A stretch of DNA of 64,000 bases from an uncultured Clostridia bacterium (GTDB lineage Bacteria > Bacillota > Clostridia > TANB77 > CAG-508): the NCBI GenBank assembly GCA_949482135.1, contig CASYFC010000007.1:36922-100921 (forward strand), given 5' to 3'. Under the pieces are notes generated by a model. It saw only the letters and a program-made list of their open reading frames with translations. It was not told where the DNA came from and searched no databases. This document shows, in pieces, positions 1-64,000 of the stretch (position 1 is its first letter; each line of letters starts with the position of its first letter). Position numbers and translations under genes: made by a program.

Positions 1-1262
1 TCATAACCGACATTGTAGCCGAATGCTTCTGCAACAAAACGAATCGGAACCATTGTACGATTATTCATGATTTGTGCAGGCACATCCATGGTCTTACGAA
101 CACTGTCGATAGTGTAGTAGTTTTTGCCGATGTAAAGAATCAACGTGTGATAGTTGTTGGTTATTGTGACAATGTTTTCTCCCCAAGAGACATTCCATCC
201 AAGGGATTCAGAAACAGCACGGATAGGAATCATTGTGCGGTTGTTAAGGATGATAGGCTGCTGATCAGGGAAGTCGATAAGAGCTGTGTCAAGATAAATC
301 TCAATTGGTGTTACACCAGTGTTGGTCAGATAGACACGATTGTCCTTCTGAATATAGGTGTATCCAAAATTGTAGGTCCATTGCTTGAGCTCGATAGTCC
401 CAATAACAGTAGGGAACGAAATATTTTTGGTTTCGTTCGGGAAAATTTTCTTGATTTCAGAATAGTTCGAAACCACAGGTTTTCCATAGCTATTAAGGGT
501 AACAGATACGTCCTTGATGAGTATACCATTTACATATACCTTAACATTTTCTGGATTGGTAGGATTGCTTGGAGTGCTGGGCTGATTAGGTTTGCTCGGT
601 TCACCAGGAATAGTAGGTTCATTGGGAACGCTCGGGGTTCCAGGATCAGAGGGCTTATTAGGAATGTTCGGCTTTTGTGGAGTATCATTTTCTTTCGTCA
701 AATACACATTGAAGCCGTCTACAACCATTTTGTAGTCAAAGTCAGTTGCCCAACTTTTAAGACGAGTGGGTTCTTTCACAGAGGGAAGATACATGCCTTT
801 GGTTTCTTCGGGAAACACTTTGAAAACATCAGAATAACTTTCAAGCCAAACAATGTCATTTTCGAGATAAGCGTTAACTCCTTTTACACGGACATTGTTA
901 ACATATACTCTGAGATTTTCAGGAACAGTGACAATATTATCTCCATTGGAAAGATAAACAGCGTCGTTTGTGATCTTTAAGGTGTAGTCAAAACGTATGG
1001 CCCAATTTTTGAGCGAGCTTGCTTCTTGCACAGCAGGAAAATTGAAATTGCGGGTTTCTTCAGGGAAGATGATGTAGAGCTGGGAGTAGTTTGCTACCCA
1101 TGCAATGTTGTCGTCAACGTAAACGTCGGCTTCCACCAACTTGTTGTTAACGTAGACATCAACATACTGGTGCGTCTCATTGTTGGCAGCAAAGGCTGTA
1201 GTAGTAGGGACGAGCATCAGCACGCACAGGAAGAGCATGAACAGATTCCGCAAGGTTTTCAT
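1..1262 (-). CDS. Secreted stalk-domain protein, C-terminus cut by window edge
   Basis: The reading frame opens at ATG 1262 and stays open to the left edge, giving about 420 residues with no stop. Residues 1-25 form a signal peptide ending TTAFA. Three copies of a module of about 75 residues follow (roughly 32-105, 115-188 and 238-312), each with a VYVNN-type strand, a nYS segment, FPEET or FPNET, and a Lk.W...F.Y ending. A Pro/Asn/Ser-rich linker lies before the third copy. From about residue 318 there is a stalk domain (copper amine oxidase N-terminal-like) with the paired motifs NRTMIPIRAVSESLGW and NRTMVPIRFVAEAFGY. It is probably an extracellular or envelope protein. Base composition and codons (CTG, CGG, GTC) differ from the core genes. 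Ligand unknown. Confidence 0.9.
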   Translation of the reverse strand, partial: MKTLRNLFMLFLCVLMLVPTTTAFAANNETHQYVDVYVNNKLVEADVYVDDNIAWVANYSQLYIIFPEETRNFNFPAVQEASSLKNWAIRFDYTLKITNDAVYLSNGDNIVTVPENLRVYVNNVRVKGVNAYLENDIVWLESYSDVFKVFPEETKGMYLPSVKEPTRLKSWATDFDYKMVVDGFNVYLTKENDTPQKPNIPNKPSDPGTPSVPNEPTIPGEPSKPNQPSTPSNPTNPENVKVYVNGILIKDVSVTLNSYGKPVVSNYSEIKKIFPNETKNISFPTVIGTIELKQWTYNFGYTYIQKDNRVYLTNTGVTPIEIYLDTALIDFPDQQPIILNNRTMIPIRAVSESLGWNVSWGENIVTITNNYHTLILYIGKNYYTIDSVRKTMDVPAQIMNNRTMVPIRFVAEAFGYNVGY

Positions 1263-1410
1263 AGTAATACTTCCTTTCCATAAAACATAAGAGTGTTATA
1301 TGTGAACATAACATAGATTGTAAAATCTATATTATGATTAACTATACTATGACCCTAGTAGAGTTTCATAGTATATAATATATATAAAATATACAAACGT
1401 ATATGCATCT

Positions 1411-1439
1411 ATTATAGCATAAAAATACTAATATTTCAA
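1411..1439 (-). promoter_or_regulatory. Sigma-A type promoter of the stalk-domain gene
   Basis: Read on the minus strand: -35 TTGAAA (1434-1439), 17-nt spacer, -10 TATAAT (1411-1416) with an upstream TG giving an extended -10. It lies about 150 nt before the gene start. Confidence 0.75.
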
Positions 1440-1463
1440 TGAATTTAAGGTTCAAATTAGAAC

Positions 1464-1500
1464 AAGAAACGGACACTGAATTTGCAAGTGTACGTTTCTT
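1464..1500 (-). terminator. Terminator of the first zinc-ribbon gene
   Basis: Stem AAGAAACG (1464-1471) with CGTTTCTT (1493-1500), extended inside by ACACT/AGTGT. It is just downstream of the stop at 1508 on the minus strand. Its core resembles the terminator at 1803-1827, in keeping with tandem duplication. Confidence 0.65.
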
Positions 1501-1507
1501 GTTTGAA

Positions 1508-1726
1508 TTATAGGTGGCTTTCACATATATTGCCACATCTGGAGCATTTCCAGAATTTGGGACGGTCGTCAGAGACTTTGGCTACAAGCAGATATGCGCC
1601 TAATGTTGCAAGAGCTGCTGCTCGGTCAAATTCTTTTTCAAAAAGACTTTTTGCAGCTTTTCCCTTATAAATCTGTTCCGTATAGTTCATACATTTTCTG
1701 CAGTACCGTATTTGAGTTCTTGCCAT
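1508..1726 (-). CDS. Small double zinc-ribbon protein, paralogue 1
   Basis: 72 residues beginning MART. Two CxxC pairs, CRKC near residue 9 and CSRC near residue 61, flank an Ala/Leu-rich hydrophobic middle (about 33-50). The pattern resembles a rubredoxin-like or zinc-ribbon fold with a possible short membrane-associated segment. The function is not recognised. The neighbouring minus-strand gene at 1838-2056 is a clear paralogue sharing the MART start, YTEQIYKGK and the KFW.CS.CG ending. It has its own promoter and terminator, so it is probably monocistronic. Confidence 0.75.
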   Translation of the reverse strand: MARTQIRYCRKCMNYTEQIYKGKAAKSLFEKEFDRAAALATLGAYLLVAKVSDDRPKFWKCSRCGNICESHL

Positions 1727-1767
1727 ATAATATCCCTCCTAATATTGCGATGTTTCCATATACATAT

Positions 1768-1773
1768 ATTATA
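1768..1773 (-). promoter_or_regulatory. Extended -10 element of zinc-ribbon gene 1
   Basis: TATAAT on the minus strand, preceded by TATGA. The same TTTATGTAAA...TATG.TATAAT context recurs before paralogue 2. There is no good -35 box. Confidence 0.5.
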
Positions 1774-1802
1774 TCATAATTTACATAAAAAATCAAAAAA
1801 AC

Positions 1803-1827
1803 TGGGCACTGCTTTTGCAAGTGCCCA
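1803..1827 (-). terminator. Terminator of zinc-ribbon gene 2
   Basis: Stem TGGGCACT (1803-1810) with AGTGCCCA (1820-1827). It is A/T-tracted on both sides, so it can act in either direction. It follows the stop at 1838 on the minus strand. Confidence 0.75.
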
Positions 1828-1837
1828 TTTTTTTTAC

Positions 1838-2056
1838 TTAGTCGTGGGTTTTATGAATGTGCCCACATTTAGAACATTGCCAGAACTTTTTGCGATCATC
1901 AAAGATCGCAGCGAAAATCAACCACAAGCCGCTGGTAACCAGAGCAAGCATTATGTGCATGAATTTATCCTCTTTGGATAGGGGTTCTTTTCCTTTATAA
2001 ATCTGCTCTGTGTATTCTCCGCATTTCTTGCATTTCCGGATATATGTTCTTGCCAT
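1838..2056 (-). CDS. Small double zinc-ribbon protein, paralogue 2
   Basis: 72 residues starting MARTYIRK. CKKC (about residues 9-12) and CSKCG (about 61-65) frame a hydrophobic stretch MLALVTSGLWLIFAAIF that could be a single membrane helix. It is paralogous to the gene at 1508-1726, and promoter context, SD (AGGAGG) and terminator style are also shared, so the whole transcription unit seems to have been duplicated. The role is unknown; metal binding is inferred from the two CxxC pairs. Confidence 0.75.
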   Translation of the reverse strand: MARTYIRKCKKCGEYTEQIYKGKEPLSKEDKFMHIMLALVTSGLWLIFAAIFDDRKKFWQCSKCGHIHKTHD

Positions 2057-2098
2057 AAAATGTCCTCCTAATATAATTTTTGTTTAAAAGGTAGAAAT

Positions 2099-2104
2099 AT
2101 TATA
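2099..2104 (-). promoter_or_regulatory. Extended -10 element of zinc-ribbon gene 2
   Basis: TATAAT on the minus strand preceded by TATGT, in the same context as the element before paralogue 1. Confidence 0.5.
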
Positions 2105-2146
2105 ACATACTTTACATAAAATTGCAAAGGATATAAAATAATAATT

Positions 2147-3433
2147 TTATCGTTCTTGTTTAGATGTATCATATATATTATTGGTTAATGAATACATATC
2201 TTGAATAATGTTGCCAGTAATATCCGACTTACTTTTTATAGGTGGGATAGATAGATGTAGTAAACTGTCTGCATCTCCAGGATAACTTAATACTTTTCCA
2301 CTAGGATAATGAGATAATAGTCGTTTTACAGTGTATAAAAGCCTTTCAGTTTTAATTTCACTAATTGTATCTTGTTTATTATAATTCATTCTTAAATATT
2401 GGTCGTCTCTTTGATAAGCTTTTGGGCATTTTTGTATTTTTTCTTCAGTCCATTCTTGGTCGAATTGAGCTTTTGCCTGTATGCTTCTTTTTGTATGATA
2501 ATCATAATCTAGAACAAGCATGCCAGGGACTTCGATTTCTGAGATACCTTCTTTACTTAGGAAATTCATAAAAATACTAAGTGATAATAATTTAAGAGGT
2601 TCAACTTTTTCTATATAATTTTCTCTTCTTAAGGGACCTTTATTAAAATCTGCTCGAATACTTTTTATAGGTCCAAGCAAATTACTATCAGTAATATCAT
2701 CAAATTTTTTGTCTTGAATAGATCCTATATGACATATTTTTTTTCCATCTTTTTCATAAATTCCGTATCTGACAACTGGCAAAGTATAGTGCGCTTTATT
2801 AAAAAGGTTTTTATTATCATATTCTGATTTATTATAAATAGTAATTTGAAATTCTCTTGAAGTTTCATCCCAAGTTCTAGCAACTTTATTTTGTACACAT
2901 ATAGGATGGTTTCCAAGTTTACTTAAATTACCAATATAGGTTTCTTGATTATATTTATCAAATGTAGTATCTTTTATCATTGCAACTTGTTTTCTTAAAA
3001 ATTGCTCAGGGTCAGAGAATTCTTCAGGGGTTGCTCTTAGCCAAATTTGTTCGAAACAATTAGTTTGTTCATAACAAGGAAATCCAGAGGCATCAGTTCT
3101 TTGAAAATACAATTCAATATCTTTTTCATAGAATTGTCTTAGCAATTCAAAGAAATCTTGATAATTATGTATTATCATTACAGGTTTTTCGTTATCAAAA
3201 TTTTTAGAACGTATATGTTCTACTATGTGTGAAGCTTCTTTATGATAAAAATTGTATTTCATGCAATATCTTTTTAAAATATATTCTATAAAATTTATTG
3301 CTTCAGGCTCTCTGAAATCAAAATTAAAATTTGGCAAAGTTTCATCAAATATCAATTTATACATTGTATTAGTGATAAATTTTTCAGTTACATTTTTGAT
3401 AGTGGGCTTTAATTTTTCACCAATTGTTCCCAT
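2147..3433 (-). CDS. Unknown 428-residue protein
   Basis: A full-length frame starting ATG 3433 with SD AAAGGAG. There is no signal peptide or membrane helix, so the protein is probably cytoplasmic. It is mixed alpha/beta, rich in Tyr/Lys/Asp, with a basic patch near residue 268 (GPLRRENYIEKVEPLK) and no motif I can name. Codon use is that of the core genome. It is monocistronic with its own promoter, and divergent from ruvA. No family is recognised. Confidence 0.8.
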   Translation of the reverse strand: MGTIGEKLKPTIKNVTEKFITNTMYKLIFDETLPNFNFDFREPEAINFIEYILKRYCMKYNFYHKEASHIVEHIRSKNFDNEKPVMIIHNYQDFFELLRQFYEKDIELYFQRTDASGFPCYEQTNCFEQIWLRATPEEFSDPEQFLRKQVAMIKDTTFDKYNQETYIGNLSKLGNHPICVQNKVARTWDETSREFQITIYNKSEYDNKNLFNKAHYTLPVVRYGIYEKDGKKICHIGSIQDKKFDDITDSNLLGPIKSIRADFNKGPLRRENYIEKVEPLKLLSLSIFMNFLSKEGISEIEVPGMLVLDYDYHTKRSIQAKAQFDQEWTEEKIQKCPKAYQRDDQYLRMNYNKQDTISEIKTERLLYTVKRLLSHYPSGKVLSYPGDADSLLHLSIPPIKSKSDITGNIIQDMYSLTNNIYDTSKQER

Positions 3434-3462
3434 AAATACTCCTTTACAAATATAATTATCTA

Positions 3463-3491
3463 ATTATACATTATGTAAACGATAAAATCAA
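3463..3491 (-). promoter_or_regulatory. Promoter of the 428-residue unknown gene
   Basis: Minus strand: TTGATT (3486-3491), 17-nt spacer, TATAAT (3463-3468). Confidence 0.7.
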
Positions 3492-3524
3492 GATAAAAAT
3501 AATCAATTTATTTTTCTAAATCTC

Positions 3525-3552
3525 TTGCAAAATAATAATTTTGTGATAGAAT
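3525..3552 (+). promoter_or_regulatory. Promoter of ruvA-rarA
   Basis: TTGCAA (3525-3530), 16-nt spacer, TAGAAT (3547-3552) with TG upstream, about 70 nt before ruvA. Confidence 0.6.
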
Positions 3553-3619
3553 ATAGCAAAAAGATGTTCGCTATAAGTTGAATATCAAAATCGATTATAA
3601 TTTAAATAGGAGAGGAACA

Positions 3620-4222
3620 ATGTTTGCTTATATAAAAGGAAGTTTAGAAGAAAAAGCTACAAACTATGTTGTTATAGATGTTGGAGGAATCGGATATAAA
3701 ATATTTATGTCTAATATTTCAATAAATGAAATTGGAGAACTTGGAAAAATAGTAAAAGTACATACTTATTATTATGTAAGAGAAGATAATATTAGTTTAT
3801 ATGGATTTTTACACCATGATGAATTAAAAATGTTTGAATTGTTACTATCTGTTAGTGGTATAGGTGCAAAATCTGCAATAGCAATGCTTTCAAACATAAC
3901 TCCAGCAGGATTCGCCTGTGCAATTATTTCAAATAATGTAGCTCTTTTAAAGAAAATTCCTGGGATTGGTCCCAAAACAGCACAAAGAATTATATTAGAA
4001 TTACAAGATAAATTAAAATCAGAAGAAGAGCTTACTAAAAATGATAAACAAACAGAAATTAGTTTCGTGTCTAATAGTGAGAATGTTAATGAAGCTGTAC
4101 AAGCGCTTCAAATATTAGGATATAATAAAAAAGAAATTGATAAAGCATTTGAAAAAATTGCAAATACAGATGTATCAGTTGAAGAACTTATTAAAAAAGG
4201 ACTATCAATTTTATCAAGGTAG
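3620..4222 (+). CDS. ruvA: Holliday junction helicase subunit RuvA
   Basis: RuvA binds four-way junctions as a tetramer and loads the RuvB motor. The 200-residue product has the family's usual length and opens MFAYIKGSLEEK, an OB-fold domain (about 1-63). Helix-hairpin-helix motifs follow, including VSGIGAKSAIAML and IPGIGPKTAQRII, then a flexible linker and the C-terminal three-helix domain III (about 150-200). ATG 3620 is chosen over the upstream TTG 3578 because SD GGAGAGG lies just before it and the homologous N-terminus starts there. The next gene is rarA; ruvB and ruvC are not in this window. Confidence 0.95.
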   Translation: MFAYIKGSLEEKATNYVVIDVGGIGYKIFMSNISINEIGELGKIVKVHTYYYVREDNISLYGFLHHDELKMFELLLSVSGIGAKSAIAMLSNITPAGFACAIISNNVALLKKIPGIGPKTAQRIILELQDKLKSEEELTKNDKQTEISFVSNSENVNEAVQALQILGYNKKEIDKAFEKIANTDVSVEELIKKGLSILSR

Positions 4223-4234
4223 AAGGGGAGAATT

Positions 4235-5476
4235 ATGGATTTAAATCAACCATTAGCATATAGAGTAAGACCTAAATCTTTAGAAGAATTTGTTGGTCAA
4301 GAACATGTAGTAGGAAAAGATAAATTATTATATAGAACAATAAAAGCAGATAGATTATCTAGTTTAATTTTGTGGGGACCTCCAGGATGTGGAAAAACTT
4401 CACTTGCAAAAGTTATAAGTGAAACTACAAAATATAAATTTACAAAATTAAATGCAGTAACATCAGGTGTTGGAGATATAAAAAAAGCTATAGAAGAAGC
4501 TGATAATCCATTATTAAATCCAAGTGGAAAGTGTATATTGTTTATAGACGAGATTCATAGATTTAATAAATTACAGCAAGATGCATTACTTCCTTTTGTT
4601 GAAGATGGTACAGTAATTTTAATTGGTGCTACTACAGAAAATCCATATTTTGAAGTAAATAAAGCTTTAATTTCTAGATCTATGGTTATAAAGTTAGAAC
4701 CTTTAAAAACAGAAGATATTTTTAAAGTTCTAAAAAACGCAATTACAAATAAAGATGGTTTAGCAAGTTATAATATAAAGATTTCAGATGAAACTTTGCA
4801 AACAATTGCAGAAGTTTCTGGAGGAGATGTTAGAACAGCATTAAATGGTTTAGAAGTGGCTGTATTAACTACAAAAATGAACTCTGATGGGGTTATAGAA
4901 ATTACTAATGAAATAGCAAGTCAAAGTTTAAATAAAAGAAAAGCAATGTTTGATAAAACAGGAGACAGTCATTATGATAATATAAGTGCTTTTATAAAAT
5001 CAATGAGAGGTAGTGATCCTGATGCAACAGTATTTTACCTAGCTAGGGCACTAAATGGAGGAGAAGATCCAGTATTTTTAGCTAGAAGAATAGTAATTGC
5101 AGCTAGCGAAGATGTTGGAATGGCAAATCCAAATGCATTGATTTTAGCTACATCTGCAATGCAAGCTGTAACAATGGTTGGGATGCCAGAGGCAAAAATT
5201 ATTTTATCAGAAGCTGCTGTATATATTGCAACTTCTAAAAAATCAAATGCTTCATATAATGCAATAAATGCTGCTATGGATGATGTTGCAAATAAAGATA
5301 CAGGAACAATTCCAATGCATATTAGAAATGCGGTAGCAACAGGTATGCAAGATTTTGGATATGGTGAAGGATATAAATATCCTCATAATTATCCAGGTCA
5401 TTGGGTGGAACAACAATATCTTCCAGATAAAATGCTTGGAACTAAATATTATATAAAAGATGATACAATAGAATAA
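4235..5476 (+). CDS. rarA: Replication-associated recombination protein RarA (MgsA)
   Basis: An AAA+ ATPase of the clamp-loader-like RarA/MgsA/WRNIP1 family that acts at stalled forks. It has 413 residues. Walker A GPPGCGKTS (about 48-56), Walker B ILFIDEIHRF (about 100), sensor-1 IGATTENPYFEV and an arginine-finger segment ISRS come first. The C-terminal tetramerisation/MgsA domain follows, with GSDPDATVFYLARAL and GEDPVFLARRIVIAASEDVG. It starts 12 nt after ruvA, so the two probably form one operon. The ruvA-rarA order, with rarA where ruvB is often found, is a lineage-level arrangement. Confidence 0.95.
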   Translation: MDLNQPLAYRVRPKSLEEFVGQEHVVGKDKLLYRTIKADRLSSLILWGPPGCGKTSLAKVISETTKYKFTKLNAVTSGVGDIKKAIEEADNPLLNPSGKCILFIDEIHRFNKLQQDALLPFVEDGTVILIGATTENPYFEVNKALISRSMVIKLEPLKTEDIFKVLKNAITNKDGLASYNIKISDETLQTIAEVSGGDVRTALNGLEVAVLTTKMNSDGVIEITNEIASQSLNKRKAMFDKTGDSHYDNISAFIKSMRGSDPDATVFYLARALNGGEDPVFLARRIVIAASEDVGMANPNALILATSAMQAVTMVGMPEAKIILSEAAVYIATSKKSNASYNAINAAMDDVANKDTGTIPMHIRNAVATGMQDFGYGEGYKYPHNYPGHWVEQQYLPDKMLGTKYYIKDDTIE

Positions 5477-5514
5477 AATGTATTAGTAAATATGAATAAT
5501 TAAATAAATTTAGC

Positions 5515-5547
5515 AAAAAATACTCTTATGAAAAAGAGTATTTTTTT
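5515..5547 (+). terminator. Perfect hairpin enclosing the next gene's start codon
   Basis: A 13-bp perfect stem, AAAAAATACTCTT (5515-5527) with AAGAGTATTTTTT (5534-5546), followed by T. It sits 39 nt after rarA and looks like a bidirectional intrinsic terminator. Its 6-nt loop is ATGAAA, the start codon and second codon of the TSUP gene. Confidence 0.7.
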
Positions 5548-5884
5548 ATGTATAATTGCAGGATTTTTAGCTGGAATAGTAAGTGGACTTTTTGGGGCAG
5601 GTGGTGGAATGATATTAGTTCCATTCATGACTCTTATTTTGAAGGAAGAAGAAGTTCCATCAAGAGCAACAACAATAATGTGTATATTTTTTATGGTATT
5701 AACTAGTAGTTTCTTTTATTTTAAACAAGATTCTATTGAATGGAATACCTCAATAAAATGTGCTATTGGTGGAATTATAGGTGGAGTAATAGGTTCAAAT
5801 TTATTAATAAAATTAAATAAGAATATATTAAAAATATTTTTTATTATATTTTTAATATATGCAGCTATAAAGATGATTATTTAG
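5528..5884 (+). CDS. TSUP-family transporter, half-size subunit A
   Basis: 118 hydrophobic residues with about four membrane helices. The N-terminal GFLAGIVSGLFGAGGGMILVP is the signature of the TauE/SafE/TSUP family, which exports or imports sulfite, sulfonates and other organic anions. Normal members have about 250 residues and two such halves; here each half is a separate gene, the second 7 nt downstream. The pair presumably forms one heteromeric transporter. The only in-frame Met lies in the loop of a terminator-like hairpin and no good SD precedes it. Substrate unknown. Confidence 0.85.
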   Translation: MKKSIFLCIIAGFLAGIVSGLFGAGGGMILVPFMTLILKEEEVPSRATTIMCIFFMVLTSSFFYFKQDSIEWNTSIKCAIGGIIGGVIGSNLLIKLNKNILKIFFIIFLIYAAIKMII

Positions 5885-5891
5885 GAGAATT

Positions 5892-6275
5892 ATGGGAGAA
5901 ATCATTATTGGAATTGTATCTGGAATGGTGGCAGCTCTTGGAATGGGTGGAGGAACTATTTTAATTTTATTACTTGGAATATTTACTAATTTAAATCAAC
6001 ATTTAATTCAAGGAAGTAATTTAATATTTTTTATTCCTACATCAATTGTTGCAATTATTATGAATATAAAAAATAAGACAATAAATTATAAAAAAGCATT
6101 TATTATAATTGTAGCAGGAGTTATAGGAGCAATCGCTGGATGTAAAATATCTTTTAATATTGAAAGCCAAAATTTAAAAAAATATTTTGGAATTTTTTTA
6201 ATTGGAATAGCAATTTTTGAGATATATGACTTTTTTAGTCAGTATATAAAAAATAAAAAAGAAAACAATAGTTAA
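5892..6275 (+). CDS. TSUP-family transporter, half-size subunit B
   Basis: 127 residues beginning with its own TSUP signature, GIVSGMVAALGMGGGTILI, followed by about three more helices and a Lys-rich cytoplasmic tail. SD TTAGGAG overlaps the stop of subunit A, so the two are translationally linked. It complements the half-size subunit A to make the usual two-repeat TSUP fold. Both halves keep the Gly-rich loop, as expected for a pseudo-symmetric dimer. Confidence 0.85.
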   Translation: MGEIIIGIVSGMVAALGMGGGTILILLLGIFTNLNQHLIQGSNLIFFIPTSIVAIIMNIKNKTINYKKAFIIIVAGVIGAIAGCKISFNIESQNLKKYFGIFLIGIAIFEIYDFFSQYIKNKKENNS

Positions 6276-6300
6276 TATAAATTAAAAGGGGGGTAAGCTT

Positions 6301-6444
6301 ATGAATTTTGCAAAAGGTGTTATGATTGGAACTTTAATCACAGCTGGAACTTTAATGATGTATTCAGAAAATCTAGATCAAAACAAGAAAAAAGTTATGA
6401 AAAAAGGAAGACAACTTGTTAAAAGAATGAAAAATGTAATGTAA
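6301..6444 (+). CDS. Small membrane-anchored protein, 47 aa
   Basis: ATG 6301 after SD AAGGGGGG. The product has one hydrophobic segment (about 4-20, GVMIGTLITAGTLMMY) and a basic tail rich in Lys/Arg (KKVMKKGRQLVKRMKN). It resembles the very short single-pass proteins common in Clostridia, but the function is unknown. A strong terminator follows directly, so it is the last gene of the TSUP unit. Confidence 0.65.
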   Translation: MNFAKGVMIGTLITAGTLMMYSENLDQNKKKVMKKGRQLVKRMKNVM

Positions 6445-6449
6445 AAAGT

Positions 6450-6499
6450 AAGGCACTAATTGTACTGATATAAAAGATAGTCAGTACAATTAGTGCCTT
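6450..6499 (+). terminator. Strong bidirectional terminator
   Basis: A 19-bp perfect stem (6450-6468 with 6481-6499) and 12-nt loop, followed by TATTTTAT. It closes the TSUP/small-protein unit and may also stop transcription from the minus-strand gene ending at 6584. Confidence 0.85.
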
Positions 6500-6583
6500 A
6501 TTTTATAGGGATCTAATTTAGATTTCCTATTAATTTTATTGCTTACAAAGTTGTATTATAAATTTTTCAACTAAATTTTGTAA

Positions 6584-6994
6584 TTACTCTTCTTCTTTAT
6601 CGAATAATACTTTTGGGCATGGCATTTCTTCTTTTTCACAACAAAGGTCAACACCTTTTAAGCATTTACCTTCATGTTCGCAAACTTTGCAAATTTTTAC
6701 ATGTTTTACTCTGTTTACCCAAATTTCAATTGCATATGATTTATGAGGGCAAAGAGGACCGAAAACAAATTCTCCTTCTTTATCAGTAAAAGTATGAGAA
6801 ACTGGTTTTCTTTCATCTTTACATACTTCGATTAATTTAACAACAGCATCAGATACTGGTTCGCCACAAGAATCTTTTACGATTCCGTATACAACATTTC
6901 TAATATCTTCAGGAAGTCTTAATTCTAAATCGAATTGTTTTCCTTTTTCTATTTTACCATCAACATCAACAATAACTTTTTTATCAAATTCCAT
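6584..6994 (-). CDS. Carboxypeptidase-regulatory-like domain protein with Cys-rich tail
   Basis: 136 residues without a signal peptide. Residues about 30-95 fit a carboxypeptidase regulatory-like (Ig-like beta-sandwich) domain: VYGIVKDSCGEPVSDAVV, then FTDKEGEFVFGPL. The C-terminal third holds seven Cys (KICKVCEHEGKC, DLCCEKEEMPCP), which suggests metal binding or cross-linking. Similar short proteins occur in spore-forming clostridia; a spore or envelope structural role is only an inference. SD AAAGGAG precedes ATG 6994. Confidence 0.75.
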   Translation of the reverse strand: MEFDKKVIVDVDGKIEKGKQFDLELRLPEDIRNVVYGIVKDSCGEPVSDAVVKLIEVCKDERKPVSHTFTDKEGEFVFGPLCPHKSYAIEIWVNRVKHVKICKVCEHEGKCLKGVDLCCEKEEMPCPKVLFDKEEE

Positions 6995-7097
6995 AATAAA
7001 TAAACTCCTTTCAAATTGTCTATATTAAAGTTTATGAATTTGTTATTAATTTTGTTAACATATTATCAATATAAATACTTATTTATTTAAACAAGTT

Positions 7098-7286
7098 TAA
7101 TAAAAGGAATATGATATATATTAATTTTGTAACGCCGCGTAAGCGACCAAACGAACGAAGTGAGTGCGATTTGGAGCAACTATCCTGCTACGGAAATTAT
7201 GGAAAATTTATTTTCTGTAATTTCCAACTAGCGAGTTGCGACACCAAGGTGTGAAGAAATTAATATATATCATATCTCTTTTATTA
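7098..7286. repeat. Palindromic MITE-like or structured RNA element
   Basis: Terminal inverted repeats of about 30 nt (about 7098-7127 and 7257-7286) pair at all but two positions. Inside are four separate hairpins: CCAAA/TTTGG (7148-7173), GGAAATTA/TAATTTCC (7192-7225), CAACT-AGCG-AGTTG (7225-7238) and ACACC-AA-GGTGT (7241-7252). The interior is GC-rich against an AT-rich background. It has no coding potential. It is probably a non-autonomous repeat; only one copy is visible in this window. Confidence 0.6.
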
Positions 7287-7435
7287 AGTTATTTAATATA
7301 AGGGAGAATTAGATATTGCTAATATTTACAAATTTAACAATTTGAAGTAAAATGTATAAGAAATTGAACAAATTTGCATATAATATATTGGTAAATTGTT
7401 TTTATTTATCAGAAAGTATGAAGGGAAAATTGATA

Positions 7436-8821
7436 ATGGATTTTTGTGAATTAAGAGAAAAATACCCTAAGTTTATATATAATGATTACAAAATAGAAGA
7501 ATTGCAAGACAAAATTGTTATAGAATATGATTTTGAAATAGAAGGATTAACAAAGTTTAATCCTAGAATTGAAATCTTAAAAAAAGATTTTAATTTTAAA
7601 AGTATAAATTCAAATGTTGTAAAAAATATAGTTTTTAATTTGGGAATGGTTGAGTCAATAAGTTATTTCAAATCTACATGTTCTCCACAATTTTTTATAA
7701 AATGTGGAAAACTAGATGAGTTTCAAGAAAAATGGTTTAAAAAATTATTTTATTTAGGATTAGGTGAATTTAGATTTATAAATAACATAAAAATTGAACA
7801 AAATGAATTAGTAGATTTTGTGTCAACTGGAGAAAGTATTGAAGTAGAACAAGTAGAGGATGCTTTATCAGGATGTGTTATACCAGTTGGTGGTGGAAAA
7901 GATTCTAATGTAACTTTAGATTTATTAAAAGATTATAAAGATGATTCTCTTGCTTTTATGATTGGTGGCAAAAAAGTATCTATAGATTGTGCAAAAGCTT
8001 TTGGGTATTCAGATAATCAAATTATTGAGCTAAAAAGAGTAATTGATAAAAATTTATTAGAGTTAAATAAAAAAGGATTTCTAAATGGTCATACTCCATT
8101 TTCTGCAATTGTTGCTTTTTTATCATATTTATGTTCATATCTTTTAGGAAAAAAATATATAACACTGTCAAATGAAGAGAGTGCAAATGAAAGTAATGTT
8201 GATGGAGAGAATATTAATCATCAATATTCAAAAACAATAGAATTTGAGAATGATTTTAGAGAATATGCACAAAAAAAGTTAAAAGCAAATGTTGAATATT
8301 TTAGTTTGCTAAGGCCTATAAGTGAACTTCAAATTGCAATGCTTTTTTCAAAAATAGAGAAATGTCACAATATTTTTAAAAGCTGTAATGTAGGAAGTAA
8401 AAGCCAACCATGGATTTGGTGCTGTAGTTGCCCTAAATGTTTATTTGTTTATACAATATTAAGTCCATTTTTATATAAAGAAAAATTAGTAAATATTTTT
8501 GGAGAAGATTTATTTGAAAAAGAAAGTTTATTAGAGACTTTTATAGAATTATGTGGATATGGAGAAACTAAACCATTTGAATGTGTTGGAACATATAGTG
8601 AGATAAGATTTGCAATTACAAAAACAATTGAAAATATGAAAAACCAAAAATTACCTTACTTATTAGAATATTATAAAAATCATTTTGAATTATCTAAAGA
8701 ACAATTACTTGAATTTTATAATGAAAATAATAATCTACCAGAACAATTTGAAAAGATTTTAAAAAATAAATTAAGAAGGAGAACATATGTTAAAAGAACT
8801 ATTAGATTATTTAAAAGATAA
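7436..8821 (+). CDS. murL: UDP-MurNAc-L-Ala-L-Glu epimerase MurL
   Basis: MurL converts UDP-MurNAc-L-Ala-L-Glu to the D-Glu form in an ATP-dependent step, as established for the MurD2/MurL pair of Xanthomonas oryzae. About 461 residues. The N-terminal domain starts DFCELREKYPKFIY. An ATP-pyrophosphatase-like P-loop, VIPVGGGKDSNVTLDLL, lies near residue 150, followed by the family segment LSNEESANESN and a Cys pair region WCCSCPKC. ATG 7436 is preferred because SD AAGGGA precedes it; an upstream Met at 7352 would add 28 residues. It overlaps murD2 by 35 nt, which strongly supports the assignment. Confidence 0.85.
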   Translation: MDFCELREKYPKFIYNDYKIEELQDKIVIEYDFEIEGLTKFNPRIEILKKDFNFKSINSNVVKNIVFNLGMVESISYFKSTCSPQFFIKCGKLDEFQEKWFKKLFYLGLGEFRFINNIKIEQNELVDFVSTGESIEVEQVEDALSGCVIPVGGGKDSNVTLDLLKDYKDDSLAFMIGGKKVSIDCAKAFGYSDNQIIELKRVIDKNLLELNKKGFLNGHTPFSAIVAFLSYLCSYLLGKKYITLSNEESANESNVDGENINHQYSKTIEFENDFREYAQKKLKANVEYFSLLRPISELQIAMLFSKIEKCHNIFKSCNVGSKSQPWIWCCSCPKCLFVYTILSPFLYKEKLVNIFGEDLFEKESLLETFIELCGYGETKPFECVGTYSEIRFAITKTIENMKNQKLPYLLEYYKNHFELSKEQLLEFYNENNNLPEQFEKILKNKLRRRTYVKRTIRLFKR

Positions 8822-10142
8822 AAAAATTGTAATTTTAGGATTTGGTATGGAAGGAGAAGCAAGTTATAGATTTTTAAGAAGAAACTTTCCTGAAAAACAA
8901 TTATTTATAGCAGATAGAAATATAAATTTGCTAGATAAAAAAATAGATTTGATGGAAGATGCAAATTTAGAAGTTTCCTTAGGGGAAAACTACTTAAATG
9001 GAATAGAAGAATATGATTTAATTTTAAAAGCTCCTGGAATATCTTTAAAAGATGTAGATATTTCAAAATATCAAGATAAAATTACAAGTCAACTTGAATT
9101 ATTTTTAGAGTTTTTTGATATATGTAGTATAGGAATTACAGGAACAAAAGGTAAGAGTACAACAAGTTCTTTAATGTATAAAATTTTAATTGATCAAAAA
9201 AAAGATGCTTATTTATTGGGAAACATAGGAGAGCCTATATTTAATGATATAGAGAGTTTATCTAAAAATAGTATTGTTGTAATTGAACTTTCTTCACATG
9301 CTTTAGAATATGTAAAACATTCAACTAAAATTGGTTTTATATTAGATATTTATGAAGAACACTTAGATCATTATAAATCTTTAGAAAAATATATTGAAGC
9401 AAAATTTAATTTGGCCAAATATCAAACTAATAATGATTATTTAATTTATAATTTTGACAACGAATTTATGAATAAATATAAATTTTCATATAAAGAAAAT
9501 GATTATGCTGTTTCTTTAGAAAGTATACCTAATGTGAAGAATAAGGTATTTTTAAGAGATAATTTCATATATTGTAATGAAGAAAAATATATGGATATAA
9601 ATGAAAAAATGAACTTAAAAGGGATGCACAATATAAATAACATAATGTTCATTTTAGCAGTTTGCCAAATTTTGAAATTAGACATAAAACAAGTTATTAC
9701 TTCAATAAAAGAATTTAAACCACTAGAACACAGAATGGAATTTGTTGCCAATATAAATGGTGTTGATTATTATAATGATTCTATAGCAACAATTCCACAG
9801 TCAACTATTGATGCTATAAATGCAATAAAAAATGTGAATACAATTATTGTTGGAGGAAAAGATAGAGGAGTAAATTTAGAAGAACTTATAGATTTTTTGA
9901 AAAAAAGTGATATTGAAAATATTATATGCCTGCCAAAAACAGGAGAATATATAAAAGAGGGACTAGAAAATTCAAATAAAAATATTTATTTTACAAATGA
10001 GCTAGAAGAGGCTGTTAATATTGCAAAAAGAGTTACTAAAAAAGATACTGTTTGTTTATTATCTCCAGCAGCGTCAAGTTATGGATATTTTAAAAATTTT
10101 GAAGAAAGAGGAAGATTATTTAAAAAATTTCTGGCAAATTAA
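8787..10142 (+). CDS. murD2: MurD-type ligase, probably MurD2 (L-Glu adding)
   Basis: A Mur ligase of 451 residues with the three usual domains. The N-terminal Rossmann part has ILGFGMEGEASYRFL; the central ATP-binding domain has GITGTKGKSTTSSLM and the ELSSHALEY segment; the C-terminal domain ends with LSPAASSYGYFKNFEERG. Where canonical MurD has DSKATN, this protein has YNDSIATIPQSTI, as in MurD2-type enzymes. Together with the overlapping murL this suggests it ligates L-Glu to UDP-MurNAc-L-Ala before epimerisation. The ATG lies inside murL and has its own SD, AAGGAG. A normal D-Glu MurD cannot be excluded without an assay. Confidence 0.85.
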   Translation: MLKELLDYLKDKKIVILGFGMEGEASYRFLRRNFPEKQLFIADRNINLLDKKIDLMEDANLEVSLGENYLNGIEEYDLILKAPGISLKDVDISKYQDKITSQLELFLEFFDICSIGITGTKGKSTTSSLMYKILIDQKKDAYLLGNIGEPIFNDIESLSKNSIVVIELSSHALEYVKHSTKIGFILDIYEEHLDHYKSLEKYIEAKFNLAKYQTNNDYLIYNFDNEFMNKYKFSYKENDYAVSLESIPNVKNKVFLRDNFIYCNEEKYMDINEKMNLKGMHNINNIMFILAVCQILKLDIKQVITSIKEFKPLEHRMEFVANINGVDYYNDSIATIPQSTIDAINAIKNVNTIIVGGKDRGVNLEELIDFLKKSDIENIICLPKTGEYIKEGLENSNKNIYFTNELEEAVNIAKRVTKKDTVCLLSPAASSYGYFKNFEERGRLFKKFLAN

Positions 10143-10248
10143 CATAATTGTAAATAGGTTGCAAATAATAAGAGGCAATAAATATATTGAAATACTAGTG
10201 AAAAAAATAGAATATCGTAATAAAAATGGAAAAATATCCAATTTTATG

Positions 10249-10277
10249 TAGACAAAAAATAAAAAATATGGTATACT
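10249..10277 (+). promoter_or_regulatory. Promoter of the double-OB SSB-like gene
   Basis: TAGACA (10249-10254), 17-nt spacer, TATACT (10272-10277). Confidence 0.75.
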
Positions 10278-10360
10278 ATACTTGTTTTTAGGTTAAAAAA
10301 CGAGAAAAGATAAACATTATATGAAGAATACAGTAGATAAATATTAAGGAGGAAACAAAA

Positions 10361-11035
10361 TTGAATACAAATTATTCAGAAAACAATCACTTAGTATTAG
10401 TAGGAAAGGTAGTAAGTGAAAAAAGTTACAGTCATGAAATTTATGGAGAAAAATTTTATGTGTTTAATCTAGAAGTAATTAGATTAAGTTCAACTGTTGA
10501 TATAATACCTATCACAGTATCTGAAAGACTACTTACAACACTAGATTTAGAAATTGGAAAAAAAGTAAAAGTTGAAGGACAATTTAGATCTTACAATAAT
10601 TACGAAAATGAAAGAAACAGATTAATTTTAACTGTATTTGCAAAAGAAATTATCGAACAAGAAGAAGTTGAAGAGGAAAAAGACGAAGTAACAAACGAAG
10701 TTACATTAGTTGGATACATTTGCAAAAAACCTATCTATAGACAAACACCTTTTGGAAGAGAAATTGCAGATATTTTATTAGCAGTCAATAGAGCTTATAA
10801 TAAATCTGATTACATACCAAGTATTGCTTGGGGAAGAAATGCTAGATTTTGCCAAAATATGGAAGTTGGAACAGAAGTAAAAATTACAGGTAGAGTTCAA
10901 TCAAGAAATTATGAGAAAAAATATGAAGATGGAACTGTAGAAACAAGAGTAGCTTACGAAGTTTCAATTGCTAGTATGGAAATAGCTAGTGAAGAAAATA
11001 ATGAAAGTGAAGAACAAACTGAAGAAGTTGTTTAA
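10361..11035 (+). CDS. SSB-like protein with two OB folds
   Basis: 224 residues, TTG start with SD AAGGAGGA. The sequence holds two successive single-stranded-DNA-binding-type OB folds. One runs about 8-95 (HLVLVGKVVSEK...VKVEGQFRSY) and one about 112-205 (NEVTLVGYICKKPIYRQTP...EVKITGRVQSRNYEKK). A Glu-rich linker separates them, and the tail is acidic (NESEEQTEEVV), as in SSB proteins where an acidic tip recruits partners. It could be an accessory SSB paralogue or a PriB-like factor. It has its own promoter and terminator. Confidence 0.8.
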   Translation: MNTNYSENNHLVLVGKVVSEKSYSHEIYGEKFYVFNLEVIRLSSTVDIIPITVSERLLTTLDLEIGKKVKVEGQFRSYNNYENERNRLILTVFAKEIIEQEEVEEEKDEVTNEVTLVGYICKKPIYRQTPFGREIADILLAVNRAYNKSDYIPSIAWGRNARFCQNMEVGTEVKITGRVQSRNYEKKYEDGTVETRVAYEVSIASMEIASEENNESEEQTEEVV

Positions 11036-11073
11036 GATATAAATTAATTTTATATAAATTTTAGCAAATTATA

Positions 11074-11119
11074 TACGTTCATGTGCTAACTTAAAGTTGG
11101 TATGTGGACGTACTTTTTT
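11074..11119 (+). terminator. GU-rich intrinsic terminator
   Basis: A 17-bp stem (11074-11090 with 11096-11112) containing five G-U pairs, loop of five, then seven T. The G-U pairs orient it to plus-strand RNA. Confidence 0.85.
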
Positions 11120-11214
11120 TTGCAAATATAACAATCATAAGTTATTGACAATGTTATTTACAAAATTATATAATGCAAGAGAATGTGTATATAATAAAAT
11201 AAGAGGTGATATAA

Positions 11215-13002
11215 ATGAATATAATAATATCTACTATAAAATTACTTGGTGGAGTTGCTTTATTAATTTATGGTATGAAAATATTAAGTACAAACTTAAA
11301 GAAAATATCAGGTGGAAAGCTCGAAAAAGTTTTAATATCAGCTACAGATAATATGTTAAAAGGGTTATTAACTGGTATACTAATTACAGTAGCAACTCAG
11401 AGCTCATCTGCAACAACTTTAATTGTAGTAGGGCTGGTTAATTCAGATATTTTAAAATTAAAAAGCGCAATTCCAATAATAATGGGAGCAAATATTGGAA
11501 CTACAATAACTTCACAAATTCTTAGACTTACAAGTATAGATGCTGGTAGCATTATTTCATTATTTACACCTCAAACATTAGCACCAATTTTTATAATAAT
11601 TGGTGTTATAATGATGGAAGCGAATAAAAATAAAAAAACTACTAATCTTGGTCAAATGATAATGGGGATTGGCTTATTGTTTACAGGTATGATTACTATG
11701 ATTGATATGGCAAGTAGTTTTAGTCAATTACCAATATTATCAGAAATATTATCAACACTTTCTAATCCAATACTAGGAGTTCTTGCTGGGGCAACAATTA
11801 CTGCACTTTTACAAAGCTCTGCAGCTACAGTGGGAATTTTACAGGCTATATCAACTTCTGGAATAATAACTTATGCTTCAACTCTTCCTATAATTTTAGG
11901 ACAAAATATAGGAACTTGTGCTACTTCTATATTTGGATGTATTGGTGGATCAAAGAATGCCAAAAGAGCTGCTGCAGTTCATTTATATTTTAATTTAATA
12001 GGAACAATAATATTTTTAATTGTAATATATGCATATCAGTATTTTATAGGATTTCCATTTTGGAATTCAGCTATAGATATGGGACAAATTGCAAACTTCC
12101 ATACTATTTTTAATGTTGTATCAACAATAATACTATTTCCATTTATTAATCTTATAGAAAAGTTAACAATACTTACTTTCAGAGATAAGCCAGGTAGTGG
12201 AGATGATGACGAAGATGATGAGAGTGATTATGTATCTGTATTAAATTTATTAGATGAGAGATTTGTAAAAATGCCTAATATAGCAATTACAAATAGTAAT
12301 ACAGTTATAGAAAAAATGATTGAACTTGCAGAAAAAAACTATAGAAAATCTATGGAGCTTTTAGGAAAATTTGATAAAAAAAGACTTGAGAAAATGCAAA
12401 AAAGAGAAGATGCTATAGATAAAATCGAAGAAAAAGTTACAGGATTTTTAGTTGAAATTGGTAATTTAGATTTGTCAGAGCAAGAAGCAAAAACAGTTAC
12501 AACATTGCTAAAAATTGAATCAGAATTTGAGAAAATTGGTGATTATTCATATAAATTTTCTAAAATAGTAGAAGATATGAATGATAAAAATGCAAAACTT
12601 TCAGAATCTGCTTATAAAAATTGTGAGAATATTTATAATATTACAGAAGAAGTAATTTTAAAAACAATACAATGTTTTAAAGAAAAAGATTATAAAATTG
12701 CTATAGAAATAGAAGCATTAAAAGAAGTTGCTGAAGTTCAAAAAGAAACTTATAGAAATGGACATATTCAAAGATTAAAAAATGGAAAATGTAATATTGA
12801 AAGCGGAATTGCATTTTTAGAGATTTTAACAATATGCGAAAAAATTATAGATCATTGCTCAAATGTTTCTATATTTACTACAAATTATATGACCAATGAA
12901 AGCTATATTACAAAACATGAATTTTTCAATAAGATTTATCAAACAGAAAGTAAACTTTTAAAAGATAAATTAAATGAATATAATCATAAATATGCAATTT
13001 AA
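11215..13002 (+). CDS. Na+/phosphate symporter family protein with PhoU-like tail
   Basis: 595 residues. The first 320 carry the two Na/Pi-cotransporter repeats, each with a QSSSAT/QSSAAT motif (ATQSSSATTLIVVGLVN near residue 60 and LLQSSAATVGILQA near 200), among about nine membrane helices. After an acidic linker (DDDEDDESD), residues about 360-590 form a helical PhoU-like cytoplasmic domain. This is the NptA/YjbB architecture. It imports or exports phosphate at the membrane, coupled to Na+. SD AAGAGGTG precedes ATG 11215; terminators lie on both sides. Confidence 0.9.
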   Translation: MNIIISTIKLLGGVALLIYGMKILSTNLKKISGGKLEKVLISATDNMLKGLLTGILITVATQSSSATTLIVVGLVNSDILKLKSAIPIIMGANIGTTITSQILRLTSIDAGSIISLFTPQTLAPIFIIIGVIMMEANKNKKTTNLGQMIMGIGLLFTGMITMIDMASSFSQLPILSEILSTLSNPILGVLAGATITALLQSSAATVGILQAISTSGIITYASTLPIILGQNIGTCATSIFGCIGGSKNAKRAAAVHLYFNLIGTIIFLIVIYAYQYFIGFPFWNSAIDMGQIANFHTIFNVVSTIILFPFINLIEKLTILTFRDKPGSGDDDEDDESDYVSVLNLLDERFVKMPNIAITNSNTVIEKMIELAEKNYRKSMELLGKFDKKRLEKMQKREDAIDKIEEKVTGFLVEIGNLDLSEQEAKTVTTLLKIESEFEKIGDYSYKFSKIVEDMNDKNAKLSESAYKNCENIYNITEEVILKTIQCFKEKDYKIAIEIEALKEVAEVQKETYRNGHIQRLKNGKCNIESGIAFLEILTICEKIIDHCSNVSIFTTNYMTNESYITKHEFFNKIYQTESKLLKDKLNEYNHKYAI

Positions 13003-13010
13003 ATTAAGAA

Positions 13011-13072
13011 AAGAAACTACTTGTTGAAGTGAACCCAATTTTGTTCACTTTATTGTTTAGTTTCTTTTTTAT
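13011..13072 (+). terminator. Intrinsic terminator after the Na/Pi gene
   Basis: Compound hairpin: AAAGAAACTA with TAGTTTCTTT outside, AAGTGAAC/GTTCACTT inside, then a T-run. Confidence 0.8.
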
Positions 13073-13161
13073 TTTTAAATAAAATTTATATAAAGTGTAT
13101 ATTTTTTTTCTGTTATTTGATATAATCTGAAATATCTATAATCATAAGGAGTTTTATCAAT

Positions 13162-14919
13162 ATGGAAAAAGAAGAAATTTTAAAAAATGAGAGTATAGAT
13201 TCAAAAGACAATCAAATTCTAGAAGATAATAATGAACAATTAGAAAAGGTAAAAAAAACAAGCAAAATGAAAAATATTATATTTCATATAATTGCTGTAA
13301 TATGTATTACTATATTTTGTTCTTGTTTAGCACCCAAAGTGCTTCAGAATGATACTTTTTATACAATTCCAATAGGAGAGTATATTTATAATAATGGAGT
13401 TTCAGATTTAACAACAGATAACTTTTCTTGGCATGAACTTCCATATACTTATCCTCATTGGTTATATGATTTGATGATGTTTGTGATATATAATTCTTTT
13501 GGTCAAAATGGAATTTATGCTTCAACAATGATTTTTACATCAATACTTGGAATTTCAATTTATGTTTTAAGCAATAAAAAATCAAAAAATAAACCAGTAT
13601 CTTTTGTAATATCAATATGTGCAATATATTTAATGAAAGATTTCTTAGCTGCAAGGGCTCAACTTGTAACATTTATATTGTTTGTATGGGAAGTAATTTT
13701 TATTGAAAAATTTTTAGAAAAGGGAAAAATAAGATATGCAATACCATTAATTTTAATGGCTTGGCTAATAGCAAATTTACATTGTGCTGTATTTCCATTT
13801 TATTTTGTATTATTCTTACCATATATAGCAGAATATCTTTTGATAACATTTGTAGATATAGATTTAGATTTAAGAGTTGTTTCAAGATTTTTAAAGATAA
13901 AAAATAAATTTACTAAAAAAGAAGAAAATAAAGAAAAGATTTCTAAAAAAATAGAAAATATAGAATTTGCTAGATTAGAAAGAAAAGGAAAGAGAGACAT
14001 AATTAGAGCAAATCCTTATAAAATAACAGTTCAAAAAAATCATATAGTATTATTACTTATAGCAGTAATAGTAGTATCTATATCAACAGGAATCTTAAAC
14101 CCAGCAGGGGATGGTGCTTATACTTATTTAATAAAAACAATGCAGGGGAATACAATGGACTCAATAAATGAGCATTTACCTCTTACTCTTGCAGAAAATT
14201 ATGAATATGCAATTGCAATTATTGTATTTTTATTAATTTTAATATTTACAGATACAAAAATAAAATTGCCAGATTTATTTATGCTTACAGGTTTAACTAT
14301 ATTAACATTTTATTCAAGAAGACAAGAGTCAATATTTGCAATTATTTGCGGACCAATACTTGCAGGCTTAATAGGGGCAATGGTTGAAAAATATGATAAG
14401 GAAACATTTAAAAAAATTGAGAGATTTGTTACAGGATGGTTTGGCTCTATTGTTATTATATGTTTATTTATAATACTAAGTACTAATATCATAAAGCCAC
14501 ATATTCATAGTGATTATATAGATAAGTCATCATATCCTGTAGATGCATCAGATTGGATTTTAAGCAATTTAGATGTAAACAATATGAAATTATATAACGA
14601 ATACAATTATGGAAGTTATTTACTATTTAGAGGAATACCTGTATTTATTGATTCTAGATGTGATTTATATTCACCAGAATTTAATGAAGATAAAGAAAAT
14701 AATATAGATGGTAGAGATATTTTCTCAGATGCATTAAATATACCAGCTATATCTGTGAATTATGAAAATAAATTTAAAGAATATGGTGTAACACATGTTA
14801 TATTGTATTCAAATGCAAAACTTGCAATGATTTTAGAAGATGATTCAAATTATAAAACTATATATGATGAAGGAAACTTCAAAATTTTTGAAAGATTATC
14901 AGCAAAAGAAAGTAATTAA
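13162..14919 (+). CDS. Multi-pass membrane protein, GT-C glycosyltransferase-like
   Basis: 585 residues. A Glu/Asn/Lys-rich cytoplasmic N-terminus (about 1-38) is followed by about eleven hydrophobic helices, split by a charged cytoplasmic loop near 240-290 (KKEENKEKISKKIENIE). A C-terminal extracytoplasmic domain of about 130 residues ends the protein, with NYGSYLLFRGIPVFIDSR and GVTHVILYS. The general plan, with the GSYL/IDSR tail, is that of polyprenyl-linked GT-C-type membrane proteins of unknown acceptor. It lies just ahead of lspA and a TagA-type transferase, in keeping with an envelope role. Confidence 0.75.
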   Translation: MEKEEILKNESIDSKDNQILEDNNEQLEKVKKTSKMKNIIFHIIAVICITIFCSCLAPKVLQNDTFYTIPIGEYIYNNGVSDLTTDNFSWHELPYTYPHWLYDLMMFVIYNSFGQNGIYASTMIFTSILGISIYVLSNKKSKNKPVSFVISICAIYLMKDFLAARAQLVTFILFVWEVIFIEKFLEKGKIRYAIPLILMAWLIANLHCAVFPFYFVLFLPYIAEYLLITFVDIDLDLRVVSRFLKIKNKFTKKEENKEKISKKIENIEFARLERKGKRDIIRANPYKITVQKNHIVLLLIAVIVVSISTGILNPAGDGAYTYLIKTMQGNTMDSINEHLPLTLAENYEYAIAIIVFLLILIFTDTKIKLPDLFMLTGLTILTFYSRRQESIFAIICGPILAGLIGAMVEKYDKETFKKIERFVTGWFGSIVIICLFIILSTNIIKPHIHSDYIDKSSYPVDASDWILSNLDVNNMKLYNEYNYGSYLLFRGIPVFIDSRCDLYSPEFNEDKENNIDGRDIFSDALNIPAISVNYENKFKEYGVTHVILYSNAKLAMILEDDSNYKTIYDEGNFKIFERLSAKESN

Positions 14920-14972
14920 ATTAAATTTTAATAATCGCAAGCAGTAATAAACAAAAGTTAGCGAGGGAATTA

Positions 14973-15419
14973 ATGAAAAATAAAACAATAAAATTATTAG
15001 TTATTGTAGTAACAATACTAATTATAATTGATCAAGCAAGTAAAATATTAGTTACTAATATTTTAAAAGATGAATCAATTGGAAATGATAATTTGGGGAT
15101 AATAATAACATCAAATACAGGAATGGCATTTGGATTTAATGAAGGAAATGGGAAAAATATATTTTTGACAATATGTATTTTAGCAGTAATTTTTTCATTT
15201 ATAAAAAATCAATTAGAAAGAATAGATACAAAAACTGCTATTGCTCTTTCTCTAGCAATAGCAGGAGGAATAAGTAATTTAATAGATAGAATATTTAGAG
15301 GCGGAGTATTTGATTTTATTAGAATATTTACAATTACTTTTAATTTAGCAGATGTGTTAATTGTATTAGGCTGGATTTTATTAGTAATTTTCTTAATAGA
15401 TTATTCAAGGAAAAATTAG
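14973..15419 (+). CDS. lspA: Lipoprotein signal peptidase II
   Basis: LspA is the membrane aspartyl protease that removes signal peptides from diacylglyceryl-prolipoproteins. 148 residues with four membrane helices. IDQASKILV stands at the end of helix 1. The two catalytic Asp sit in GGISNLIDRIFRGGVFDFI and FNLADVLIVLG. The length is typical. SD GCGAGGG precedes ATG 14973. It ends 11 nt before the glycosyltransferase gene and is probably cotranscribed with it. Confidence 0.95.
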   Translation: MKNKTIKLLVIVVTILIIIDQASKILVTNILKDESIGNDNLGIIITSNTGMAFGFNEGNGKNIFLTICILAVIFSFIKNQLERIDTKTAIALSLAIAGGISNLIDRIFRGGVFDFIRIFTITFNLADVLIVLGWILLVIFLIDYSRKN

Positions 15420-15430
15420 AGGTGTATAAT

Positions 15431-16183
15431 TTGCGAAATACAGTTAGAATATTAGGAATAGATATAGATAATATTAATATAGAAGATGCAGGAAATATAA
15501 CAAAAAAATTAATTAAAAATAGTAATAAAAGTTGTAAAATTGTAGTTGCTCCAAATACGGAGTTTATTATGATGGCTCAAAAAGATAAAGAGTTTTTTGA
15601 TATATTAAGAAAAGCTGAACTTGCAACACCAGATAGTGTTGGAGTTATGATTGGTGGAAAAAAGCAGAAAACACCATTCAAACAAAGAATACCTGGACAA
15701 GCTTATTTTAGGAAAATTTTAGAAGTGGGAGAAAAGGAAAACTGGACTTTTTATCTTTTAGGTGGAAAAGGTGAAGTACCTAAACTGGCAGTAGATAATG
15801 TAAAAAAGAATTATCCTAATATAAACATAGTTGGATATCATGAAGGATATTTTGATAAAGAATCTGAGGAAGAGGTAATTGCTGAAATTAATAGATTAGA
15901 ACCCAATGTATTATTTGTTGCAATGGGTGCACCACTACAAGAAAAGTGGATTGCTAAACACCAACAAGAGCTTAAAGTAGATATTGCAGCTGGCCAAGGT
16001 GGAACTTTTGATTATGAGGCAGGAAAAATCCAAAGAGCACCAAAAGTATTTCAAAAGTTAGGAATAGAATGGTTATGGAGATTGGCTTTACAACCATCTA
16101 GATTTTTTAGAATGCTTGTGCTTCCAGTTTATCTAATAAAAATAACTTTTACAAAAGATATAACAAAAGGAAAATTTGATTAG
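15431..16183 (+). CDS. WecG/TagA/CpsF-family glycosyltransferase
   Basis: The family transfers N-acetylmannosamine(-uronic acid) to undecaprenyl-linked GlcNAc in teichoic acid or enterobacterial antigen synthesis. 250 residues with the family blocks VVAPNTEFIMMAQKD, ATPDSVGVMIGG, YLLGGKGEVPKLA, VLFVAMGAPLQEKWI and AAGQGGTFDYEAGKIQRAP, ending IEWLWRLALQPSRFFRM. TTG 15431 is preferred over GTG 15422 because GAGGTG then acts as SD at six nt. It supports wall-polysaccharide synthesis next to lspA. Confidence 0.88.
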   Translation: MRNTVRILGIDIDNINIEDAGNITKKLIKNSNKSCKIVVAPNTEFIMMAQKDKEFFDILRKAELATPDSVGVMIGGKKQKTPFKQRIPGQAYFRKILEVGEKENWTFYLLGGKGEVPKLAVDNVKKNYPNINIVGYHEGYFDKESEEEVIAEINRLEPNVLFVAMGAPLQEKWIAKHQQELKVDIAAGQGGTFDYEAGKIQRAPKVFQKLGIEWLWRLALQPSRFFRMLVLPVYLIKITFTKDITKGKFD

Positions 16184-16190
16184 GAGTAAA

Positions 16191-17120
16191 ATGTTGGAAA
16201 AAAATACTTATAAAATTGATGAATTAAATAAAGATCTAGTTGGATTAAGAATAGATAAAGCAGTTAGTCAAAAAGATAAAGAACTTTCTAGAGCGACAGT
16301 ACAAAGAATGATAGAAGAAGCAAATATTTTAGTAAATAACAATAAAACTAAAGTAGCTTATAAAATTTCTTTAGGAGATGAAATTACAATAATTAAGGAA
16401 CAGCCAAAGGAAATAGAACTAAAAGCAGAAGATATTCCTTTGGATATTGTTTATGAAGATAATGATATATTAGTTGTAAATAAGCAAAAAGGTTTAGTAG
16501 TTCATCCAGGAAATGGTAATCCTGATGGAACTCTAGTAAATGCAATTATGAATAAATGTAAAGATTCTTTATCAGGAATTGGTGGAGAAATAAGACCTGG
16601 AATAGTACACAGAATTGATAAAGATACATCAGGTCTTTTAATTGTTGCCAAAAATGATAGGGCTCATATTAATATGAGTGATCAAATAAAAAATCATGAA
16701 GTTAAAAAAACATATATTGCTCTAGTTAGAGGAAAAACCAAAGAAAATCAGGCTACAATTGATATGCCAATAGCTAGAAGCAATAAAGATAGAACTAAAA
16801 TGGCTGTTTCAAAAAATGGAAAAAATGCAATTACGCATTTTGAAGTTATTGAAAGATTTGATGATTATACATTGTTAAAGGTAGATATAGAAACTGGTAG
16901 AACACATCAAATTAGAGTACATTTATCTCAAATAGGTTATCCGATTGTTGGTGATTTTGTATACTCAAATGGAAAAAATCCATTTGGAGTAGAAGGACAA
17001 ATGCTTCATAGCTATAGATTAGAATTTAAGCATCCTATATCAGGAAAAGAAATGAAGCTTGAAGCAAATCTGCCAGAGTATTTTGAAGAAGTACTAGAAA
17101 ATTTAAGAAAGAAGGCATAA
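16191..17120 (+). CDS. RluD-type large-subunit rRNA pseudouridine synthase
   Basis: 309 residues. An N-terminal S4 RNA-binding domain (about 15-75) is followed by the RluA/RluD catalytic domain with the active-site Asp in HRIDKDTSGLLIVAK, plus GRTHQIRVHLSQIGYPIVGD near the end. It converts uridines of 23S rRNA to pseudouridine. ATG 16191 follows SD AGGAG; an in-frame TTG at 16176 precedes the SD and is unlikely. It is tightly packed between the glycosyltransferase and the RluB-type gene. Confidence 0.92.
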   Translation: MLEKNTYKIDELNKDLVGLRIDKAVSQKDKELSRATVQRMIEEANILVNNNKTKVAYKISLGDEITIIKEQPKEIELKAEDIPLDIVYEDNDILVVNKQKGLVVHPGNGNPDGTLVNAIMNKCKDSLSGIGGEIRPGIVHRIDKDTSGLLIVAKNDRAHINMSDQIKNHEVKKTYIALVRGKTKENQATIDMPIARSNKDRTKMAVSKNGKNAITHFEVIERFDDYTLLKVDIETGRTHQIRVHLSQIGYPIVGDFVYSNGKNPFGVEGQMLHSYRLEFKHPISGKEMKLEANLPEYFEEVLENLRKKA

Positions 17121-17121
17121 A

Positions 17122-17841
17122 ATGGAACTAATAAGACTTCAAAAATATCTTGCAACTGCAGGAATTGCTTCACGTAGAAAATGTGAGGAGTTAATTGAAG
17201 CAAGAAAAATAAAAGTAAATGGCCAAATAGCTACTCTTGGAACAAAAATAAATCCTGAAGAAGATATAGTTGAATATAATGGAAAAGTTATAAAGCTTGA
17301 AAAGAAAAAGCATAAATACATACTACTAAATAAACCAATAGGTGTTGTAACAACAGCAGATGATCAATTTGATAGAGAAACAGTTTTAGATTTAGTAAAA
17401 GTTAAAGAGAGAGTTGTTCCTGTTGGAAGATTAGATATGTATACATCTGGAGCATTAATTCTTACTGATGATGGTGATTTTGTATATAAAGTAACTCACC
17501 CCAAACATGAAATAACAAAACAATATACAGTTACACTTTCAGGAATTGTATCAAAAGAGGATATATTAAAGCTAGAAGAAGGTGTAAAAATAGATAATTC
17601 TTATATAACAAGACCAGCCAAAGCTAGAATAATGAAAATTGATGAAGAGAAAAATATCTCTCGTGTTGAAATTACAATTCATGAGGGAAAAAATAGACAA
17701 GTAAGAAAAATGTGTGAAGCAATAGGAAAAAAAGTTGTTGCATTGCATAGAGCAAAGATTGGAAATATAGGTGTTAAAGATTTAAAATTAGGAACATGGC
17801 GATATTTAAGTGATAAAGAAGTAAAACAGATATTGAAATAA
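17122..17841 (+). CDS. RsuA/RluB-family pseudouridine synthase
   Basis: 239 residues starting one base after the preceding stop. An S4 domain (RLQKYLATAGIASRRKCEELI) is followed by the RsuA/RluB/RluE/RluF catalytic part with the active-site Asp in VGRLDMYTSGALILT, and by EGKNRQVRKMCEAIG. In most Firmicutes the member with this length is the RluB type acting on 23S rRNA. The symbol is left open because RsuA and RluF are alternatives. Confidence 0.9.
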   Translation: MELIRLQKYLATAGIASRRKCEELIEARKIKVNGQIATLGTKINPEEDIVEYNGKVIKLEKKKHKYILLNKPIGVVTTADDQFDRETVLDLVKVKERVVPVGRLDMYTSGALILTDDGDFVYKVTHPKHEITKQYTVTLSGIVSKEDILKLEEGVKIDNSYITRPAKARIMKIDEEKNISRVEITIHEGKNRQVRKMCEAIGKKVVALHRAKIGNIGVKDLKLGTWRYLSDKEVKQILK

Positions 17842-17874
17842 ATATTTAAATTAATGTACGAAAGAGGAAATGAT

Positions 17875-18342
17875 ATGGAATATCAAAAGGGGATTGAAGA
17901 AGGTTCTGTTGTAAAAGGAACTATTAAAAATATTAGAAAGTTTGGAGCATTTGTTGAAATAGAACAAGGACCTGTGGGGCTTTTACATATAGAAGATATT
18001 TCTGTTTCAAGAATAAAATCTCCAGAGGAAAGATTTTCTATTGGACAAAAGATTGATGTTATGATAAAATCAATAGACAAGCAAAACAACAAAGTTGTGT
18101 TAACATATAAAGAACTACTTGGAAATTGGGATGATAATGTAAAAGATTACAATGAAAAAACTGTTGTAGAAGGCATTGTTAAAGAACCAGATAAATTCAA
18201 AAATGGTATTTTTATTGAATTAAAACCTAATTTAGTAGGTCTTGCAGAATATAAGGAAGGCTTGGAATATGGACAAAAAGTAAATGTCTATATTAAAAAA
18301 ATTATTAAAGACAGAAAGAAAATAAAACTTTTAATTGTCTAA
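17875..18342 (+). CDS. S1 RNA-binding domain protein
   Basis: 155 residues. The first S1 domain is clear (GSVVKGTIKNIRKFGAFVEI, GLLHIEDIS, IGQKIDVMIKSID, about 8-80). A second, weaker S1-like OB fold (about 98-155) begins TVVEGIVKEPDKFKNGIFIE and ends IKKIIKDRKKIKLLIV. It probably binds RNA or the ribosome. ATG 17875 is used because AGAGG lies just upstream. It closes the rRNA-modification cluster. Confidence 0.8.
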   Translation: MEYQKGIEEGSVVKGTIKNIRKFGAFVEIEQGPVGLLHIEDISVSRIKSPEERFSIGQKIDVMIKSIDKQNNKVVLTYKELLGNWDDNVKDYNEKTVVEGIVKEPDKFKNGIFIELKPNLVGLAEYKEGLEYGQKVNVYIKKIIKDRKKIKLLIV

Positions 18343-18362
18343 AAAAGGGAGGTTATTTAAAA

Positions 18363-19298
18363 ATGGTAGAAGATCAAGAAATTAAAACTACCGTTTCTCC
18401 ATTCGCTATTAGAGAGGGAGAAATAAAAACATTTGATGGCAAGGATGGATATGTATCAATAAATCAAATTATCCATAAAATTAACCTTGGTCATATTACA
18501 GATGTACATTTCAAAATACTAGATTTAGTAAATGAATTTGAATTTTTAACTTCAAGACAAATTTATCAGATACTAAAGTTTAAAGGAGAAGATATTAAGT
18601 CTCAAGACAAACTAAATACAAAATTAGAACAACTAGTAAAAACAAAAATTTTAACTAGATATTACTTTACTTCAGAAGAGGGAAAAGGAATATATAGAGT
18701 TTATTGTATGGAAAAAATGGGTAAATATTTACTTAATTCTAAAGAAGTAGAATGTAAATGGCAACCTACTGATAATACAAAACCAGTAGCTTTAATGAAA
18801 AAAAGATTAGCAGGAAATCAAGTAATTATTGCATATATGAGAAAATCTAAAAACTTTAATGGATATAAAGTAAAAACTGCAATTACAGCTAAAATGAATG
18901 GAAAAGCTTTTAAAGGACATGGAGAAGTAAGAATAGCCAAAGCAGGAAAAGCTTTAAGCCTAATATTTGAATGTGTAAGAAGAGAAGATGATTGGAAAAC
19001 AAAATTTGTAGATAGAATGAGATTATACAAAGACTTTTTAGAAAACTTTGTTCAATTTGATTCAGGATTTGAAGCAAGACCACAATTAATTCTAGTTTGT
19101 GAAGACGATAAACATATGGTAGAAACATTTAAAGAAGTTGTAAGAAACGGATTACAATTTGAAAAAATAAAGGTATATTATACTACAGATTTAAAACAAA
19201 ACGCAGATTCTCTTGATAAATCATTAACAGAATTTACTAAAAATGAAACAACAGGGAAATTTGAAGCTAAGAATATTGAATTTAAAATATTAGAGTAA
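18363..19298 (+). CDS. Replication-relaxation-like protein
   Basis: 311 residues. The N-terminal 120 residues look like tandem winged-helix motifs (ILDLVNEFEFLTSRQIYQIL, then a second with LVKTKILTRYYF...GIYRVYCMEKMGKYLL). The rest is a mixed alpha/beta domain with LIFECVRREDDWKTKFVDR. The layout matches the replication-relaxation family known from plasmids and conjugative elements, where members bind DNA. Here it has core codon use and is convergent with a VirD4/TraG-like ATPase, suggesting a domesticated pair. The family assignment is by eye and moderate. Confidence 0.6.
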   Translation: MVEDQEIKTTVSPFAIREGEIKTFDGKDGYVSINQIIHKINLGHITDVHFKILDLVNEFEFLTSRQIYQILKFKGEDIKSQDKLNTKLEQLVKTKILTRYYFTSEEGKGIYRVYCMEKMGKYLLNSKEVECKWQPTDNTKPVALMKKRLAGNQVIIAYMRKSKNFNGYKVKTAITAKMNGKAFKGHGEVRIAKAGKALSLIFECVRREDDWKTKFVDRMRLYKDFLENFVQFDSGFEARPQLILVCEDDKHMVETFKEVVRNGLQFEKIKVYYTTDLKQNADSLDKSLTEFTKNETTGKFEAKNIEFKILE

Positions 19299-19303
19299 TA
19301 AGA

Positions 19304-19335
19304 AAGGACTTAGTTTTTACTAAGTCCTTAAATTT
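19304..19335. terminator. Bidirectional terminator between convergent genes
   Basis: 11-bp stem AAGGACTTAGT (19304-19314) with ACTAAGTCCTT (19319-19329), TTTT loop, A/T-rich flanks on both sides. Confidence 0.8.
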
Positions 19336-21674
19336 TATTTTTTATTGTTATTATTTGAGTTGTAAGATGTTATTGCATCTTCATTATTAAATCTATATGG
19401 GCTATCAGATTGGTTCATTTGAATTGGATCCATATCATTTGGATTGTTTGGTTTACCATTAAAGTTTATATGTTTTAAATCGAATCTGTTATCTGTTGAT
19501 TCAGTATCTGAACTTTCATTAGATACTGAAGAGCCTTTTGCAAATCTACTAAAATTATATGTTTTTATTTTTTGTTTTTCTTTATATCTTGATTCTAAGA
19601 AGTCTATTTTTGCTTGACCAATTAAGCTCTTTCCTTTTAAATCTTTAGTTTTATAAATTACATATTTGAATTTTAAAGACTGAACTTTACCAGCTTTATA
19701 ATAAGGAATCCATGCCCATTTGATACCTTTATAGTTATCATCATATTTTCCTTGATCAGTATGGTAGTCATGTGTGAATGTCCAACGTCTTTTTTCTCCA
19801 AGTTCTTTTTCCCACCACTCATTATCTTCTGGTGTGTTGTTACCAAATACAACTTTTGTTGTACAGTTTGCTAAAATTGTTTGTCTATAGTTTTCACCAT
19901 TAACTGTACCAAATTGAGATAAGTTTTGAGAAGATATAATAGTTCCAACTCTGTATTTTCTATATAAAGTGAATATATCTTCAGTTGCTTTACAAACAAA
20001 TGGAGGGAATTCATCAATATATAAGAAATGAGGAATTCTATTATTTTCATTACCTGGTCTAGATAAAACAGATTGTTGCATTAATAGTAGGAAGAATAGA
20101 CCAAAGGCTTTATGAACAGCAGCTCCTAAATCTCCTCTACGTGTACATACGAAAGTAACTGCACCATTTTCTAAAGCTTTATCATAATTAACATTATTTG
20201 TTCTATTACATAATATATTTCTAACTCCAGGATATCTAAGAAGATTTTCAAGTTGTGCTGCAGATGCTTGTAAATATTTTTCTGTTTCAGCAATATTTGA
20301 TGCATCTTTATAGAATGTTTTCTTAAAATATCCTAATTGAATTCTATATTTTTCTGCAAGATCAGGGAAGGATTTCATTTGTTCAGCCATTTCTTCAATT
20401 AGGCTGAAATCATTTAATAAGTCTAATAAATCTTCTAAGTTTGGTAGTAATCCATCATGTAATCTTGGATAAGTTTCTTTTAATAGTAAAACTAAATTTT
20501 CTATTGCTTGAGTTACTATATTTCTCATAAAAGATTCATCTTGTGTTGAATATTCAGAAAAGTACATTCTTTTTAATATAGAAGATATAGCAATTGATGT
20601 TTTTATTGGATCCTCATAAGTAAATGGGTTTAAACCAATAGATGCATTATCATTAGGATCTATTATATTATATTTTACTCCAAAGTTTTCAGCAATATCA
20701 ATAACATGAGAAATTGATTCGTGATCTGGAGCTAAATATGTAATACCTAAATTTTTATAAACAGATTTTTCTCCATTGTATTGGTAAAGTAATTTTGAAA
20801 AATAGGTTTTAAATACTTTTTCTCTACCACTTACAGGTGTAAGCATATTTAGTGTAAAGTTTTCATTTATAAATTCATTAGAATAAGGTGAATTCAAAGT
20901 TGCTATATTTGTTTTTAATGCTGTAAAACCTAATTCTTTTGCCGATTCTTTTAGGAAGTGCTTTTTCTCAATATCTCTAGCAATCATTGGTTCAAACATC
21001 ATAGATGTTTTACCAGAACCAGATACACCAACAATTAAAGTTGCTTCGAATCTTCTTGTTTCTGGTGTTTTTATTGCTTTACCAGTTTCTCTATCTTTAC
21101 ATAGGAACATTTCACAAGTATAAGGACCCATACCAATAGATTTATCTGATAAATCTATACCAGTATAATCCCAAATTGATTCTTTAATAAATAATGTATC
21201 ATCAATTTTTGTATATAACCATTTAAATAATGGAAAGAATGTACAAACAGGAATGTACCATGCAAATGCTGAAAAGGCAGGTTTTATCAAATCCATAAAT
21301 TCAGTTATTATGTGAGAATAGTTTGGTACTGAAAATAACATAAGCCATCCAAGTTGATTAATCCATTGTACAACCATTGATACTACAACTATGTATAAAA
21401 TTATAGTATATGTATAGAAAAATTGTAATTTTGTATTTTTATCTTCAACAAACTTTGAGGATGGTGAAAAATAGAAAGCAAAAACTACACAAGCCATTGC
21501 AGCAGTATATTTTATTGGTCCCCAATATGACACAGAAATACCCGAGAACATTATAAATAGAATCTCGGAAATTCTATCTATAGTGATATATACCGAAATT
21601 AATGTTAATACATAAGTTGCAAAGGTATTTCTATCAGTTTTTAATTTCTTTAAAAACATATCTATATATTTCAT
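19335..21674 (-). CDS. VirD4/TraG-like coupling ATPase, orphan
   Basis: 779 residues. Four hydrophobic helices occupy about 15-165. An AAA+/FtsK-like motor domain follows: Walker A IVGVSGSGKTSMMFEP (about 213), Walker B HFLYIDEFPPF (about 560), and RVGTIISSQNLSQFG near 585. The tail is Ser/Asn-rich and disordered (about 705-779). This is the plan of type IV secretion coupling proteins, which feed DNA or proteins to a membrane channel. No relaxase, VirB4 or other mating-pore gene is nearby, and the codons are those of the core, so it is not a recent conjugative insert. The substrate is unknown. Confidence 0.8.
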   Translation of the reverse strand: MKYIDMFLKKLKTDRNTFATYVLTLISVYITIDRISEILFIMFSGISVSYWGPIKYTAAMACVVFAFYFSPSSKFVEDKNTKLQFFYTYTIILYIVVVSMVVQWINQLGWLMLFSVPNYSHIITEFMDLIKPAFSAFAWYIPVCTFFPLFKWLYTKIDDTLFIKESIWDYTGIDLSDKSIGMGPYTCEMFLCKDRETGKAIKTPETRRFEATLIVGVSGSGKTSMMFEPMIARDIEKKHFLKESAKELGFTALKTNIATLNSPYSNEFINENFTLNMLTPVSGREKVFKTYFSKLLYQYNGEKSVYKNLGITYLAPDHESISHVIDIAENFGVKYNIIDPNDNASIGLNPFTYEDPIKTSIAISSILKRMYFSEYSTQDESFMRNIVTQAIENLVLLLKETYPRLHDGLLPNLEDLLDLLNDFSLIEEMAEQMKSFPDLAEKYRIQLGYFKKTFYKDASNIAETEKYLQASAAQLENLLRYPGVRNILCNRTNNVNYDKALENGAVTFVCTRRGDLGAAVHKAFGLFFLLLMQQSVLSRPGNENNRIPHFLYIDEFPPFVCKATEDIFTLYRKYRVGTIISSQNLSQFGTVNGENYRQTILANCTTKVVFGNNTPEDNEWWEKELGEKRRWTFTHDYHTDQGKYDDNYKGIKWAWIPYYKAGKVQSLKFKYVIYKTKDLKGKSLIGQAKIDFLESRYKEKQKIKTYNFSRFAKGSSVSNESSDTESTDNRFDLKHINFNGKPNNPNDMDPIQMNQSDSPYRFNNEDAITSYNSNNNNKK

Positions 21675-21712
21675 AAAAATCTATCCCTTTTATAACAAAA
21701 TTATACATCTTT

Positions 21713-21741
21713 ATTATCTTACAAAATACGAAAAAAATCAA
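21713..21741 (-). promoter_or_regulatory. Promoter of the VirD4-like gene
   Basis: Minus strand: TTGATT (21736-21741), 17-nt spacer, GATAAT (21713-21718), about 40 nt before the start codon. Confidence 0.6.
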
Positions 21742-21851
21742 GTCTTTTCACGAAAAAAGCTTGTAAAATTGGCAAAAAATATCTTAAGCATATAAATTCA
21801 ACTTGGATAATACAATTTATTATTAAAATTTATAAAGATAGGATAATTAAT

Positions 21852-23420
21852 ATGAAAATAAATAAATTTTTAGAAGGCGTATTTTCTTTAATAATTTCTC
21901 AAATTTTTATAAAGATATTCGGTGTTGCATATAGCTTATATTTAACTAATAAAACAGGTTTTGGAGATCAAGGAAATGCGATATATATGAGTGGCTATCA
22001 AATATATGCACTTCTTCTTACAGTTTCTTCTATAGGGGTTCCAAATGCAATATCAAAATTAATTTCAGAAAAGAATTCTATTGGAGACTATAAAAATGAA
22101 AATAGAATATTAAAAGTAGCAATTTTAATTTTTTCTTCTGTTGGCTTTATTGGAAGTTTATGCATTTTTTTATTTTCGCAATACATATCCGAAAACATTG
22201 TACAGATTCCAGAAGCTAATTTAAGTTTAAGGATTTTATCTCCAGCAATATTTTTTGTTTCAATAATTTCTGTTATGAGAGGCTATTTTAATGGAAAGGG
22301 AAAGATATATATAACTGCAAAATCTCAGTTTTATGAGCAGGTTGCAAAATCTATAATTACAATTGTTTTAGTAGAAATAACTTCAAAAACATCAAATTAT
22401 AATACAGAAGCAATGACCGCTGTTGCAAATTTATCAACTACTTTAGCTACATTTTATAGTCTAATATACATATACATAAAATATATAAATGAAAAAGAGA
22501 TAGAAATAGGAAATGAATTTTATAAAGAAAGAATTTTAAGAATTGTTAGAAAGATTTTGTTTATATCTATTCCAATAACAATAAGTTCTTTAGTAGGTAA
22601 TTTAGGAAAAAACATAGATTCAATAACAATAGTAAGATTATTAAAAAATATAGTAGGAGAGGAGAATGCCAAAAGAAGATATGGAATTTTGAGTTCTAAA
22701 GTAGATATATTAGTCGCATTGCCACTTTCATTTAATGTAGCATTTTCAACAGCATTAGTTCCTGAAATTTCAGAAAAGAAAGCAAAAAATGATTTGGATG
22801 GCATTGTAAATAAAATAAATTTTTCTTTTTACAGTACATTTTTAATTGGAATTCCATGTACTTTTGGAATGTATTTTTATTCACAAAGAATATTTAAATT
22901 GCTTTTTCCTAATGCTATTCAAGGATATCAATTATTATCTTTGGCATCTTTTAGTATAGTTTTTGCATTATTGATACAAACTATAAGCGGAATTCTTCAA
23001 GGATTTGGAAAAACAAAAGTGCTTCTAATATCATCAATAATAGGAATAATTATAAAAACAATTTTAAATTTTATTTTAATTCCTATTCCAGAAATTTATG
23101 AAAATGGAGCAATTATAGGGAATATAATTTCTAATATAATATCATTTATTATATTATATATATCTTTAAAAAAATGCATAAATTTAGAGGAAAGTTTGCT
23201 AAAACATTCTATAAAACCAATTATTGCAAGTATAATAATGATTTTTATTTCGAATAAGTTATATTTCTATTTTCTTATCTTAAAACTACCAGAAACCTTT
23301 TGCATAATATTATCAATTATAGTGGCAATAATAGTTTATTTTATTAGTATATTAGGATTTAATTTTAAAAATATTAAAAAAATTATAAAAATAAAAATGC
23401 TTAAACCCCTTGAAAAATAA
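21852..23420 (+). CDS. SpoVB/MurJ-type polysaccharide flippase
   Basis: 522 residues with about 14 membrane helices, in the MATE/MOP (MVF) flippase fold. The N-terminus FLEGVFSLIISQIFIKIFGVAYSLYL and the segments VSSIGVPNAISKLISEKN and SVMRGYFNGKGKIYITAKSQ are typical of stage V sporulation protein B and related lipid-II or wall-precursor flippases of Clostridia. The spoVA operon elsewhere in the window fits a sporulation role, but a vegetative flippase is equally possible. Confidence 0.85.
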   Translation: MKINKFLEGVFSLIISQIFIKIFGVAYSLYLTNKTGFGDQGNAIYMSGYQIYALLLTVSSIGVPNAISKLISEKNSIGDYKNENRILKVAILIFSSVGFIGSLCIFLFSQYISENIVQIPEANLSLRILSPAIFFVSIISVMRGYFNGKGKIYITAKSQFYEQVAKSIITIVLVEITSKTSNYNTEAMTAVANLSTTLATFYSLIYIYIKYINEKEIEIGNEFYKERILRIVRKILFISIPITISSLVGNLGKNIDSITIVRLLKNIVGEENAKRRYGILSSKVDILVALPLSFNVAFSTALVPEISEKKAKNDLDGIVNKINFSFYSTFLIGIPCTFGMYFYSQRIFKLLFPNAIQGYQLLSLASFSIVFALLIQTISGILQGFGKTKVLLISSIIGIIIKTILNFILIPIPEIYENGAIIGNIISNIISFIILYISLKKCINLEESLLKHSIKPIIASIIMIFISNKLYFYFLILKLPETFCIILSIIVAIIVYFISILGFNFKNIKKIIKIKMLKPLEK

Positions 23421-23572
23421 AGTGTTTGGGGGATGTACCTTTTGAAATGCTTGAAAAATAAAGGTTTTTTCTAAAAAAAGAAGGATTTTAGCTTATTTTG
23501 GCGAATAAAAATATTGTAGAACAAAATAATAGATATTCTACATAACTTAAATCTATTAGGAGGGAAATTTAA

Positions 23573-23848
23573 ATGAACAAAGCTGAATTAGTAGCAGCAG
23601 TAGCTGCAAAAACAGGAGAAACAAAAAAATCTGCAGAAGAAGCTGTAAACGCATTTGTAGACGTTGTTACAGAATCTTTAACAAAAGGAGATAAAGTTCA
23701 ATTAGTTGGATTTGGATCTTTTGAAGTAAGAAAAAGAGCTGCTAGAAAAGGAAGAAATCCACAAACTAAAGAAGAAATAAAAATACCAGCATCAAAAGCT
23801 CCAGTATTCAAAGCTGGAAAAGCTTTAAAAGATGTTGTTAACAACTAA
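23573..23848 (+). CDS. hup: HU family DNA-binding protein
   Basis: 91 residues of canonical [21 protein letters not shown] at the start and [20 protein letters not shown] forming the DNA-binding beta arm, which keeps the intercalating RNPQT segment. HU dimers bend and compact DNA in the nucleoid. SD AGGAGGG precedes the ATG. Optimised codons suggest high expression. A clear terminator follows, so it is monocistronic. Confidence 0.97.
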
Positions 23849-23876
23849 TAAGATTCTTAATTTTATTAAATAGAAG

Positions 23877-23907
23877 AAGATACGATTTTTGGTCGTATCT
23901 TTTTTTT
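23877..23907 (+). terminator. Terminator of hup
   Basis: Stem AAGATACGA (23877-23885) with TCGTATCTT (23893-23901), then seven T. Confidence 0.9.
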
Positions 23908-23948
23908 GTGTGTATTAAAATTGTATCTAAAATGTAATATAAATGATT

Positions 23949-23977
23949 TTGAAAAAAAATATTATTAATAATATAAT
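23949..23977 (+). promoter_or_regulatory. Promoter of the two-gene unit 24018-25089
   Basis: TTGAAA (23949-23954), 17-nt spacer, TATAAT (23972-23977). Confidence 0.7.
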
Positions 23978-24017
23978 TAAAATGAAAAATTACAAAAGAT
24001 AATAGGAGGGACTGCAC

Positions 24018-24458
24018 TTGGAACAGTTTGAGGTTATATTTTTAGATGATGATAGAAAAACAGTTTTAGATCATCAAATGGTTAATGAAGGGCAACCTGT
24101 TAAATATAGTGGACAAATGCCAACAAAAGAACCAACAAATGGAATGTCATATACATTTATTGGTTGGATTGGTGAAGAAAAAATGGAAGCTGTTAGTGAA
24201 AGATTAGTATTAATAGCTAAATATTCAGCTGAGACTATTTCAGCAACAAAGGATGAAAATGCATTATTACAAGCATCTTTAGAAAATGCTGAAAATACAA
24301 ATTTAAATGCGACAATTGAGGCTGGTCAAAAAGTTTCAGAGCAACAAAAAGCTTTAGCTAAAGATACAAGAACAGCAGAACAAATTGTTAATGAAGTTTT
24401 AGAAAATGGAAAAGCTGAGATTGGTCAAGAAGCCAATAAAGATAATATAGAAAGATAA
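24018..24458 (+). CDS. Cytoplasmic protein with an InlB B-repeat-like domain
   Basis: 146 residues, TTG start seven nt after SD GGAGGG. Residues about 3-70 match the beta-grasp Flg_new/InlB B-repeat pattern (FEVIFLDDDRKTVLDHQMV, then YTFIGWIGEEK and LIAKYSAE). That module is normally found in surface proteins, but there is no signal peptide here. The remainder is an Ala/Glu/Gln-rich helix, probably coiled coil (about 75-146). It is the first gene of a two-gene unit with 24487-25089. Function unknown. Confidence 0.65.
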   Translation: MEQFEVIFLDDDRKTVLDHQMVNEGQPVKYSGQMPTKEPTNGMSYTFIGWIGEEKMEAVSERLVLIAKYSAETISATKDENALLQASLENAENTNLNATIEAGQKVSEQQKALAKDTRTAEQIVNEVLENGKAEIGQEANKDNIER

Positions 24459-24486
24459 TACTAAAGAAAGATATGGAGGATTACAA

Positions 24487-25089
24487 ATGAGTGTTGTAAT
24501 TACATTAGAAGATATTCAAGCATATGCAGAAGTTGATTATATTATACATCACATGAATCAAAGATATATAGATAAAGTTCCACCCAAAATGATAGAATTT
24601 TTTGAAAGTTATAAGGATCCAAATCATGAAATTCATATAAATCCTTATGTTCCACTTCAAAATCAAGGTTTGAAAAGATATACATTAGAAATTATTGCTT
24701 TGTTACATTTAAAATATTGGTGCGAAGATGAAAAAAGAAAACAGGAACTATACAATATAATGCTTAGTAATCAACATAAATTAGAAGAGCAAATGAGAGA
24801 AAAATATAGTGTAGAAAAATTGTTTGATAATGCATCTGCAACAGTTGTAACCAATGAAGAAGATTTAGAAAAACAAGATTTTTCAAAACCTAGAGCTGTA
24901 CAAAGATATGAACAATATACTCAAAATAATCCTGATATTCAAGATTATACAGATGTAGCCTATGAGGATACATCAAGTACAGATACATATTATTCAAAAA
25001 ATTTACCAGTAAATGAAAGTACAACACCAGTAGGAATTTTTCAAAAGATAAAAAATAAATTTCTTTCTATATTCAGTAAAACAAAATAA
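24487..25089 (+). CDS. Unknown protein, 200 aa
   Basis: No signal peptide. The helical N-terminal half (about 1-115) has the segment YTLEIIALLHLKYWCEDEKRKQEL. A low-complexity Asp/Tyr/Thr/Gln-rich linker (about 125-180) follows, and a basic amphipathic C-terminus (IFQKIKNKFLSIFSKTK) could attach to membrane or nucleic acid. It lies 28 nt after the InlB-repeat-like gene with SD GGAGG, so they are probably coexpressed. Family not recognised. Confidence 0.65.
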   Translation: MSVVITLEDIQAYAEVDYIIHHMNQRYIDKVPPKMIEFFESYKDPNHEIHINPYVPLQNQGLKRYTLEIIALLHLKYWCEDEKRKQELYNIMLSNQHKLEEQMREKYSVEKLFDNASATVVTNEEDLEKQDFSKPRAVQRYEQYTQNNPDIQDYTDVAYEDTSSTDTYYSKNLPVNESTTPVGIFQKIKNKFLSIFSKTK

Positions 25090-25100
25090 TATATAATATT

Positions 25101-25127
25101 AAACCTCTTTATCAAGAGGTTTTTAAT
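25101..25127 (+). terminator. Terminator before the infC operon
   Basis: Stem AAACCTCTT (25101-25109) with AAGAGGTTT (25114-25122), then TTAATTTTTTT. Confidence 0.85.
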
Positions 25128-25155
25128 TTTTTTATTAATAAATATAATAAAAATC

Positions 25156-25184
25156 TTGACAAAAGTTTCAAAAAGTAGTATATT
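25156..25184 (+). promoter_or_regulatory. Promoter of infC-rpmI-rplT
   Basis: TTGACA (25156-25161), 17-nt spacer, TATATT (25179-25184); transcription would start near 25191. Confidence 0.85.
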
Positions 25185-25190
25185 ATTTAT

Positions 25191-25320
25191 GTTTTAAGAA
25201 GAAGTATCCACTTCTCACCTTATCTTAAGTGTGAGCATAAGGTTAAATTTCAATAATATAATGGAATTTAGTATGTGGATTTGGCTTTTTAAAATAAGTC
25301 AAATTTTTTTTTTGGAGGTG
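25191..25320 (+). promoter_or_regulatory. infC leader with attenuator (L20-leader type)
   Basis: A leader of about 130 nt. ACCTTAT (25217-25223) pairs with ATAAGGT further on. ATCCAC (25206-25211) can pair with GTGGAT (25275-25280), which overlaps the left arm of a terminator stem (ATTTGGCTT 25279-25287 with AAGTCAAAT 25296-25304) followed by ten T. The SD GGAGGTG (25314-25320) comes directly after the T-run. These alternative pairings are what the L20-responsive leaders of Firmicutes show, in which ribosomal protein L20 represses the operon. Confidence 0.8.
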
Positions 25321-25327
25321 TTTTACT

Positions 25328-25837
25328 ATTAAACAAGAATTGCCTATAAACGGACAAATTAGAGAAAAAGAGGTTCAATTAATTGGTGCAGAAGGAGAAA
25401 AAATAGGTATTGTTCCTATTGAAAAAGCATTAGAATATGCTGAAGAAAAAAACTTAGATTTAGTTTTAGTTGCTCCTAATAGCAAACCAGTAGTTTGTAA
25501 ATTAATGAATTATGGAAAATACAAATTTGAACAAGCTAAAAAAGAAAAAGAGTCTAGAAAAAATCAGAAAACTGTTGAATTAAAAGAAATTAGAGTTACA
25601 CCAAATATTGGTGATCATGATTTTTCTTTTAAAAGTAAGAATGCTAGAACTTTTTTAGAATCTGGTAATAAAGTTAAATTTACAGTTAGATTCAGAGGAA
25701 GAGAGCTAAATAATACAAAAGCAGGAGAAATTGTTTTAAATAAGTTTGTAGAAGACTTATCAGACATATCAACAGTTGAGAAAAAGCCATTCTTAGAAGG
25801 TAAAACAATGTTTGTAATTTTAACAAAAAAAATATAA
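25328..25837 (+). CDS. infC: Translation initiation factor IF-3, AUU start
   Basis: 169 residues. IF-3 binds the 30S subunit and checks the initiator codon. Motifs: INGQIREKEVQLIG, LVLVAPNSKPVVCKLMNYGK, then the C-terminal domain with IRVTPNIGDHDFSFKSKN and VKFTVRFRGRE. The start is taken as ATT 25328: it lies seven nt after SD GGAGGTG and restores the normal N-terminus. TTG 25340 would be 19 nt from the SD. Rare AUU starts in infC are a known autoregulatory device, since IF-3 itself discriminates against them. Confidence 0.93.
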   Translation: MKQELPINGQIREKEVQLIGAEGEKIGIVPIEKALEYAEEKNLDLVLVAPNSKPVVCKLMNYGKYKFEQAKKEKESRKNQKTVELKEIRVTPNIGDHDFSFKSKNARTFLESGNKVKFTVRFRGRELNNTKAGEIVLNKFVEDLSDISTVEKKPFLEGKTMFVILTKKI

Positions 25838-25866
25838 TAAATTAAAAAATGAAGGGAGATTTCAAA

Positions 25867-26070
25867 ATGCCAAAATTAAAAACAAATAAAGCTGCAAAGA
25901 AAAGATATTCTTACACAGCTACAGACAAAGTTAAAAGAACAAAAGCTAATAGAAGACATCGTTTAGCAACAAAAACAACAAGACAAAAGAAATCAGGAAA
26001 AATCCAAGATGCATACGCAGACAAAACTGTAGTAGCAGGAATTAAAAAATTATTACCATATGGTAACTAG
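25867..26070 (+). CDS. rpmI: 50S ribosomal protein L35
   Basis: 67 residues of canonical L35, beginning PKLKTNKAAKKRY and ending KKLLPYGN. The basic composition and length are typical. ATG 25867 is used after SD AAGGGAG. Second gene of the infC operon, under the L20-type leader. Confidence 0.97.
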   Translation: MPKLKTNKAAKKRYSYTATDKVKRTKANRRHRLATKTTRQKKSGKIQDAYADKTVVAGIKKLLPYGN

Positions 26071-26103
26071 AATGAAATTTAGAATAGAAGGAGTTGAAAA
26101 TAA

Positions 26104-26454
26104 ATGGCAAGAGTAAAAACAGCAAGAACAACAAGAGCAAGACATAAAAAAGTATTAAAACTAGCAAAAGGATACTATGGTGCAAAACACTACAGATACA
26201 GAAATGCTAAACAAGCAGTTATGAAATCTGGAATGTATGCATATGTAGGAAGAAAAGATAAAAAATCTGATTTTAGAAAATTATGGATAGCAAGAATTAA
26301 TGCAGCAGCAAGAATGAACGGATTAACATATAGCAGAATGATAGCTGGATTAAAAAAAGCTAACGTAACAATAAACAGAAAAATGTTAGCTGAAATCGCT
26401 GTTTCAGATAGCAAAGCATTTGCTGAATTAGCTGAAATTGCAAAAAAAGCTTAA
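26104..26454 (+). CDS. rplT: 50S ribosomal protein L20
   Basis: 116 residues beginning [20 protein letters not shown] with [17 protein letters not shown] and the C-terminal globular domain. It is an early-assembly protein that binds 23S rRNA and, in Firmicutes, the infC leader, repressing its own operon. Last gene of infC-rpmI-rplT. Confidence 0.97.
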
Positions 26455-26476
26455 TTTAATTATAAAGTGTAAAAGG

Positions 26477-26503
26477 AGAATATGGTAAACATATTCTTTT
26501 TTT
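26477..26503 (+). terminator. Terminator of the infC operon
   Basis: Stem AGAATATG (26477-26484) with CATATTCT (26490-26497), then a T-run. Confidence 0.85.
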
Positions 26504-26562
26504 ATTTAGTAAAATTTGTATTTTGTAATTATCATATCGTCCACTTTGGTTCTTGAAATATA

Positions 26563-26591
26563 AAACTCAACGTGCTATAATTCTATTAAAG
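26563..26591 (+). promoter_or_regulatory. Promoter of the 26691 membrane-protein gene
   Basis: TTGAAA (26563-26568), 17-nt spacer, TATAAT (26586-26591) with TGC giving an extended -10. Confidence 0.8.
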
Positions 26592-26690
26592 AATTATTTT
26601 ATATAAAGTTCCTTTATAAACTAGCAACGCTAGTTGTATTTATATATGTTACTATAAACCAAATAATTTTGGAAAGGAAAAGGTGAATGC

Positions 26691-27392
26691 ATGTTTTGGA
26701 TTAAACTAGTTTTTCTGCTGTTAACACTGGGGAGTATTTTGGCAAGTCGGATATTTTATGAAGACAAAAGAGGTTTTTCTCTTAAAAGCAATATTTTTGC
26801 GATAATTGCAGGAATATTTGGAATTACATTTTGTATAATGGTAGCTAATACTCATTGGAATGTAATGCTTATTCCTAAAATATTGTTTTTCATTGCTGCA
26901 TGTGTTTATGTTGTCTTTAAAGAGTGGGACGAAGAATGCGTTGAATCTTACATTGTTATTTTTATTGCAGTAGTTGCATTTATTATTACAGGAATTATAT
27001 ATATATGCAACATGGAAGAAGCTAGTGATCCAGGTGTTGTTACAACATCACGGAATATATTGTGTGCGAAGGATGGATCTATTGTTACTGGAAGTTTTTC
27101 AGGAAGTATTATATATATGCATGGTTCTTCATCTGAAAAGTCTGTGTACAAATATTATTATCAGCAAGAAGATGGTGGAATTAAATTAGATTCTGTCTCT
27201 GCTGATGATACAACAATATATATCCTTAAGGATGGTGAACAACCTCATATTGAAACGGTAGTTACAACCTCGTACTATTTGAATTACAATAATAATCCAG
27301 CAACTCGTTGCATGGAAAGTGCGGAAGTATCATACAAGTTATATGTACCTGAAGGGGCAATAACAAATGTATATGAGTTTGATGCCGAATAA
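26691..27392 (+). CDS. Membrane protein of unknown function
   Basis: 233 residues. Four hydrophobic helices lie in the first 110 residues (starting IKLVFLLLTLGSILASRIF), followed by an extracytoplasmic beta-rich domain of about 120 residues with short repeats of Gly/Ser/Tyr strands. It has its own promoter and terminator, and codons (CGG, CTG, GGG) unlike its neighbours, so it looks like an inserted single-gene cassette between rplT and leuS. No family is recognised. SD GGAAAGG is modest. Confidence 0.7.
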   Translation: MFWIKLVFLLLTLGSILASRIFYEDKRGFSLKSNIFAIIAGIFGITFCIMVANTHWNVMLIPKILFFIAACVYVVFKEWDEECVESYIVIFIAVVAFIITGIIYICNMEEASDPGVVTTSRNILCAKDGSIVTGSFSGSIIYMHGSSSEKSVYKYYYQQEDGGIKLDSVSADDTTIYILKDGEQPHIETVVTTSYYLNYNNNPATRCMESAEVSYKLYVPEGAITNVYEFDAE

Positions 27393-27394
27393 AA

Positions 27395-27440
27395 AGAAGG
27401 GAGGGCGCAAGTAATTTGCGCTCTCGCTTCTTTTATTATA
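27395..27440 (+). terminator. Terminator of the 26691 gene
   Basis: 15-bp stem pairing GAAGGGAGGGCGCAA with TTGCGCTCTCGCTTC (one mismatch, one G-U), then TTTTATT. It is far more GC-rich than core terminators. Confidence 0.85.
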
Positions 27441-27523
27441 AAAAAACTCTATAAAACTTGAAAAAACTGAATTATTGATATATAATATTTTACATTGAAA
27501 CTAAAATAAAGGGAGAGAAAGCT

Positions 27524-30013
27524 ATGGGATATAATTTTAAAGAAGTAGAACAAAAATGGCAATCAAAATGGTACAAAGAAGGTACATTTAATGCAAAACA
27601 AGATTTTTCAAATAAGAAAAAATGGTATGGATTAATAGAATTCCCATATCCATCAGGTCAAGGATTACATGTTGGTCATCCAAGAAGCTATACTGCATTA
27701 GATATTATTGCAAGAAAGAAAAGAATGGAAGGATATAATGTTTTATATCCAATTGGTTTTGATGCTTTCGGACTCCCTGCTGAAAATTATGCAATAAAAA
27801 ATCATGTTCATCCAAAAATAACAACAGAAAACAATATTAATCATTTTAGAGAACAATTAAAGTCTTTAGGTTTTTCTTTTGATTGGTCAAGAGAAGTAAA
27901 TACAACAGATTCAGATTATTATAAATGGACACAATGGATATTTATTCAATTATACAAAAAAGGCTTAGCTTATAAAGCTACAATGCCAATTAACTTTTGT
28001 ACAGGATGTAAAGTTGGGTTAGCAAATGAAGAAGTTGTAAATGGTGTTTGCGAAAGATGTGGAAGTCCAGTTGTACAAAAAGAAAAATCACAATGGATGC
28101 TTAAAATAACAGAATATGCACAAAGATTAATTGATGATTTACATGATATAGATTTCCTAGATAAAATAAAAGCTCAACAAATAAATTGGATTGGTAGAAG
28201 TGAAGGGGCTGAAGTTAATTTTAAAATAGAAGGAACTGATGACACTTTACTAATTTATACAACAAGACCAGATACAATTTTTGGAGCAACATATATGGTT
28301 GTAGCTCCTGAGCATGAATTGATAAAAAAATATGCAGATAGAATTACAAATTTAGATGAGGTAAATGAATATAAAGAAAAAGCTACTTTAAAATCAGATT
28401 TTGAAAGAGCTGAACTTAACAAAGAAAAAACAGGTGTTGAAGTAAAGGGAATTAAAGCAATAAATCCTTTAACAAATGAAGCTATTCCAATTTGGATTTC
28501 TGATTATGTTTTAATTACTTATGGAACTGGAGCTATTATGGCTGTTCCTGCTCATGATGATAGGGATTTTGAATTTGCTAAGAAATTTAATTTACCTATA
28601 AAACCAGTTATAATGCCTAAAGGTGAGACAAAAACAGATAGATTACAAAATGAATTAGAAGCAAAATTTGATTATTTAATGAATACAGATAATTCACATA
28701 CTTATATGAAAGAAGCATTTACAGATGTTGATAATGGAATTGCTGTAAATTCAGAATTCTTAGATGGTTTAGAATCTAAAGAAGCAATTAAAAAGGCAAT
28801 TCAATATATAGAAGAAAATAAATTAGGTGAGAAAAAAGTAAATTATAAATTACGTGATTGGGTATTCTCTCGTCAGAGATATTGGGGAGAACCAATACCT
28901 ATGGTGTATTGTGAAGATTGTGGATGGAATCCGATTCCAGAAGCAGAATTACCTTTAGTGCTTCCTGATATAGAGGATTATGAACCAGGAGAAAATGGTG
29001 AATCACCACTAGCAAAACAAATAGAATGGATAAAAACTAAATGCCCATGCTGTGGTAAAGATGCTAGAAGAGAAACAGATACAATGCCACAATGGGCAGG
29101 TTCTTCATGGTATTTCTTGAGATATATGGATCCACATAATAATGAGGCATTGGCTTCAAAAGAAGCTTTAGAATACTGGTCACCAATTGATTGGTATAAT
29201 GGTGGAATGGAACATACAACACTTCACCTATTATATTCAAGATTTTGGCATAAATTCTTATATGATATAGGAGTTGTTCCAACTAAAGAACCTTATCAAA
29301 AAAGAACTTCTCATGGTATGATTTTAGGTGGAAATGGAGAAAAAATGTCTAAATCTAAAGGAAATGTTATTAATCCTGATGATATAGTTGCAGAATTCGG
29401 TGCAGATACATTTAGAGTTTATGAAATGTTTATGGGACCATTTGATCAAACAGCTCCATGGTCTATGGAATCTATTCGTGGTTGTGGAAAATTCTTAGAT
29501 AGAGTATGGAATATGAAGGATATTTTAGTAGATGGAGAAGAATATTCTAAAGAACATGAAAAAATGATGCACAAAGCGATTAAAAAAGTAACTTCAGATA
29601 TTGAAGAAATGAAATTTAATACATCTGTTGCAGAATTCATGAAAATGACAAATGAGTTTTATAAAGATAAAAAGATAAATAAAGCAGAATATAAAACATT
29701 TTTACAATTATTAAATCCATTTGCACCACATATGACAGAAGAATTATTTAGTGTTTTAGGTGAAGAGAAAACTATTAATGAAACACCTTGGCCATCATAT
29801 GAGGAAACTAAAACTATAGATGATGAGATTGAAATTCCAGTTCAAGTTAATGGAAAAGTAAAAGCTGTTGTTGTAGCACCAAAAGATGCATCTCAAGAAG
29901 ATGTTAAAGCAATTGTTGATAACAATGAAACTGTTCAAAATGCTATTAATGGAAAAAATATTGTAAAAGAAATATATGTAAAAGGTAAAATTTATAATAT
30001 TGTAATTAAATAA
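27524..30013 (+). CDS. leuS: Leucyl-tRNA synthetase
   Basis: Class I enzyme of 829 residues that charges tRNA-Leu. The HIGH region is [17 protein letters not shown] (about 40-56). The CP1 editing domain has [16 protein letters not shown] and [19 protein letters not shown]. The KMSKS loop is [18 protein letters not shown] (about 605). An anticodon-binding domain and C-terminal domain complete it. A CxxC zinc-like pair occurs in the insertion (TGCKVG...CERCG). Length is normal. No T-box is visible upstream. Confidence 0.97.
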
Positions 30014-30019
30014 TTAGCA

Positions 30020-30055
30020 AAAGAATCTATTTCTCCGAAAATAGATTCTTTTTGT
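30020..30055 (+). terminator. Terminator of leuS
   Basis: Stem AAAGAATCTATTT (30020-30032) with AAATAGATTCTTT (30039-30051), then T. Confidence 0.85.
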
Positions 30056-30069
30056 ATGTTTACATAATG

Positions 30070-30098
30070 TTGACTTTTGAGATACTTTATTATATAAT
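30070..30098 (+). promoter_or_regulatory. Strong promoter of the radical SAM/peptide unit
   Basis: TTGACT (30070-30075), 17-nt spacer, TATAAT (30093-30098). It leaves a 5' UTR of about 110 nt in which I see no clear structure. Confidence 0.8.
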
Positions 30099-30216
30099 AT
30101 TTGATAGTTAAATTTTATATTATATCCAATAAGAATAATCTAGGATAATTTATAGTTTTTATTTTGGCACTTATGTAACAAATTAATGGTTTATTCAATT
30201 AAAAAGGAGAGAGATT

Positions 30217-31107
30217 ATGGTTAGAGACTTTACAATTGGAAGAAGTGATTTTTCTGTTACAGTATATGTACCATGGAACTGTACAAATAACTGCAAATTT
30301 TGTTCTTCAAAAAAAGATTATGAAAGAATTAAAAGTAATTTTGAAAGACTGAAGGAAAGTTTGCGGTTAATACGGGATTCGTTTTTACCAATAGTTGTTT
30401 TTACAGGAGGAGAGCCAAGTTCAGATATTGATAAACTGCGGGAACTGCTTAAGATTGTTGACAATAAAATAGTTTATATCAATACAAGTTTGCCAAAGAG
30501 AAATTGCAGAGAATTTATAGAGATTGTGAATTCTACAGAATGTATTAGAAGCATTAGTATTTCTCGGCATTGTCATACGTTTGAGCAGGACTCTGAGATT
30601 CTGTATCAAATTGCAGAAGATGAGGTAATTGCAACAATCAAAAAGCCAGTAAGAATTAATGTTGTAGCTCAGAATGAAGATTCTTTTTCTGCAGACAGTT
30701 TGAGGAAATATGTTAGCAGATGGACAAGAATTGCGAAAATGAAAGGTGGACCGAATTCGCTACTCTTAAATCTTAGAGGTAACTATGTTACTCAAAGTAA
30801 AGCTGATCTTCATGAGATGACTGATAGTAAAGAAATTAACGTTTTGGCAAGCAATTATTACTATCAATCTCATAGTTTTTGCAATGTTTGTGACACATGT
30901 ACTTTTATCAAATTTGATGAAAATCGTCAGGAAGAACTGGTAATAAATTATCACCGTGGAGTAATGACGACAGCAATTAGATTTGCAGACATTGTAGAAA
31001 TTAATGACCTGATTATATTTCAAAATGGAGATATATGTTATGATTGGGATGGCAAGAATGAAAATATATCGACATTTTTGAATATGATAAACCCCAAAAA
31101 ACAATAA
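30217..31107 (+). CDS. Radical SAM enzyme, putative peptide maturase
   Basis: 296 residues. The [4Fe-4S]-SAM motif is CTNNCKFC (Cys22, Cys26, Cys29), with the GGE motif in VFTGGEP at 64-66, so it should cleave SAM to the deoxyadenosyl radical. A second Cys group, C222NVC225DTC228 with C274, could hold an auxiliary cluster. The C-terminal EINDLIIFQNGDICYDWDG block is conserved-looking, but I cannot name its subfamily. A 72-residue Cys/Gly-repeat peptide gene follows 13 nt downstream, so the enzyme probably modifies that peptide. Codons (CGG, CTG) differ from the core. Start ATG 30217 has SD GGAGAGAG. Confidence 0.85.
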   Translation: MVRDFTIGRSDFSVTVYVPWNCTNNCKFCSSKKDYERIKSNFERLKESLRLIRDSFLPIVVFTGGEPSSDIDKLRELLKIVDNKIVYINTSLPKRNCREFIEIVNSTECIRSISISRHCHTFEQDSEILYQIAEDEVIATIKKPVRINVVAQNEDSFSADSLRKYVSRWTRIAKMKGGPNSLLLNLRGNYVTQSKADLHEMTDSKEINVLASNYYYQSHSFCNVCDTCTFIKFDENRQEELVINYHRGVMTTAIRFADIVEINDLIIFQNGDICYDWDGKNENISTFLNMINPKKQ

Positions 31108-31120
31108 GGAGGTAAACATT

Positions 31121-31339
31121 ATGTCATGTGGTGGTTCCCCGGAATTGAGGATTCCAATTAGCTCAGGAGGTTGTGGTAGTTCAACTAGGTATTTGTATGT
31201 TTCTGAACGCAGTAGAGGATGCGGAGGAAGCGAAACGATTTTTTCTGTGGATTCTGGAGGATGCGGAGGAAGGGTTCCTGCATCGAACAACGATATCAGA
31301 CGGGCTTTTGAGAATCAGAGAAGAAACCGTGAATGGTAA
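31121..31339 (+). CDS. CGG-repeat peptide, putative RiPP precursor
   Basis: 72 residues with four evenly spaced Cys-Gly motifs: SCGGS (Cys3), GGCGSS (Cys18), GCGGS (Cys34) and GGCGGR (Cys48), at intervals of 15, 16 and 14. A charged Asn/Arg-rich C-terminus (DIRRAFENQRRNREW) follows. There is no signal peptide. SD AAGGAGG lies just before ATG 31121. Its position directly after a radical SAM enzyme, under the same promoter and terminator, suggests a substrate for Cys-based modification such as thioether formation. No protease or exporter gene is adjacent. Confidence 0.75.
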   Translation: MSCGGSPELRIPISSGGCGSSTRYLYVSERSRGCGGSETIFSVDSGGCGGRVPASNNDIRRAFENQRRNREW

Positions 31340-31367
31340 GCAAAGAAAATAAAAACTGAATATTGGG

Positions 31368-31395
31368 AAGAGAGCGCTATAGTTAGCGCTCTTTT
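31368..31395 (+). terminator. Terminator of the radical SAM/peptide unit
   Basis: Stem AGAGCGCTA (31370-31378) with TAGCGCTCT (31383-31391), then TTT. Confidence 0.85.
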
Positions 31396-31406
31396 CCATT
31401 TTATAT

Positions 31407-31982
31407 TTAATACTTTAAATTTGCTATTTGCTTTGCTAGTGTTTCATAGTTTGGTTTATATTTTTTTAACATATCATAAAAACTTTTTGTATGATTTTTG
31501 AATTTTAGATGACAGAACTCATGGAATATAATATATTCGATAATATCTTTTGAATATCTAACTATATAAGGATTTATAGTGAATACTTGCAAGTCTTTAT
31601 TACATGTTGCTAAAGCTCCTGAAATTTTTTTTATTTCATAATCTTCTGGAGCAAAATCGAATTCATGCCTTGCTTTTTCCATAATGTTTTCAATTTCATT
31701 TTCTGCAATTTTTATATACATTTTTAATAAAATTATATTTATTAATTCTTGATTATCTTTTTTTCTATAGGTAATAGGTAGATGAATATTTATACAATTT
31801 TTTTCTAAGTTTAATTCTGGTGAATTTATTCTTAAATAATAGATATTTACAGAATAATTTAAACCAAATATTTTTGCAAATTTTGGTTGTAAAGTTTCAT
31901 CTTTTCCAAATAAAAAGTTATCATTACTTAATTCCATTTTTTCCTTTGTATTAGCTGATTTTACTAGTTTTAAAATATTCAT
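31407..31982 (-). CDS. YgjP-type (DUF45) zinc metallopeptidase
   Basis: 191 residues, cytoplasmic. The zinc site is IIFHEFCHLKFKNHTKSFY near residue 150: HExxH with a third His eight residues later and the family-typical NHT.SFY. This is the M48-like YgjP/DUF45 (SprT-related) family, often of unknown substrate and sometimes found beside restriction systems. It has its own promoter flanked by GTTCG/CGAAC repeats. Codons are those of the core. Confidence 0.85.
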   Translation of the reverse strand: MNILKLVKSANTKEKMELSNDNFLFGKDETLQPKFAKIFGLNYSVNIYYLRINSPELNLEKNCINIHLPITYRKKDNQELINIILLKMYIKIAENEIENIMEKARHEFDFAPEDYEIKKISGALATCNKDLQVFTINPYIVRYSKDIIEYIIFHEFCHLKFKNHTKSFYDMLKKYKPNYETLAKQIANLKY

Positions 31983-32005
31983 TCTTATATCCTCCTACAA
32001 AATAA

Positions 32006-32096
32006 ATGTTCGCAAATGTTTGTTTGTTTTATTTTACATTTATGAATATTAAATGTCAATACTTTTTTCGAAAAAATGTTCGGTGTTTTTGCGAAC
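32006..32096 (-). promoter_or_regulatory. Promoter of the metallopeptidase with GTTCG/CGAAC repeats
   Basis: Minus strand: TTGACA (32054-32059), 17-nt spacer, TAAAAT (32031-32036). Related half-sites occur on both sides: GTTCGCAAATGTTTG near 32009-32023, TTCGAA (32068-32073), GTTCG (32079-32083) and CGAAC (32092-32096). These look like operator half-sites; the regulator is unknown. Confidence 0.6.
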
Positions 32097-32129
32097 GCTT
32101 TTGTCTGTAAGAAAAAAATTTTTGATAAT

Positions 32130-32156
32130 AAAAAAAGAGGGGCGAAGACGCCCCTC
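32130..32156 (-). terminator. Terminator of the 32243-33475 secreted-protein gene
   Basis: GC-rich stem GAGGGGCG (32137-32144) with CGCCCCTC (32149-32156), followed on the minus strand by seven T. Confidence 0.85.
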
Positions 32157-32242
32157 CCGATGAGTTTTAGAAGATTTTGGATATTGACTATTGGGATTTG
32201 TCAGATATAGCTTTTTCTTCTCAATCTATATAAAACTTTCTG

Positions 32243-33475
32243 TTAGGAAATTTTGATGGTTTTGCCATTAGCCAAAACCACAGTTGTGGTAAGCCCGACA
32301 TCGTTCGTTCTGAAACTGCTTGCTCCAGTACAAACACGTTTCATGCTTGTAGGAGAGGAAATGGTAGCCTTGTAGACTCTTCCGTTCCTGATATAGCAGA
32401 ATGTTGTTTCAGAGATGAAGCCGAATGCAGAAACCGTGTCGTTAACCTCTTTACCATCCAAGGTCAGTACACCATTTGTGAGTGTCAAAGTATGACTCTC
32501 AACAGTATTTTTGATGTACAAGGTTGCATAGGTATCCTTGGTTACCACGTACGTTTTGCTAGCCACCCACTTATCAGAAGAGGTGAGCTGTTTGATAGAA
32601 TAGGTCTCATTTTCAGATACAATCTGGCTGATGAATCCATTCTCGTCTGTTTTATACGTTTTGAACGCACTTCCGAGAGAGACTTTCTCAGCAAAGTACC
32701 AGTTGCCGAACTTGAAGCGATACAGAGTACCGTTGGTCTCATAGAGATACACGTTATAATCAGGGTCGATACCCATGAATTTTACACCCTTCAAGATGTC
32801 GGAGAGACGAACACCATCAGTAACATTCAGAATGTGCTTACCATTTGGGCTGAGGATGATACTTACCTTGAGGGTATTACCCTGATAGGCATCATATACC
32901 ATTTCTTCAGCAGAGTTGGTATACACTTCCACTCTGTTGTTCTTATTGGTGTTGTTAGGAAGGTTCGGTTGGTTGTCTGTGTTGTTGTCCGTGTCAGAAA
33001 CATCTTTCCAGTCGGAAAGAGATTTTGTGCCGGAAGAAGTTTTGACGCTTACTGCTAAATCATCAGAGTTGTAGCAAAGCTCAATAGCTCCGGAATTGAG
33101 AACGGTGATTACTTTGTTGTTACCGCCGATTCCCAGCAGTTCTCCTTTGCTGGTAATTGCATAGAATACACCTTCGGTGTTGAAGCCATTGTACCGATAC
33201 CCGGATCCTGCCGAAGAACTGGTTACAACAGTACCATTACTGAAGGAAACTGTATTCCCACTGCTGTAGAAGGTACGTTTTGCAACGTAGGAATCCTTCA
33301 AGCTGTTGTAGTAAAAGTACTTGTAGACAGTTCGATTGCTTGCCGCATCATCGTATGTGTAGCCATATGGCGGATCATTCGTATTAGCGGCGAAAGCTGT
33401 GGTAGTGCAACCGAGGATGCAGGTCATGACCAGCACCAGTGTGAGGAATTTGCTAATGATCGAAGTTTTTTTCAT
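32243..33475 (-). CDS. Secreted beta-rich protein, 410 aa
   Basis: A signal peptide (about 1-29, LTLVLVMTCILGCTTTAFA) is followed by an extracellular protein made of short beta-strand repeats such as NGTLYRFKFGNWYFAEKV and NGRVYKATISSPTSM, with an Asn/Asp-rich linker near residue 165-185. No cell-wall anchor or catalytic motif is visible. A propeller or solenoid binding protein is a guess. Clearly higher GC and mixed Arg codons set it apart from the flanking genes, marking it as an inserted cassette with its own promoter and terminator. Confidence 0.8.
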   Translation of the reverse strand: MKKTSIISKFLTLVLVMTCILGCTTTAFAANTNDPPYGYTYDDAASNRTVYKYFYYNSLKDSYVAKRTFYSSGNTVSFSNGTVVTSSSAGSGYRYNGFNTEGVFYAITSKGELLGIGGNNKVITVLNSGAIELCYNSDDLAVSVKTSSGTKSLSDWKDVSDTDNNTDNQPNLPNNTNKNNRVEVYTNSAEEMVYDAYQGNTLKVSIILSPNGKHILNVTDGVRLSDILKGVKFMGIDPDYNVYLYETNGTLYRFKFGNWYFAEKVSLGSAFKTYKTDENGFISQIVSENETYSIKQLTSSDKWVASKTYVVTKDTYATLYIKNTVESHTLTLTNGVLTLDGKEVNDTVSAFGFISETTFCYIRNGRVYKATISSPTSMKRVCTGASSFRTNDVGLTTTVVLANGKTIKIS

Positions 33476-33580
33476 AATGTTATACTCCCTTCATACTGTC
33501 AAATCTTCAAAACCCATCTTGTTGTTCAACTAGTGAATGGAAAACCACCCAAAATGTTGAACGCCAAATCCCATATGTTT

Positions 33581-33609
33581 ATTATATCATTTGCATAGTG
33601 TTTTATCAA
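33581..33609 (-). promoter_or_regulatory. Promoter of the 410-residue secreted-protein gene
   Basis: Minus strand: TTGATA (33604-33609), 17-nt spacer, TATAAT (33581-33586), extended -10. It abuts the spoVAE stop codon. A GTTCAAC/GTTGAAC hairpin lies in the 5' UTR (about 33525-33562). Confidence 0.75.
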
Positions 33610-33614
33610 GTATA

Positions 33615-33989
33615 CTATTGTTTCTTGATTTTTGGTTTTGAAATAAGAGATGCTATATATCCGAAGAAAATGGCAGCAGAAATTCCACCAGCAGCTGCTT
33701 TAATACCGCCTGTAAAAGCACCAATTACACCATTTGTAGAGACTTCAGATATAACACCTTTGGATAAAAGATTTCCAAAGCCAGTAAGTGGAACTGTTGC
33801 ACCACAACCTGCAAAATCGATTAAATACTTATATATTCCTAAACCACCTAAAATTGCCCCTAAAGTAACATATGCAACTAAAATACGAGCTGGAGTAAGT
33901 TTAGTTTTATCAATTAATATCTGTCCAATTACACAAATTATGCCTCCAACACAAAAAGCTTTTAAAAGCATCATCCAATCAATATTCAT
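33615..33989 (-). CDS. spoVAE: Stage V sporulation protein AE
   Basis: 124 residues with about four membrane helices: FCVGGIICVIGQILIDKTKL, AGCGATVPLTGFGNLLSKGV and FTGGIKAAAGGISAAIFFGY. SpoVAE is part of the SpoVA inner-membrane channel that moves Ca-dipicolinate into the forespore and releases it at germination. It is paralogous to SpoVAC and last of the spoVAC-AD-AE operon. Confidence 0.93.
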   Translation of the reverse strand: MNIDWMMLLKAFCVGGIICVIGQILIDKTKLTPARILVAYVTLGAILGGLGIYKYLIDFAGCGATVPLTGFGNLLSKGVISEVSTNGVIGAFTGGIKAAAGGISAAIFFGYIASLISKPKIKKQ

Positions 33990-34002
33990 ATAAAGCTCCT
34001 TT

Positions 34003-35016
34003 CTAAATTTCTATGCTTACAGCATGAGCAATTCCAGGTATTGATTCTCCTTGTTGAGAAGATGTAGAATTCATTAATGCACCTGTAGCCATTAATAGAA
34101 TTTTTTTATACTTTTTCTCTTGAAGTTGTTTATAAATATATCCAGAGAAAACACTTGCAATACATCCACATCCAGAACCGCCAGAATGCGTATCTTGAGC
34201 TTCTTTGTCAAAAATCATAACACCACAATCATTATAATTTGCTTTTATGTTATAACCTTTGCTTGAAGCTAAATCGATTAAGATATCTTTTCCAATATAT
34301 CCTAAGTCACCAGTAAAAATTGCGTCATAATAATTTGGAGAACGACCAGTATCTTGAAAATGTGTAACTAAAGTATCGAGTGCAGCGCCAGCCATTGCTG
34401 CGCCCATATTATTGGCATCTTTTATGCCCATATCTACAATTTTTCCAGGTGTATATGCAGTTATATATGGACCAGTACCATTTTTTGTTAAAACAGCACA
34501 TCCTGAACCTGTTACAGTCCACTGACTAGAAGGTGGTCTTTGATTTCCAAGTTCTAAAGGGAATCTAAATTGTTTTTCTGCACTACAAAAGTGGCTTGAA
34601 GCTCCACATAAAATGTTTGTAGCAAAATCGCCATCAATAAATGTAGAACCAACAAGTAACCCTTCAACAAAAGTAGAACAAGCTCCAAACATTCCTAAAA
34701 ATGGAATATTAATTTCTCTTAATCCAAATGATGAAGCAATACATTGATTTAATAAATCGCCTGCTAAACAAAAATCAATTTCTTGAGTAGCAAGTCCAGA
34801 TTTTGAAACAGCCATATTTGCAGTTTCTTTTATAATTTTGCTTTCAGCAGATTCCCAACTTTTTTCTCCCCAAAATTCATCTTCTAAGCATTGATCAAAA
34901 TATTGATGTAGGGGACCTTCTTTTTCTTTAGGGCCTACAATAGCTGCTGTAGAAGTTATATTTACTGGATTTGATAAAATATAACTTTGTTTTCCAACCT
35001 TTTTTATAGTAATCAC
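34003..35016 (-). CDS. spoVAD: Stage V sporulation protein AD
   Basis: 337 residues of the thiolase-like SpoVAD family, which binds dipicolinic acid. Motifs: PKEKEGPLHQYFD near 30, LGMFGACSTFVEGLLVGS with the thiolase-type Cys near 110, and the C-terminal GGSGCGCIASVFSGYI. It lies between spoVAC and spoVAE with gaps of 5 and 13 nt, the usual operon arrangement. Confidence 0.95.
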   Translation of the reverse strand: MITIKKVGKQSYILSNPVNITSTAAIVGPKEKEGPLHQYFDQCLEDEFWGEKSWESAESKIIKETANMAVSKSGLATQEIDFCLAGDLLNQCIASSFGLREINIPFLGMFGACSTFVEGLLVGSTFIDGDFATNILCGASSHFCSAEKQFRFPLELGNQRPPSSQWTVTGSGCAVLTKNGTGPYITAYTPGKIVDMGIKDANNMGAAMAGAALDTLVTHFQDTGRSPNYYDAIFTGDLGYIGKDILIDLASSKGYNIKANYNDCGVMIFDKEAQDTHSGGSGCGCIASVFSGYIYKQLQEKKYKKILLMATGALMNSTSSQQGESIPGIAHAVSIEI

Positions 35017-35021
35017 TCCTT

Positions 35022-35522
35022 TTATCCTAAATTAAAAATTAAATAAACAAATCCAACAATTATACTTGTAGATATTCCATAAACAAGTACAGGACCTGCT
35101 ACAGTAAACATTTTTGCGCCAACTCCCATAACATATCCTTCAGATTTGTATTCCATTGCAGGTGATACAATTGAGTTCGCAAAACCTGTTATAGGAATTA
35201 ATGAACCTGCACCTGCAAACTTTCCTATCTTATTGAAAACATTTAACGCGGTTAAAAATGCACTAGTAAAAACTAAAAGCATTGATACTACTGCATATGA
35301 ATTAGTTTCGTCAAGACCTCTAGAAACACATATTTCAAATATGATTTGTCCAAGTGTACAAATTAATCCTCCAACCCAAAAAGCGTTAATACAATTTTTT
35401 AAAATAGGTGAATTTGGAGTTTTATAATCTACATATTCTTGATAATCTTCTTTACTTTCAATTGGTTTAATAATAATCATCTCCTTTAAAATATTTAAGA
35501 ATTTATTTAATTGTTTAGACAT
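35022..35522 (-). CDS. spoVAC: Stage V sporulation protein AC
   Basis: 166 residues. After a cytoplasmic N-terminus there are about four helices with FWVGGLICTLGQIIFEICVS and AGAGSLIPITGFANSIVSPA, the SpoVAC/SpoVAE signature. SpoVAC is the mechanosensitive channel subunit of the SpoVA complex. First gene of the operon. A forespore sigma-G promoter is expected upstream, but I could not identify a convincing one. Confidence 0.93.
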   Translation of the reverse strand: MSKQLNKFLNILKEMIIIKPIESKEDYQEYVDYKTPNSPILKNCINAFWVGGLICTLGQIIFEICVSRGLDETNSYAVVSMLLVFTSAFLTALNVFNKIGKFAGAGSLIPITGFANSIVSPAMEYKSEGYVMGVGAKMFTVAGPVLVYGISTSIIVGFVYLIFNLG

Positions 35523-35609
35523 ATATTTTCCATAAAATACATTAATTATTCATAAAATATTCATATAAAATTTATAATATTTTAAAGTAATTTATTTTAA
35601 GGAGTTTGT

Positions 35610-37556
35610 ATGGATAAATATTTAAAACAATTAAGTAAAAATTATAAGAATATTCAAGAAGTGAGTGAAGAAATTATAAATCTTCAAGCGATTTTAAATT
35701 TGCCAAAAGGTACAGAATTATTTATGAGTGATATTCATGGTGAATATGAAGCTTTTATTCATATTTTAAATAATGGTTCAGGAATAATAAAAAGTAAGAT
35801 AGAAAGCATATATGATAAAGTTATGACAAAGGCTGAAATGAAAGAATTGGCAACTTTAATTTATTATCCAGAAGAAAAATTAAATTTAATAAAATCAAAA
35901 GAAGAAGACTTAAATGAGTGGTATAAAATAATTTTATATAGATTAATTGAAGTTACAAAAGCTGTAAGTTCCAAATATACACGTTCTAAAGTTAGAAAGG
36001 CAATGCCAAAAGGATTCGACTATATAATAGATGAATTACTACATTTACAGGGAGAAGATGAAAATAAAGAATTATATTATAATCAAATAATAGATAGTAT
36101 AATAGACTTAAATAGAGCTGATAGCTTTATTGTAGCAATTTCGGATTTAATAAAAAGAATGGCAATAGATCATTTGCACATTGTTGGAGATATATATGAT
36201 AGAGGTCCAGGTGCACCTATAATAATGGATAAATTGATGGATTTCCACAGTTTAGATATAGAATGGGGAAATCATGATATTCTTTGGATGGGAGCTGCAA
36301 GTGGAAATGATGCTTGTATTGCTAATGTTATCAGAATTTGTAGTAGATATGATAATTTATCTACTTTGGAAGAGGGATATGGAATAAATATAAGACCATT
36401 ATCAATATTTGCAACTGAAGTTTATAAAAATGATTTATGTGAGAAGTTTTTGCCCAAAAACAAAGAAGTTTCTAAATATAGTAATACAGATAAAATTATT
36501 TTAGCAAAGATTCAAAAAGCAATTTCTATTATTCAATTTAAAATTGAAGGAAGCTTAGTAAAAAAGCATCCTGAGTATAAAATGAAGGATAGATTATTAC
36601 TTGATAAAATGGATTTAGAAAAAGGAACAATTAAAATCAATGGAAAAGAATATAAATTAAATGATACAAATTTTCCAACTATTGATAAGAAATCTCCATA
36701 TAAACTTACAAAAGAAGAATCAGAAATTGTTGAAAGATTAAGAATGTCTTTTATGCATAGTGAGAAACTTAATAGACATGTTAATTTCTTATATGCAAAA
36801 GGACATATGTATAAGACTTTTAATTCTAATTTGTTATTCCATGGATGTATTCCTATGAAAGAAAATGGAGAATTTGACAAAATTGAGGTAATTGGTAAAT
36901 CACTAAAAGGGAAAGAACTTTTAGATCATCTAGAAAATGTTGCTCATAAAGCATTCTTTGGTGATAAAACTGAAGAAAATCAAGAAGCTGTTGATTTTAT
37001 GTGGTATTTATGGTGTGGTCCTAAATCACCACTATTTGGAAAAGAAAAAGCTGCAACTTTTGAGAGATATTTTATTGATGATAAAGAAACTCATAAAGAA
37101 AATAAAAATTCATATTATATTTTAATAAACAAGGAAGAGATTTGTAATAAAATTCTAGAAAATTTTGAACAAAATATTGAAGAGGGACATATTATAAATG
37201 GCCATGTCCCAGTAAAAGCAAAAGATGGAGAAAGCCCTGTAAAAGCGGGTGGAAAACTGATTGTAATTGATGGAGGATTTGCAAAAGCATATCAATCAAC
37301 AACAGGAATAGCGGGATATACTTTAACTTATAATTCACATGGATTAGTTTTAGCAATGAATGAACCATTTGAATCCAAAAATAAGGCAATACTTGATGGA
37401 TCTGATATAAAATCACAAACAATTTTAAAAGAAAATATCTTGACAAGAAAACGTGTTGCAGATACAGATATTGGAGAAAAATTGAAAGAGGAAATACAAG
37501 ATTTAAAACAATTATTAGTAGCATATAGAGAAGGAGTATTAAAGGAATCTGTATAA
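35610..37556 (+). CDS. fbp: Fructose-1,6-bisphosphatase, class III
   Basis: 648 residues, the normal length for the class III enzyme of Firmicutes, a metallophosphatase distinct from class I and II. Motifs: ELFMSDIHGEYEAF (about 38), DHLHIVGDIYDRGPGAP (about 188), DIEWGNHDILWMGAA (about 213), and INGHVPVKAKDGESP in the C-terminal part. It hydrolyses FBP in gluconeogenesis. SD AAGGAG. Divergent from the spoVA operon. Confidence 0.96.
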   Translation: MDKYLKQLSKNYKNIQEVSEEIINLQAILNLPKGTELFMSDIHGEYEAFIHILNNGSGIIKSKIESIYDKVMTKAEMKELATLIYYPEEKLNLIKSKEEDLNEWYKIILYRLIEVTKAVSSKYTRSKVRKAMPKGFDYIIDELLHLQGEDENKELYYNQIIDSIIDLNRADSFIVAISDLIKRMAIDHLHIVGDIYDRGPGAPIIMDKLMDFHSLDIEWGNHDILWMGAASGNDACIANVIRICSRYDNLSTLEEGYGINIRPLSIFATEVYKNDLCEKFLPKNKEVSKYSNTDKIILAKIQKAISIIQFKIEGSLVKKHPEYKMKDRLLLDKMDLEKGTIKINGKEYKLNDTNFPTIDKKSPYKLTKEESEIVERLRMSFMHSEKLNRHVNFLYAKGHMYKTFNSNLLFHGCIPMKENGEFDKIEVIGKSLKGKELLDHLENVAHKAFFGDKTEENQEAVDFMWYLWCGPKSPLFGKEKAATFERYFIDDKETHKENKNSYYILINKEEICNKILENFEQNIEEGHIINGHVPVKAKDGESPVKAGGKLIVIDGGFAKAYQSTTGIAGYTLTYNSHGLVLAMNEPFESKNKAILDGSDIKSQTILKENILTRKRVADTDIGEKLKEEIQDLKQLLVAYREGVLKESV

Positions 37557-37598
37557 GAAAAAATTTGTTACATTTCTATTAAGAGTAGGCGAAATATA

Positions 37599-37627
37599 TT
37601 GACTTTTTTGACATTTAAATGTATAAA
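37599..37627 (+). promoter_or_regulatory. Promoter of the pilus-like cluster
   Basis: TTGACT (37599-37604), 17-nt spacer, TATAAA (37622-37627). Confidence 0.7.
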
Positions 37628-37689
37628 TATAAGTAGAAAAAATGGCAAAATGTAAGTTTTTTCGATTTTAAAATACAGGGGAGAAAATC

Positions 37690-39291
37690 ATGCTAAGTTG
37701 CTTAGGAATTTTTGTTGATAAAAACCTAATAAAATATGCAAAAGTAAAGAAAAGTAAAGATAATTATAAAGTTGAAGCTTTTAATGTAGAAGTATTTGAT
37801 GATTTAGAAAAGACCTTAGAAAAAATTATTTTAGAAACAGATAGTAGCAAAACACCAATAAGTATAAATACATCTAACGAACTTTATAATTATTTTAATG
37901 TATATTCTTTATTAGAAAAAAAGGATATAACAAAATCGTTAGATATAGAATTTGAAATGTTATGTGATCAGAAAGGTTATGACAAAAAAGCCTTAGAATC
38001 AAGATATATTTTAATGGACAACAGAGAAGATCCAGATAAATATAAAGCTATGTATATTTCAGTAAATAAAAATGATATAGAACAAAAAGTAGAAAATTTA
38101 TCTAAATATAGACTTGGATCAATTTCACCTGTATCAACAAGTATAACTAATCTTATTAATGGAAATGAAGATGAAAATATTGCAATTATAAATATCGAAA
38201 ATGAGACACAGATTACAACAGTTATAAAAGGTCAAATTAATAGAGTAGACATTTTAGATACAGGAATGGAAAAAGCGGTTTCTGCTATAAATAAAGTAGA
38301 AATGTCTTGGAAAAAGTCTTATGATGTATTTAAGAATATAACAATATACTCACAAGATGTAAAAAGTTTAAATGAAGATGAAAATGAATATATAGACATA
38401 GTAATGCCTGTTTTATATAAAATAGCTGAAGAAACAAAGAAAATATTCAAGAATTCAAAAGAAAGAATTGATAAAGTTTATATTTCTGGTACTGGAGCAA
38501 TAATAAATAATATAGATTTATATTTCCAAGATTTCTTAAATGGAATAAGATGTGAAATTTTGAAACCATTTTTTATAGATACAACATCTTTAAAATTTCC
38601 AATTAAAGAGTATATTGAAGTTAACTCAGCAATATCGCTTGCTTTGGATGGGCTTGGATTTGTAAATAAGGATTTAAATTTTTCTCCTATATCTAAATTT
38701 GATAATGTGGATTTAGATTCTTTAGAAGAATTTGAAGTGAAAAATTGGAAAGAACTTTTAAAAGATCCTTTAAATATTAATGAAAAAGTTCTAGTAAGAA
38801 TAATTGCAGTATTTATAATTGCAATTATAGGATTTTCTACTTTTGGTGGCAATATTATGAAAAGAATTCAAAGTCAAACAGAAGATGTAAAAGTTAAAAT
38901 TGCTCAAACTGATGCAAATTTAGAAAATATGTCTAATGAGCTTGAAAAGATAGAAGAGCAAACTAATATATATTCGACATTGATAGATAATGTTGATTCA
39001 CTAAGTGAAGCTAATAGTAATGCAGCAAACAGTAGAGTAATAGCCAAAGATGCTATACCCAATTTATTAAATAAAATAATGTATATAATTCCTCAACAGG
39101 TTCAAATTATTTCAATAGAAAATACAGATGAAAAGCATATTGTAATTGAAGTACAATCTGCTAAATATGAACAATTAGGATATTTTTCAGCTGCAATAAA
39201 AAATGATCAAGTTCTTACAAATGTTCAGTCAACAATTGCAACCAAAACAGATTCATATGTTCAAGTTACAATAGAAGGAGATTTACCATGA
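37690..39291 (+). CDS. PilM-PilN fusion protein
   Basis: 533 residues. Residues 1-355 resemble PilM, the cytoplasmic actin-like protein (CLGIFVDKNLIKYAKVK, IAIINIENETQITTVIKG, VYISGTGAIINNID). One membrane helix (about 367-388, VRIIAVFIIAIIGFST) follows, then a coiled coil and a PilN-like periplasmic-type domain (about 450-533, MYIIPQQVQIISIENTD). In most bacteria PilM and PilN are separate and meet through a PilN N-terminal peptide; here the contact is built in by fusion. It starts the type IV pilus/type II secretion-like cluster and overlaps the next gene by 4 nt. Confidence 0.8.
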   Translation: MLSCLGIFVDKNLIKYAKVKKSKDNYKVEAFNVEVFDDLEKTLEKIILETDSSKTPISINTSNELYNYFNVYSLLEKKDITKSLDIEFEMLCDQKGYDKKALESRYILMDNREDPDKYKAMYISVNKNDIEQKVENLSKYRLGSISPVSTSITNLINGNEDENIAIINIENETQITTVIKGQINRVDILDTGMEKAVSAINKVEMSWKKSYDVFKNITIYSQDVKSLNEDENEYIDIVMPVLYKIAEETKKIFKNSKERIDKVYISGTGAIINNIDLYFQDFLNGIRCEILKPFFIDTTSLKFPIKEYIEVNSAISLALDGLGFVNKDLNFSPISKFDNVDLDSLEEFEVKNWKELLKDPLNINEKVLVRIIAVFIIAIIGFSTFGGNIMKRIQSQTEDVKVKIAQTDANLENMSNELEKIEEQTNIYSTLIDNVDSLSEANSNAANSRVIAKDAIPNLLNKIMYIIPQQVQIISIENTDEKHIVIEVQSAKYEQLGYFSAAIKNDQVLTNVQSTIATKTDSYVQVTIEGDLP

Positions 39292-39932
39292 GAAAAATTA
39301 TATTAGTTGCTTTATTAATATTATTAGCTGTAATGTGTGTTATAGTAATTGGAACTGGTATCAAAATAGGACCATTCCAAGTATATAGTTATGGTGAAAT
39401 AGAAAAAGCTAGTAGTGAAAGAAAAGTACTATTATCAGAATTAAATGAAAAAAATGGAAATGAATTTAGAGCAACACAAAAAATGTTATTATCTTCTACT
39501 GGAAAATATCAAGAAAAGAAAGAAGAATATGATTCTTTAGTAGAAAATGGAGATTTAACAACAGAAAGTAATATATATAATTCAAGTTTATATGATGTTG
39601 ATTTTTTATTAACTGTTGTTGGAAATTATGCTACTCAAAATGGTGTCACACTTCAATTTGATGTATTTAAAAGTTCATCATCATCAATATCATCAGAATA
39701 TGTTATTTGTGATTTGAATTTTACAGTAACTGGAGATTATATTCCAATTACAAATTATATTTATAATATAGAAGATGATGATACATTAAATTTTGAAATA
39801 AATGATTTTGTGTTAGAAAAAGGCGGAGAAAACCTTCAAGCTACATTTACAGTAAAAAATGTTCCAATAAATAGTAAAAATTTATCAGCAATTCCTACAA
39901 CATCTAATCCAAATGTTAAAGTAAATAATTAA
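39288..39932 (+). CDS. PilO-like alignment protein
   Basis: 214 residues: an N-terminal membrane helix (about 4-26), a coiled coil (about 35-85), and a small alpha/beta domain with LLTVVGNYATQNGVTLQFDV and VTGDYIPITNYIYNIE, the PilO/GspM ferredoxin-like pattern. In pilus systems PilN and PilO form the inner-membrane alignment complex. It is translationally coupled to the PilM-PilN fusion by a 4-nt overlap. Confidence 0.75.
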   Translation: MRKIILVALLILLAVMCVIVIGTGIKIGPFQVYSYGEIEKASSERKVLLSELNEKNGNEFRATQKMLLSSTGKYQEKKEEYDSLVENGDLTTESNIYNSSLYDVDFLLTVVGNYATQNGVTLQFDVFKSSSSSISSEYVICDLNFTVTGDYIPITNYIYNIEDDDTLNFEINDFVLEKGGENLQATFTVKNVPINSKNLSAIPTTSNPNVKVNN

Positions 39933-39949
39933 AGAAGAGAGGTAAAATA

Positions 39950-40417
39950 ATGAGTAAAATTATTAGAGAAATATTTATAATATTATTACTTTGCATGATA
40001 GTAATATTTACTATAGGATTATTATTTTATGATTGTATTCCACATAAAAATGAAAAAATAGAATCTATTGAATATGTTGCAGATAAAAAAGTAACAGAAA
40101 CAATAAAAGAAATCGAAGCCAACAACAGTTCTGATGTTGTGAGTGCTAAAGATGATTCTTTATTAAAATCTTACAGTATAGGAAAAGACGATTTAAATGA
40201 ATTTGTTTCAGAAAATTATTATGAGACAGGAAAAAAAGATCCATTTGCAGAGTATTCCACCTCTGTTGAAGAAGAAGTTGTAAAAACAGTAACAACTGTA
40301 ACAACAGGAAATTCTACAAATGTACAAGCAGAAAATAAGAAAGTAGAAAATACTACAAAAGAAGAAGTAAAAAAATCTTCAGAGGGGAAATACACTGAAA
40401 ATAAAAATTCTAAATAA
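39950..40417 (+). CDS. Membrane-anchored pilus-cluster protein, PilP-like motif
   Basis: 155 residues with one N-terminal helix (about 8-28). A disordered Glu/Lys/Thr-rich region holds GKKDPFAEY (about 95-105), which resembles the DPF motif of PilP-type lipoproteins, but there is no lipobox and no folded PilP domain. It sits 17 nt after the PilO-like gene. The role in the assembly is inferred from context only. Confidence 0.6.
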   Translation: MSKIIREIFIILLLCMIVIFTIGLLFYDCIPHKNEKIESIEYVADKKVTETIKEIEANNSSDVVSAKDDSLLKSYSIGKDDLNEFVSENYYETGKKDPFAEYSTSVEEEVVKTVTTVTTGNSTNVQAENKKVENTTKEEVKKSSEGKYTENKNSK

Positions 40418-40442
40418 TTACCATTAGAAAGGAATGAGAAAA

Positions 40443-40592
40443 ATGGCATTACAAAAATTTGTAGTATTAATCGTAGCACTAATGATGATTGCTGGAGTGT
40501 GTGTCTATACAGCTTTAGATAGTGAATTATTTACAAAGGATACAGAAATTGTAACTAATGAAAATGCATCTAATACAATTAATAACAAATAA
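40443..40592 (+). CDS. Small single-pass membrane protein, 49 aa
   Basis: ATG 40443 follows SD AAAGGAATG. One N-terminal helix (VVLIVALMMIAGVCVYTAL, about 7-25) is followed by a short acidic/Asn-rich tail. It resembles a minimal pilin-like or accessory peptide of the cluster, without a clear prepilin cleavage site. Confidence 0.6.
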   Translation: MALQKFVVLIVALMMIAGVCVYTALDSELFTKDTEIVTNENASNTINNK

Positions 40593-40603
40593 TAACTTTA
40601 AAA

Positions 40604-40630
40604 AGGCATATGCAATATTTGTATATGCCT
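40604..40630 (+). other. Intra-cluster hairpin without T-run
   Basis: 12-bp stem AGGCATATGCAA (40604-40615) with TTGTATATGCCT (40619-40630), one G-U pair, three-base loop. It separates the PilMN/PilO part from the pseudopilin/PilC part and may be a processing or partial termination site. Confidence 0.5.
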
Positions 40631-40655
40631 AAATTTATATAGGAATCGATTTTGT

Positions 40656-41651
40656 ATGAAAAATAATAAGATATTAATTATAGAGTCAATTTTATCTTTT
40701 TTTATAATAATTACTATTTCTGCTCTAATCACTGTAGTGTGTTTAAGAATAAAAGTTGAAAGTAAAAGTGTAAATAATGCATCTAAAGAGGCGATAATTA
40801 TTACTAATATATTAGAAAATATGAATTCAAGAAGATATGCAATGATTAAAGAATATATTGATGAACTTTCTGCTTTTGGTGTTACTAAAACATTTGAAGA
40901 AAATGAACAAGTAATAACTGTAAATGGAAATGAATTTCAAGGAAAATTTTTTGGAACAGAAATTCCAAATGGATGTATAGTAGAACTTAGAATACGTGAT
41001 TTAAATGAGAATTTTGACATTCAAAAAAGTGTACATATCACTATAAAAAATAATAATCAATTATCAGAAATTTCTAGCATAATACAAAGAGAAATTGTTG
41101 ATAATTGTAATGAACCAGAAATTTCAAATGAGTATTTTAAAGATTTAGAAATAAGTTTAGATGAATATGAAGTTATTCCAATAAAATATTCTTATAAAAC
41201 TAATTCTTATATAGTTACAACCAAAGGTGATGATGATTGGTATAATTATTATGCAAAAGAATGGGCAAAAGTGTTAATCTTCCCTATATATGGGGAAGAT
41301 TTAAAGAATAACTTTATTGATTCTGCAGGAAATATAGCAAGCAAAATAAATTATAATGGATATACTTTGGATTTGAAAAATTATATATATACTTGGATAC
41401 CTAATTTTTCAATAAAAGATAATATCTCATATTTTAGATATAAAAATGGAAAAAATTCTATAAAACAAGATTTATTATATAATAATGGAGAGTATTTGTA
41501 TATAAATACAATTTCAGAAGTAGTAGAAGATATTTCAAATGAATGTAATTTTAATGGAATATCTGGTGTATGGAGAAAAGTTGATAGTATAGATGATATT
41601 TATTTTAATAGTTTTAATGCTACAAGATTTGGACCAATAAATTTACATTAA
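40656..41651 (+). CDS. Single-pass protein, pseudopilin-like
   Basis: 331 residues. An N-terminal helix (about 7-30) is preceded by KNNKILIIESILSF, reminiscent of the FTLIE prepilin motif, although the cleavage Gly is absent. A long extracytoplasmic domain follows, rich in Asn/Tyr/Ile with no recognised fold. Position between the PilO-like genes and PilC suggests a large minor pseudopilin or adhesin-like tip subunit; this is inference. Confidence 0.6.
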   Translation: MKNNKILIIESILSFFIIITISALITVVCLRIKVESKSVNNASKEAIIITNILENMNSRRYAMIKEYIDELSAFGVTKTFEENEQVITVNGNEFQGKFFGTEIPNGCIVELRIRDLNENFDIQKSVHITIKNNNQLSEISSIIQREIVDNCNEPEISNEYFKDLEISLDEYEVIPIKYSYKTNSYIVTTKGDDDWYNYYAKEWAKVLIFPIYGEDLKNNFIDSAGNIASKINYNGYTLDLKNYIYTWIPNFSIKDNISYFRYKNGKNSIKQDLLYNNGEYLYINTISEVVEDISNECNFNGISGVWRKVDSIDDIYFNSFNATRFGPINLH

Positions 41652-41689
41652 TTATATTATTAAATTAATTCTAAAGAAAGGAGGAAAAT

Positions 41690-42976
41690 ATGTCTAGTTT
41701 TATATGTAAAGTGTTAACACCACAAGGTCAAATTGTAAAAATAAAAATGACAGAAGAGGATAAGATTACATGTTTAAAAAAACTCAAGAAAAATGATATG
41801 ATCCCAATTAGTATTGAAAACGTTCCAGAATTTTCTAAAATAAAAAAAGCCAAAATGTCAGCCAATATTTATTTTAAAAGAAAGAAAAAAATAAATATAG
41901 ATTTAAAAAATCAATTAAAGTTTTCAGATAATATAACAACTGAAGATCTTATAAAATTTACACAAGATTTTTTGATTTTAAAAAAATCGCAATTTACAAA
42001 TAAACATGCTTTAATGACACTTGTAAATACTACAAATAGTCAGAAATTTAAAGAGATTTTACATAAAATGATTAATAACGTAGATGAAGGAATATATATG
42101 TATAAAACTATGAAAGAATATCCAGACATATTTCCTTACATATATAGAAATATTATAAAAACAGGTGAATTGAATGATTTATTAGAAGAGTCTCTACAAC
42201 ATGCAATTATATTTTTAAAAGACGAAGAAAGTTTAAAAAGCAATTTAGAAAGAAAAATTATTCCTCATATTGCAATATTTTTTGCAAATTTAATAATGAT
42301 ATTTTTAGTTGTATTAATTGGAATGCCTCTTATTGAGGACATATTTGCGTCTAATGGAAATATAGTTGGAATTCCATTAGGAATAAAAATATTATCATAT
42401 GGAATAAAATTTATAATTAAATATTGGTATATTATAATTTTAGCTATAGGATTAATTGTTTTTGGAATAATTGGATATATAAATACAAGCAAAGGAAAAA
42501 GTAAATATGATTATTTAAAATATAATAACTTTTTATTAGGAAAATTATTATATTTGTTAGATTTTTCAAGATTTATTAGATGTTTAAATATAAATATTAA
42601 AAATAAAATAAGATTTCAAGATGCACTAGAAGTTAGTAAAAATGTTATTGACAATACGTATATGATAGCTACAATTGAAAATTCAATAAGTAATATCTAT
42701 GTAGGAAAATCATGGGTTACTCCTTTTGAAAAAGATAAAATTTTAAACCCAATTATGCTAGAAATACTGAAAAAGAGTGAAAGGTCAAATACACAAGAAA
42801 CATTACAAAAGATAATAGAATATGTAGATTTGGAAATTGAAAAAGAAACAAAAAAAGTAATGAAATTGTTGCCAAAAATTTCATATAGTGTTATTGGAAT
42901 TGTGCTAATATTGTTTTTAATAATAATATTAATTCCATGTATACAAGTTTATTTGGGAGGATTTCTATTTATTTAA
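41690..42976 (+). CDS. PilC/GspF-type inner-membrane platform protein
   Basis: 428 residues. The N-terminal 60 residues hold a small Xcp/PilC-like beta domain (FICKVLTPQGQIVKIKMTEEDK). Two T2SSF helical bundles are split by three membrane helices (about 200-225, 240-265 and the C-terminal 395-425). TEDLIKFTQDFLILKKSQF and YRNIIKTGELNDLLEESL are typical. PilC is the rotor-like platform that an extension ATPase drives. No PilB ATPase or prepilin peptidase gene is found here. Confidence 0.85.
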   Translation: MSSFICKVLTPQGQIVKIKMTEEDKITCLKKLKKNDMIPISIENVPEFSKIKKAKMSANIYFKRKKKINIDLKNQLKFSDNITTEDLIKFTQDFLILKKSQFTNKHALMTLVNTTNSQKFKEILHKMINNVDEGIYMYKTMKEYPDIFPYIYRNIIKTGELNDLLEESLQHAIIFLKDEESLKSNLERKIIPHIAIFFANLIMIFLVVLIGMPLIEDIFASNGNIVGIPLGIKILSYGIKFIIKYWYIIILAIGLIVFGIIGYINTSKGKSKYDYLKYNNFLLGKLLYLLDFSRFIRCLNINIKNKIRFQDALEVSKNVIDNTYMIATIENSISNIYVGKSWVTPFEKDKILNPIMLEILKKSERSNTQETLQKIIEYVDLEIEKETKKVMKLLPKISYSVIGIVLILFLIIILIPCIQVYLGGFLFI

Positions 42977-42992
42977 TCAAAAGGGGGTACAT

Positions 42993-43895
42993 ATGAATTT
43001 AGGAATTGATTTAGGTGGAAGCCATATAGGTGTAGGATTAGTTGAAGGTTCTGAATTGAAGTATACAGTAGATAAATTTTTTTCTCAAGATGATAGAAAA
43101 GACATAGAAAATGCAATTGTTAGAAATATAGATGAACTGTTAAATAAAATTTTAGTAGAGAATAATTTGACTTTAGACAATATAAAAACAATAGGAGTTG
43201 CATCTCCTGGAACTGTATCAGATGGAAAAATAACATCTGGAAATTTAAAAATTAGAGAATATGATTTAAAGTCTAGATTAGAAAAAATGTATAACAAAAA
43301 AATAACAATTCGAAATGATGGAAAATGTGCAGCATTAGCTGAAAAAAAATATGGTTCAATGAAAAATTATGATGACTGTGTTTTTGTGAATATAGGAACT
43401 GGACTTGGTGGAGCGGCATTTATGGGAGGTAAATTATTAGAACCCAAAAGATATTCTGGTTTTGAATTTGGGCACATGACACTAGTAAAAGATGGAATAG
43501 AGTGTACTTGTGGTAAAAAAGGTTGTTTTGAAAGATATTGTTCAATAAAATCTTTAAAAGAAAGAATAACGAAAACTTTAAATATTGATAGTACAGATAT
43601 TTCAGGACAATTTTTAAGAGAAAATTTAATGGTAAAATATCATGATGAGGTTCAAAATGATATTAATGATTTTATAGATTATTTAAGAATAGGAATTTGC
43701 AATTTAATAGATATTTTTGAACCAGAGATTATTTGCTTTGGAGGAAGTTTTTCTTATTATGAAGGACATCCAGTATTAAATAAATTAATAGAAGAGATAA
43801 ATAAACAAAATACAACATTTAATGATACGAAGCCTAAAATTGTTACTGCAGTGTTTAAAAATGATGCAGGAATAATTGGGGCAACAATAGATTAA
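42993..43895 (+). CDS. ROK-family sugar kinase, glucokinase-like
   Basis: 300 residues. The ATP-binding DLGGSHIGVGLVEG is at the start, the ROK signature is in FVNIGTGLGGAAFMGG, FEFGHMTLVKDG holds the catalytic region, and the zinc site is CTCGKKGCFERYCS (about 171-184). ROK kinases phosphorylate glucose or related sugars; the exact substrate is not decidable. It begins 16 nt after pilC with SD AAAAGGGGG, so it may be in the same transcript. Confidence 0.9.
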   Translation: MNLGIDLGGSHIGVGLVEGSELKYTVDKFFSQDDRKDIENAIVRNIDELLNKILVENNLTLDNIKTIGVASPGTVSDGKITSGNLKIREYDLKSRLEKMYNKKITIRNDGKCAALAEKKYGSMKNYDDCVFVNIGTGLGGAAFMGGKLLEPKRYSGFEFGHMTLVKDGIECTCGKKGCFERYCSIKSLKERITKTLNIDSTDISGQFLRENLMVKYHDEVQNDINDFIDYLRIGICNLIDIFEPEIICFGGSFSYYEGHPVLNKLIEEINKQNTTFNDTKPKIVTAVFKNDAGIIGATID

Positions 43896-43910
43896 TAAAT
43901 ATTATACAAG

Positions 43911-43939
43911 TTGACATAAAGTAAACGAGATAATATAAT
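43911..43939 (+). promoter_or_regulatory. Promoter of the 43981 gene
   Basis: TTGACA (43911-43916), 17-nt spacer, TATAAT (43934-43939). Confidence 0.85.
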
Positions 43940-43980
43940 AAAAAATGCCAATAAAACTGTTAATTTTAGGAGGAAACATT

Positions 43981-44352
43981 ATGGTAATTGCCAACAAGAT
44001 GCTCAACAATTGTTTTTCTATCCGGTTTCAGAATGTGAAGGACCACTATGAGCCAAGAACAGCCGATTTCGTAGTTGATCAGAATCTGCGAAAGGAATTT
44101 TTTGCTCTGGTGGAACAATTCAATCTGACAGCAATTTATACAGAAAATGATGTCTGGCATGTGAAGCCTAGCGAGGATACCAACTTGAATGATTTGGAGG
44201 CACGGATCTCTTCGTGGGACATTATGTTTCACAAGTACATGTCTGCTAGTAATGATTTCAAGAGAGCCAATGAAGAGTACCACAGAAAAAAGGGGGAAAA
44301 TATTCCATCGGTGATTCCTTTGCCTCTTGATTTGACTGGATCTATAGCATAA
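43981..44352 (+). CDS. Unknown protein, 123 aa, atypical codons
   Basis: ATG 43981 follows SD AGGAGGA. The product is soluble, without a signal peptide, and mixed alpha/beta (FSIRFQNVKDHYEPRTADFVV, then helices). Use of CGG, CGA, CTG and GGG codons contrasts with the AGA-only neighbours. With its own promoter and strong terminator it is a one-gene cassette between the ROK kinase and rnj. No family recognised. Confidence 0.7.
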   Translation: MVIANKMLNNCFSIRFQNVKDHYEPRTADFVVDQNLRKEFFALVEQFNLTAIYTENDVWHVKPSEDTNLNDLEARISSWDIMFHKYMSASNDFKRANEEYHRKKGENIPSVIPLPLDLTGSIA

Positions 44353-44394
44353 AAGCAATCCCAAATGTTTAAAAGATGATGCGAGATTTGCATC

Positions 44395-44425
44395 AGAACC
44401 CCACTGTAAAAAGTGGGGTTCTTTT
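44395..44425 (+). terminator. Terminator of the 43981 gene
   Basis: 11-bp stem AGAACCCCACT (44395-44405) with AGTGGGGTTCT (44412-44422), then TTT. Confidence 0.9.
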
Positions 44426-44453
44426 CTAATTAATTGATTAAAAAATCGAGTAG

Positions 44454-44482
44454 TTGACAATAATATAAAAAAATAGTATAAT
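44454..44482 (+). promoter_or_regulatory. Promoter upstream of rnj
   Basis: TTGACA (44454-44459), 17-nt spacer, TATAAT (44477-44482). Confidence 0.85.
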
Positions 44483-44488
44483 ATTTCT

Positions 44489-44830
44489 TAGTATTAATGA
44501 GATTTATATAAAAAAGATTAGTTCGGAAAATATAAAAAAATAAAATGTGCGGGAAAAATTAAATAATGTTAAATTTTTAAGAACAATAAAAAAGCAAAGA
44601 GAGAATAGCTTTTTTTGTTCTTTAGTTTTCTGTTTTCAGAAAAACTTATTTTAAAAAGAGATGTATAATTTTAAAAACTAAGGTGTGTAAATATTAATTT
44701 TATTTTCCAAAATAGTCTAGAAATAGGCTATTTTTGTATGCAATCTTTAATTATAAATTTTGAAATAGATACGAGAAAATAAATTTATGAGAAAGGAGAG
44801 TATATTAAACGGGCGGTTTGTTTAATATAC
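44489..44830 (+). ncRNA. Long structured leader of rnj, possibly with a small RNA
   Basis: Between the promoter and rnj lie about 340 nt with several hairpins. A strong terminator-like one pairs AAGAACAATAAAAAAGC with GCTTTTTTTGTTCTT (44579-44624). Next are AGTTTTCTG/CAGAAAAACT (about 44623-44644) and AAAATAG/CTATTTT followed by T (about 44709-44737). An 11-bp perfect hairpin (44800-44830) sits between SD and start codon. If the first terminator works, a short RNA of about 140 nt is made. No known riboswitch class is recognised. Confidence 0.5.
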
Positions 44831-44838
44831 AAATAGAA

Positions 44839-46686
44839 ATGGAAGAAATAAAAAAATCAAATGAAAAGGCAAAAAAAGCAACTAATACAAAAAACGTAAG
44901 AAAACAAAAATCAAATACTAAAAAAACCAAAAATGAAAACTTAAAACCAATAGTTATAAAACATAATTCAAAAGCAGTTGTTAAAGTTGAAGATAAACCT
45001 TTAGCAATTAAAGAAGAATTTTCTTTTAAGAAAGAAAATTTAAAAATTATACCATTAGGTGGAATAGAAGAGATTGGAAAAAATATAACAGTATTTGAAT
45101 ATGGAAATGATATTATTTTAGTAGATTGTGGTGTTGCATTTCCAGAAGAAGATATGTTAGGAATAGATTTAGTTATTCCAGATTTTTCTTATTTAGTTAA
45201 AAATAAAGAAAAAATTAGAGGATTAGTAATTACCCACGGACATGAAGATCATATAGGATCAATTGCATATCTTTTAAAGGAAATTAATGTTCCAATATAT
45301 GCAACGAAATTAACTATTGGATTAATTCAAAATAAATTAGAAGAACATCATTTAGCAAAAACAGCAAAACTTCATACTGTAAAACAAGGGCAAATTATAG
45401 TACTTGGAAAAATGAGAGTTGAATTTATTAGAAGTTGTCATAGTATACCAGATTCTGTTGCACTTGCAATTCACACACCAGTTGGAACTGTTGTGCACAC
45501 AGGAGATTTTAAAATAGATTATACACCAATAGATGACCAAAAGATTGACTTAGGTCGTTTAGCTGAACTAGGAAATAGAGGGGTTTTAGCTTTACTTTCG
45601 GATAGTACAAATGCTGAAAGAAAAGGTTATACAATGTCAGAAAGTACTGTAGGTGAAGTATTTGATAAACTTTTTTTAAATTGCAAAAAAAGAATTGTAA
45701 TAGCAACATTTGCATCAAATATGCATAGAGTTCAACAAATAGTTAATTCTGCAGTTGCTAATAATAGAAAAATTGCAGTATGTGGAAGAAGTATGATAAA
45801 TATGATAAATACAGCTGCAGAACTTGGATATATTCATGCTCCAAAAAATACTTTTATTGAAATAGATATGATAAAAAATTATTCAGATGATCAATTGGTA
45901 ATAATTACAACAGGAAGTCAAGGAGAACCAATGTCAGCTTTAACAAGAATGGCTAATGGTGAACATAGGAAAGTAAATATTAATTCTAATGATTTAGTAA
46001 TAATATCTGCCACTCCAATTCCTGGAAATGAAAAATTTGTTGCAAAAGTAATAGATGATTTAATGAAGATTGGAGCAGAGGTTGTATATAGTTCTTTAGC
46101 TGATGTTCACGTATCTGGACATGCTTGCCAAGAGGAACAAAAATTGATGTTATCTTTAGTTAGACCAAAATATTTTATACCAGTTCATGGTGAATACAGG
46201 CAACTAATTGCTCATAGAAATACAGCAAGATTAGTTGGAATTACAGCAGATAATATTATTTTAATGAAGAATGGTAGAGTTTTAGAAATAAATGAAAATG
46301 AAGCAAAACTTACAGGTTCTGTACAAGTTGGAAAAGTATTTGTAGACGGATTAGGTGTAGGAGATGTTGGAAATATTGTTTTAAGAGATAGACAACATTT
46401 ATCTCAAGATGGTTTAATTATTGTAGTATTAACAATGGATTCAGTTGGAAATGTTATTGCAGGTCCAGATATAATTTCAAGAGGATTTGTTTATGTAAGA
46501 GAATCTGAAAATTTAATGGATGGAGTAAAAGAACTAATAAATATAGAAGTTATGAGATGTGTAGATAGCCATATTACAGAATGGTCTGTAATAAAATCTA
46601 CTATAAAGGATTCTTTAAGAGAATACATTTTCCAAAAAACAAAAAGAAATCCTATGATTTTGCCAATATTCATGGAAGTTAAATAA
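44839..46686 (+). CDS. rnj: Ribonuclease J
   Basis: 615 residues. After a Lys-rich N-terminal extension of about 65 residues comes the metallo-beta-lactamase/beta-CASP core: LVITHGHEDHIGSIAYLL, FIRSCHSIPDSVALAI, HTGDFKIDYTP, LLSDSTNAERKGYT, and VSGHACQEEQKLMLSLVRPKYFIPVHGEYR. RNase J combines 5'-3' exonuclease and endonuclease activity in RNA decay. ATG 44839 is chosen; SD AAAGGAGAG (about 44792-44800) is 40 nt away in sequence, but an 11-bp hairpin between them brings it to about nine nt. TTG 44818 in the hairpin loop is the alternative. Confidence 0.93.
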   Translation: MEEIKKSNEKAKKATNTKNVRKQKSNTKKTKNENLKPIVIKHNSKAVVKVEDKPLAIKEEFSFKKENLKIIPLGGIEEIGKNITVFEYGNDIILVDCGVAFPEEDMLGIDLVIPDFSYLVKNKEKIRGLVITHGHEDHIGSIAYLLKEINVPIYATKLTIGLIQNKLEEHHLAKTAKLHTVKQGQIIVLGKMRVEFIRSCHSIPDSVALAIHTPVGTVVHTGDFKIDYTPIDDQKIDLGRLAELGNRGVLALLSDSTNAERKGYTMSESTVGEVFDKLFLNCKKRIVIATFASNMHRVQQIVNSAVANNRKIAVCGRSMINMINTAAELGYIHAPKNTFIEIDMIKNYSDDQLVIITTGSQGEPMSALTRMANGEHRKVNINSNDLVIISATPIPGNEKFVAKVIDDLMKIGAEVVYSSLADVHVSGHACQEEQKLMLSLVRPKYFIPVHGEYRQLIAHRNTARLVGITADNIILMKNGRVLEINENEAKLTGSVQVGKVFVDGLGVGDVGNIVLRDRQHLSQDGLIIVVLTMDSVGNVIAGPDIISRGFVYVRESENLMDGVKELINIEVMRCVDSHITEWSVIKSTIKDSLREYIFQKTKRNPMILPIFMEVK

Positions 46687-46687
46687 A

Positions 46688-46725
46688 AATAAAGTTCTGA
46701 TTAAAATCAGAACTTTATTTTTTTA
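46688..46725 (+). terminator. Terminator of rnj
   Basis: Stem AATAAAGTTCTGATT with AATCAGAACTTTATT (46688-46719), then a T-run. Confidence 0.9.
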
Positions 46726-46770
46726 TTCTATATGATATAATTATAGCAAATAAAAATTAAGGTGATTAGA

Positions 46771-47436
46771 ATGATTAAATATTTAATTTTTGACTTAGAT
46801 AATACAATTATTTTAGATGAAGAAGAAGATATAAATACATATAAAGATGTTTTGAAAAATTTAAATTATGATGTTGAGGATTATCATAAGATTTATGATG
46901 CTGTTGATGAATACGAAATTTCAGTAACTGAAGAAGAACTATATTTTACGAAACAAGGTTTATTAGATTATTTAAATAAACATTTAAATAGAAATTATAG
47001 TATAGAACTAATAAATGGATTATGTGATGTTATTGGAAAATATTGGACACAAAAAGTTCTAATTGATGAGGAAACTGTAAAATATCTAGCAAGCAAATAT
47101 AAACTATACATATATACTAATTTCTTTGGAGATGCTCAATATGAAAGAATAAAAAATATTGGGTATGATAAATACTTTGTAAGGGTATTTGGACCAGATA
47201 AATATGGTTTAAAACCATATAAAAAATCAATGAATATGGTTTTAGATGAAATTGGTTGTACTTCTGAAGAATGCATTATGATAGGAGATAGTAAAGATAA
47301 AGAAATATTAGCAGCATGTAATGTTGGAATGAAGGCAATATTATTTGATTATGATGGAAAAAGAGATAAATCGAATATAAAACTAAATAATTACAAAGTT
47401 ATAAAAAATTTAAGAGAATTAAAAAATATTTTATAA
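46771..47436 (+). CDS. HAD-superfamily hydrolase
   Basis: 221 residues. Motif I is FDLDNTI near the start, motif II is IYTNFFGD, and motifs III/IV are KPYKKSMNMVL and CIMIGDSKDKEILAACNVG. The cap domain lies between I and II. It belongs to the YjjG/pyrophosphatase-like HAD group, phosphatase substrate unknown. ATG 46771 is used with AAGGTG as SD; GTG 46762 lies within that SD. Confidence 0.85.
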   Translation: MIKYLIFDLDNTIILDEEEDINTYKDVLKNLNYDVEDYHKIYDAVDEYEISVTEEELYFTKQGLLDYLNKHLNRNYSIELINGLCDVIGKYWTQKVLIDEETVKYLASKYKLYIYTNFFGDAQYERIKNIGYDKYFVRVFGPDKYGLKPYKKSMNMVLDEIGCTSEECIMIGDSKDKEILAACNVGMKAILFDYDGKRDKSNIKLNNYKVIKNLRELKNIL

Positions 47437-47472
47437 GTATAGTAATTATAAATAAGTATAAAGTAAAAGATA

Positions 47473-47501
47473 TTGAAAAAAAATAATAATTTTGCTATAA
47501 T
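47473..47501 (+). promoter_or_regulatory. Promoter of gltX
   Basis: TTGAAA (47473-47478), 17-nt spacer, TATAAT (47496-47501) with TGC extended -10. Confidence 0.8.
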
Positions 47502-47533
47502 AGAAAAGATTTTAAAAGAAAAGAGGAGTTTAT

Positions 47534-49162
47534 ATGGATAATAAAGATTTAGCAAATTTAATATTTCCAGACGTAAAGGATTATACATATTACGAAGAAA
47601 AATACAAAGCAAGAAATTTACCAGAAGGAGCAATTGTTACAAGATTTGCACCAAGTCCAACAGGATTTGTTCATATTGGTGGAATTTATCAAAGTTTAGT
47701 TGCAAAGCTTATGGCAAAAGATAATGGTGTATTTTTTGTAAGAATTGAAGATACAGATCAAAAAAGAGAAGTTGAAGGTGGAACAAAACAAATATTAGAT
47801 GCTTTAAAAGATTTTGATTTATCACCAGATGAATTTATAGATGAAAATAATGTTGATCATGGTGAATATGGACCATATAAACAATCATTAAGGAAAGATA
47901 TATATCAATCTTATGCAAAAAAATTACTTGAAGAAGGAAATGCATATCCATGTTTCTGTAAACCAGAAGATTTAGATAAAATAAGAGGAGATCAAGAAAA
48001 GGCAAAAGAAAGAACAGGATATTATGGAAAATGGACAAAATGTAGAAACATGCCTGTAGATATGGCAATTGAAAAGATAAAAAATGGAGATCCATATATA
48101 GTTAGATTTAAATCACCAGGAAATCCTGACAAAAAAATAAAACATAAAGATGTAATTAAAGGTAGTGTTGATTTTCCAGAAAATGACCAAGATATAGTTA
48201 TAATAAAATCAGATGGGCTTCCAACATATCATTTTGCACATTTAGTAGATGATCATTTAATGGGAACTAATATGGTAATTAGAGCTGATGAGTGGCTTGC
48301 TTCTGTTCCATTACACTTACAATTATTTTATGTAATGGGATTTAAAGCTCCTAAATATGCACATATTTCTCCAATGATGAAAATGGATGGGGAAGGAAAA
48401 CGTAAATTAAGCAAAAGAAAAGATCCAGAATCAGCAGTAGGATATTATAAAGAGGAAGGAATTCCAAAAGATGCTGTTTTAGAGTATTTAATGAATATAG
48501 CAAATTCTAGTTTTGAAATTTGGAGAAAACAAAATCCAGATAAGTCAATGTATGAATTTTCTTTTGATATGAAAAAAATGAGTGTAAGTGGTGCTCTTTT
48601 TGATATGGTAAAAATGCTTGATGTATCAAAAAATGTAATTTCAAGATATTCGGCTGAAAAAGTTTATGAAGAATCTTTAAATTGGGCTAAAGAATATGAT
48701 GAAGAGCTTGCAGAAATGTTATCAAATAAAGAGTATTCTTTAAAAGTTTTAGGAATTGAAAGAGGAAATAGCAAACCACGTAAAGACATAGCAAAATGGT
48801 CTGATGTTAAAAATATTATTTATTATATGTATCCTGAAAAATTTAGTAAAAATAAAGAATACGAATATCAAAAAATAACAGATAATGATGAAATTGAAAA
48901 AATAGTGAAAACGTATTTTGAAAAATATTATAATGAATCAGATGATAAACAATCATGGTTTGATAAAATGAAAGATTTAGCAGAAGAGTTTGGATATGCA
49001 AGAGAAGTTAAAGAATATAAAACAAATCCAGATTCTTATAAAGGTCATGTTGGAGATATAAGTACAGTAATAAGAGTTAAATTAACAGGAAGATGCAATA
49101 CTCCAGATTTATATGAAATTATGCAAGTTTTAGGAAAAGAAGAATTATTAAAAAGAATTTAA
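47534..49162 (+). CDS. gltX: Glutamyl-tRNA synthetase
   Basis: 542 residues, class I. The HIGH motif is RFAPSPTGFVHIGGIYQSL (about 37-55) and the KMSKS-type loop is GEGKRKLSKRKDPESA (about 291-306). An N-terminal extension of about 35 residues precedes the usual start, and the anticodon-binding helical domain fills the last 200 residues. It charges tRNA-Glu, and tRNA-Gln as well if the organism uses the transamidation route. SD AAGAGGAG. Confidence 0.95.
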   Translation: MDNKDLANLIFPDVKDYTYYEEKYKARNLPEGAIVTRFAPSPTGFVHIGGIYQSLVAKLMAKDNGVFFVRIEDTDQKREVEGGTKQILDALKDFDLSPDEFIDENNVDHGEYGPYKQSLRKDIYQSYAKKLLEEGNAYPCFCKPEDLDKIRGDQEKAKERTGYYGKWTKCRNMPVDMAIEKIKNGDPYIVRFKSPGNPDKKIKHKDVIKGSVDFPENDQDIVIIKSDGLPTYHFAHLVDDHLMGTNMVIRADEWLASVPLHLQLFYVMGFKAPKYAHISPMMKMDGEGKRKLSKRKDPESAVGYYKEEGIPKDAVLEYLMNIANSSFEIWRKQNPDKSMYEFSFDMKKMSVSGALFDMVKMLDVSKNVISRYSAEKVYEESLNWAKEYDEELAEMLSNKEYSLKVLGIERGNSKPRKDIAKWSDVKNIIYYMYPEKFSKNKEYEYQKITDNDEIEKIVKTYFEKYYNESDDKQSWFDKMKDLAEEFGYAREVKEYKTNPDSYKGHVGDISTVIRVKLTGRCNTPDLYEIMQVLGKEELLKRI

Positions 49163-49165
49163 AAA

Positions 49166-49208
49166 AAGTGAAATTTAGGGTTATTCCTTAAATTTCACTT
49201 TTCTTTTT
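49166..49208 (+). terminator. Terminator of gltX
   Basis: Stem AAGTGAAATTTAGG (49166-49179) with CCTTAAATTTCACTT (49186-49200), one bulge, then a T-rich run. Confidence 0.9.
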
Positions 49209-49210
49209 TC

Positions 49211-49239
49211 TTGAGAAAATAGTAAAATTATGGTATAAT
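49211..49239 (+). promoter_or_regulatory. Promoter of the 49291 gene
   Basis: TTGAGA (49211-49216), 17-nt spacer, TATAAT (49234-49239). It begins within three bases of the gltX terminator tail. Confidence 0.8.
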
Positions 49240-49290
49240 GTAAGTGTAACTCTATAGCAACTACGTTCAAACAAGTTAGGAGGATGCCTT

Positions 49291-49659
49291 ATGATGAAGA
49301 ATAACTTGTTACAAAGTGAACCCAAAGTATACGAAATGAAATCTACAGAAAAAGAGGTTTACGAAACGCAGTCGTGCCAGTTATTAAGGGTGCGGGATAG
49401 TGCAAATGCACTCGAGAAAATTTCTAATGAAACAGGGGAAGAAATAGATTCAGTGGTAGAAGAATTGTATGATGCCATGAATAGCTTTCAACTCAAGAAG
49501 AAAGTTAAAGAAACTATTGATTCCAAACAATATGATGTTTCTATAAGCATTTCGGACTATCAGCAATCACGTACAGCTACAGTTAAAATTAATAAGCGAA
49601 GCGTGAGAGCAAAAATTCAGAACGGAATAAAAAACTTTTTAACTGAGTTGGTTGGATAG
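49291..49659 (+). CDS. Unknown protein, 122 aa
   Basis: SD AGGAGG precedes tandem Met codons at 49291. No signal peptide. The N-terminal part is Glu/Gln-rich (SEPKVYEMKSTEKEVYETQ), followed by two helices and a basic beta segment (ISISDYQQSRTATVKINKRSVR) ending in a helix. Arg codons include CGG, CGT and CGA. One of the compositionally distinct single-gene cassettes; no family recognised. Confidence 0.65.
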   Translation: MMKNNLLQSEPKVYEMKSTEKEVYETQSCQLLRVRDSANALEKISNETGEEIDSVVEELYDAMNSFQLKKKVKETIDSKQYDVSISISDYQQSRTATVKINKRSVRAKIQNGIKNFLTELVG

Positions 49660-49695
49660 GAAGTTGTTTCGTTCTAAAAATTAATGCTGTTGTAG

Positions 49696-49724
49696 GAGGT
49701 TGCCCACTATAGGTGGGTAGCTTC
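49696..49724 (+). terminator. GU-paired hairpin after the 49291 gene
   Basis: 12-bp stem (49696-49707 with 49713-49724) containing three G-U pairs. No T-run follows, so its strength is uncertain. Confidence 0.6.
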
Positions 49725-49754
49725 TAAATAGCATAAATAAGAAAGGTAATTATT

Positions 49755-49928
49755 ATGGAATATAATATTGGAGATATAGTAAAAACTAAAAAAGCACATC
49801 CATGTGGAAGTAAAGAATGGGAAATAACTAGAGTAGGTGTAGATTTTAAGTTAAAATGTTGTAATTGTGAACATATTATTATGTTGCCACGTGAAAAAGC
49901 TTTAAAAATGATATTGAAAAAAGTTTAA
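49755..49928 (+). CDS. DUF951 small protein
   Basis: 57 residues. The compact protein has VKTKKAHPCGSKEWEITRVG and KCCNCEHIIMLPREKA, the pattern of DUF951, a short family in Firmicutes with a probable zinc-ribbon or SH3-like barrel, often near ribosome- or division-related genes. Function unknown. ATG 49755 after SD AAAGG; core codons. Confidence 0.85.
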   Translation: MEYNIGDIVKTKKAHPCGSKEWEITRVGVDFKLKCCNCEHIIMLPREKALKMILKKV

Positions 49929-49939
49929 AATAAATACAT

Positions 49940-49972
49940 AAAAGCTGAAAAGTATTTACTTTTTCAGCTTTT
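49940..49972 (+). terminator. Terminator of the DUF951 gene
   Basis: Stem AAAAGCTGAAAAGTA (49940-49954) with TACTTTTTCAGCTTTT (49957-49972), one bulge. Its right arm overlaps the -35 box of the next promoter. Confidence 0.85.
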
Positions 49973-49982
49973 GTGCTATAAT
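49955..49982 (+). promoter_or_regulatory. Promoter of the 50028 gene
   Basis: TTTACT (49955-49960), 16-nt spacer, TATAAT (49977-49982) with TGC extended -10. Confidence 0.65.
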
Positions 49983-50027
49983 GTAATAGATAACTAACGT
50001 GTATTATGTTAATAAGGAGAACATGTG

Positions 50028-50300
50028 ATGAATGCAATTACTTATGTAAGAGAAGACAATGTCAGTAAGCACAATGGATCATCGTATGAAATCTCTTACT
50101 ATCGGTTAACGGTAGTATCTAAGACGAGAGTATGCAAATCTAAGCTGGTAGATGAGTTATTTGAATACATGAAAAATGATCTTCTCGAATGGAGACTCAA
50201 TCGGCTGAGAAAAAAATACAAACGTCTTGTAACAGAAGTGGAAAACAATGGTAACATTGCAACAGTGACAATCACTAAGCGTCCATGGTTTAAAAAGTAA
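50028..50300 (+). CDS. Unknown protein, 90 aa
   Basis: SD AAGGAG with ATG 50028 (GTG 50025 adjacent). A beta-rich N-terminus (ITYVREDNVSKHNGSSYEIS) is followed by a basic amphipathic helix (YMKNDLLEWRLNRLRKKYKR) and a closing beta pair (VENNGNIATVTITKRPW). CGG, CGT and CTG codons mark it as a compositional cassette. No family recognised; nucleic-acid binding is possible from the basic helix. Confidence 0.65.
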   Translation: MNAITYVREDNVSKHNGSSYEISYYRLTVVSKTRVCKSKLVDELFEYMKNDLLEWRLNRLRKKYKRLVTEVENNGNIATVTITKRPWFKK

Positions 50301-50303
50301 ATT

Positions 50304-50335
50304 ATTGCCCCTGTAATGAAAATTATAGGGGCAAT
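50304..50335 (+). terminator. Long perfect hairpin after the 50028 gene
   Basis: ATTGCCCCT pairs with AGGGGCAAT, extended by TAAT/ATTA with a GAAA loop. No T-run follows. Confidence 0.65.
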
Positions 50336-50354
50336 ATAAATTTACAAAAAAAGG

Positions 50355-50382
50355 TTTACATTTTATTATTTTGTGATATAAT
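50355..50382 (+). promoter_or_regulatory. Promoter of the T-box/serS operon
   Basis: TTTACA (50355-50360), 16-nt spacer, TATAAT (50377-50382) with an upstream TG. Confidence 0.75.
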
Positions 50383-50399
50383 ATTATTCATAGTAAATA

Positions 50400-50618
50400 A
50401 AACGTTTGATTAAGAACTAAGTAATAAATTAACTTTTTTTAGAGAGCTTATGGTTGGTGAGAATAAGTAAAAGTATTTATGAAATCTACTCTTAAGATGT
50501 TTCTAGCAAAACTAGACCGAGTTGTTGCAGGTTATAGCAATAAAAATGAGAAATAAACAAAGGTGGTACCGCGATTATTCGCCCTTATACAATTTAAGTA
50601 TAAGGGCTTTTTTGTTTT
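50400..50618 (+). promoter_or_regulatory. T-box riboswitch, tRNA-Ser specific
   Basis: A T-box leader with the conserved antiterminator sequence AGGTGGTACCGCG (50561-50573). It is followed by a terminator stem GCCCTTATAC (50581-50590) with GTATAAGGGC (50598-50607) and a T-run. In stem I, GAAATCTACTC (from 50481) offers the Ser codon UCU (50485-50487) as specifier. Uncharged tRNA-Ser would favour antitermination. The downstream genes are a Dcd/DUF1653 protein and serS, which fits. Confidence 0.9.
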
Positions 50619-50646
50619 TTGTAAAATATAAAAATAGGAGGAAAAT

Positions 50647-51447
50647 ATGATATTTAATGGAAATGATATTAAGAAGTTAATTGAAGAAGAAAAGATAATT
50701 GATAATTGTGACAAAGAATATATTGGTTCAGGTTCGTGTGATATATCAATGAGTAAAGAAATATTAAAAATAAAGAAAACTTTCAAACCAATTGATTTAT
50801 CGAATCCTGAAAATATAGAAAATATGTATGAAAAAATTGAAATAAAAGAAAGTTACAATTTTAAGCCCAATGAAGTTATTTTTGTAAAATTAAATGAAAA
50901 AATAAATTTACCATCAAATATTGTAGCTCATATTAGACCTAGAACATCATTAAGTAGATTAGGTATAATAATAAATCTTCAACATATTAATGCGGGATAT
51001 GAAGGTACTTTGAATATAGCAATGTACAATTTTTCTCCTAATACTTACAAGATACACCCAGGAATAAGAATAGGTCAGATTGTATTTGAAGAGTTAACTG
51101 ATGGAATTACTGACGATTTAGTATATGGAAATGAAAAGACTCCAAGCTATCAGAATGAAGATGGGCTTGTTGGCTCGAAAATATATGATGATTTTATAGG
51201 AAAAGTTTTTAGGCATTTTAAAGGGAATTATTATTTTATAGAAAATGTTAGTACAGATTCTGAAACTAAAGAAAATGTAATAGTATATAGGCCTTTATAT
51301 GATAGAAAAGATTCGATGCTTTGGACAAGGCCAGCAAAAATGTTTTTTGAAGAAATTGATGTAGATAGGAAAGATAATATTACAGGTCAAAAGCATAGAT
51401 TTGAATTAGTAGAAGATTTAAGTAAAGATTATATAAGTAAAAAATAA
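50647..51447 (+). CDS. dCTP deaminase/dUTPase-like protein fused to DUF1653
   Basis: 266 residues. Residues 1-about 165 have the trimeric dUTPase/Dcd fold: YIGSGSCDISMS, HIRPRTSLSRLGIIINLQH and AGYEGTLNIAMYNFSP. Residues about 188-250 are a DUF1653 domain (VFRHFKGNYYFIENVS, VIVYRPLYDR, LWTRPAKMFFEEID). By eye, the catalytic Glu of Dcd (LEFYN block) is Ala and the dUTPase catalytic Asp block reads INAGYEG, so the usual activity is doubtful. It is the first gene under the Ser T-box, 13 nt before serS. Confidence 0.8.
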   Translation: MIFNGNDIKKLIEEEKIIDNCDKEYIGSGSCDISMSKEILKIKKTFKPIDLSNPENIENMYEKIEIKESYNFKPNEVIFVKLNEKINLPSNIVAHIRPRTSLSRLGIIINLQHINAGYEGTLNIAMYNFSPNTYKIHPGIRIGQIVFEELTDGITDDLVYGNEKTPSYQNEDGLVGSKIYDDFIGKVFRHFKGNYYFIENVSTDSETKENVIVYRPLYDRKDSMLWTRPAKMFFEEIDVDRKDNITGQKHRFELVEDLSKDYISKK

Positions 51448-51460
51448 GGAGGAAAAAATA

Positions 51461-52747
51461 ATGATAGATATTAAAGTTTTAAGAGAAAATCCAGAAATGG
51501 TAAAAGAAAATATTAAAAGAAAGTTTCAAGAACATAAACTTGTTTTAGTTGATGAGGTTTTAGAATTAGATAAAGAAAGCAGAGAATTAACATTAATGTG
51601 TGATGAACTTCGTATGAAGAGAAATTCTATAAGTAAGGAAATCGGAGCATTAATGGGCCAAGGAAAAAAGGAAGAAGCAGAAGGTAAAAAACAAGATGTT
51701 CAAGAAATTAATGAAAAATTAGCGGCAAACGAGGGAAGAGAAGCTGAACTTAAAGAAGAAATTAAAGCTAGAATGATGAAAATTCCTAATATAATGGATG
51801 CATCAGTTCCAATAGGAAAAGATGATACAGAAAATGTAGAAAACGAAAAATTTGGAGAGCCAGTTGTTCCAGTTTATGAAATACCATATCATGCAGATAT
51901 AATTGAATCTTTAAATGGATTAGATAAAGAAAGTGCTGGAAGAACAAGTGGTAATGGTTTCTATTATTTATTAGGAGATGCAGCAAGACTTCATGAAGCT
52001 ATGATTGCTTATGCAAGAGATTTCATGATTAACAAAGGATTTACTTATTGTATACCACCATTTATGATAAGAAGTGATGTTGTAAATGGAGTTATGAGTT
52101 TTGAAGAACTAGAAGCTATGATGTATAAAATAGAAGGAGAAGACTTATATTTAATAGGAACAAGTGAACATTCAATGATAGGTAAGTTTAAAGGTCAAAT
52201 AGTAAAAGAAGAAGAATTACCAATTGCAATTACAGGATATTCTCCATGTTTTAGAAAAGAAGTTGGTTCACATGGACTAGAAGAGAGAGGACTATATAGA
52301 GTTCATCAATTTGAAAAACAAGAAATGATAGTTCTTTGCAAGCCAGAAGAACAAATGGATTGGTATAACAAAATGTGGAATTATACTGTAGAATTTTTCA
52401 GAAGTTTAGATGTACCAGTTAGAACATTAGAATGCTGTAGTGGAGACTTAGCTGATTTAAAAGTTAAATCTTGTGATGTTGAAGCTTGGAGTCCACGTCA
52501 ACAAAAATATTTTGAAGTAGGAAGTTGCTCTACTTTAGGTGATGCACAAGCAAGAAGATTATCAATTAGAGCAAAAGGAGAAAAGGGAAATTATTTAGTT
52601 GCTACATTGAATAATACAGTTGTAGCAAGCCCAAGAGGATTAATTGCAGTTCTTGAAAATAATTATCAAGAAGATGGAAGCATAAAAGTACCAGAAGTTT
52701 TATGGCCATATATGGGTGGAACAAAAGTATTGCTACCTAAAAAATAA
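51461..52747 (+). CDS. serS: Seryl-tRNA synthetase
   Basis: 428 residues, class II. The N-terminal antiparallel coiled-coil arm (about 30-100) binds tRNA-Ser. Motif 2 is FRKEVGSHGLEERGLYRVHQF and motif 3 lies in the C-terminal TLNNTVVASPRGLIAVLEN block. Regulated by the upstream T-box together with the Dcd/DUF1653 gene. SD AAGGAGG. Confidence 0.97.
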   Translation: MIDIKVLRENPEMVKENIKRKFQEHKLVLVDEVLELDKESRELTLMCDELRMKRNSISKEIGALMGQGKKEEAEGKKQDVQEINEKLAANEGREAELKEEIKARMMKIPNIMDASVPIGKDDTENVENEKFGEPVVPVYEIPYHADIIESLNGLDKESAGRTSGNGFYYLLGDAARLHEAMIAYARDFMINKGFTYCIPPFMIRSDVVNGVMSFEELEAMMYKIEGEDLYLIGTSEHSMIGKFKGQIVKEEELPIAITGYSPCFRKEVGSHGLEERGLYRVHQFEKQEMIVLCKPEEQMDWYNKMWNYTVEFFRSLDVPVRTLECCSGDLADLKVKSCDVEAWSPRQQKYFEVGSCSTLGDAQARRLSIRAKGEKGNYLVATLNNTVVASPRGLIAVLENNYQEDGSIKVPEVLWPYMGGTKVLLPKK

Positions 52748-52763
52748 AGATTGGAGTAAGAAA

Positions 52764-53351
52764 ATGATAATAAATAATCCAAAATTTGAAATATCAGCTG
52801 TAAGTAAAAAACAATATCCAAAGGGAAATCTTCCAGAAGTAGTATTAGTTGGAAAGTCTAATGTAGGAAAATCATCATTTGTCAATACTATGGTAAATAG
52901 AAAAAATTTAGCTAGAACTAGTAATGTTCCTGGAAAAACAAGACAAATTAATTTTTATAATATGGATAATAAATTTTATTTTGTAGATTTACCTGGATAT
53001 GGTTTTAGTAAAATGTCTAAAGAAGAAAAAGTTGTTTCTGGAAACTTTATTGAACAATATTTAGAAGAAGGAGATAATGTTGCTTTAATAATACTTCTAT
53101 TAGATATTAGACATAAACCTACTGCTGATGATATTCTTATGTATGATTATATTTTAAAAAGTAACTTACCATTTATAGTACTTACAAATAAGGCTGATAA
53201 AATAGCTGTAACCAAAGTAGATTCAGAGGTACAAAGAATAAAAGAAATATTAGGAATTTCTTATAGTACAATATTACCATTTTCTTCTGAAAGAAAAATT
53301 TATCAAGAAAATGTTTGGAAAGAAATTGAAAAATTTGTAAAACATGAATAA
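52764..53351 (+). CDS. engB: Ribosome biogenesis GTPase EngB (YsxC/YihA)
   Basis: 195 residues. G1 is LVGKSNVGKSSFVNTMVN, G3 is FVDLPGYGFSKM, G4 is VLTNKADKIAVTK. EngB acts in late 50S assembly. ATG 52764 with SD TTGGAG is used; an upstream frame overlaps serS but lacks conservation. It is 16 nt after serS. Confidence 0.95.
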   Translation: MIINNPKFEISAVSKKQYPKGNLPEVVLVGKSNVGKSSFVNTMVNRKNLARTSNVPGKTRQINFYNMDNKFYFVDLPGYGFSKMSKEEKVVSGNFIEQYLEEGDNVALIILLLDIRHKPTADDILMYDYILKSNLPFIVLTNKADKIAVTKVDSEVQRIKEILGISYSTILPFSSERKIYQENVWKEIEKFVKHE

Positions 53352-53415
53352 ATTGAAATAAAATACATAAATATATATATAACAAAGGTTTAATTTTTAT
53401 GAACAGGAGATATTT

Positions 53416-53652
53416 ATGTATAGTGAATTTGTTAAAGAAGTAGAAATATCTGATTTAGATGAAAATGAGAAAAACAGTGATTTACTAAAAAATATAAAAA
53501 TTGTAAAAGAAACATTAAATAATATGTATAATAATATGCAATTTGCAGATGGAGATTTGATAGATTATTATACTTATCAGATAAAAGCAGAAGAAGCAAA
53601 ATACGATTATTTAATAAAGCAAGCTAAAACTAAGAAAATTAAAATTGTATAA
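53416..53652 (+). CDS. YaaL/DUF2508-like small protein
   Basis: 78 residues, entirely helical: LLKNIKIVKETLNNMYNNMQFAD, then LIDYYTYQIKAEEAKYDYLIKQAK. The length and Asp-Pro-less helical hairpin match DUF2508 (YaaL). Function unknown; core codons. SD CAGGAG. Confidence 0.7.
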   Translation: MYSEFVKEVEISDLDENEKNSDLLKNIKIVKETLNNMYNNMQFADGDLIDYYTYQIKAEEAKYDYLIKQAKTKKIKIV

Positions 53653-53656
53653 AACA

Positions 53657-53692
53657 AATCCCTATGTATTTAATTATACATAGGGATTATTT
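53657..53692. terminator. Bidirectional terminator between convergent genes
   Basis: 12-bp stem AATCCCTATGTA (53657-53668) with TACATAGGGATT (53677-53688), A/T-rich on both sides. It serves both the DUF2508 gene and glmS. Confidence 0.85.
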
Positions 53693-53695
53693 ATT

Positions 53696-55531
53696 TTATT
53701 CTACAGTAACTGATTTTGCTAAGTTTCTTGGCTTATCAACATCTAATCCTTTTTCTTTAGAAATATAGTAAGCAAGAATTTGTAAAGGTACAACTGAAAG
53801 AACAGGAGAGATAAGTGAATTTGTTTTTGGAATTGTAATTACTTCATCAAAATCATGATTTAACTCTTGATTTGTAACAATAAATGTTTTGGCGCCTCTC
53901 GTGACAACTTCTAAGATATTGCTTACAGATTTCTCAACTAGCATTCTATTTGTTAATACAGAAACAACAGTTACACCATTTTCAATTAAAGCAATAGCTC
54001 CATGTTTTAATTCACCAGAAGGATAAGCTTCTGAATGTATATAAGAAATCTCTTTTAATTTTAGAGAACCTTCTTGTGCAACAGAATAATCAATTCCTCT
54101 ACCAATGAAAAATACATCTTTTTCTTTATAAATCTTTTTTGCAAAAGCTTTAATTTTATCTGTGTTTTTTAACACTTCTTCAAGTTTTGATGGAAGAAGT
54201 AAAATATCATTTTTTAATTCTAAAGCTTTTTCTGCATTTTTTCCTAAGATTTCTGAAAAATAAATTGCTACAATTGCAAGTAAAACAATTTGAGAAGTAT
54301 ATGCTTTAGTAGAAGCAACAGCAATTTCAGGACCTGCATGAGTATATAAGGTATAATCAGCTTCTCTAGTTATAGAGGAACCTATAACATTTGAAATAGC
54401 AATTGTTTTTGCACCTTTAGATTTTGCGAGTTTCAATGCTGCAATTGTATCAGCAGTTTCACCAGATTGAGTAATAAATATACAAAGAGTTTTGTCATTT
54501 ATTAAAGGATTTCTATATCTAAATTCTGATGCTGCATCAACCTCTACTGGAACTTCGCATAATCCTTCAAAAATTGGTTTTGTTGCATATCCTGCATGCA
54601 TTGCAGTACCACAAGCAACAATAAATATTTTATTAATTGAATTTAAGTATTTTTTATCCAAATCTATATCTGGAAGAAGCGTTTTAGAATTTTTTGAAAT
54701 TCTAGATCCAATAGTTTCTCTAATAGATTTTGGTTGTTCGTTAATTTCTTTTAACATGAAATCAGGATAACCATCTTTCTCAGCGGCACCAGCATTCCAA
54801 GTAATATTTTGACACTCTTTATCTATTTTGTTTAATTCACTATCATAGAAATCGATTGAATCTCTTGATATAAATGCAAATTCATTATCATTTAAAAGAT
54901 AGAAATCTTTTGTAAAAGAAAGAATTGCTGGTATATCTGAACTTATATAATTTTCTTCAACACCTTTTCCTATAACTAAAGGGCTATCTTTTCTTACAAC
55001 AATCATATTGTCAGGATACATAGAAGATAAAATTTCTAAGGCATAACTTCCTTTTAACATTTTGCAGGCATTTGCAATTGCATCAAGAAAACGCATATTT
55101 CCAGTTTTTTTAGAAGATTCATAATAAAAATGAATTAAATTAGGAATAACTTCAGTATCTGTTTCAGATAAAAATGTATATTTATGAGATTTTAAAAAGT
55201 CTTTTAAATCAGCATAATTTTCTATTATTCCATTATGAACAACTGCAAAATTTTCTGAATTATCCATATGAGGATGAGAATTTGTACTAGAAGGTTTACC
55301 ATGAGTAGCCCATCTAGTATGACCAATTCCTAATGTACCTTTTAAGGAATCAATTCCTTTTGTATTATTTAGGTCGTTAACACGACCTTTATTTTTTACA
55401 ATTTTTAATCCATCATTTTCGATAGTTGCGATTCCTGCAGAATCGTAACCTCTATATTCTAGTCTAAAAAGACCATTTATTAATATTGGTTTTGCCTCTT
55501 TTTTTCCTATATAACCAACTATTCCACACAT
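53696..55531 (-). CDS. glmS: Glutamine-fructose-6-phosphate aminotransferase
   Basis: 611 residues. MCGIVGYIG places the N-terminal nucleophile Cys2 of the glutaminase domain (with GHTRWATHGKPSSTNSHPH). Two SIS domains follow (IFVACGTAMHAGYA, FITQSGETADTIAALKLAK) and the C-terminus ends KPRNLAKSVTVE. It makes glucosamine-6-P, the entry point to UDP-GlcNAc and the wall. The 5' UTR carries a glmS ribozyme that feeds back on GlcN6P. Confidence 0.97.
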   Translation of the reverse strand: MCGIVGYIGKKEAKPILINGLFRLEYRGYDSAGIATIENDGLKIVKNKGRVNDLNNTKGIDSLKGTLGIGHTRWATHGKPSSTNSHPHMDNSENFAVVHNGIIENYADLKDFLKSHKYTFLSETDTEVIPNLIHFYYESSKKTGNMRFLDAIANACKMLKGSYALEILSSMYPDNMIVVRKDSPLVIGKGVEENYISSDIPAILSFTKDFYLLNDNEFAFISRDSIDFYDSELNKIDKECQNITWNAGAAEKDGYPDFMLKEINEQPKSIRETIGSRISKNSKTLLPDIDLDKKYLNSINKIFIVACGTAMHAGYATKPIFEGLCEVPVEVDAASEFRYRNPLINDKTLCIFITQSGETADTIAALKLAKSKGAKTIAISNVIGSSITREADYTLYTHAGPEIAVASTKAYTSQIVLLAIVAIYFSEILGKNAEKALELKNDILLLPSKLEEVLKNTDKIKAFAKKIYKEKDVFFIGRGIDYSVAQEGSLKLKEISYIHSEAYPSGELKHGAIALIENGVTVVSVLTNRMLVEKSVSNILEVVTRGAKTFIVTNQELNHDFDEVITIPKTNSLISPVLSVVPLQILAYYISKEKGLDVDKPRNLAKSVTVE

Positions 55532-55574
55532 AAAAAAACCACCTTTCTTATAAAATGGGCATTAAATTTAAAGG

Positions 55575-55760
55575 TAGTATAGCTACCTCAAAACCCATTT
55601 TGTGAGTAGGGTGTAAGTATGATTAATTACTAGGATTTGTTATAGTATTTCTACTATTTTTTGAACTAGTATATGGTAATAATCAATACCACTAGAGCAT
55701 CCGCCGAGTATTTCGATAACTCTAGACCTCGTCAACTGTAAAGTTACAGTCCTGGCGCTA
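55575..55760 (-). ncRNA. glmS ribozyme (GlcN6P-activated)
   Basis: On the minus strand the hallmark blocks occur in order: AGCGCC at the cleavage site (A at 55759, G at 55758), GACGAGG, TTATCGAAAT and CGGCGGATGC, followed by a P4-type hairpin (CTCACAAAA...TTTTGAG). Binding of GlcN6P triggers self-cleavage, and RNase J then degrades the message. RNase J is encoded about 9 kb away in this window. Confidence 0.93.
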
Positions 55761-55823
55761 ACTATCTGTTTTGTAAAACTCCTTTCTAAAAATAACTTAC
55801 ACTGTATAACCTATTTCTACTCT

Positions 55824-55852
55824 ATAATATGTGAAATATTCATAAATGTCAA
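55824..55852 (-). promoter_or_regulatory. Promoter of glmS
   Basis: Minus strand: TTGACA (55847-55852), 17-nt spacer, TATTAT (55824-55829), about 65 nt before the ribozyme cleavage site. Confidence 0.85.
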
Positions 55853-55881
55853 TTAAAATTTATGGGAAATAAAATTTTCTA

Positions 55882-55910
55882 TTGTAAAAAAAATCTTCAA
55901 ATGCTATAAT
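55882..55910 (+). promoter_or_regulatory. Promoter of the 55945-60535 gene string
   Basis: TTGTAA (55882-55887), 17-nt spacer, TATAAT (55905-55910) with TGC extended -10. Divergent from glmS. Confidence 0.75.
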
Positions 55911-55944
55911 TCAAGTAGAATTTTAATATTTGAAAGGGAAAAAT

Positions 55945-56253
55945 ATGAACGAAATTAAAGTACCACAAAAAGGAATGAAAACAAAAAACTCAGAAGAAAA
56001 ATATTTGGTAACTAGTGTTATTTCAGAAGAAAATAAAAAAGAATATTTTTTATTTAGTGATGGAAATTTATATGAAAAAGATAATGAAGGAAATTTAGTA
56101 AAACTTGACAATGTATCTCCTGAAAGCAGAAAAATAGTAGAAAAAATTATGGAGAATTTTAAACCAGGAAAAACAGATGTTATTAGAAATCAAAATAATT
56201 TTCAGAAAAGAAATAATTTAACAGATATTGATGTAGATTATCCTGAATTATAA
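55945..56253 (+). CDS. Unknown protein, 102 aa
   Basis: ATG 55945 with SD GAAAGGG. A short Lys/Glu-rich soluble protein with a beta hairpin (EYFLFSDGNLYEKDNEGNLV) and a C-terminal disordered part. It starts a run of plus-strand genes ending with uvrC and a DUF4180 gene. No family recognised. Confidence 0.6.
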   Translation: MNEIKVPQKGMKTKNSEEKYLVTSVISEENKKEYFLFSDGNLYEKDNEGNLVKLDNVSPESRKIVEKIMENFKPGKTDVIRNQNNFQKRNNLTDIDVDYPEL

Positions 56254-56298
56254 GTTACTAATTATTAAAAAACGTAAGTAAAAAGGAAAAAAGAACAA

Positions 56299-57819
56299 AT
56301 GTCAAAAAGAAAATATGAGAGTAAAAAATTAAAAAAGTATTTTGAAAAATATGTTAAACAATTAACTGTTGAAGATAAATATAAGCCAATGCTTGTTGAT
56401 ATATTAATGAGAAGAGCAGATACATTTGATTTATCAAATGATGAAATTAGACAAGATGTAGTGTCTCTAATTTATAATTTAGATAGTATTGTTGTGGGTC
56501 AAATGCCACAAGAATTTGAAACAGCATGGGGGATTTATACTCCATGGGATAAGGAAGTTACAATATCAGAATCTTTGATGGATACTGAACAAGATACAGC
56601 AAAAATATATCAAACAATAACACATGAAATATATCATGCTTTAGCAAGGGATAAAAATGGTAATGATAGAATGGCTGGATATAATTCAATTACTGGAGAA
56701 TATAATTCAGCACTTTTAGAAGCTATTGTTGAAAAGTCTTCTTACAGAGCTGTTTTTGGAAATGATAGGCAAGATAATGTATACTATAATAAATGTGCTA
56801 GAGGATATAGCGATATAACATTTATAGTTGATGTTTTAGAAGCAACCTATGGCGTTAGCGAAAAAGAATTTCTAAAAAATGGAATAATGGGAAGAGAAAA
56901 ATTAGCTGAATTTTTAGCAGAACGTTCTGGAGAAACACCAGAATCAGCATATACATTTCTAGATTCAATTGAAGCTAACTATGCATTGGTGCATCATTCA
57001 TTATATCCATTAGAAGACCAACAAATTAGCCCATATCAGAGATCTTTGAATTTAGAAAATGGATTAACTGGAATTTACAATCTTTGTGAAAGTAAAATGG
57101 CAGAAAGAATTGCAAATTCTAGATATGAAATTACCTCTTTTGAAGATATAGACAATTTAAATGATGAATTAAGATATGATCATAATAAATTAACTGCAGT
57201 TATGAATGAAAGACTTGATTATTTTTCAAGAAGATATAATCATAGCTTAATGAAGAATGTCTATAATAGAGTAGCATTTAATAGATATGATACAGTTTTA
57301 AGAGTAAACAATATAAATGATTTAATTGAAGCAGCTCCTAATTTTTCTGATGAAACCAATTTTATGAACGCATTTTTATGGGCTGCTGATGGAAAATTGT
57401 CAAATTTGCCTCCAAATGTAATATCATCATATGGAATAAATATAAATTTAGATTACATGCTCCCAGTAACTCAAGAAATTTTTGATCGAGCTTTAGAGGA
57501 AGATGTTACTCATGAATATGATAATTCTAAAGTACCAAAATTATTTAAAAAATTTAAAAATAATGATAAGGGATTTTTTAGGAGTGGATTAGATAAAATA
57601 AAGAACTTATTTTTTAGGAAAGACCAAAAACTTCTTTCAGTAGGTGGAAACCAAGTATCTCAAGATACACAACCTCTAGAAATAAATACAATATTTCCAC
57701 AGTTAACAAAAGAAGAACAGGAAATGTACAATAGTCAAGTAATGCAAGCAGTAGAAAGTTTAGATAAAAATAAAACTACAGAAGAGGTAAGCAAAGGCTT
57801 AGAAAATGAAGATAGATAA
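56299..57819 (+). CDS. Zincin-like protein, 506 aa
   Basis: No signal peptide. ITHEIYHALARD (about 111-122) carries HExxH, and the downstream ALLEAIVEKSSYRAVFG (about 140) could supply a third Glu ligand as in gluzincins. The rest is helical, with a basic stretch near 405-435 (KLFKKFKNNDKGFFRSG) and a disordered tail. I recognise no named peptidase family. It sits 15 nt before hpt. Confidence 0.7.
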   Translation: MSKRKYESKKLKKYFEKYVKQLTVEDKYKPMLVDILMRRADTFDLSNDEIRQDVVSLIYNLDSIVVGQMPQEFETAWGIYTPWDKEVTISESLMDTEQDTAKIYQTITHEIYHALARDKNGNDRMAGYNSITGEYNSALLEAIVEKSSYRAVFGNDRQDNVYYNKCARGYSDITFIVDVLEATYGVSEKEFLKNGIMGREKLAEFLAERSGETPESAYTFLDSIEANYALVHHSLYPLEDQQISPYQRSLNLENGLTGIYNLCESKMAERIANSRYEITSFEDIDNLNDELRYDHNKLTAVMNERLDYFSRRYNHSLMKNVYNRVAFNRYDTVLRVNNINDLIEAAPNFSDETNFMNAFLWAADGKLSNLPPNVISSYGININLDYMLPVTQEIFDRALEEDVTHEYDNSKVPKLFKKFKNNDKGFFRSGLDKIKNLFFRKDQKLLSVGGNQVSQDTQPLEINTIFPQLTKEEQEMYNSQVMQAVESLDKNKTTEEVSKGLENEDR

Positions 57820-57834
57820 AATAAGAGGTGTTAT

Positions 57835-58362
57835 ATGGACGAAATAATGAGAAAATTAAAAGTAATGTATACAGAAGAACAAATACAAAAAAGAATACAA
57901 GAAATGGCAGAACAACTTGATAAAGATTATCAAGGAAAAGATTTAATTGTTATTTCTGTATTAAAAGGTGCAATATTTTTCTCTGTTGATTTAGTAAAAA
58001 AGATGAAAACACCTGTAATATTTGATATGATGCAAGTATCAAGTTATCAAGGAACACAAAGTACAGGAAATGTTATTATAAAAAAAGATTTAGATGAAGA
58101 TATATCTGGAAAAGATGTTTTAATTCTTGAAGATATTATAGATACAGGATATACACTTCAATATTTGAAAGAATATTTACAAACTCTAAATCCAAGTTCT
58201 TTGAAAATAGCTGTACTTGCAGATAAAAAGGAAAGAAGAGAAATTGATGTAGATATTGACTATACAGGTTTTGAAATAGAAAACAAATTTATTGTTGGAT
58301 ATGGATTTGATATAGATCAAAAATATAGAAATATACCGTATATAGGATATATTGAAGAATAA
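57835..58362 (+). CDS. hpt: Hypoxanthine phosphoribosyltransferase
   Basis: 175 residues. VISVLKGAIFFSVDLVKKM and the PRPP loop VLILEDIIDTGYTLQYL (about 98-114) identify the purine salvage enzyme, which makes IMP or GMP. SD AGAGGTG. In Firmicutes it is usually beside tilS and ftsH; here it precedes uvrC. Confidence 0.94.
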   Translation: MDEIMRKLKVMYTEEQIQKRIQEMAEQLDKDYQGKDLIVISVLKGAIFFSVDLVKKMKTPVIFDMMQVSSYQGTQSTGNVIIKKDLDEDISGKDVLILEDIIDTGYTLQYLKEYLQTLNPSSLKIAVLADKKERREIDVDIDYTGFEIENKFIVGYGFDIDQKYRNIPYIGYIEE

Positions 58363-58375
58363 ATTGGAGATATAG

Positions 58376-60166
58376 ATGTTTGATATTGAAGAAGAATTAA
58401 AAAAGCTTCCTGAAAAACCAGGGGTTTATTTAATGCATGACAAAGATGATACTATTATATATGTAGGAAAAGCAATTGTCCTTAAAAATAGAGTAAGACA
58501 ATATTTTAGAAAAACTAATAAAACACCAAGAATTGAGAAAATGGTTTCTTTAATAGATCATTTTGAATATATAGTAGTCGGAAGTGAAGATGAAGCATTA
58601 ATATTAGAATGTAATTTAATAAAAAAATATAGACCAAAGTTTAATGTTTTACTTAAAGATGATAAAACATATCCATATATAAAGGTTGATGTTAAAGCTG
58701 ATTATCCAACTGTATTTATGACTAGAAAAGTTACAAATGATGGTGCAAAATATTTTGGACCATATCCGAATGTTGGAAGTGCCAAGGAAATGGTAAGTTT
58801 TATTAAAGAAAAATTTCAAATAAGACAATGTAAAAATTTCAAAAATCAAGATAGAGCTTGTTTGAACTATCATATAAAAAAATGTTTAGCACCCTGTATG
58901 GGATATATTTCAAAAGAAGAATATAAAAAACAAATAGATCAAATATGTTTATTATTAGATGGAAAAATAGATAGTATAATAAAAAAATTAGAAGAGGAAA
59001 TGAAAGAATATTCTAAAAATCTAGAATTTGAAAAGGCGGCAGCTATAAGAGATAGAATATTAGCAATTGAAAGAGTATCTGAAAAGCAAAAAGTATCTAA
59101 TATTTCTGAAAATAACATAGATGTAATAGGTTTATACAAAAACGAAGTTACAGTATGTATAGAAATATTTTTTATTAGAAATAGTAAAATGATAGGAAGA
59201 GAACACTATTTTTTTGATGAACTTAAAGATATGGAAGAAGAGGAAATAGTATCTGGTTTTATAAAACAATATTATATGGATATGGACAAAAAGAATTTTC
59301 CAAGTAAAATAATGCAAAGATATCAATTAGAAGATAAAGAAGCAATTGAAAAATGGCTGTCTGATCTTGGAAATAGAAAAGTTGAAATAAAATGTCCTCA
59401 AAAAGGTGAAAAATTAAGATTTGTTGAAATGGCAGAACTTAATAGTAAAATAACATTAGAAAATAAAATGAAAGATAAAACAGAAATACTATCAGAATTA
59501 AGAGATGTTTTAGAATTAGAAGCTTTACCACTAAAAATAGAAAGTTTTGATATATCTAATATTTCTGGAAACTTTATAGTTGCTGGAATGTGTGTTGCAC
59601 AAAATGGTGTTATAAAAAGAAATTTATCAAGAAGATTTAAAATAAAAACAGTATTCGGGCAAGATGATCCAAGATGTATGCAAGAAGTTGTAACAAGAAG
59701 ATTAAAACATTCAATAGAAAATCCAAAAGGAGGGTTTGGAACTTTGCCAGATTTAATATTAGCAGATGGAGGAATTACTCAAATAAGAGCAATCAAAAAC
59801 GCAATGAATCAAGTTGGAGTTGAAATTCCTGTTTTTGGAATGGTAAAAGATGATAAACATGCTACAAGAGCTCTTATAAATGAAGAAAGAGAAGAATTTG
59901 AAATTTCAGAAAACTTATTTAATTTTATTACAAATCTTCAAGATGAAGTTCACAATACAGCAATAGAGTATCACAGAAAAGTTCGTGATAAAGAAATGAC
60001 AAAATCAAAATTAGATTATATAGAAGGAATAGGAGAGAAGAAAAGAACTGCCTTACTTCAAAAGTTTGGTAGTGTAAGCAATATTAAAAAAGCATCAATA
60101 GAAGAGTTAATGTTAGTAAAAGGAATTAATCTAGAACTTGCACAAAGATTAAAAGATGAGTTATAG
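58376..60166 (+). CDS. uvrC: UvrABC system protein C
   Basis: 596 residues. The GIY-YIG nuclease domain (PGVYLMHDKDDTIIYVGKA, about 15-33) makes the 3' incision. The Cys-rich segment is RACLNYHIKKCLAPCMGYI, the UVR motif that contacts UvrB is FEKAAAIRDRILAIE, and the RNase H-like domain (FDISNISGNFIVAGMCVA, ILADGG) cuts 5'. HhH motifs (LDYIEGIGEKKRTALLQKFG) close the protein. Full length. Confidence 0.97.
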   Translation: MFDIEEELKKLPEKPGVYLMHDKDDTIIYVGKAIVLKNRVRQYFRKTNKTPRIEKMVSLIDHFEYIVVGSEDEALILECNLIKKYRPKFNVLLKDDKTYPYIKVDVKADYPTVFMTRKVTNDGAKYFGPYPNVGSAKEMVSFIKEKFQIRQCKNFKNQDRACLNYHIKKCLAPCMGYISKEEYKKQIDQICLLLDGKIDSIIKKLEEEMKEYSKNLEFEKAAAIRDRILAIERVSEKQKVSNISENNIDVIGLYKNEVTVCIEIFFIRNSKMIGREHYFFDELKDMEEEEIVSGFIKQYYMDMDKKNFPSKIMQRYQLEDKEAIEKWLSDLGNRKVEIKCPQKGEKLRFVEMAELNSKITLENKMKDKTEILSELRDVLELEALPLKIESFDISNISGNFIVAGMCVAQNGVIKRNLSRRFKIKTVFGQDDPRCMQEVVTRRLKHSIENPKGGFGTLPDLILADGGITQIRAIKNAMNQVGVEIPVFGMVKDDKHATRALINEEREEFEISENLFNFITNLQDEVHNTAIEYHRKVRDKEMTKSKLDYIEGIGEKKRTALLQKFGSVSNIKKASIEELMLVKGINLELAQRLKDEL

Positions 60167-60181
60167 AGAAAGAATAGAAAA

Positions 60182-60535
60182 ATGAAAACGAAAATTATAA
60201 ATAATATAGCAGTAGTTAATAGTAATGATGTTATAATAAAAGATGTTCAGTCAGCAATTGATTTTATTATGACTATAAAATATGAAACAAACTGTAGTAA
60301 AATAGCATTAAATAAAAGTGCAATTGTAGAAGACTTTTTTATATTAAGTAAAGGAATAGCAGGAGAAATATTGCAAAAATTTATAAATTATCAAACAAAA
60401 TTTGCTATATATGGAGATTATTCAAAATATACAAGTAAACCATTAAAAGATTTTATATATGAAAGTAATAATGGAAAAGATGTATTTTTTGTAGAAAATG
60501 AAGAAGAAGCAATAAAAATGTTAAATAAAGAATAA
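60182..60535 (+). CDS. DUF4180 protein
   Basis: 117 residues. IINNIAVVNSNDVIIKDVQS, LSKGIAGEILQKFINYQ and KFAIYGDYSKYTSKPLKDFI match the DUF4180 pattern, an alpha/beta (STAS-like) family of unknown function. It starts 15 nt after uvrC, so probably cotranscribed with it, then a terminator follows. Confidence 0.8.
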   Translation: MKTKIINNIAVVNSNDVIIKDVQSAIDFIMTIKYETNCSKIALNKSAIVEDFFILSKGIAGEILQKFINYQTKFAIYGDYSKYTSKPLKDFIYESNNGKDVFFVENEEEAIKMLNKE

Positions 60536-60606
60536 ATACAACTTACAATTATATATAATTTGCTATGACTATTACTATATTTACAAATACTTTTTAAATA
60601 AAAATA

Positions 60607-60645
60607 AAAAGAGATGAATTTGGGTTTAAATTCATCTCTTTTGGT
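60607..60645 (+). terminator. Terminator of the uvrC gene string
   Basis: 15-bp stem AAAAGAGATGAATTT (60607-60621) with AAATTCATCTCTTTT (60628-60642). Confidence 0.85.
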
Positions 60646-60829
60646 GCAGATGTACGCTACAAAACGCTTGAAAATGTAATAAAATTAATAACTTGAATAA
60701 GTGGTGGGTGGTAAAATGGGAAAATTTTAAAAGTATCAATAAATAATTGTAGCTAATGTTAAATATGTATTATTTAATTTAAAAATATATTTTATTAAAA
60801 ATGGCAAAAATGTGTAGCCACATTTTCGC
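60646..60829. other. Intergenic stretch with no supported gene
   Basis: No start/SD/ORF combination is convincing. A terminator-like hairpin AAAATGTG/CACATTTT (about 60807-60826) oriented for the minus-strand secreted-protein gene is the only structure I see. Confidence 0.5.
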
Positions 60830-60847
60830 CACAAACACTGAGGAAAC
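60830..60847. repeat. Inverted repeat, left copy
   Basis: An 18-nt sequence matching the inverse of 61420-61437 at 17 positions. The pair brackets a single secreted-protein gene. Confidence 0.7.
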
Positions 60848-60884
60848 AGGTTGTTAGTTCCTATAAAATTACACTAATTTTGCT

Positions 60885-61397
60885 TTAGTTCCAAAGCCAG
60901 CACATTAACCTCATACCTTTTTCATTATTATAGCAGAGGTAATCGACTTGGAAATCATCTCCAAAAGTGACGGTTTTGTCTAACACATAATCTTTATCTT
61001 CTGAGGCAAATGGAGTAGTTGCAGTACCAATATAACCACCATCTTTATGCCTCAGACTCATTTGAGCATATGCAAAACCATAACTGGATTCAACTTTAAA
61101 TGTTATGTGTGCGGTTCCCCAAAAAGATTTGGAAATATAAAATGTTCCGTCTTGCCTATCAGAAGGTTCTACCCATGCATAGGCATAATCCATAGTATAC
61201 GGAGATATGCCGTCAGCAAGAGCTTGTGATTCCGACCGGTAAAAAGTAACATTATCTTCCTTTGCGATAATTACCGCATCATCAGGCAGTCCATTGCAAT
61301 CAGTGCCTTCGGTTGCCGCAAAAGCAGACATATAAGTCATTGCAAGAACCATTGCGAAACATACAAAAAACGATGCCAATTTCTTAAAAGTCTTCAT
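60885..61397 (-). CDS. Small secreted protein, 170 aa
   Basis: A signal peptide (about 1-28, ASFFVCFAMVLAMTYMSAFA) is followed by about 142 extracellular residues, beta-rich and aromatic (YAYAWVEPSDRQDGTFYIS, HITFKVESSYGFAYAQMSLR), with three Cys in the mature part (C33 near the start, C157 and C166 near the end). No anchor or catalytic motif. It has higher GC than its neighbours and is bracketed by 18-nt inverted repeats. Function unknown. SD GGAGG. Confidence 0.75.
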   Translation of the reverse strand: MKTFKKLASFFVCFAMVLAMTYMSAFAATEGTDCNGLPDDAVIIAKEDNVTFYRSESQALADGISPYTMDYAYAWVEPSDRQDGTFYISKSFWGTAHITFKVESSYGFAYAQMSLRHKDGGYIGTATTPFASEDKDYVLDKTVTFGDDFQVDYLCYNNEKGMRLMCWLWN

Positions 61398-61419
61398 AAA
61401 GTACCTCCATTTTCTGTAA

Positions 61420-61437
61420 GTCTCCTCAGTGTTTGTG
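61420..61437. repeat. Inverted repeat, right copy
   Basis: Partner of 60830-60847, located in the 5' UTR of the secreted-protein gene. Confidence 0.7.
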
Positions 61438-61505
61438 TATCAGTTTGTTTTAAAAATTCTTGCTAACAAACTAGTATATAGCATTCTATAAAAATACCAG
61501 ATGTA

Positions 61506-61533
61506 ATTATAGCACGTTTTATAAAAATTTCAA
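61506..61533 (-). promoter_or_regulatory. Promoter of the 60885 secreted-protein gene
   Basis: Minus strand: TTGAAA (61528-61533), 16-nt spacer, TATAAT (61506-61511) with TGC extended -10. Confidence 0.75.
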
Positions 61534-61534
61534 G

Positions 61535-61563
61535 TTGATATGAATAAAGATATATGTTATAAT
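61535..61563 (+). promoter_or_regulatory. Promoter of the 61629 gene
   Basis: TTGATA (61535-61540), 17-nt spacer, TATAAT (61558-61563). Its -35 box is one base from the -35 box of the divergent minus-strand promoter. Confidence 0.75.
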
Positions 61564-61628
61564 ATATACAGAAATATATATTATAACTAATGATAAAATG
61601 TAAATTGTCTAAAGCAGGGGGGATTTAT

Positions 61629-62339
61629 ATGAAAAAAATCAATAATTCTAAATTAAAAATATTATTTATCATAATTATTGTTGCTATTAGTATTGTTTTT
61701 TTACATTTTGTAAGAAATGCAATAATAATAAATTCTTTAATAAATAAGGCGTCTAAATATGAAAATATAAATAATTATCATTTAGTATGGTCAACGTATA
61801 GCAATGAAGAAATTACTATTTTTGATGTATATTATAAAGATGAAAAATATAAACAAATACTTACAAGTTATAACTATAATAGATTTATAAATGATGAAAT
61901 ACTACCAACCAAAACATTATTATATCGTGATGAAACTGGGAAGGAAATGCTATATCTTTATAATGAAAACATATTAAATATTAACAATACTAGTAGTGAA
62001 AACTTCATTTCGCCACAAAATATGTCACATATAGCTATGATTAAAAGCTCTACTATGCAATTTATATTAACTTGTCTTAATTCATTTATTACTTCAGCAG
62101 AATGCAATAATGTTAAAGCGTATAAAATGTCATCTATTATAGGATACTCAGATATAACATATATTAATAAAGAAACAGGATTAACTTTAAGAAGTATTTC
62201 AGGATATAGCTATGAAAATGATATTGAAAGAAAGCATCTAGATTGTGTTTCTGATATTATTTATGAATTTGATACTGTAACAGATGAAAATATATCAGCC
62301 CCTAATACAGAAGGATTTACTATAAAAGAAAATCAATAA
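61629..62339 (+). CDS. Single-pass membrane protein, unknown
   Basis: 236 residues. After a short basic N-terminus there is one helix (about 9-32, LKILFIIIIVAISIVFLHFV), then an extracytoplasmic domain with YHLVWSTYSNEEITIFDVYY and ITYINKETGLTLRSISGYSY, which resembles outer-membrane-lipoprotein-like beta sheets of Gram-positive anchored proteins. ATG 61629 with SD GGGGGG; core-like codons. Family not recognised. Confidence 0.7.
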   Translation: MKKINNSKLKILFIIIIVAISIVFLHFVRNAIIINSLINKASKYENINNYHLVWSTYSNEEITIFDVYYKDEKYKQILTSYNYNRFINDEILPTKTLLYRDETGKEMLYLYNENILNINNTSSENFISPQNMSHIAMIKSSTMQFILTCLNSFITSAECNNVKAYKMSSIIGYSDITYINKETGLTLRSISGYSYENDIERKHLDCVSDIIYEFDTVTDENISAPNTEGFTIKENQ

Positions 62340-62390
62340 TATTAAAATCATGATGAATGTACACTAGATTATATATAGGAGATATTGCAT

Positions 62391-62600
62391 ATGAATAAAT
62401 TAGTTAAAATTTTATTAGTTACTACAATTATTTTAATAATTCTTGTTATAGGATTATATTATTATGTAATTCAATTATCTAAACAATGTTTAAATTCTAC
62501 TTTAACAAATGCTGAAATAAATAGTGAAATAGGTTCTCGTGTTTCAGAATTAGAAGATAGAGTAGAGCAATTGGAGAGAATAGTAGAAACTAATAATTAA
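62391..62600 (+). CDS. Small membrane-anchored coiled-coil protein, 69 aa
   Basis: ATG 62391 after SD TAGGAG. One helix (about 6-26, ILLVTTIILIILVIGLYYYV) and a C-terminal coiled coil (EIGSRVSELEDRVEQLERIV). Downstream of the 61629 gene and probably in the same transcript. Function unknown. Confidence 0.65.
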   Translation: MNKLVKILLVTTIILIILVIGLYYYVIQLSKQCLNSTLTNAEINSEIGSRVSELEDRVEQLERIVETNN

Positions 62601-62614
62601 AATATAACTGGAAA

Positions 62615-62644
62615 AAAGCGACTAAATCAATTAGTCGCTTTTAT
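62615..62644 (+). terminator. Bidirectional terminator
   Basis: 12-bp stem AAAAGCGACTAA (62615-62626) with TTAGTCGCTTTT (62631-62642), between convergent genes. Confidence 0.85.
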
Positions 62645-62650
62645 GTATTA

Positions 62651-62920
62651 TCATCTTATTGATTCATCTCGATAGCTATTAGCTAATGAAAAGCCTTTTA
62701 CAAAGTTTTCTTCAGCTTCAAGTCCAATCAATTCTGTATATATGTCTACAAATTCCTCGAAAATTTCAAACTCATCTTTTCCAATTAATTTTTTTAGTAA
62801 ATTTTCTTTTTCATCATATCTTTTAGAAATTTCTTTGTATTTTGGATTATTTACAATAATTTCGTCTAATTCATCTTGTACATAATTATATAAATCTCTA
62901 ATTGTTTTTTTATCTTGCAT
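62651..62920 (-). CDS. Helical protein, DUF6809-like
   Basis: 89 residues, all helical: YNYVQDELDEIIVNNPKYKEI, ENLLKKLIGKDEFEIFEEF, then GLEAEENFVKGFSLANSYRDE, a pattern common in short mobile-element proteins annotated as DUF6809. Its SD (AAAGGAG) lies in the 3' end of the upstream mob pseudogene, so it belonged to the same element. Confidence 0.65.
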   Translation of the reverse strand: MQDKKTIRDLYNYVQDELDEIIVNNPKYKEISKRYDEKENLLKKLIGKDEFEIFEEFVDIYTELIGLEAEENFVKGFSLANSYRDESIR

Positions 62921-62926
62921 TATATA

Positions 62927-63876
62927 TCACACTCCTTTTATTTTATTAACAAAATCTTTTACTAATCTTTTTAAACTATCTTTAGGAAAGTTAAATAATA
63001 CACTTACATATTCATAGGTTTTCTCTAAAAAGTTATTAAGTCTATTGTTTTCTTTATAAAGGTAATCGTTTTCTTCTTTTAGTTCTTGATTTCCTTTTTC
63101 TAATTTTTCTTGATTAATAAGTATGTTATCTGTTATTGTTTTTACTCTTGTATATTGTTTTGCAAGAGTATTAAATTTTTTAATAATTCTTTTGTAGTCT
63201 ATTTGTAATTCTTGAAAATTACCAGTTACTAATTCTTTTTTTGTTGAGAAGTATCTTTATACATTTCTTGCATTTCATAATTAGTAATTTTCTTTAAATC
63301 TTCAATTTTAATATGTTGATTATCTTTAGTATCGCTACGTTTTAATTCAAAACCTGCTTTAACCATATATTTATGAAAGTTATCTTGAAGAAATTTATAA
63401 CTATCTTTGCCTTTCCAAAAGTCACTACAACATATTTTATCGACTTATTTTCCACTTTTTTTATCTAAAGTATGTATAACAGGAATATATATCAAGTGCA
63501 TATTGGGAGTGGCTTCATCTAAATGTATATTTGCAGAAAGTATGTAATCTTCTCCAAGATTCTTATAATTTTTTACAAATTCGTAAGCAGTTTAAAAAAA
63601 TCGTTTTGTTTCATCTTTACCAATACTTTTAAAATATTCTTCATATGAAGTAATTATATATTCACATACAACATTACTGTTATTCTTAATCCAACCTTGC
63701 AAATTATGTTTTTGCCTAATTTGTTCAAACTTTTGCAAGTAGGTTGTATCACATTGTTTTAAAGAATAATTAAAAAGTGATTTTTCGTGATTTATATTTT
63801 TGTTTGTATAAGTTGTATTTTTACGCTCATTATGTCTATATAATCCAATTTGAAGTGACCCACGAAAGTTGGACAA
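62927..63876 (-). pseudogene. Decayed MobV/Pre-type plasmid relaxase
   Basis: The N-terminal segment LQIGLYRHNERKNTTYTNKN, the catalytic His triad HLDEATPNMHLIYIPV and a C-terminal coiled coil (KNNRLNN-like, ending VNKIKGV) are recognisable. They are split by a frameshift near 63592, an in-frame TAA near 63447 (after KKSGK) and another frameshift near 63240. MobV relaxases nick oriT for plasmid mobilisation; this copy cannot work. The extreme N-terminus seems to be replaced by an IS end. Confidence 0.85.
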
Positions 63877-64000
63877 GTGTCTATGCTGTTTAAGAAAGTA
63901 TTAAAACATAAGTAGTAAGAGCTTACGAAGGTTTGCTCTAAAATAAAAAAGGAGATTTTAAAATGTGAGTTATGCAATAATAAGAAATGAAAACTATAAA
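63856..64000 (+). mobile_element. Probable IS3-family end, cut by window edge
   Basis: From 63856 the sequence begins TGACCCACGAAAGTTGGACA, like IS3/IS150-group terminal repeats (TG start, AAGTTGGACA). It lies exactly where mob homology stops. SD AAAGGAG (63949-63955) and an ATG at 63963 followed at once by TGA are present, so the OrfA start is either elsewhere or broken. Only 145 bases are visible. Confidence 0.45.

Follow-up and report, generated by a model that had tools for sequence, protein, structure and literature searches.

Whether a radical SAM protein and a small cysteine- and glycine-containing peptide encoded by adjoining genes represent a maturase and its substrate is the question raised by a locus in an uncultured Clostridia bacterium. 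The locus lies within a 64,000-nucleotide stretch of DNA, here called the window, for which a sequence-only reading had proposed such a relationship and had described the peptide as a four-fold CGG repeat. Both open reading frames (ORFs), the radical SAM and GGE motifs, the four additional cysteines of the enzyme and a gap of 13 nt between the genes were found as described (Table 1), as was a promoter-like site where a strong promoter had been claimed. A single hairpin is also present in place of the claimed GC-rich terminator (14 pairs; one found versus 0.3 expected in the hairpin scan), "GC-rich" being a slight overstatement for a stem with 7 G-C pairs. Foreign codon use, likewise claimed, stood up in part: the GC3 of the enzyme gene (0.243) exceeds the range of 25 of the 27 other non-overlapping window ORFs of at least 250 aa (0.09–0.154), but two ORFs at 32243–33475 and 72–980, with GC3 of 0.505 and 0.46 the most deviant in codon use among the long ORFs, depart far more. 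With a GC3 of 0.173 for the enzyme gene of a close relative (locus L020, see below), a foreign origin is possible, but the case for it is not strong.

Table 1. Features of the two-gene unit in window coordinates
Feature	Position	Strand	Basis or remark
Promoter-like TTGACT-17-TATAAT	30070..30098	+	11/12 consensus matches
Ribosome-binding-like AAGGAG, enzyme gene	30204..30209	+	Read from sequence
Radical SAM protein (296 aa), putative maturase	30217..31107	+	ORF; Pfam Radical_SAM match
CTNNCKFC (C22-TNN-C26-KF-C29), radical SAM [4Fe-4S] motif	30280..30303	+	Read from sequence
GGE motif, residues 64–66	30406..30414	+	Read from sequence, alignment
CNVCDTC (C222, C225, C228)	30880..30900	+	C225 marks the peptide-linked clade, C228 its bacterial group only
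C274, possible fourth ligand	31036..31038	+	Present in bacterial group and L077
Ribosome-binding-like AAGGAGGT, peptide gene	31106..31113	+	Read from sequence; similar in L021, L005 and L020
72-aa Cys-Gly peptide, putative substrate	31121..31339	+	ORF, conserved in relatives
Terminator-like hairpin after peptide gene, closing the two-gene unit	31366..31397	+	Hairpin scan

The window peptide carries cysteines at positions 3, 18, 34 and 48, each followed by glycine, and the resulting spacing of 15, 16 and 14 residues agrees with the 14–16 residues originally read; four CG dipeptides were reached in 10 of 20,000 shuffles of the peptide's letters. An N-terminal leader is absent from the bacterial peptide, and the bacterial peptides share a conserved C-terminal stretch, ASxxDIxxxFxxxRxxR. 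Searches of NCBIfam, Pfam, PHROGs, PADLOC, the PDB and the plasmid and phage collections returned no match to the peptide. With four cysteines in 72 residues and no NCBIfam match, it is not a SCIFF peptide, for which six cysteines in forty-five residues are expected; to the sequence-only reading, too, it had not looked like one.

The window enzyme belongs to the radical SAM superfamily (Pfam PF04055, 32.6 bits; cut-off 29.5), and every one of the 29 aligned enzymes, that of the window among them, keeps all three cysteines of the CxxxCxxC motif. Of the family cut-offs, the window enzyme passes only the general Radical_SAM one, and Radical_SAM and Fer4_12 are its only Pfam domains. Its best NCBIfam match, to HxsC of the His-Xaa-Ser system (TIGR03977; 27.1 bits over residues 14–87), falls far below the cut-off of 267.9, which rejects membership, and the peptide is without His-Xaa-Ser repeats. 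None of the NCBIfam maturase models scored above cut-off for the scanned enzymes of this family, and Pfam SPASM matched neither the window enzyme nor its scanned relatives; ahead of its radical SAM motif, the window enzyme has too few residues to accommodate an RRE. The four C-terminal cysteines of the window enzyme could represent an unrecognised twitch-like site.

Close relatives and a variable chromosomal site

Three close homologues of the window enzyme were found, at loci L020 (genome G045; 79% identity), L021 (G783; 71%) and L005 (G077; 66%). In all four loci, window included, the peptide gene directly follows the enzyme gene, with gaps of 22, 20 and 13 nt in L020, L021 and L005, respectively, and each of the four enzyme-carrying genomes contains exactly one peptide match. 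The four peptides are 58–70% identical and contain four or five cysteines. For both genes pS exceeds pN in six of six pairs, showing that both are under purifying selection; for the peptide gene, dS is saturated in a single pair and 0.92–1.64 in the other five, with dN of 0.2–0.53. Homologues consistently lacking a peptide had been named as a finding that would refute the proposal, and none of the four close ones lacks it. A short precursor gene adjoining its modifying enzyme and conserved together with it, as looked for in RiPP systems, is thus seen at 4/4 close loci and, counted strictly, in 11 of the 16 members of the motif-bearing clade described below. With only four bacterial members, from one order as far as they have been placed, the co-occurrence may reflect a small number of events.

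The four close loci occupy three chromosomal sites. The window and L020 share a site flanked by leuS and a YgjP-like gene (flanking genes here and below were named by eye), another gene pair flanks L021, and a ZIP-like transporter gene flanks L005/L035, with ParB-like and helicase-like genes further off. No third gene common to the four loci was seen in the stretches viewed and, in keeping with the original description, this includes any protease or exporter gene. A promoter-like site with 12/12 matches precedes the enzyme gene of L005 (2464–2436), while L020 and L021 have weaker promoter-like sites only; the hairpin scan found a terminator behind the peptide gene also in L021, but none on the coding strand in L020 or L005. 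As a separate observation, L020 encodes, 1.3 kb past the peptide (6497–8584), a 146-aa protein and, next to it, a radical SAM/SPASM protein of 543 aa, which scores 283 bits against TIGR04133 (cut-off 425) and, in its C-terminal part, 15.3 against Prok-JAB (cut-off 25). This pair was not seen at the same site in the window.

Searches of genomes with the bacterial profile (E up to 1e-8) found the enzyme in 2 of 385 genomes of the order (own and G077) and in 5 of 391 genomes of the class, the own match being close and four distant. Around G077, 1 of 28 and 1 of 36 genomes matched, G077 itself both times; around G783, matches came from 3 of 241 genomes, namely G783, G947 (same place as G077) and G985 (same place as the distant G410). 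When E values up to 1e-3 were admitted, 16 of 96 genomes matched, strongly only in the own genome, G045 and G077. The peptide was found in 1 of 398 genomes of the phylum (own) and in 2 of 191 genomes of the order, the same two that the enzyme search of 385 had returned. Among genomes with a close match, to which this statement is limited and whose drawn sets may overlap, none was seen with one gene and without the other.

The YgjP-like neighbour served as query in 53 genomes for a test within the genus; 50 matched and 30 loci were examined, two of them carriers of the cassette. In 12 of the other 28 loci leuS lies within the flank, and none of these 12 has the cassette; the 16 without leuS in the flank are uninformative. 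Between leuS and the YgjP-like gene, five of the 12 show no ORF longer than 45 aa (gaps of 167–500 nt), six an acetyltransferase-like gene (by eye) and one another ORF. The segment corresponding to window positions 30014–31409 is thus a variable spot, the 14 judgeable loci comprising five empty, six acetyltransferase-like, one other and two cassette-bearing cases. Absence from 12/12 judgeable non-carriers rejects a core gene of the genus and identifies an accessory unit. The cassette is a rare accessory gene pair in gut Clostridia, with accessory status shown at one site.

A wider family on viral contigs

Viral scans with the bacterial alignments alone gave no relative. A scan of IMG/VR with a ten-row alignment (A4) returned 23 loci, L092–L095 among them as partial matches, L103, L104 and L111 came from a second scan, and another one recovered the contigs already known; viral status here follows the IMG/VR classing of the contigs, which reach 415,750 bases. 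The viral-contig relatives are 26–36% identical, and those at L073–L086, L103, L104 and L111 contain C222-x-V-C225. When 26 enzymes, clustered at 85%, were placed in a tree, the 16 with C-x-V-C parted from the 10 lacking it at a branch supported 100/100. All four bacterial rows group together (100/100), with L073 as the nearest viral row (92/89), and relatives of the C225 clade were found mostly on contigs classed as viral. Within this clade C222 and C225 are present in 16/16 rows, C228 in 4/16 and C274 in 5/16. The suggestion that C222, C225, C228 and C274 are ligands of an auxiliary cluster hence stays plausible for the bacterial group but does not describe a trait of the family, as only C222 and C225 are constant.

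Possession of the motif goes together with possession of a Cys-Gly partner, which most C225 enzymes have and the ten clusters lacking C225 do not, in line with the co-occurrence anticipated from the window. Eleven of the 16 motif clusters have a same-strand Cys-Gly ORF downstream, three have tails on the enzyme itself, one has an opposite-strand ORF (in one of its two contigs) and one has none. The same-strand downstream partner is thus present in 11/16 with the motif versus 0/10 without it (Fisher 7e-4); when enzyme tails and the opposite-strand ORF of L104 are included, in a broad class defined after the data had been seen, the counts are 15/16 versus 0/10 (Fisher 2e-6). Since the rows are related and the Fisher test treats them as independent, these numbers describe a clade-wide pattern rather than independent events. 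In the 11 partner peptides, 62 of 71 cysteines are followed by glycine and 39 are preceded by it. The constant feature is therefore Cys-Gly, found at every window cysteine, rather than the CGG repeat first described.

The downstream Cys-Gly-rich ORFs of L074–L081, L083 and L084 are 50–142 aa long, with tandem units in some (L077, L084); in L078 one ORF intervenes between enzyme and peptide. The L021 peptide, whose longer start overlaps the enzyme, was missed by the density scan and counted from its locus. Enzymes L073, L082 and L111 have two or three Gly-adjacent cysteines within their last 60 residues, and L079–L081 and L083 have a second Cys-Gly-rich protein on the other strand. The opposite-strand ORF of L104 is below the density threshold (6 of 220 residues). 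L103 and L104 are closely related phage-like regions, and the 220-aa Cys-Gly-containing protein stands behind the enzyme only in L104. In L085/L086 and L103 the motif is present and the examined stretch contains no Cys-Gly ORF. Elsewhere, Cys-Gly-rich ORFs above threshold were limited to two (L024, L033) in 32 loci. L079 and L084 encode enzymes with 73% identity, followed by peptides that, unaligned and judged by eye, seem to differ for the most part.

The relatives without C225 comprise bacterial-looking L024, L025 and L030–L033 (26–31%) and viral L087–L091. Common to them are the radical SAM half and, near residues 259–273 of the window enzyme, a C-terminal stretch. No Cys-Gly-rich ORF lies within 1.5 kb downstream of these enzymes (0/11 loci), and L090 has one Gly-adjacent cysteine in its last 60 residues. 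Plasmids gave no match to the enzyme, and the phage collection gave two, both in "UNVERIFIED Bacteriophage sp." records and in the motif-less clade. These records, L024 and L025 (MT838682.1, MT837485.1), resemble pieces of bacterial chromosome; a similar ORF, DUF5662-like by eye, precedes the radical SAM gene in both. A known phage defence system was rejected, as neither enzyme nor peptide has a PADLOC match.

Candidate chemistry and known systems

With the pair intact at 4/4 close loci and most C225 enzymes partnered, the maturase-and-substrate layout originally proposed is the best reading, from which we infer modification of the peptide itself. We consider it likely that the two genes form a RiPP-like unit in which the small protein encoded directly behind the enzyme would be its substrate, acted on at the Cys-Gly units. 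Members of the radical SAM family cleave SAM to a 5'-deoxyadenosyl radical; judging from the family, C22, C26 and C29 would bind the one [4Fe-4S] cluster for this step. The C222-x-V-C225 site, joined by C228 and C274 in the bacterial group, may hold an auxiliary cluster or position a substrate cysteine; in the bacterial enzymes, four extra cysteines would be enough for one such cluster. Viral enzymes have two constant cysteines and thus no four-Cys cluster by cysteines alone, so that other residues or the substrate may complete the site, or it may act as hydrogen donor. Since the peptide lacks an ordinary N-terminal leader, it probably docks through its conserved C-terminal stretch. The product would most probably contain a bond from the cysteine sulfur to carbon, or a change at the α-carbon of the cysteine or the next glycine, repeated per unit. 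According to the sections of PMC8326336 drawn on here, auxiliary clusters are essential for modification and not for SAM cleavage, and in CteB the auxiliary cluster has been proposed to bind the donor cysteine.

Formation of thioethers, in which the sulfur of a substrate cysteine held on the auxiliary cluster would be linked to a carbon of a neighbouring residue, is the leading chemistry for such a unit, though we advance it tentatively. Cysteine-sulfur to carbon thioether links are found in sactipeptides and ranthipeptides; cysteine is the constant residue of the partner peptides, the bacterial enzyme group has four extra cysteines, and the CteB proposal (PMC8326336, in part) fits this arrangement. 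The lack of a Pfam SPASM match and of any NCBIfam maturase model above cut-off in the family argues against it, as does the constancy of only two extra cysteines in the clade. Epimerization would instead introduce D-amino acids in or around the Cys-Gly units or in the intervening stretches, an enzyme cysteine donating the hydrogen as in EpeE/YydG, which has two clusters; epimerases use a critical cysteine (PMC8326336, same sections). In the PDB, the bacterial profile does match YydG (8ai1–8ai6) best (E 7e-4), but over residues 14–129, the N-terminal part, only; with the ten-row profile viperin scores above it, and the window unit has no peptide or leader resembling those of the YydG system. 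Membership of the YydG family (TIGR04078) was rejected: the model is missing from the window enzyme's NCBIfam matches (E up to 1), and the L079 enzyme scores 17.1 bits with it (cut-off 300). Epimerization, moreover, requires no substrate cysteine, yet Cys-Gly is constant, and we regard it as decidedly unlikely.

The small protein might also remain unmodified and serve the enzyme as a metal-binding, redox or structural partner or as a carrier. Cys-Gly-rich tails can bind metals, and no leader, protease or exporter was seen in the bacterial unit, which would suit such a role. On the other hand, partner sequences vary widely with Cys-Gly kept (by eye), and the tails carried by the L073, L082 and L111 enzymes themselves fit a substrate better than a folded partner, so that we hold this explanation to be unlikely. 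A spurious peptide ORF, or one with no link to the enzyme, might be argued from there being only four bacterial cases, but this is close to refuted: the coding sequence is conserved in 4/4 close relatives with pS > pN, excluding a spurious ORF, and the pattern recurs in the phage-like clade with other peptides.

The nearest precedent in design for the maturase-and-substrate unit is the TvgA/TvgB pair, which, in the portion of PMC9062424 used here, came out of a survey of family IPR023867, was found by neighbourhood and was then proved. Like the window pair, it combines a radical SAM enzyme with a small peptide of repeated units; it differs in its TVGG units, its poly-cyclopropylglycine product and its five-gene cluster with an oxidase and peptidase/transporters. 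The window peptide lacks TVGG repeats and is not a TvgA-type precursor. Sactipeptide and ranthipeptide systems, SCIFF included, resemble the window pair in joining a cysteine-containing peptide with a radical SAM maturase. Many RiPP radical SAM enzymes carry an RRE and SPASM or twitch domains (PMC8326336, in part), whereas the window enzyme has no Pfam SPASM match and too short an N-terminus for an RRE; in the want of a SPASM/twitch domain, membership among these maturases was rejected. The CXXX-repeat (TIGR04115), Cys-every-fifth (NF038107) and ACGX (TIGR04340) systems are, by their NCBI names, maturases of peptides with cysteine repeats or motifs. The NCBIfam matches of the window enzyme (E up to 1) include none of the three models, and L079 scores 17.8 bits against TIGR04115 (cut-off 350).

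Descriptions of this enzyme-peptide pair, or of a phage radical enzyme altering the phage's own small proteins, were not found in the open-licence literature. The enzyme is of a known kind; what looks new is the family, together with its phage setting. If the maturase-and-substrate reading is true, this would be a radical SAM family with a simple Cys-Gly unit as target, no SPASM match and two genes, the last two features making it easy to rebuild and assay. Large phages would then own a radical enzyme devoted to modifying their small proteins, and the phage-like and bacterial versions would permit a direct comparison of substrate rules.

Phage leader proteins and a second subfamily

In the 415,750-base record of L080 and in L140–L150, many different proteins begin with a leader, MNLxEAKxxLKxxGYxxxxxE, that resembles a capsid-targeting propeptide; the start MNLxEAKxxLKxxGY is common to many kinds of protein in this record and in related contigs (L079, L083, L084). 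A pattern search of the examined loci yielded 15 such leaders, a biased sample, as they were drawn from loci matching the first ones. In 14 of the 15, xE occurs near position 20; five read LNE-CG, four of which run on into a Cys-Gly-rich stretch. The capsid-targeting propeptides of T4 are 10–20 residues long, and cleavage by the prohead protease follows Glu in T4 and in several giant phages (PMC5694885, in the parts consulted). The leader pattern and the cleavage after Glu in giant phages make packaging and injection a testable idea and no more. As a whole, the scenario of a class of Cys-Gly-altering radical SAM maturases, so far undescribed and carried largely by phages, with the leader proteins of some large phages perhaps packed into the head, cut after Glu and injected, and with the Clostridia cassette as an offshoot, is one that we put forward as rather doubtful.

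Cys-Gly tails beside radical SAM genes extend beyond one subfamily. At L093 a different radical SAM protein is followed by a 92-aa Cys-Gly peptide and adjoins baseplate-like genes (by eye). Together with L151–L157, this locus (L093:2999–4265) represents another radical SAM subfamily, likewise from viral contigs. Its enzymes are 83–100% identical to that of L093, and a Cys-Gly-rich peptide is present in seven of seven contigs, L093 included. These peptides combine a conserved N-terminal part of about 45 residues with a variable Cys-Gly-rich end, the usual look of leader and core in RiPP precursors. At L095/L158, a 118-aa protein ending in SSCGSGLGSSC stands before the enzyme.
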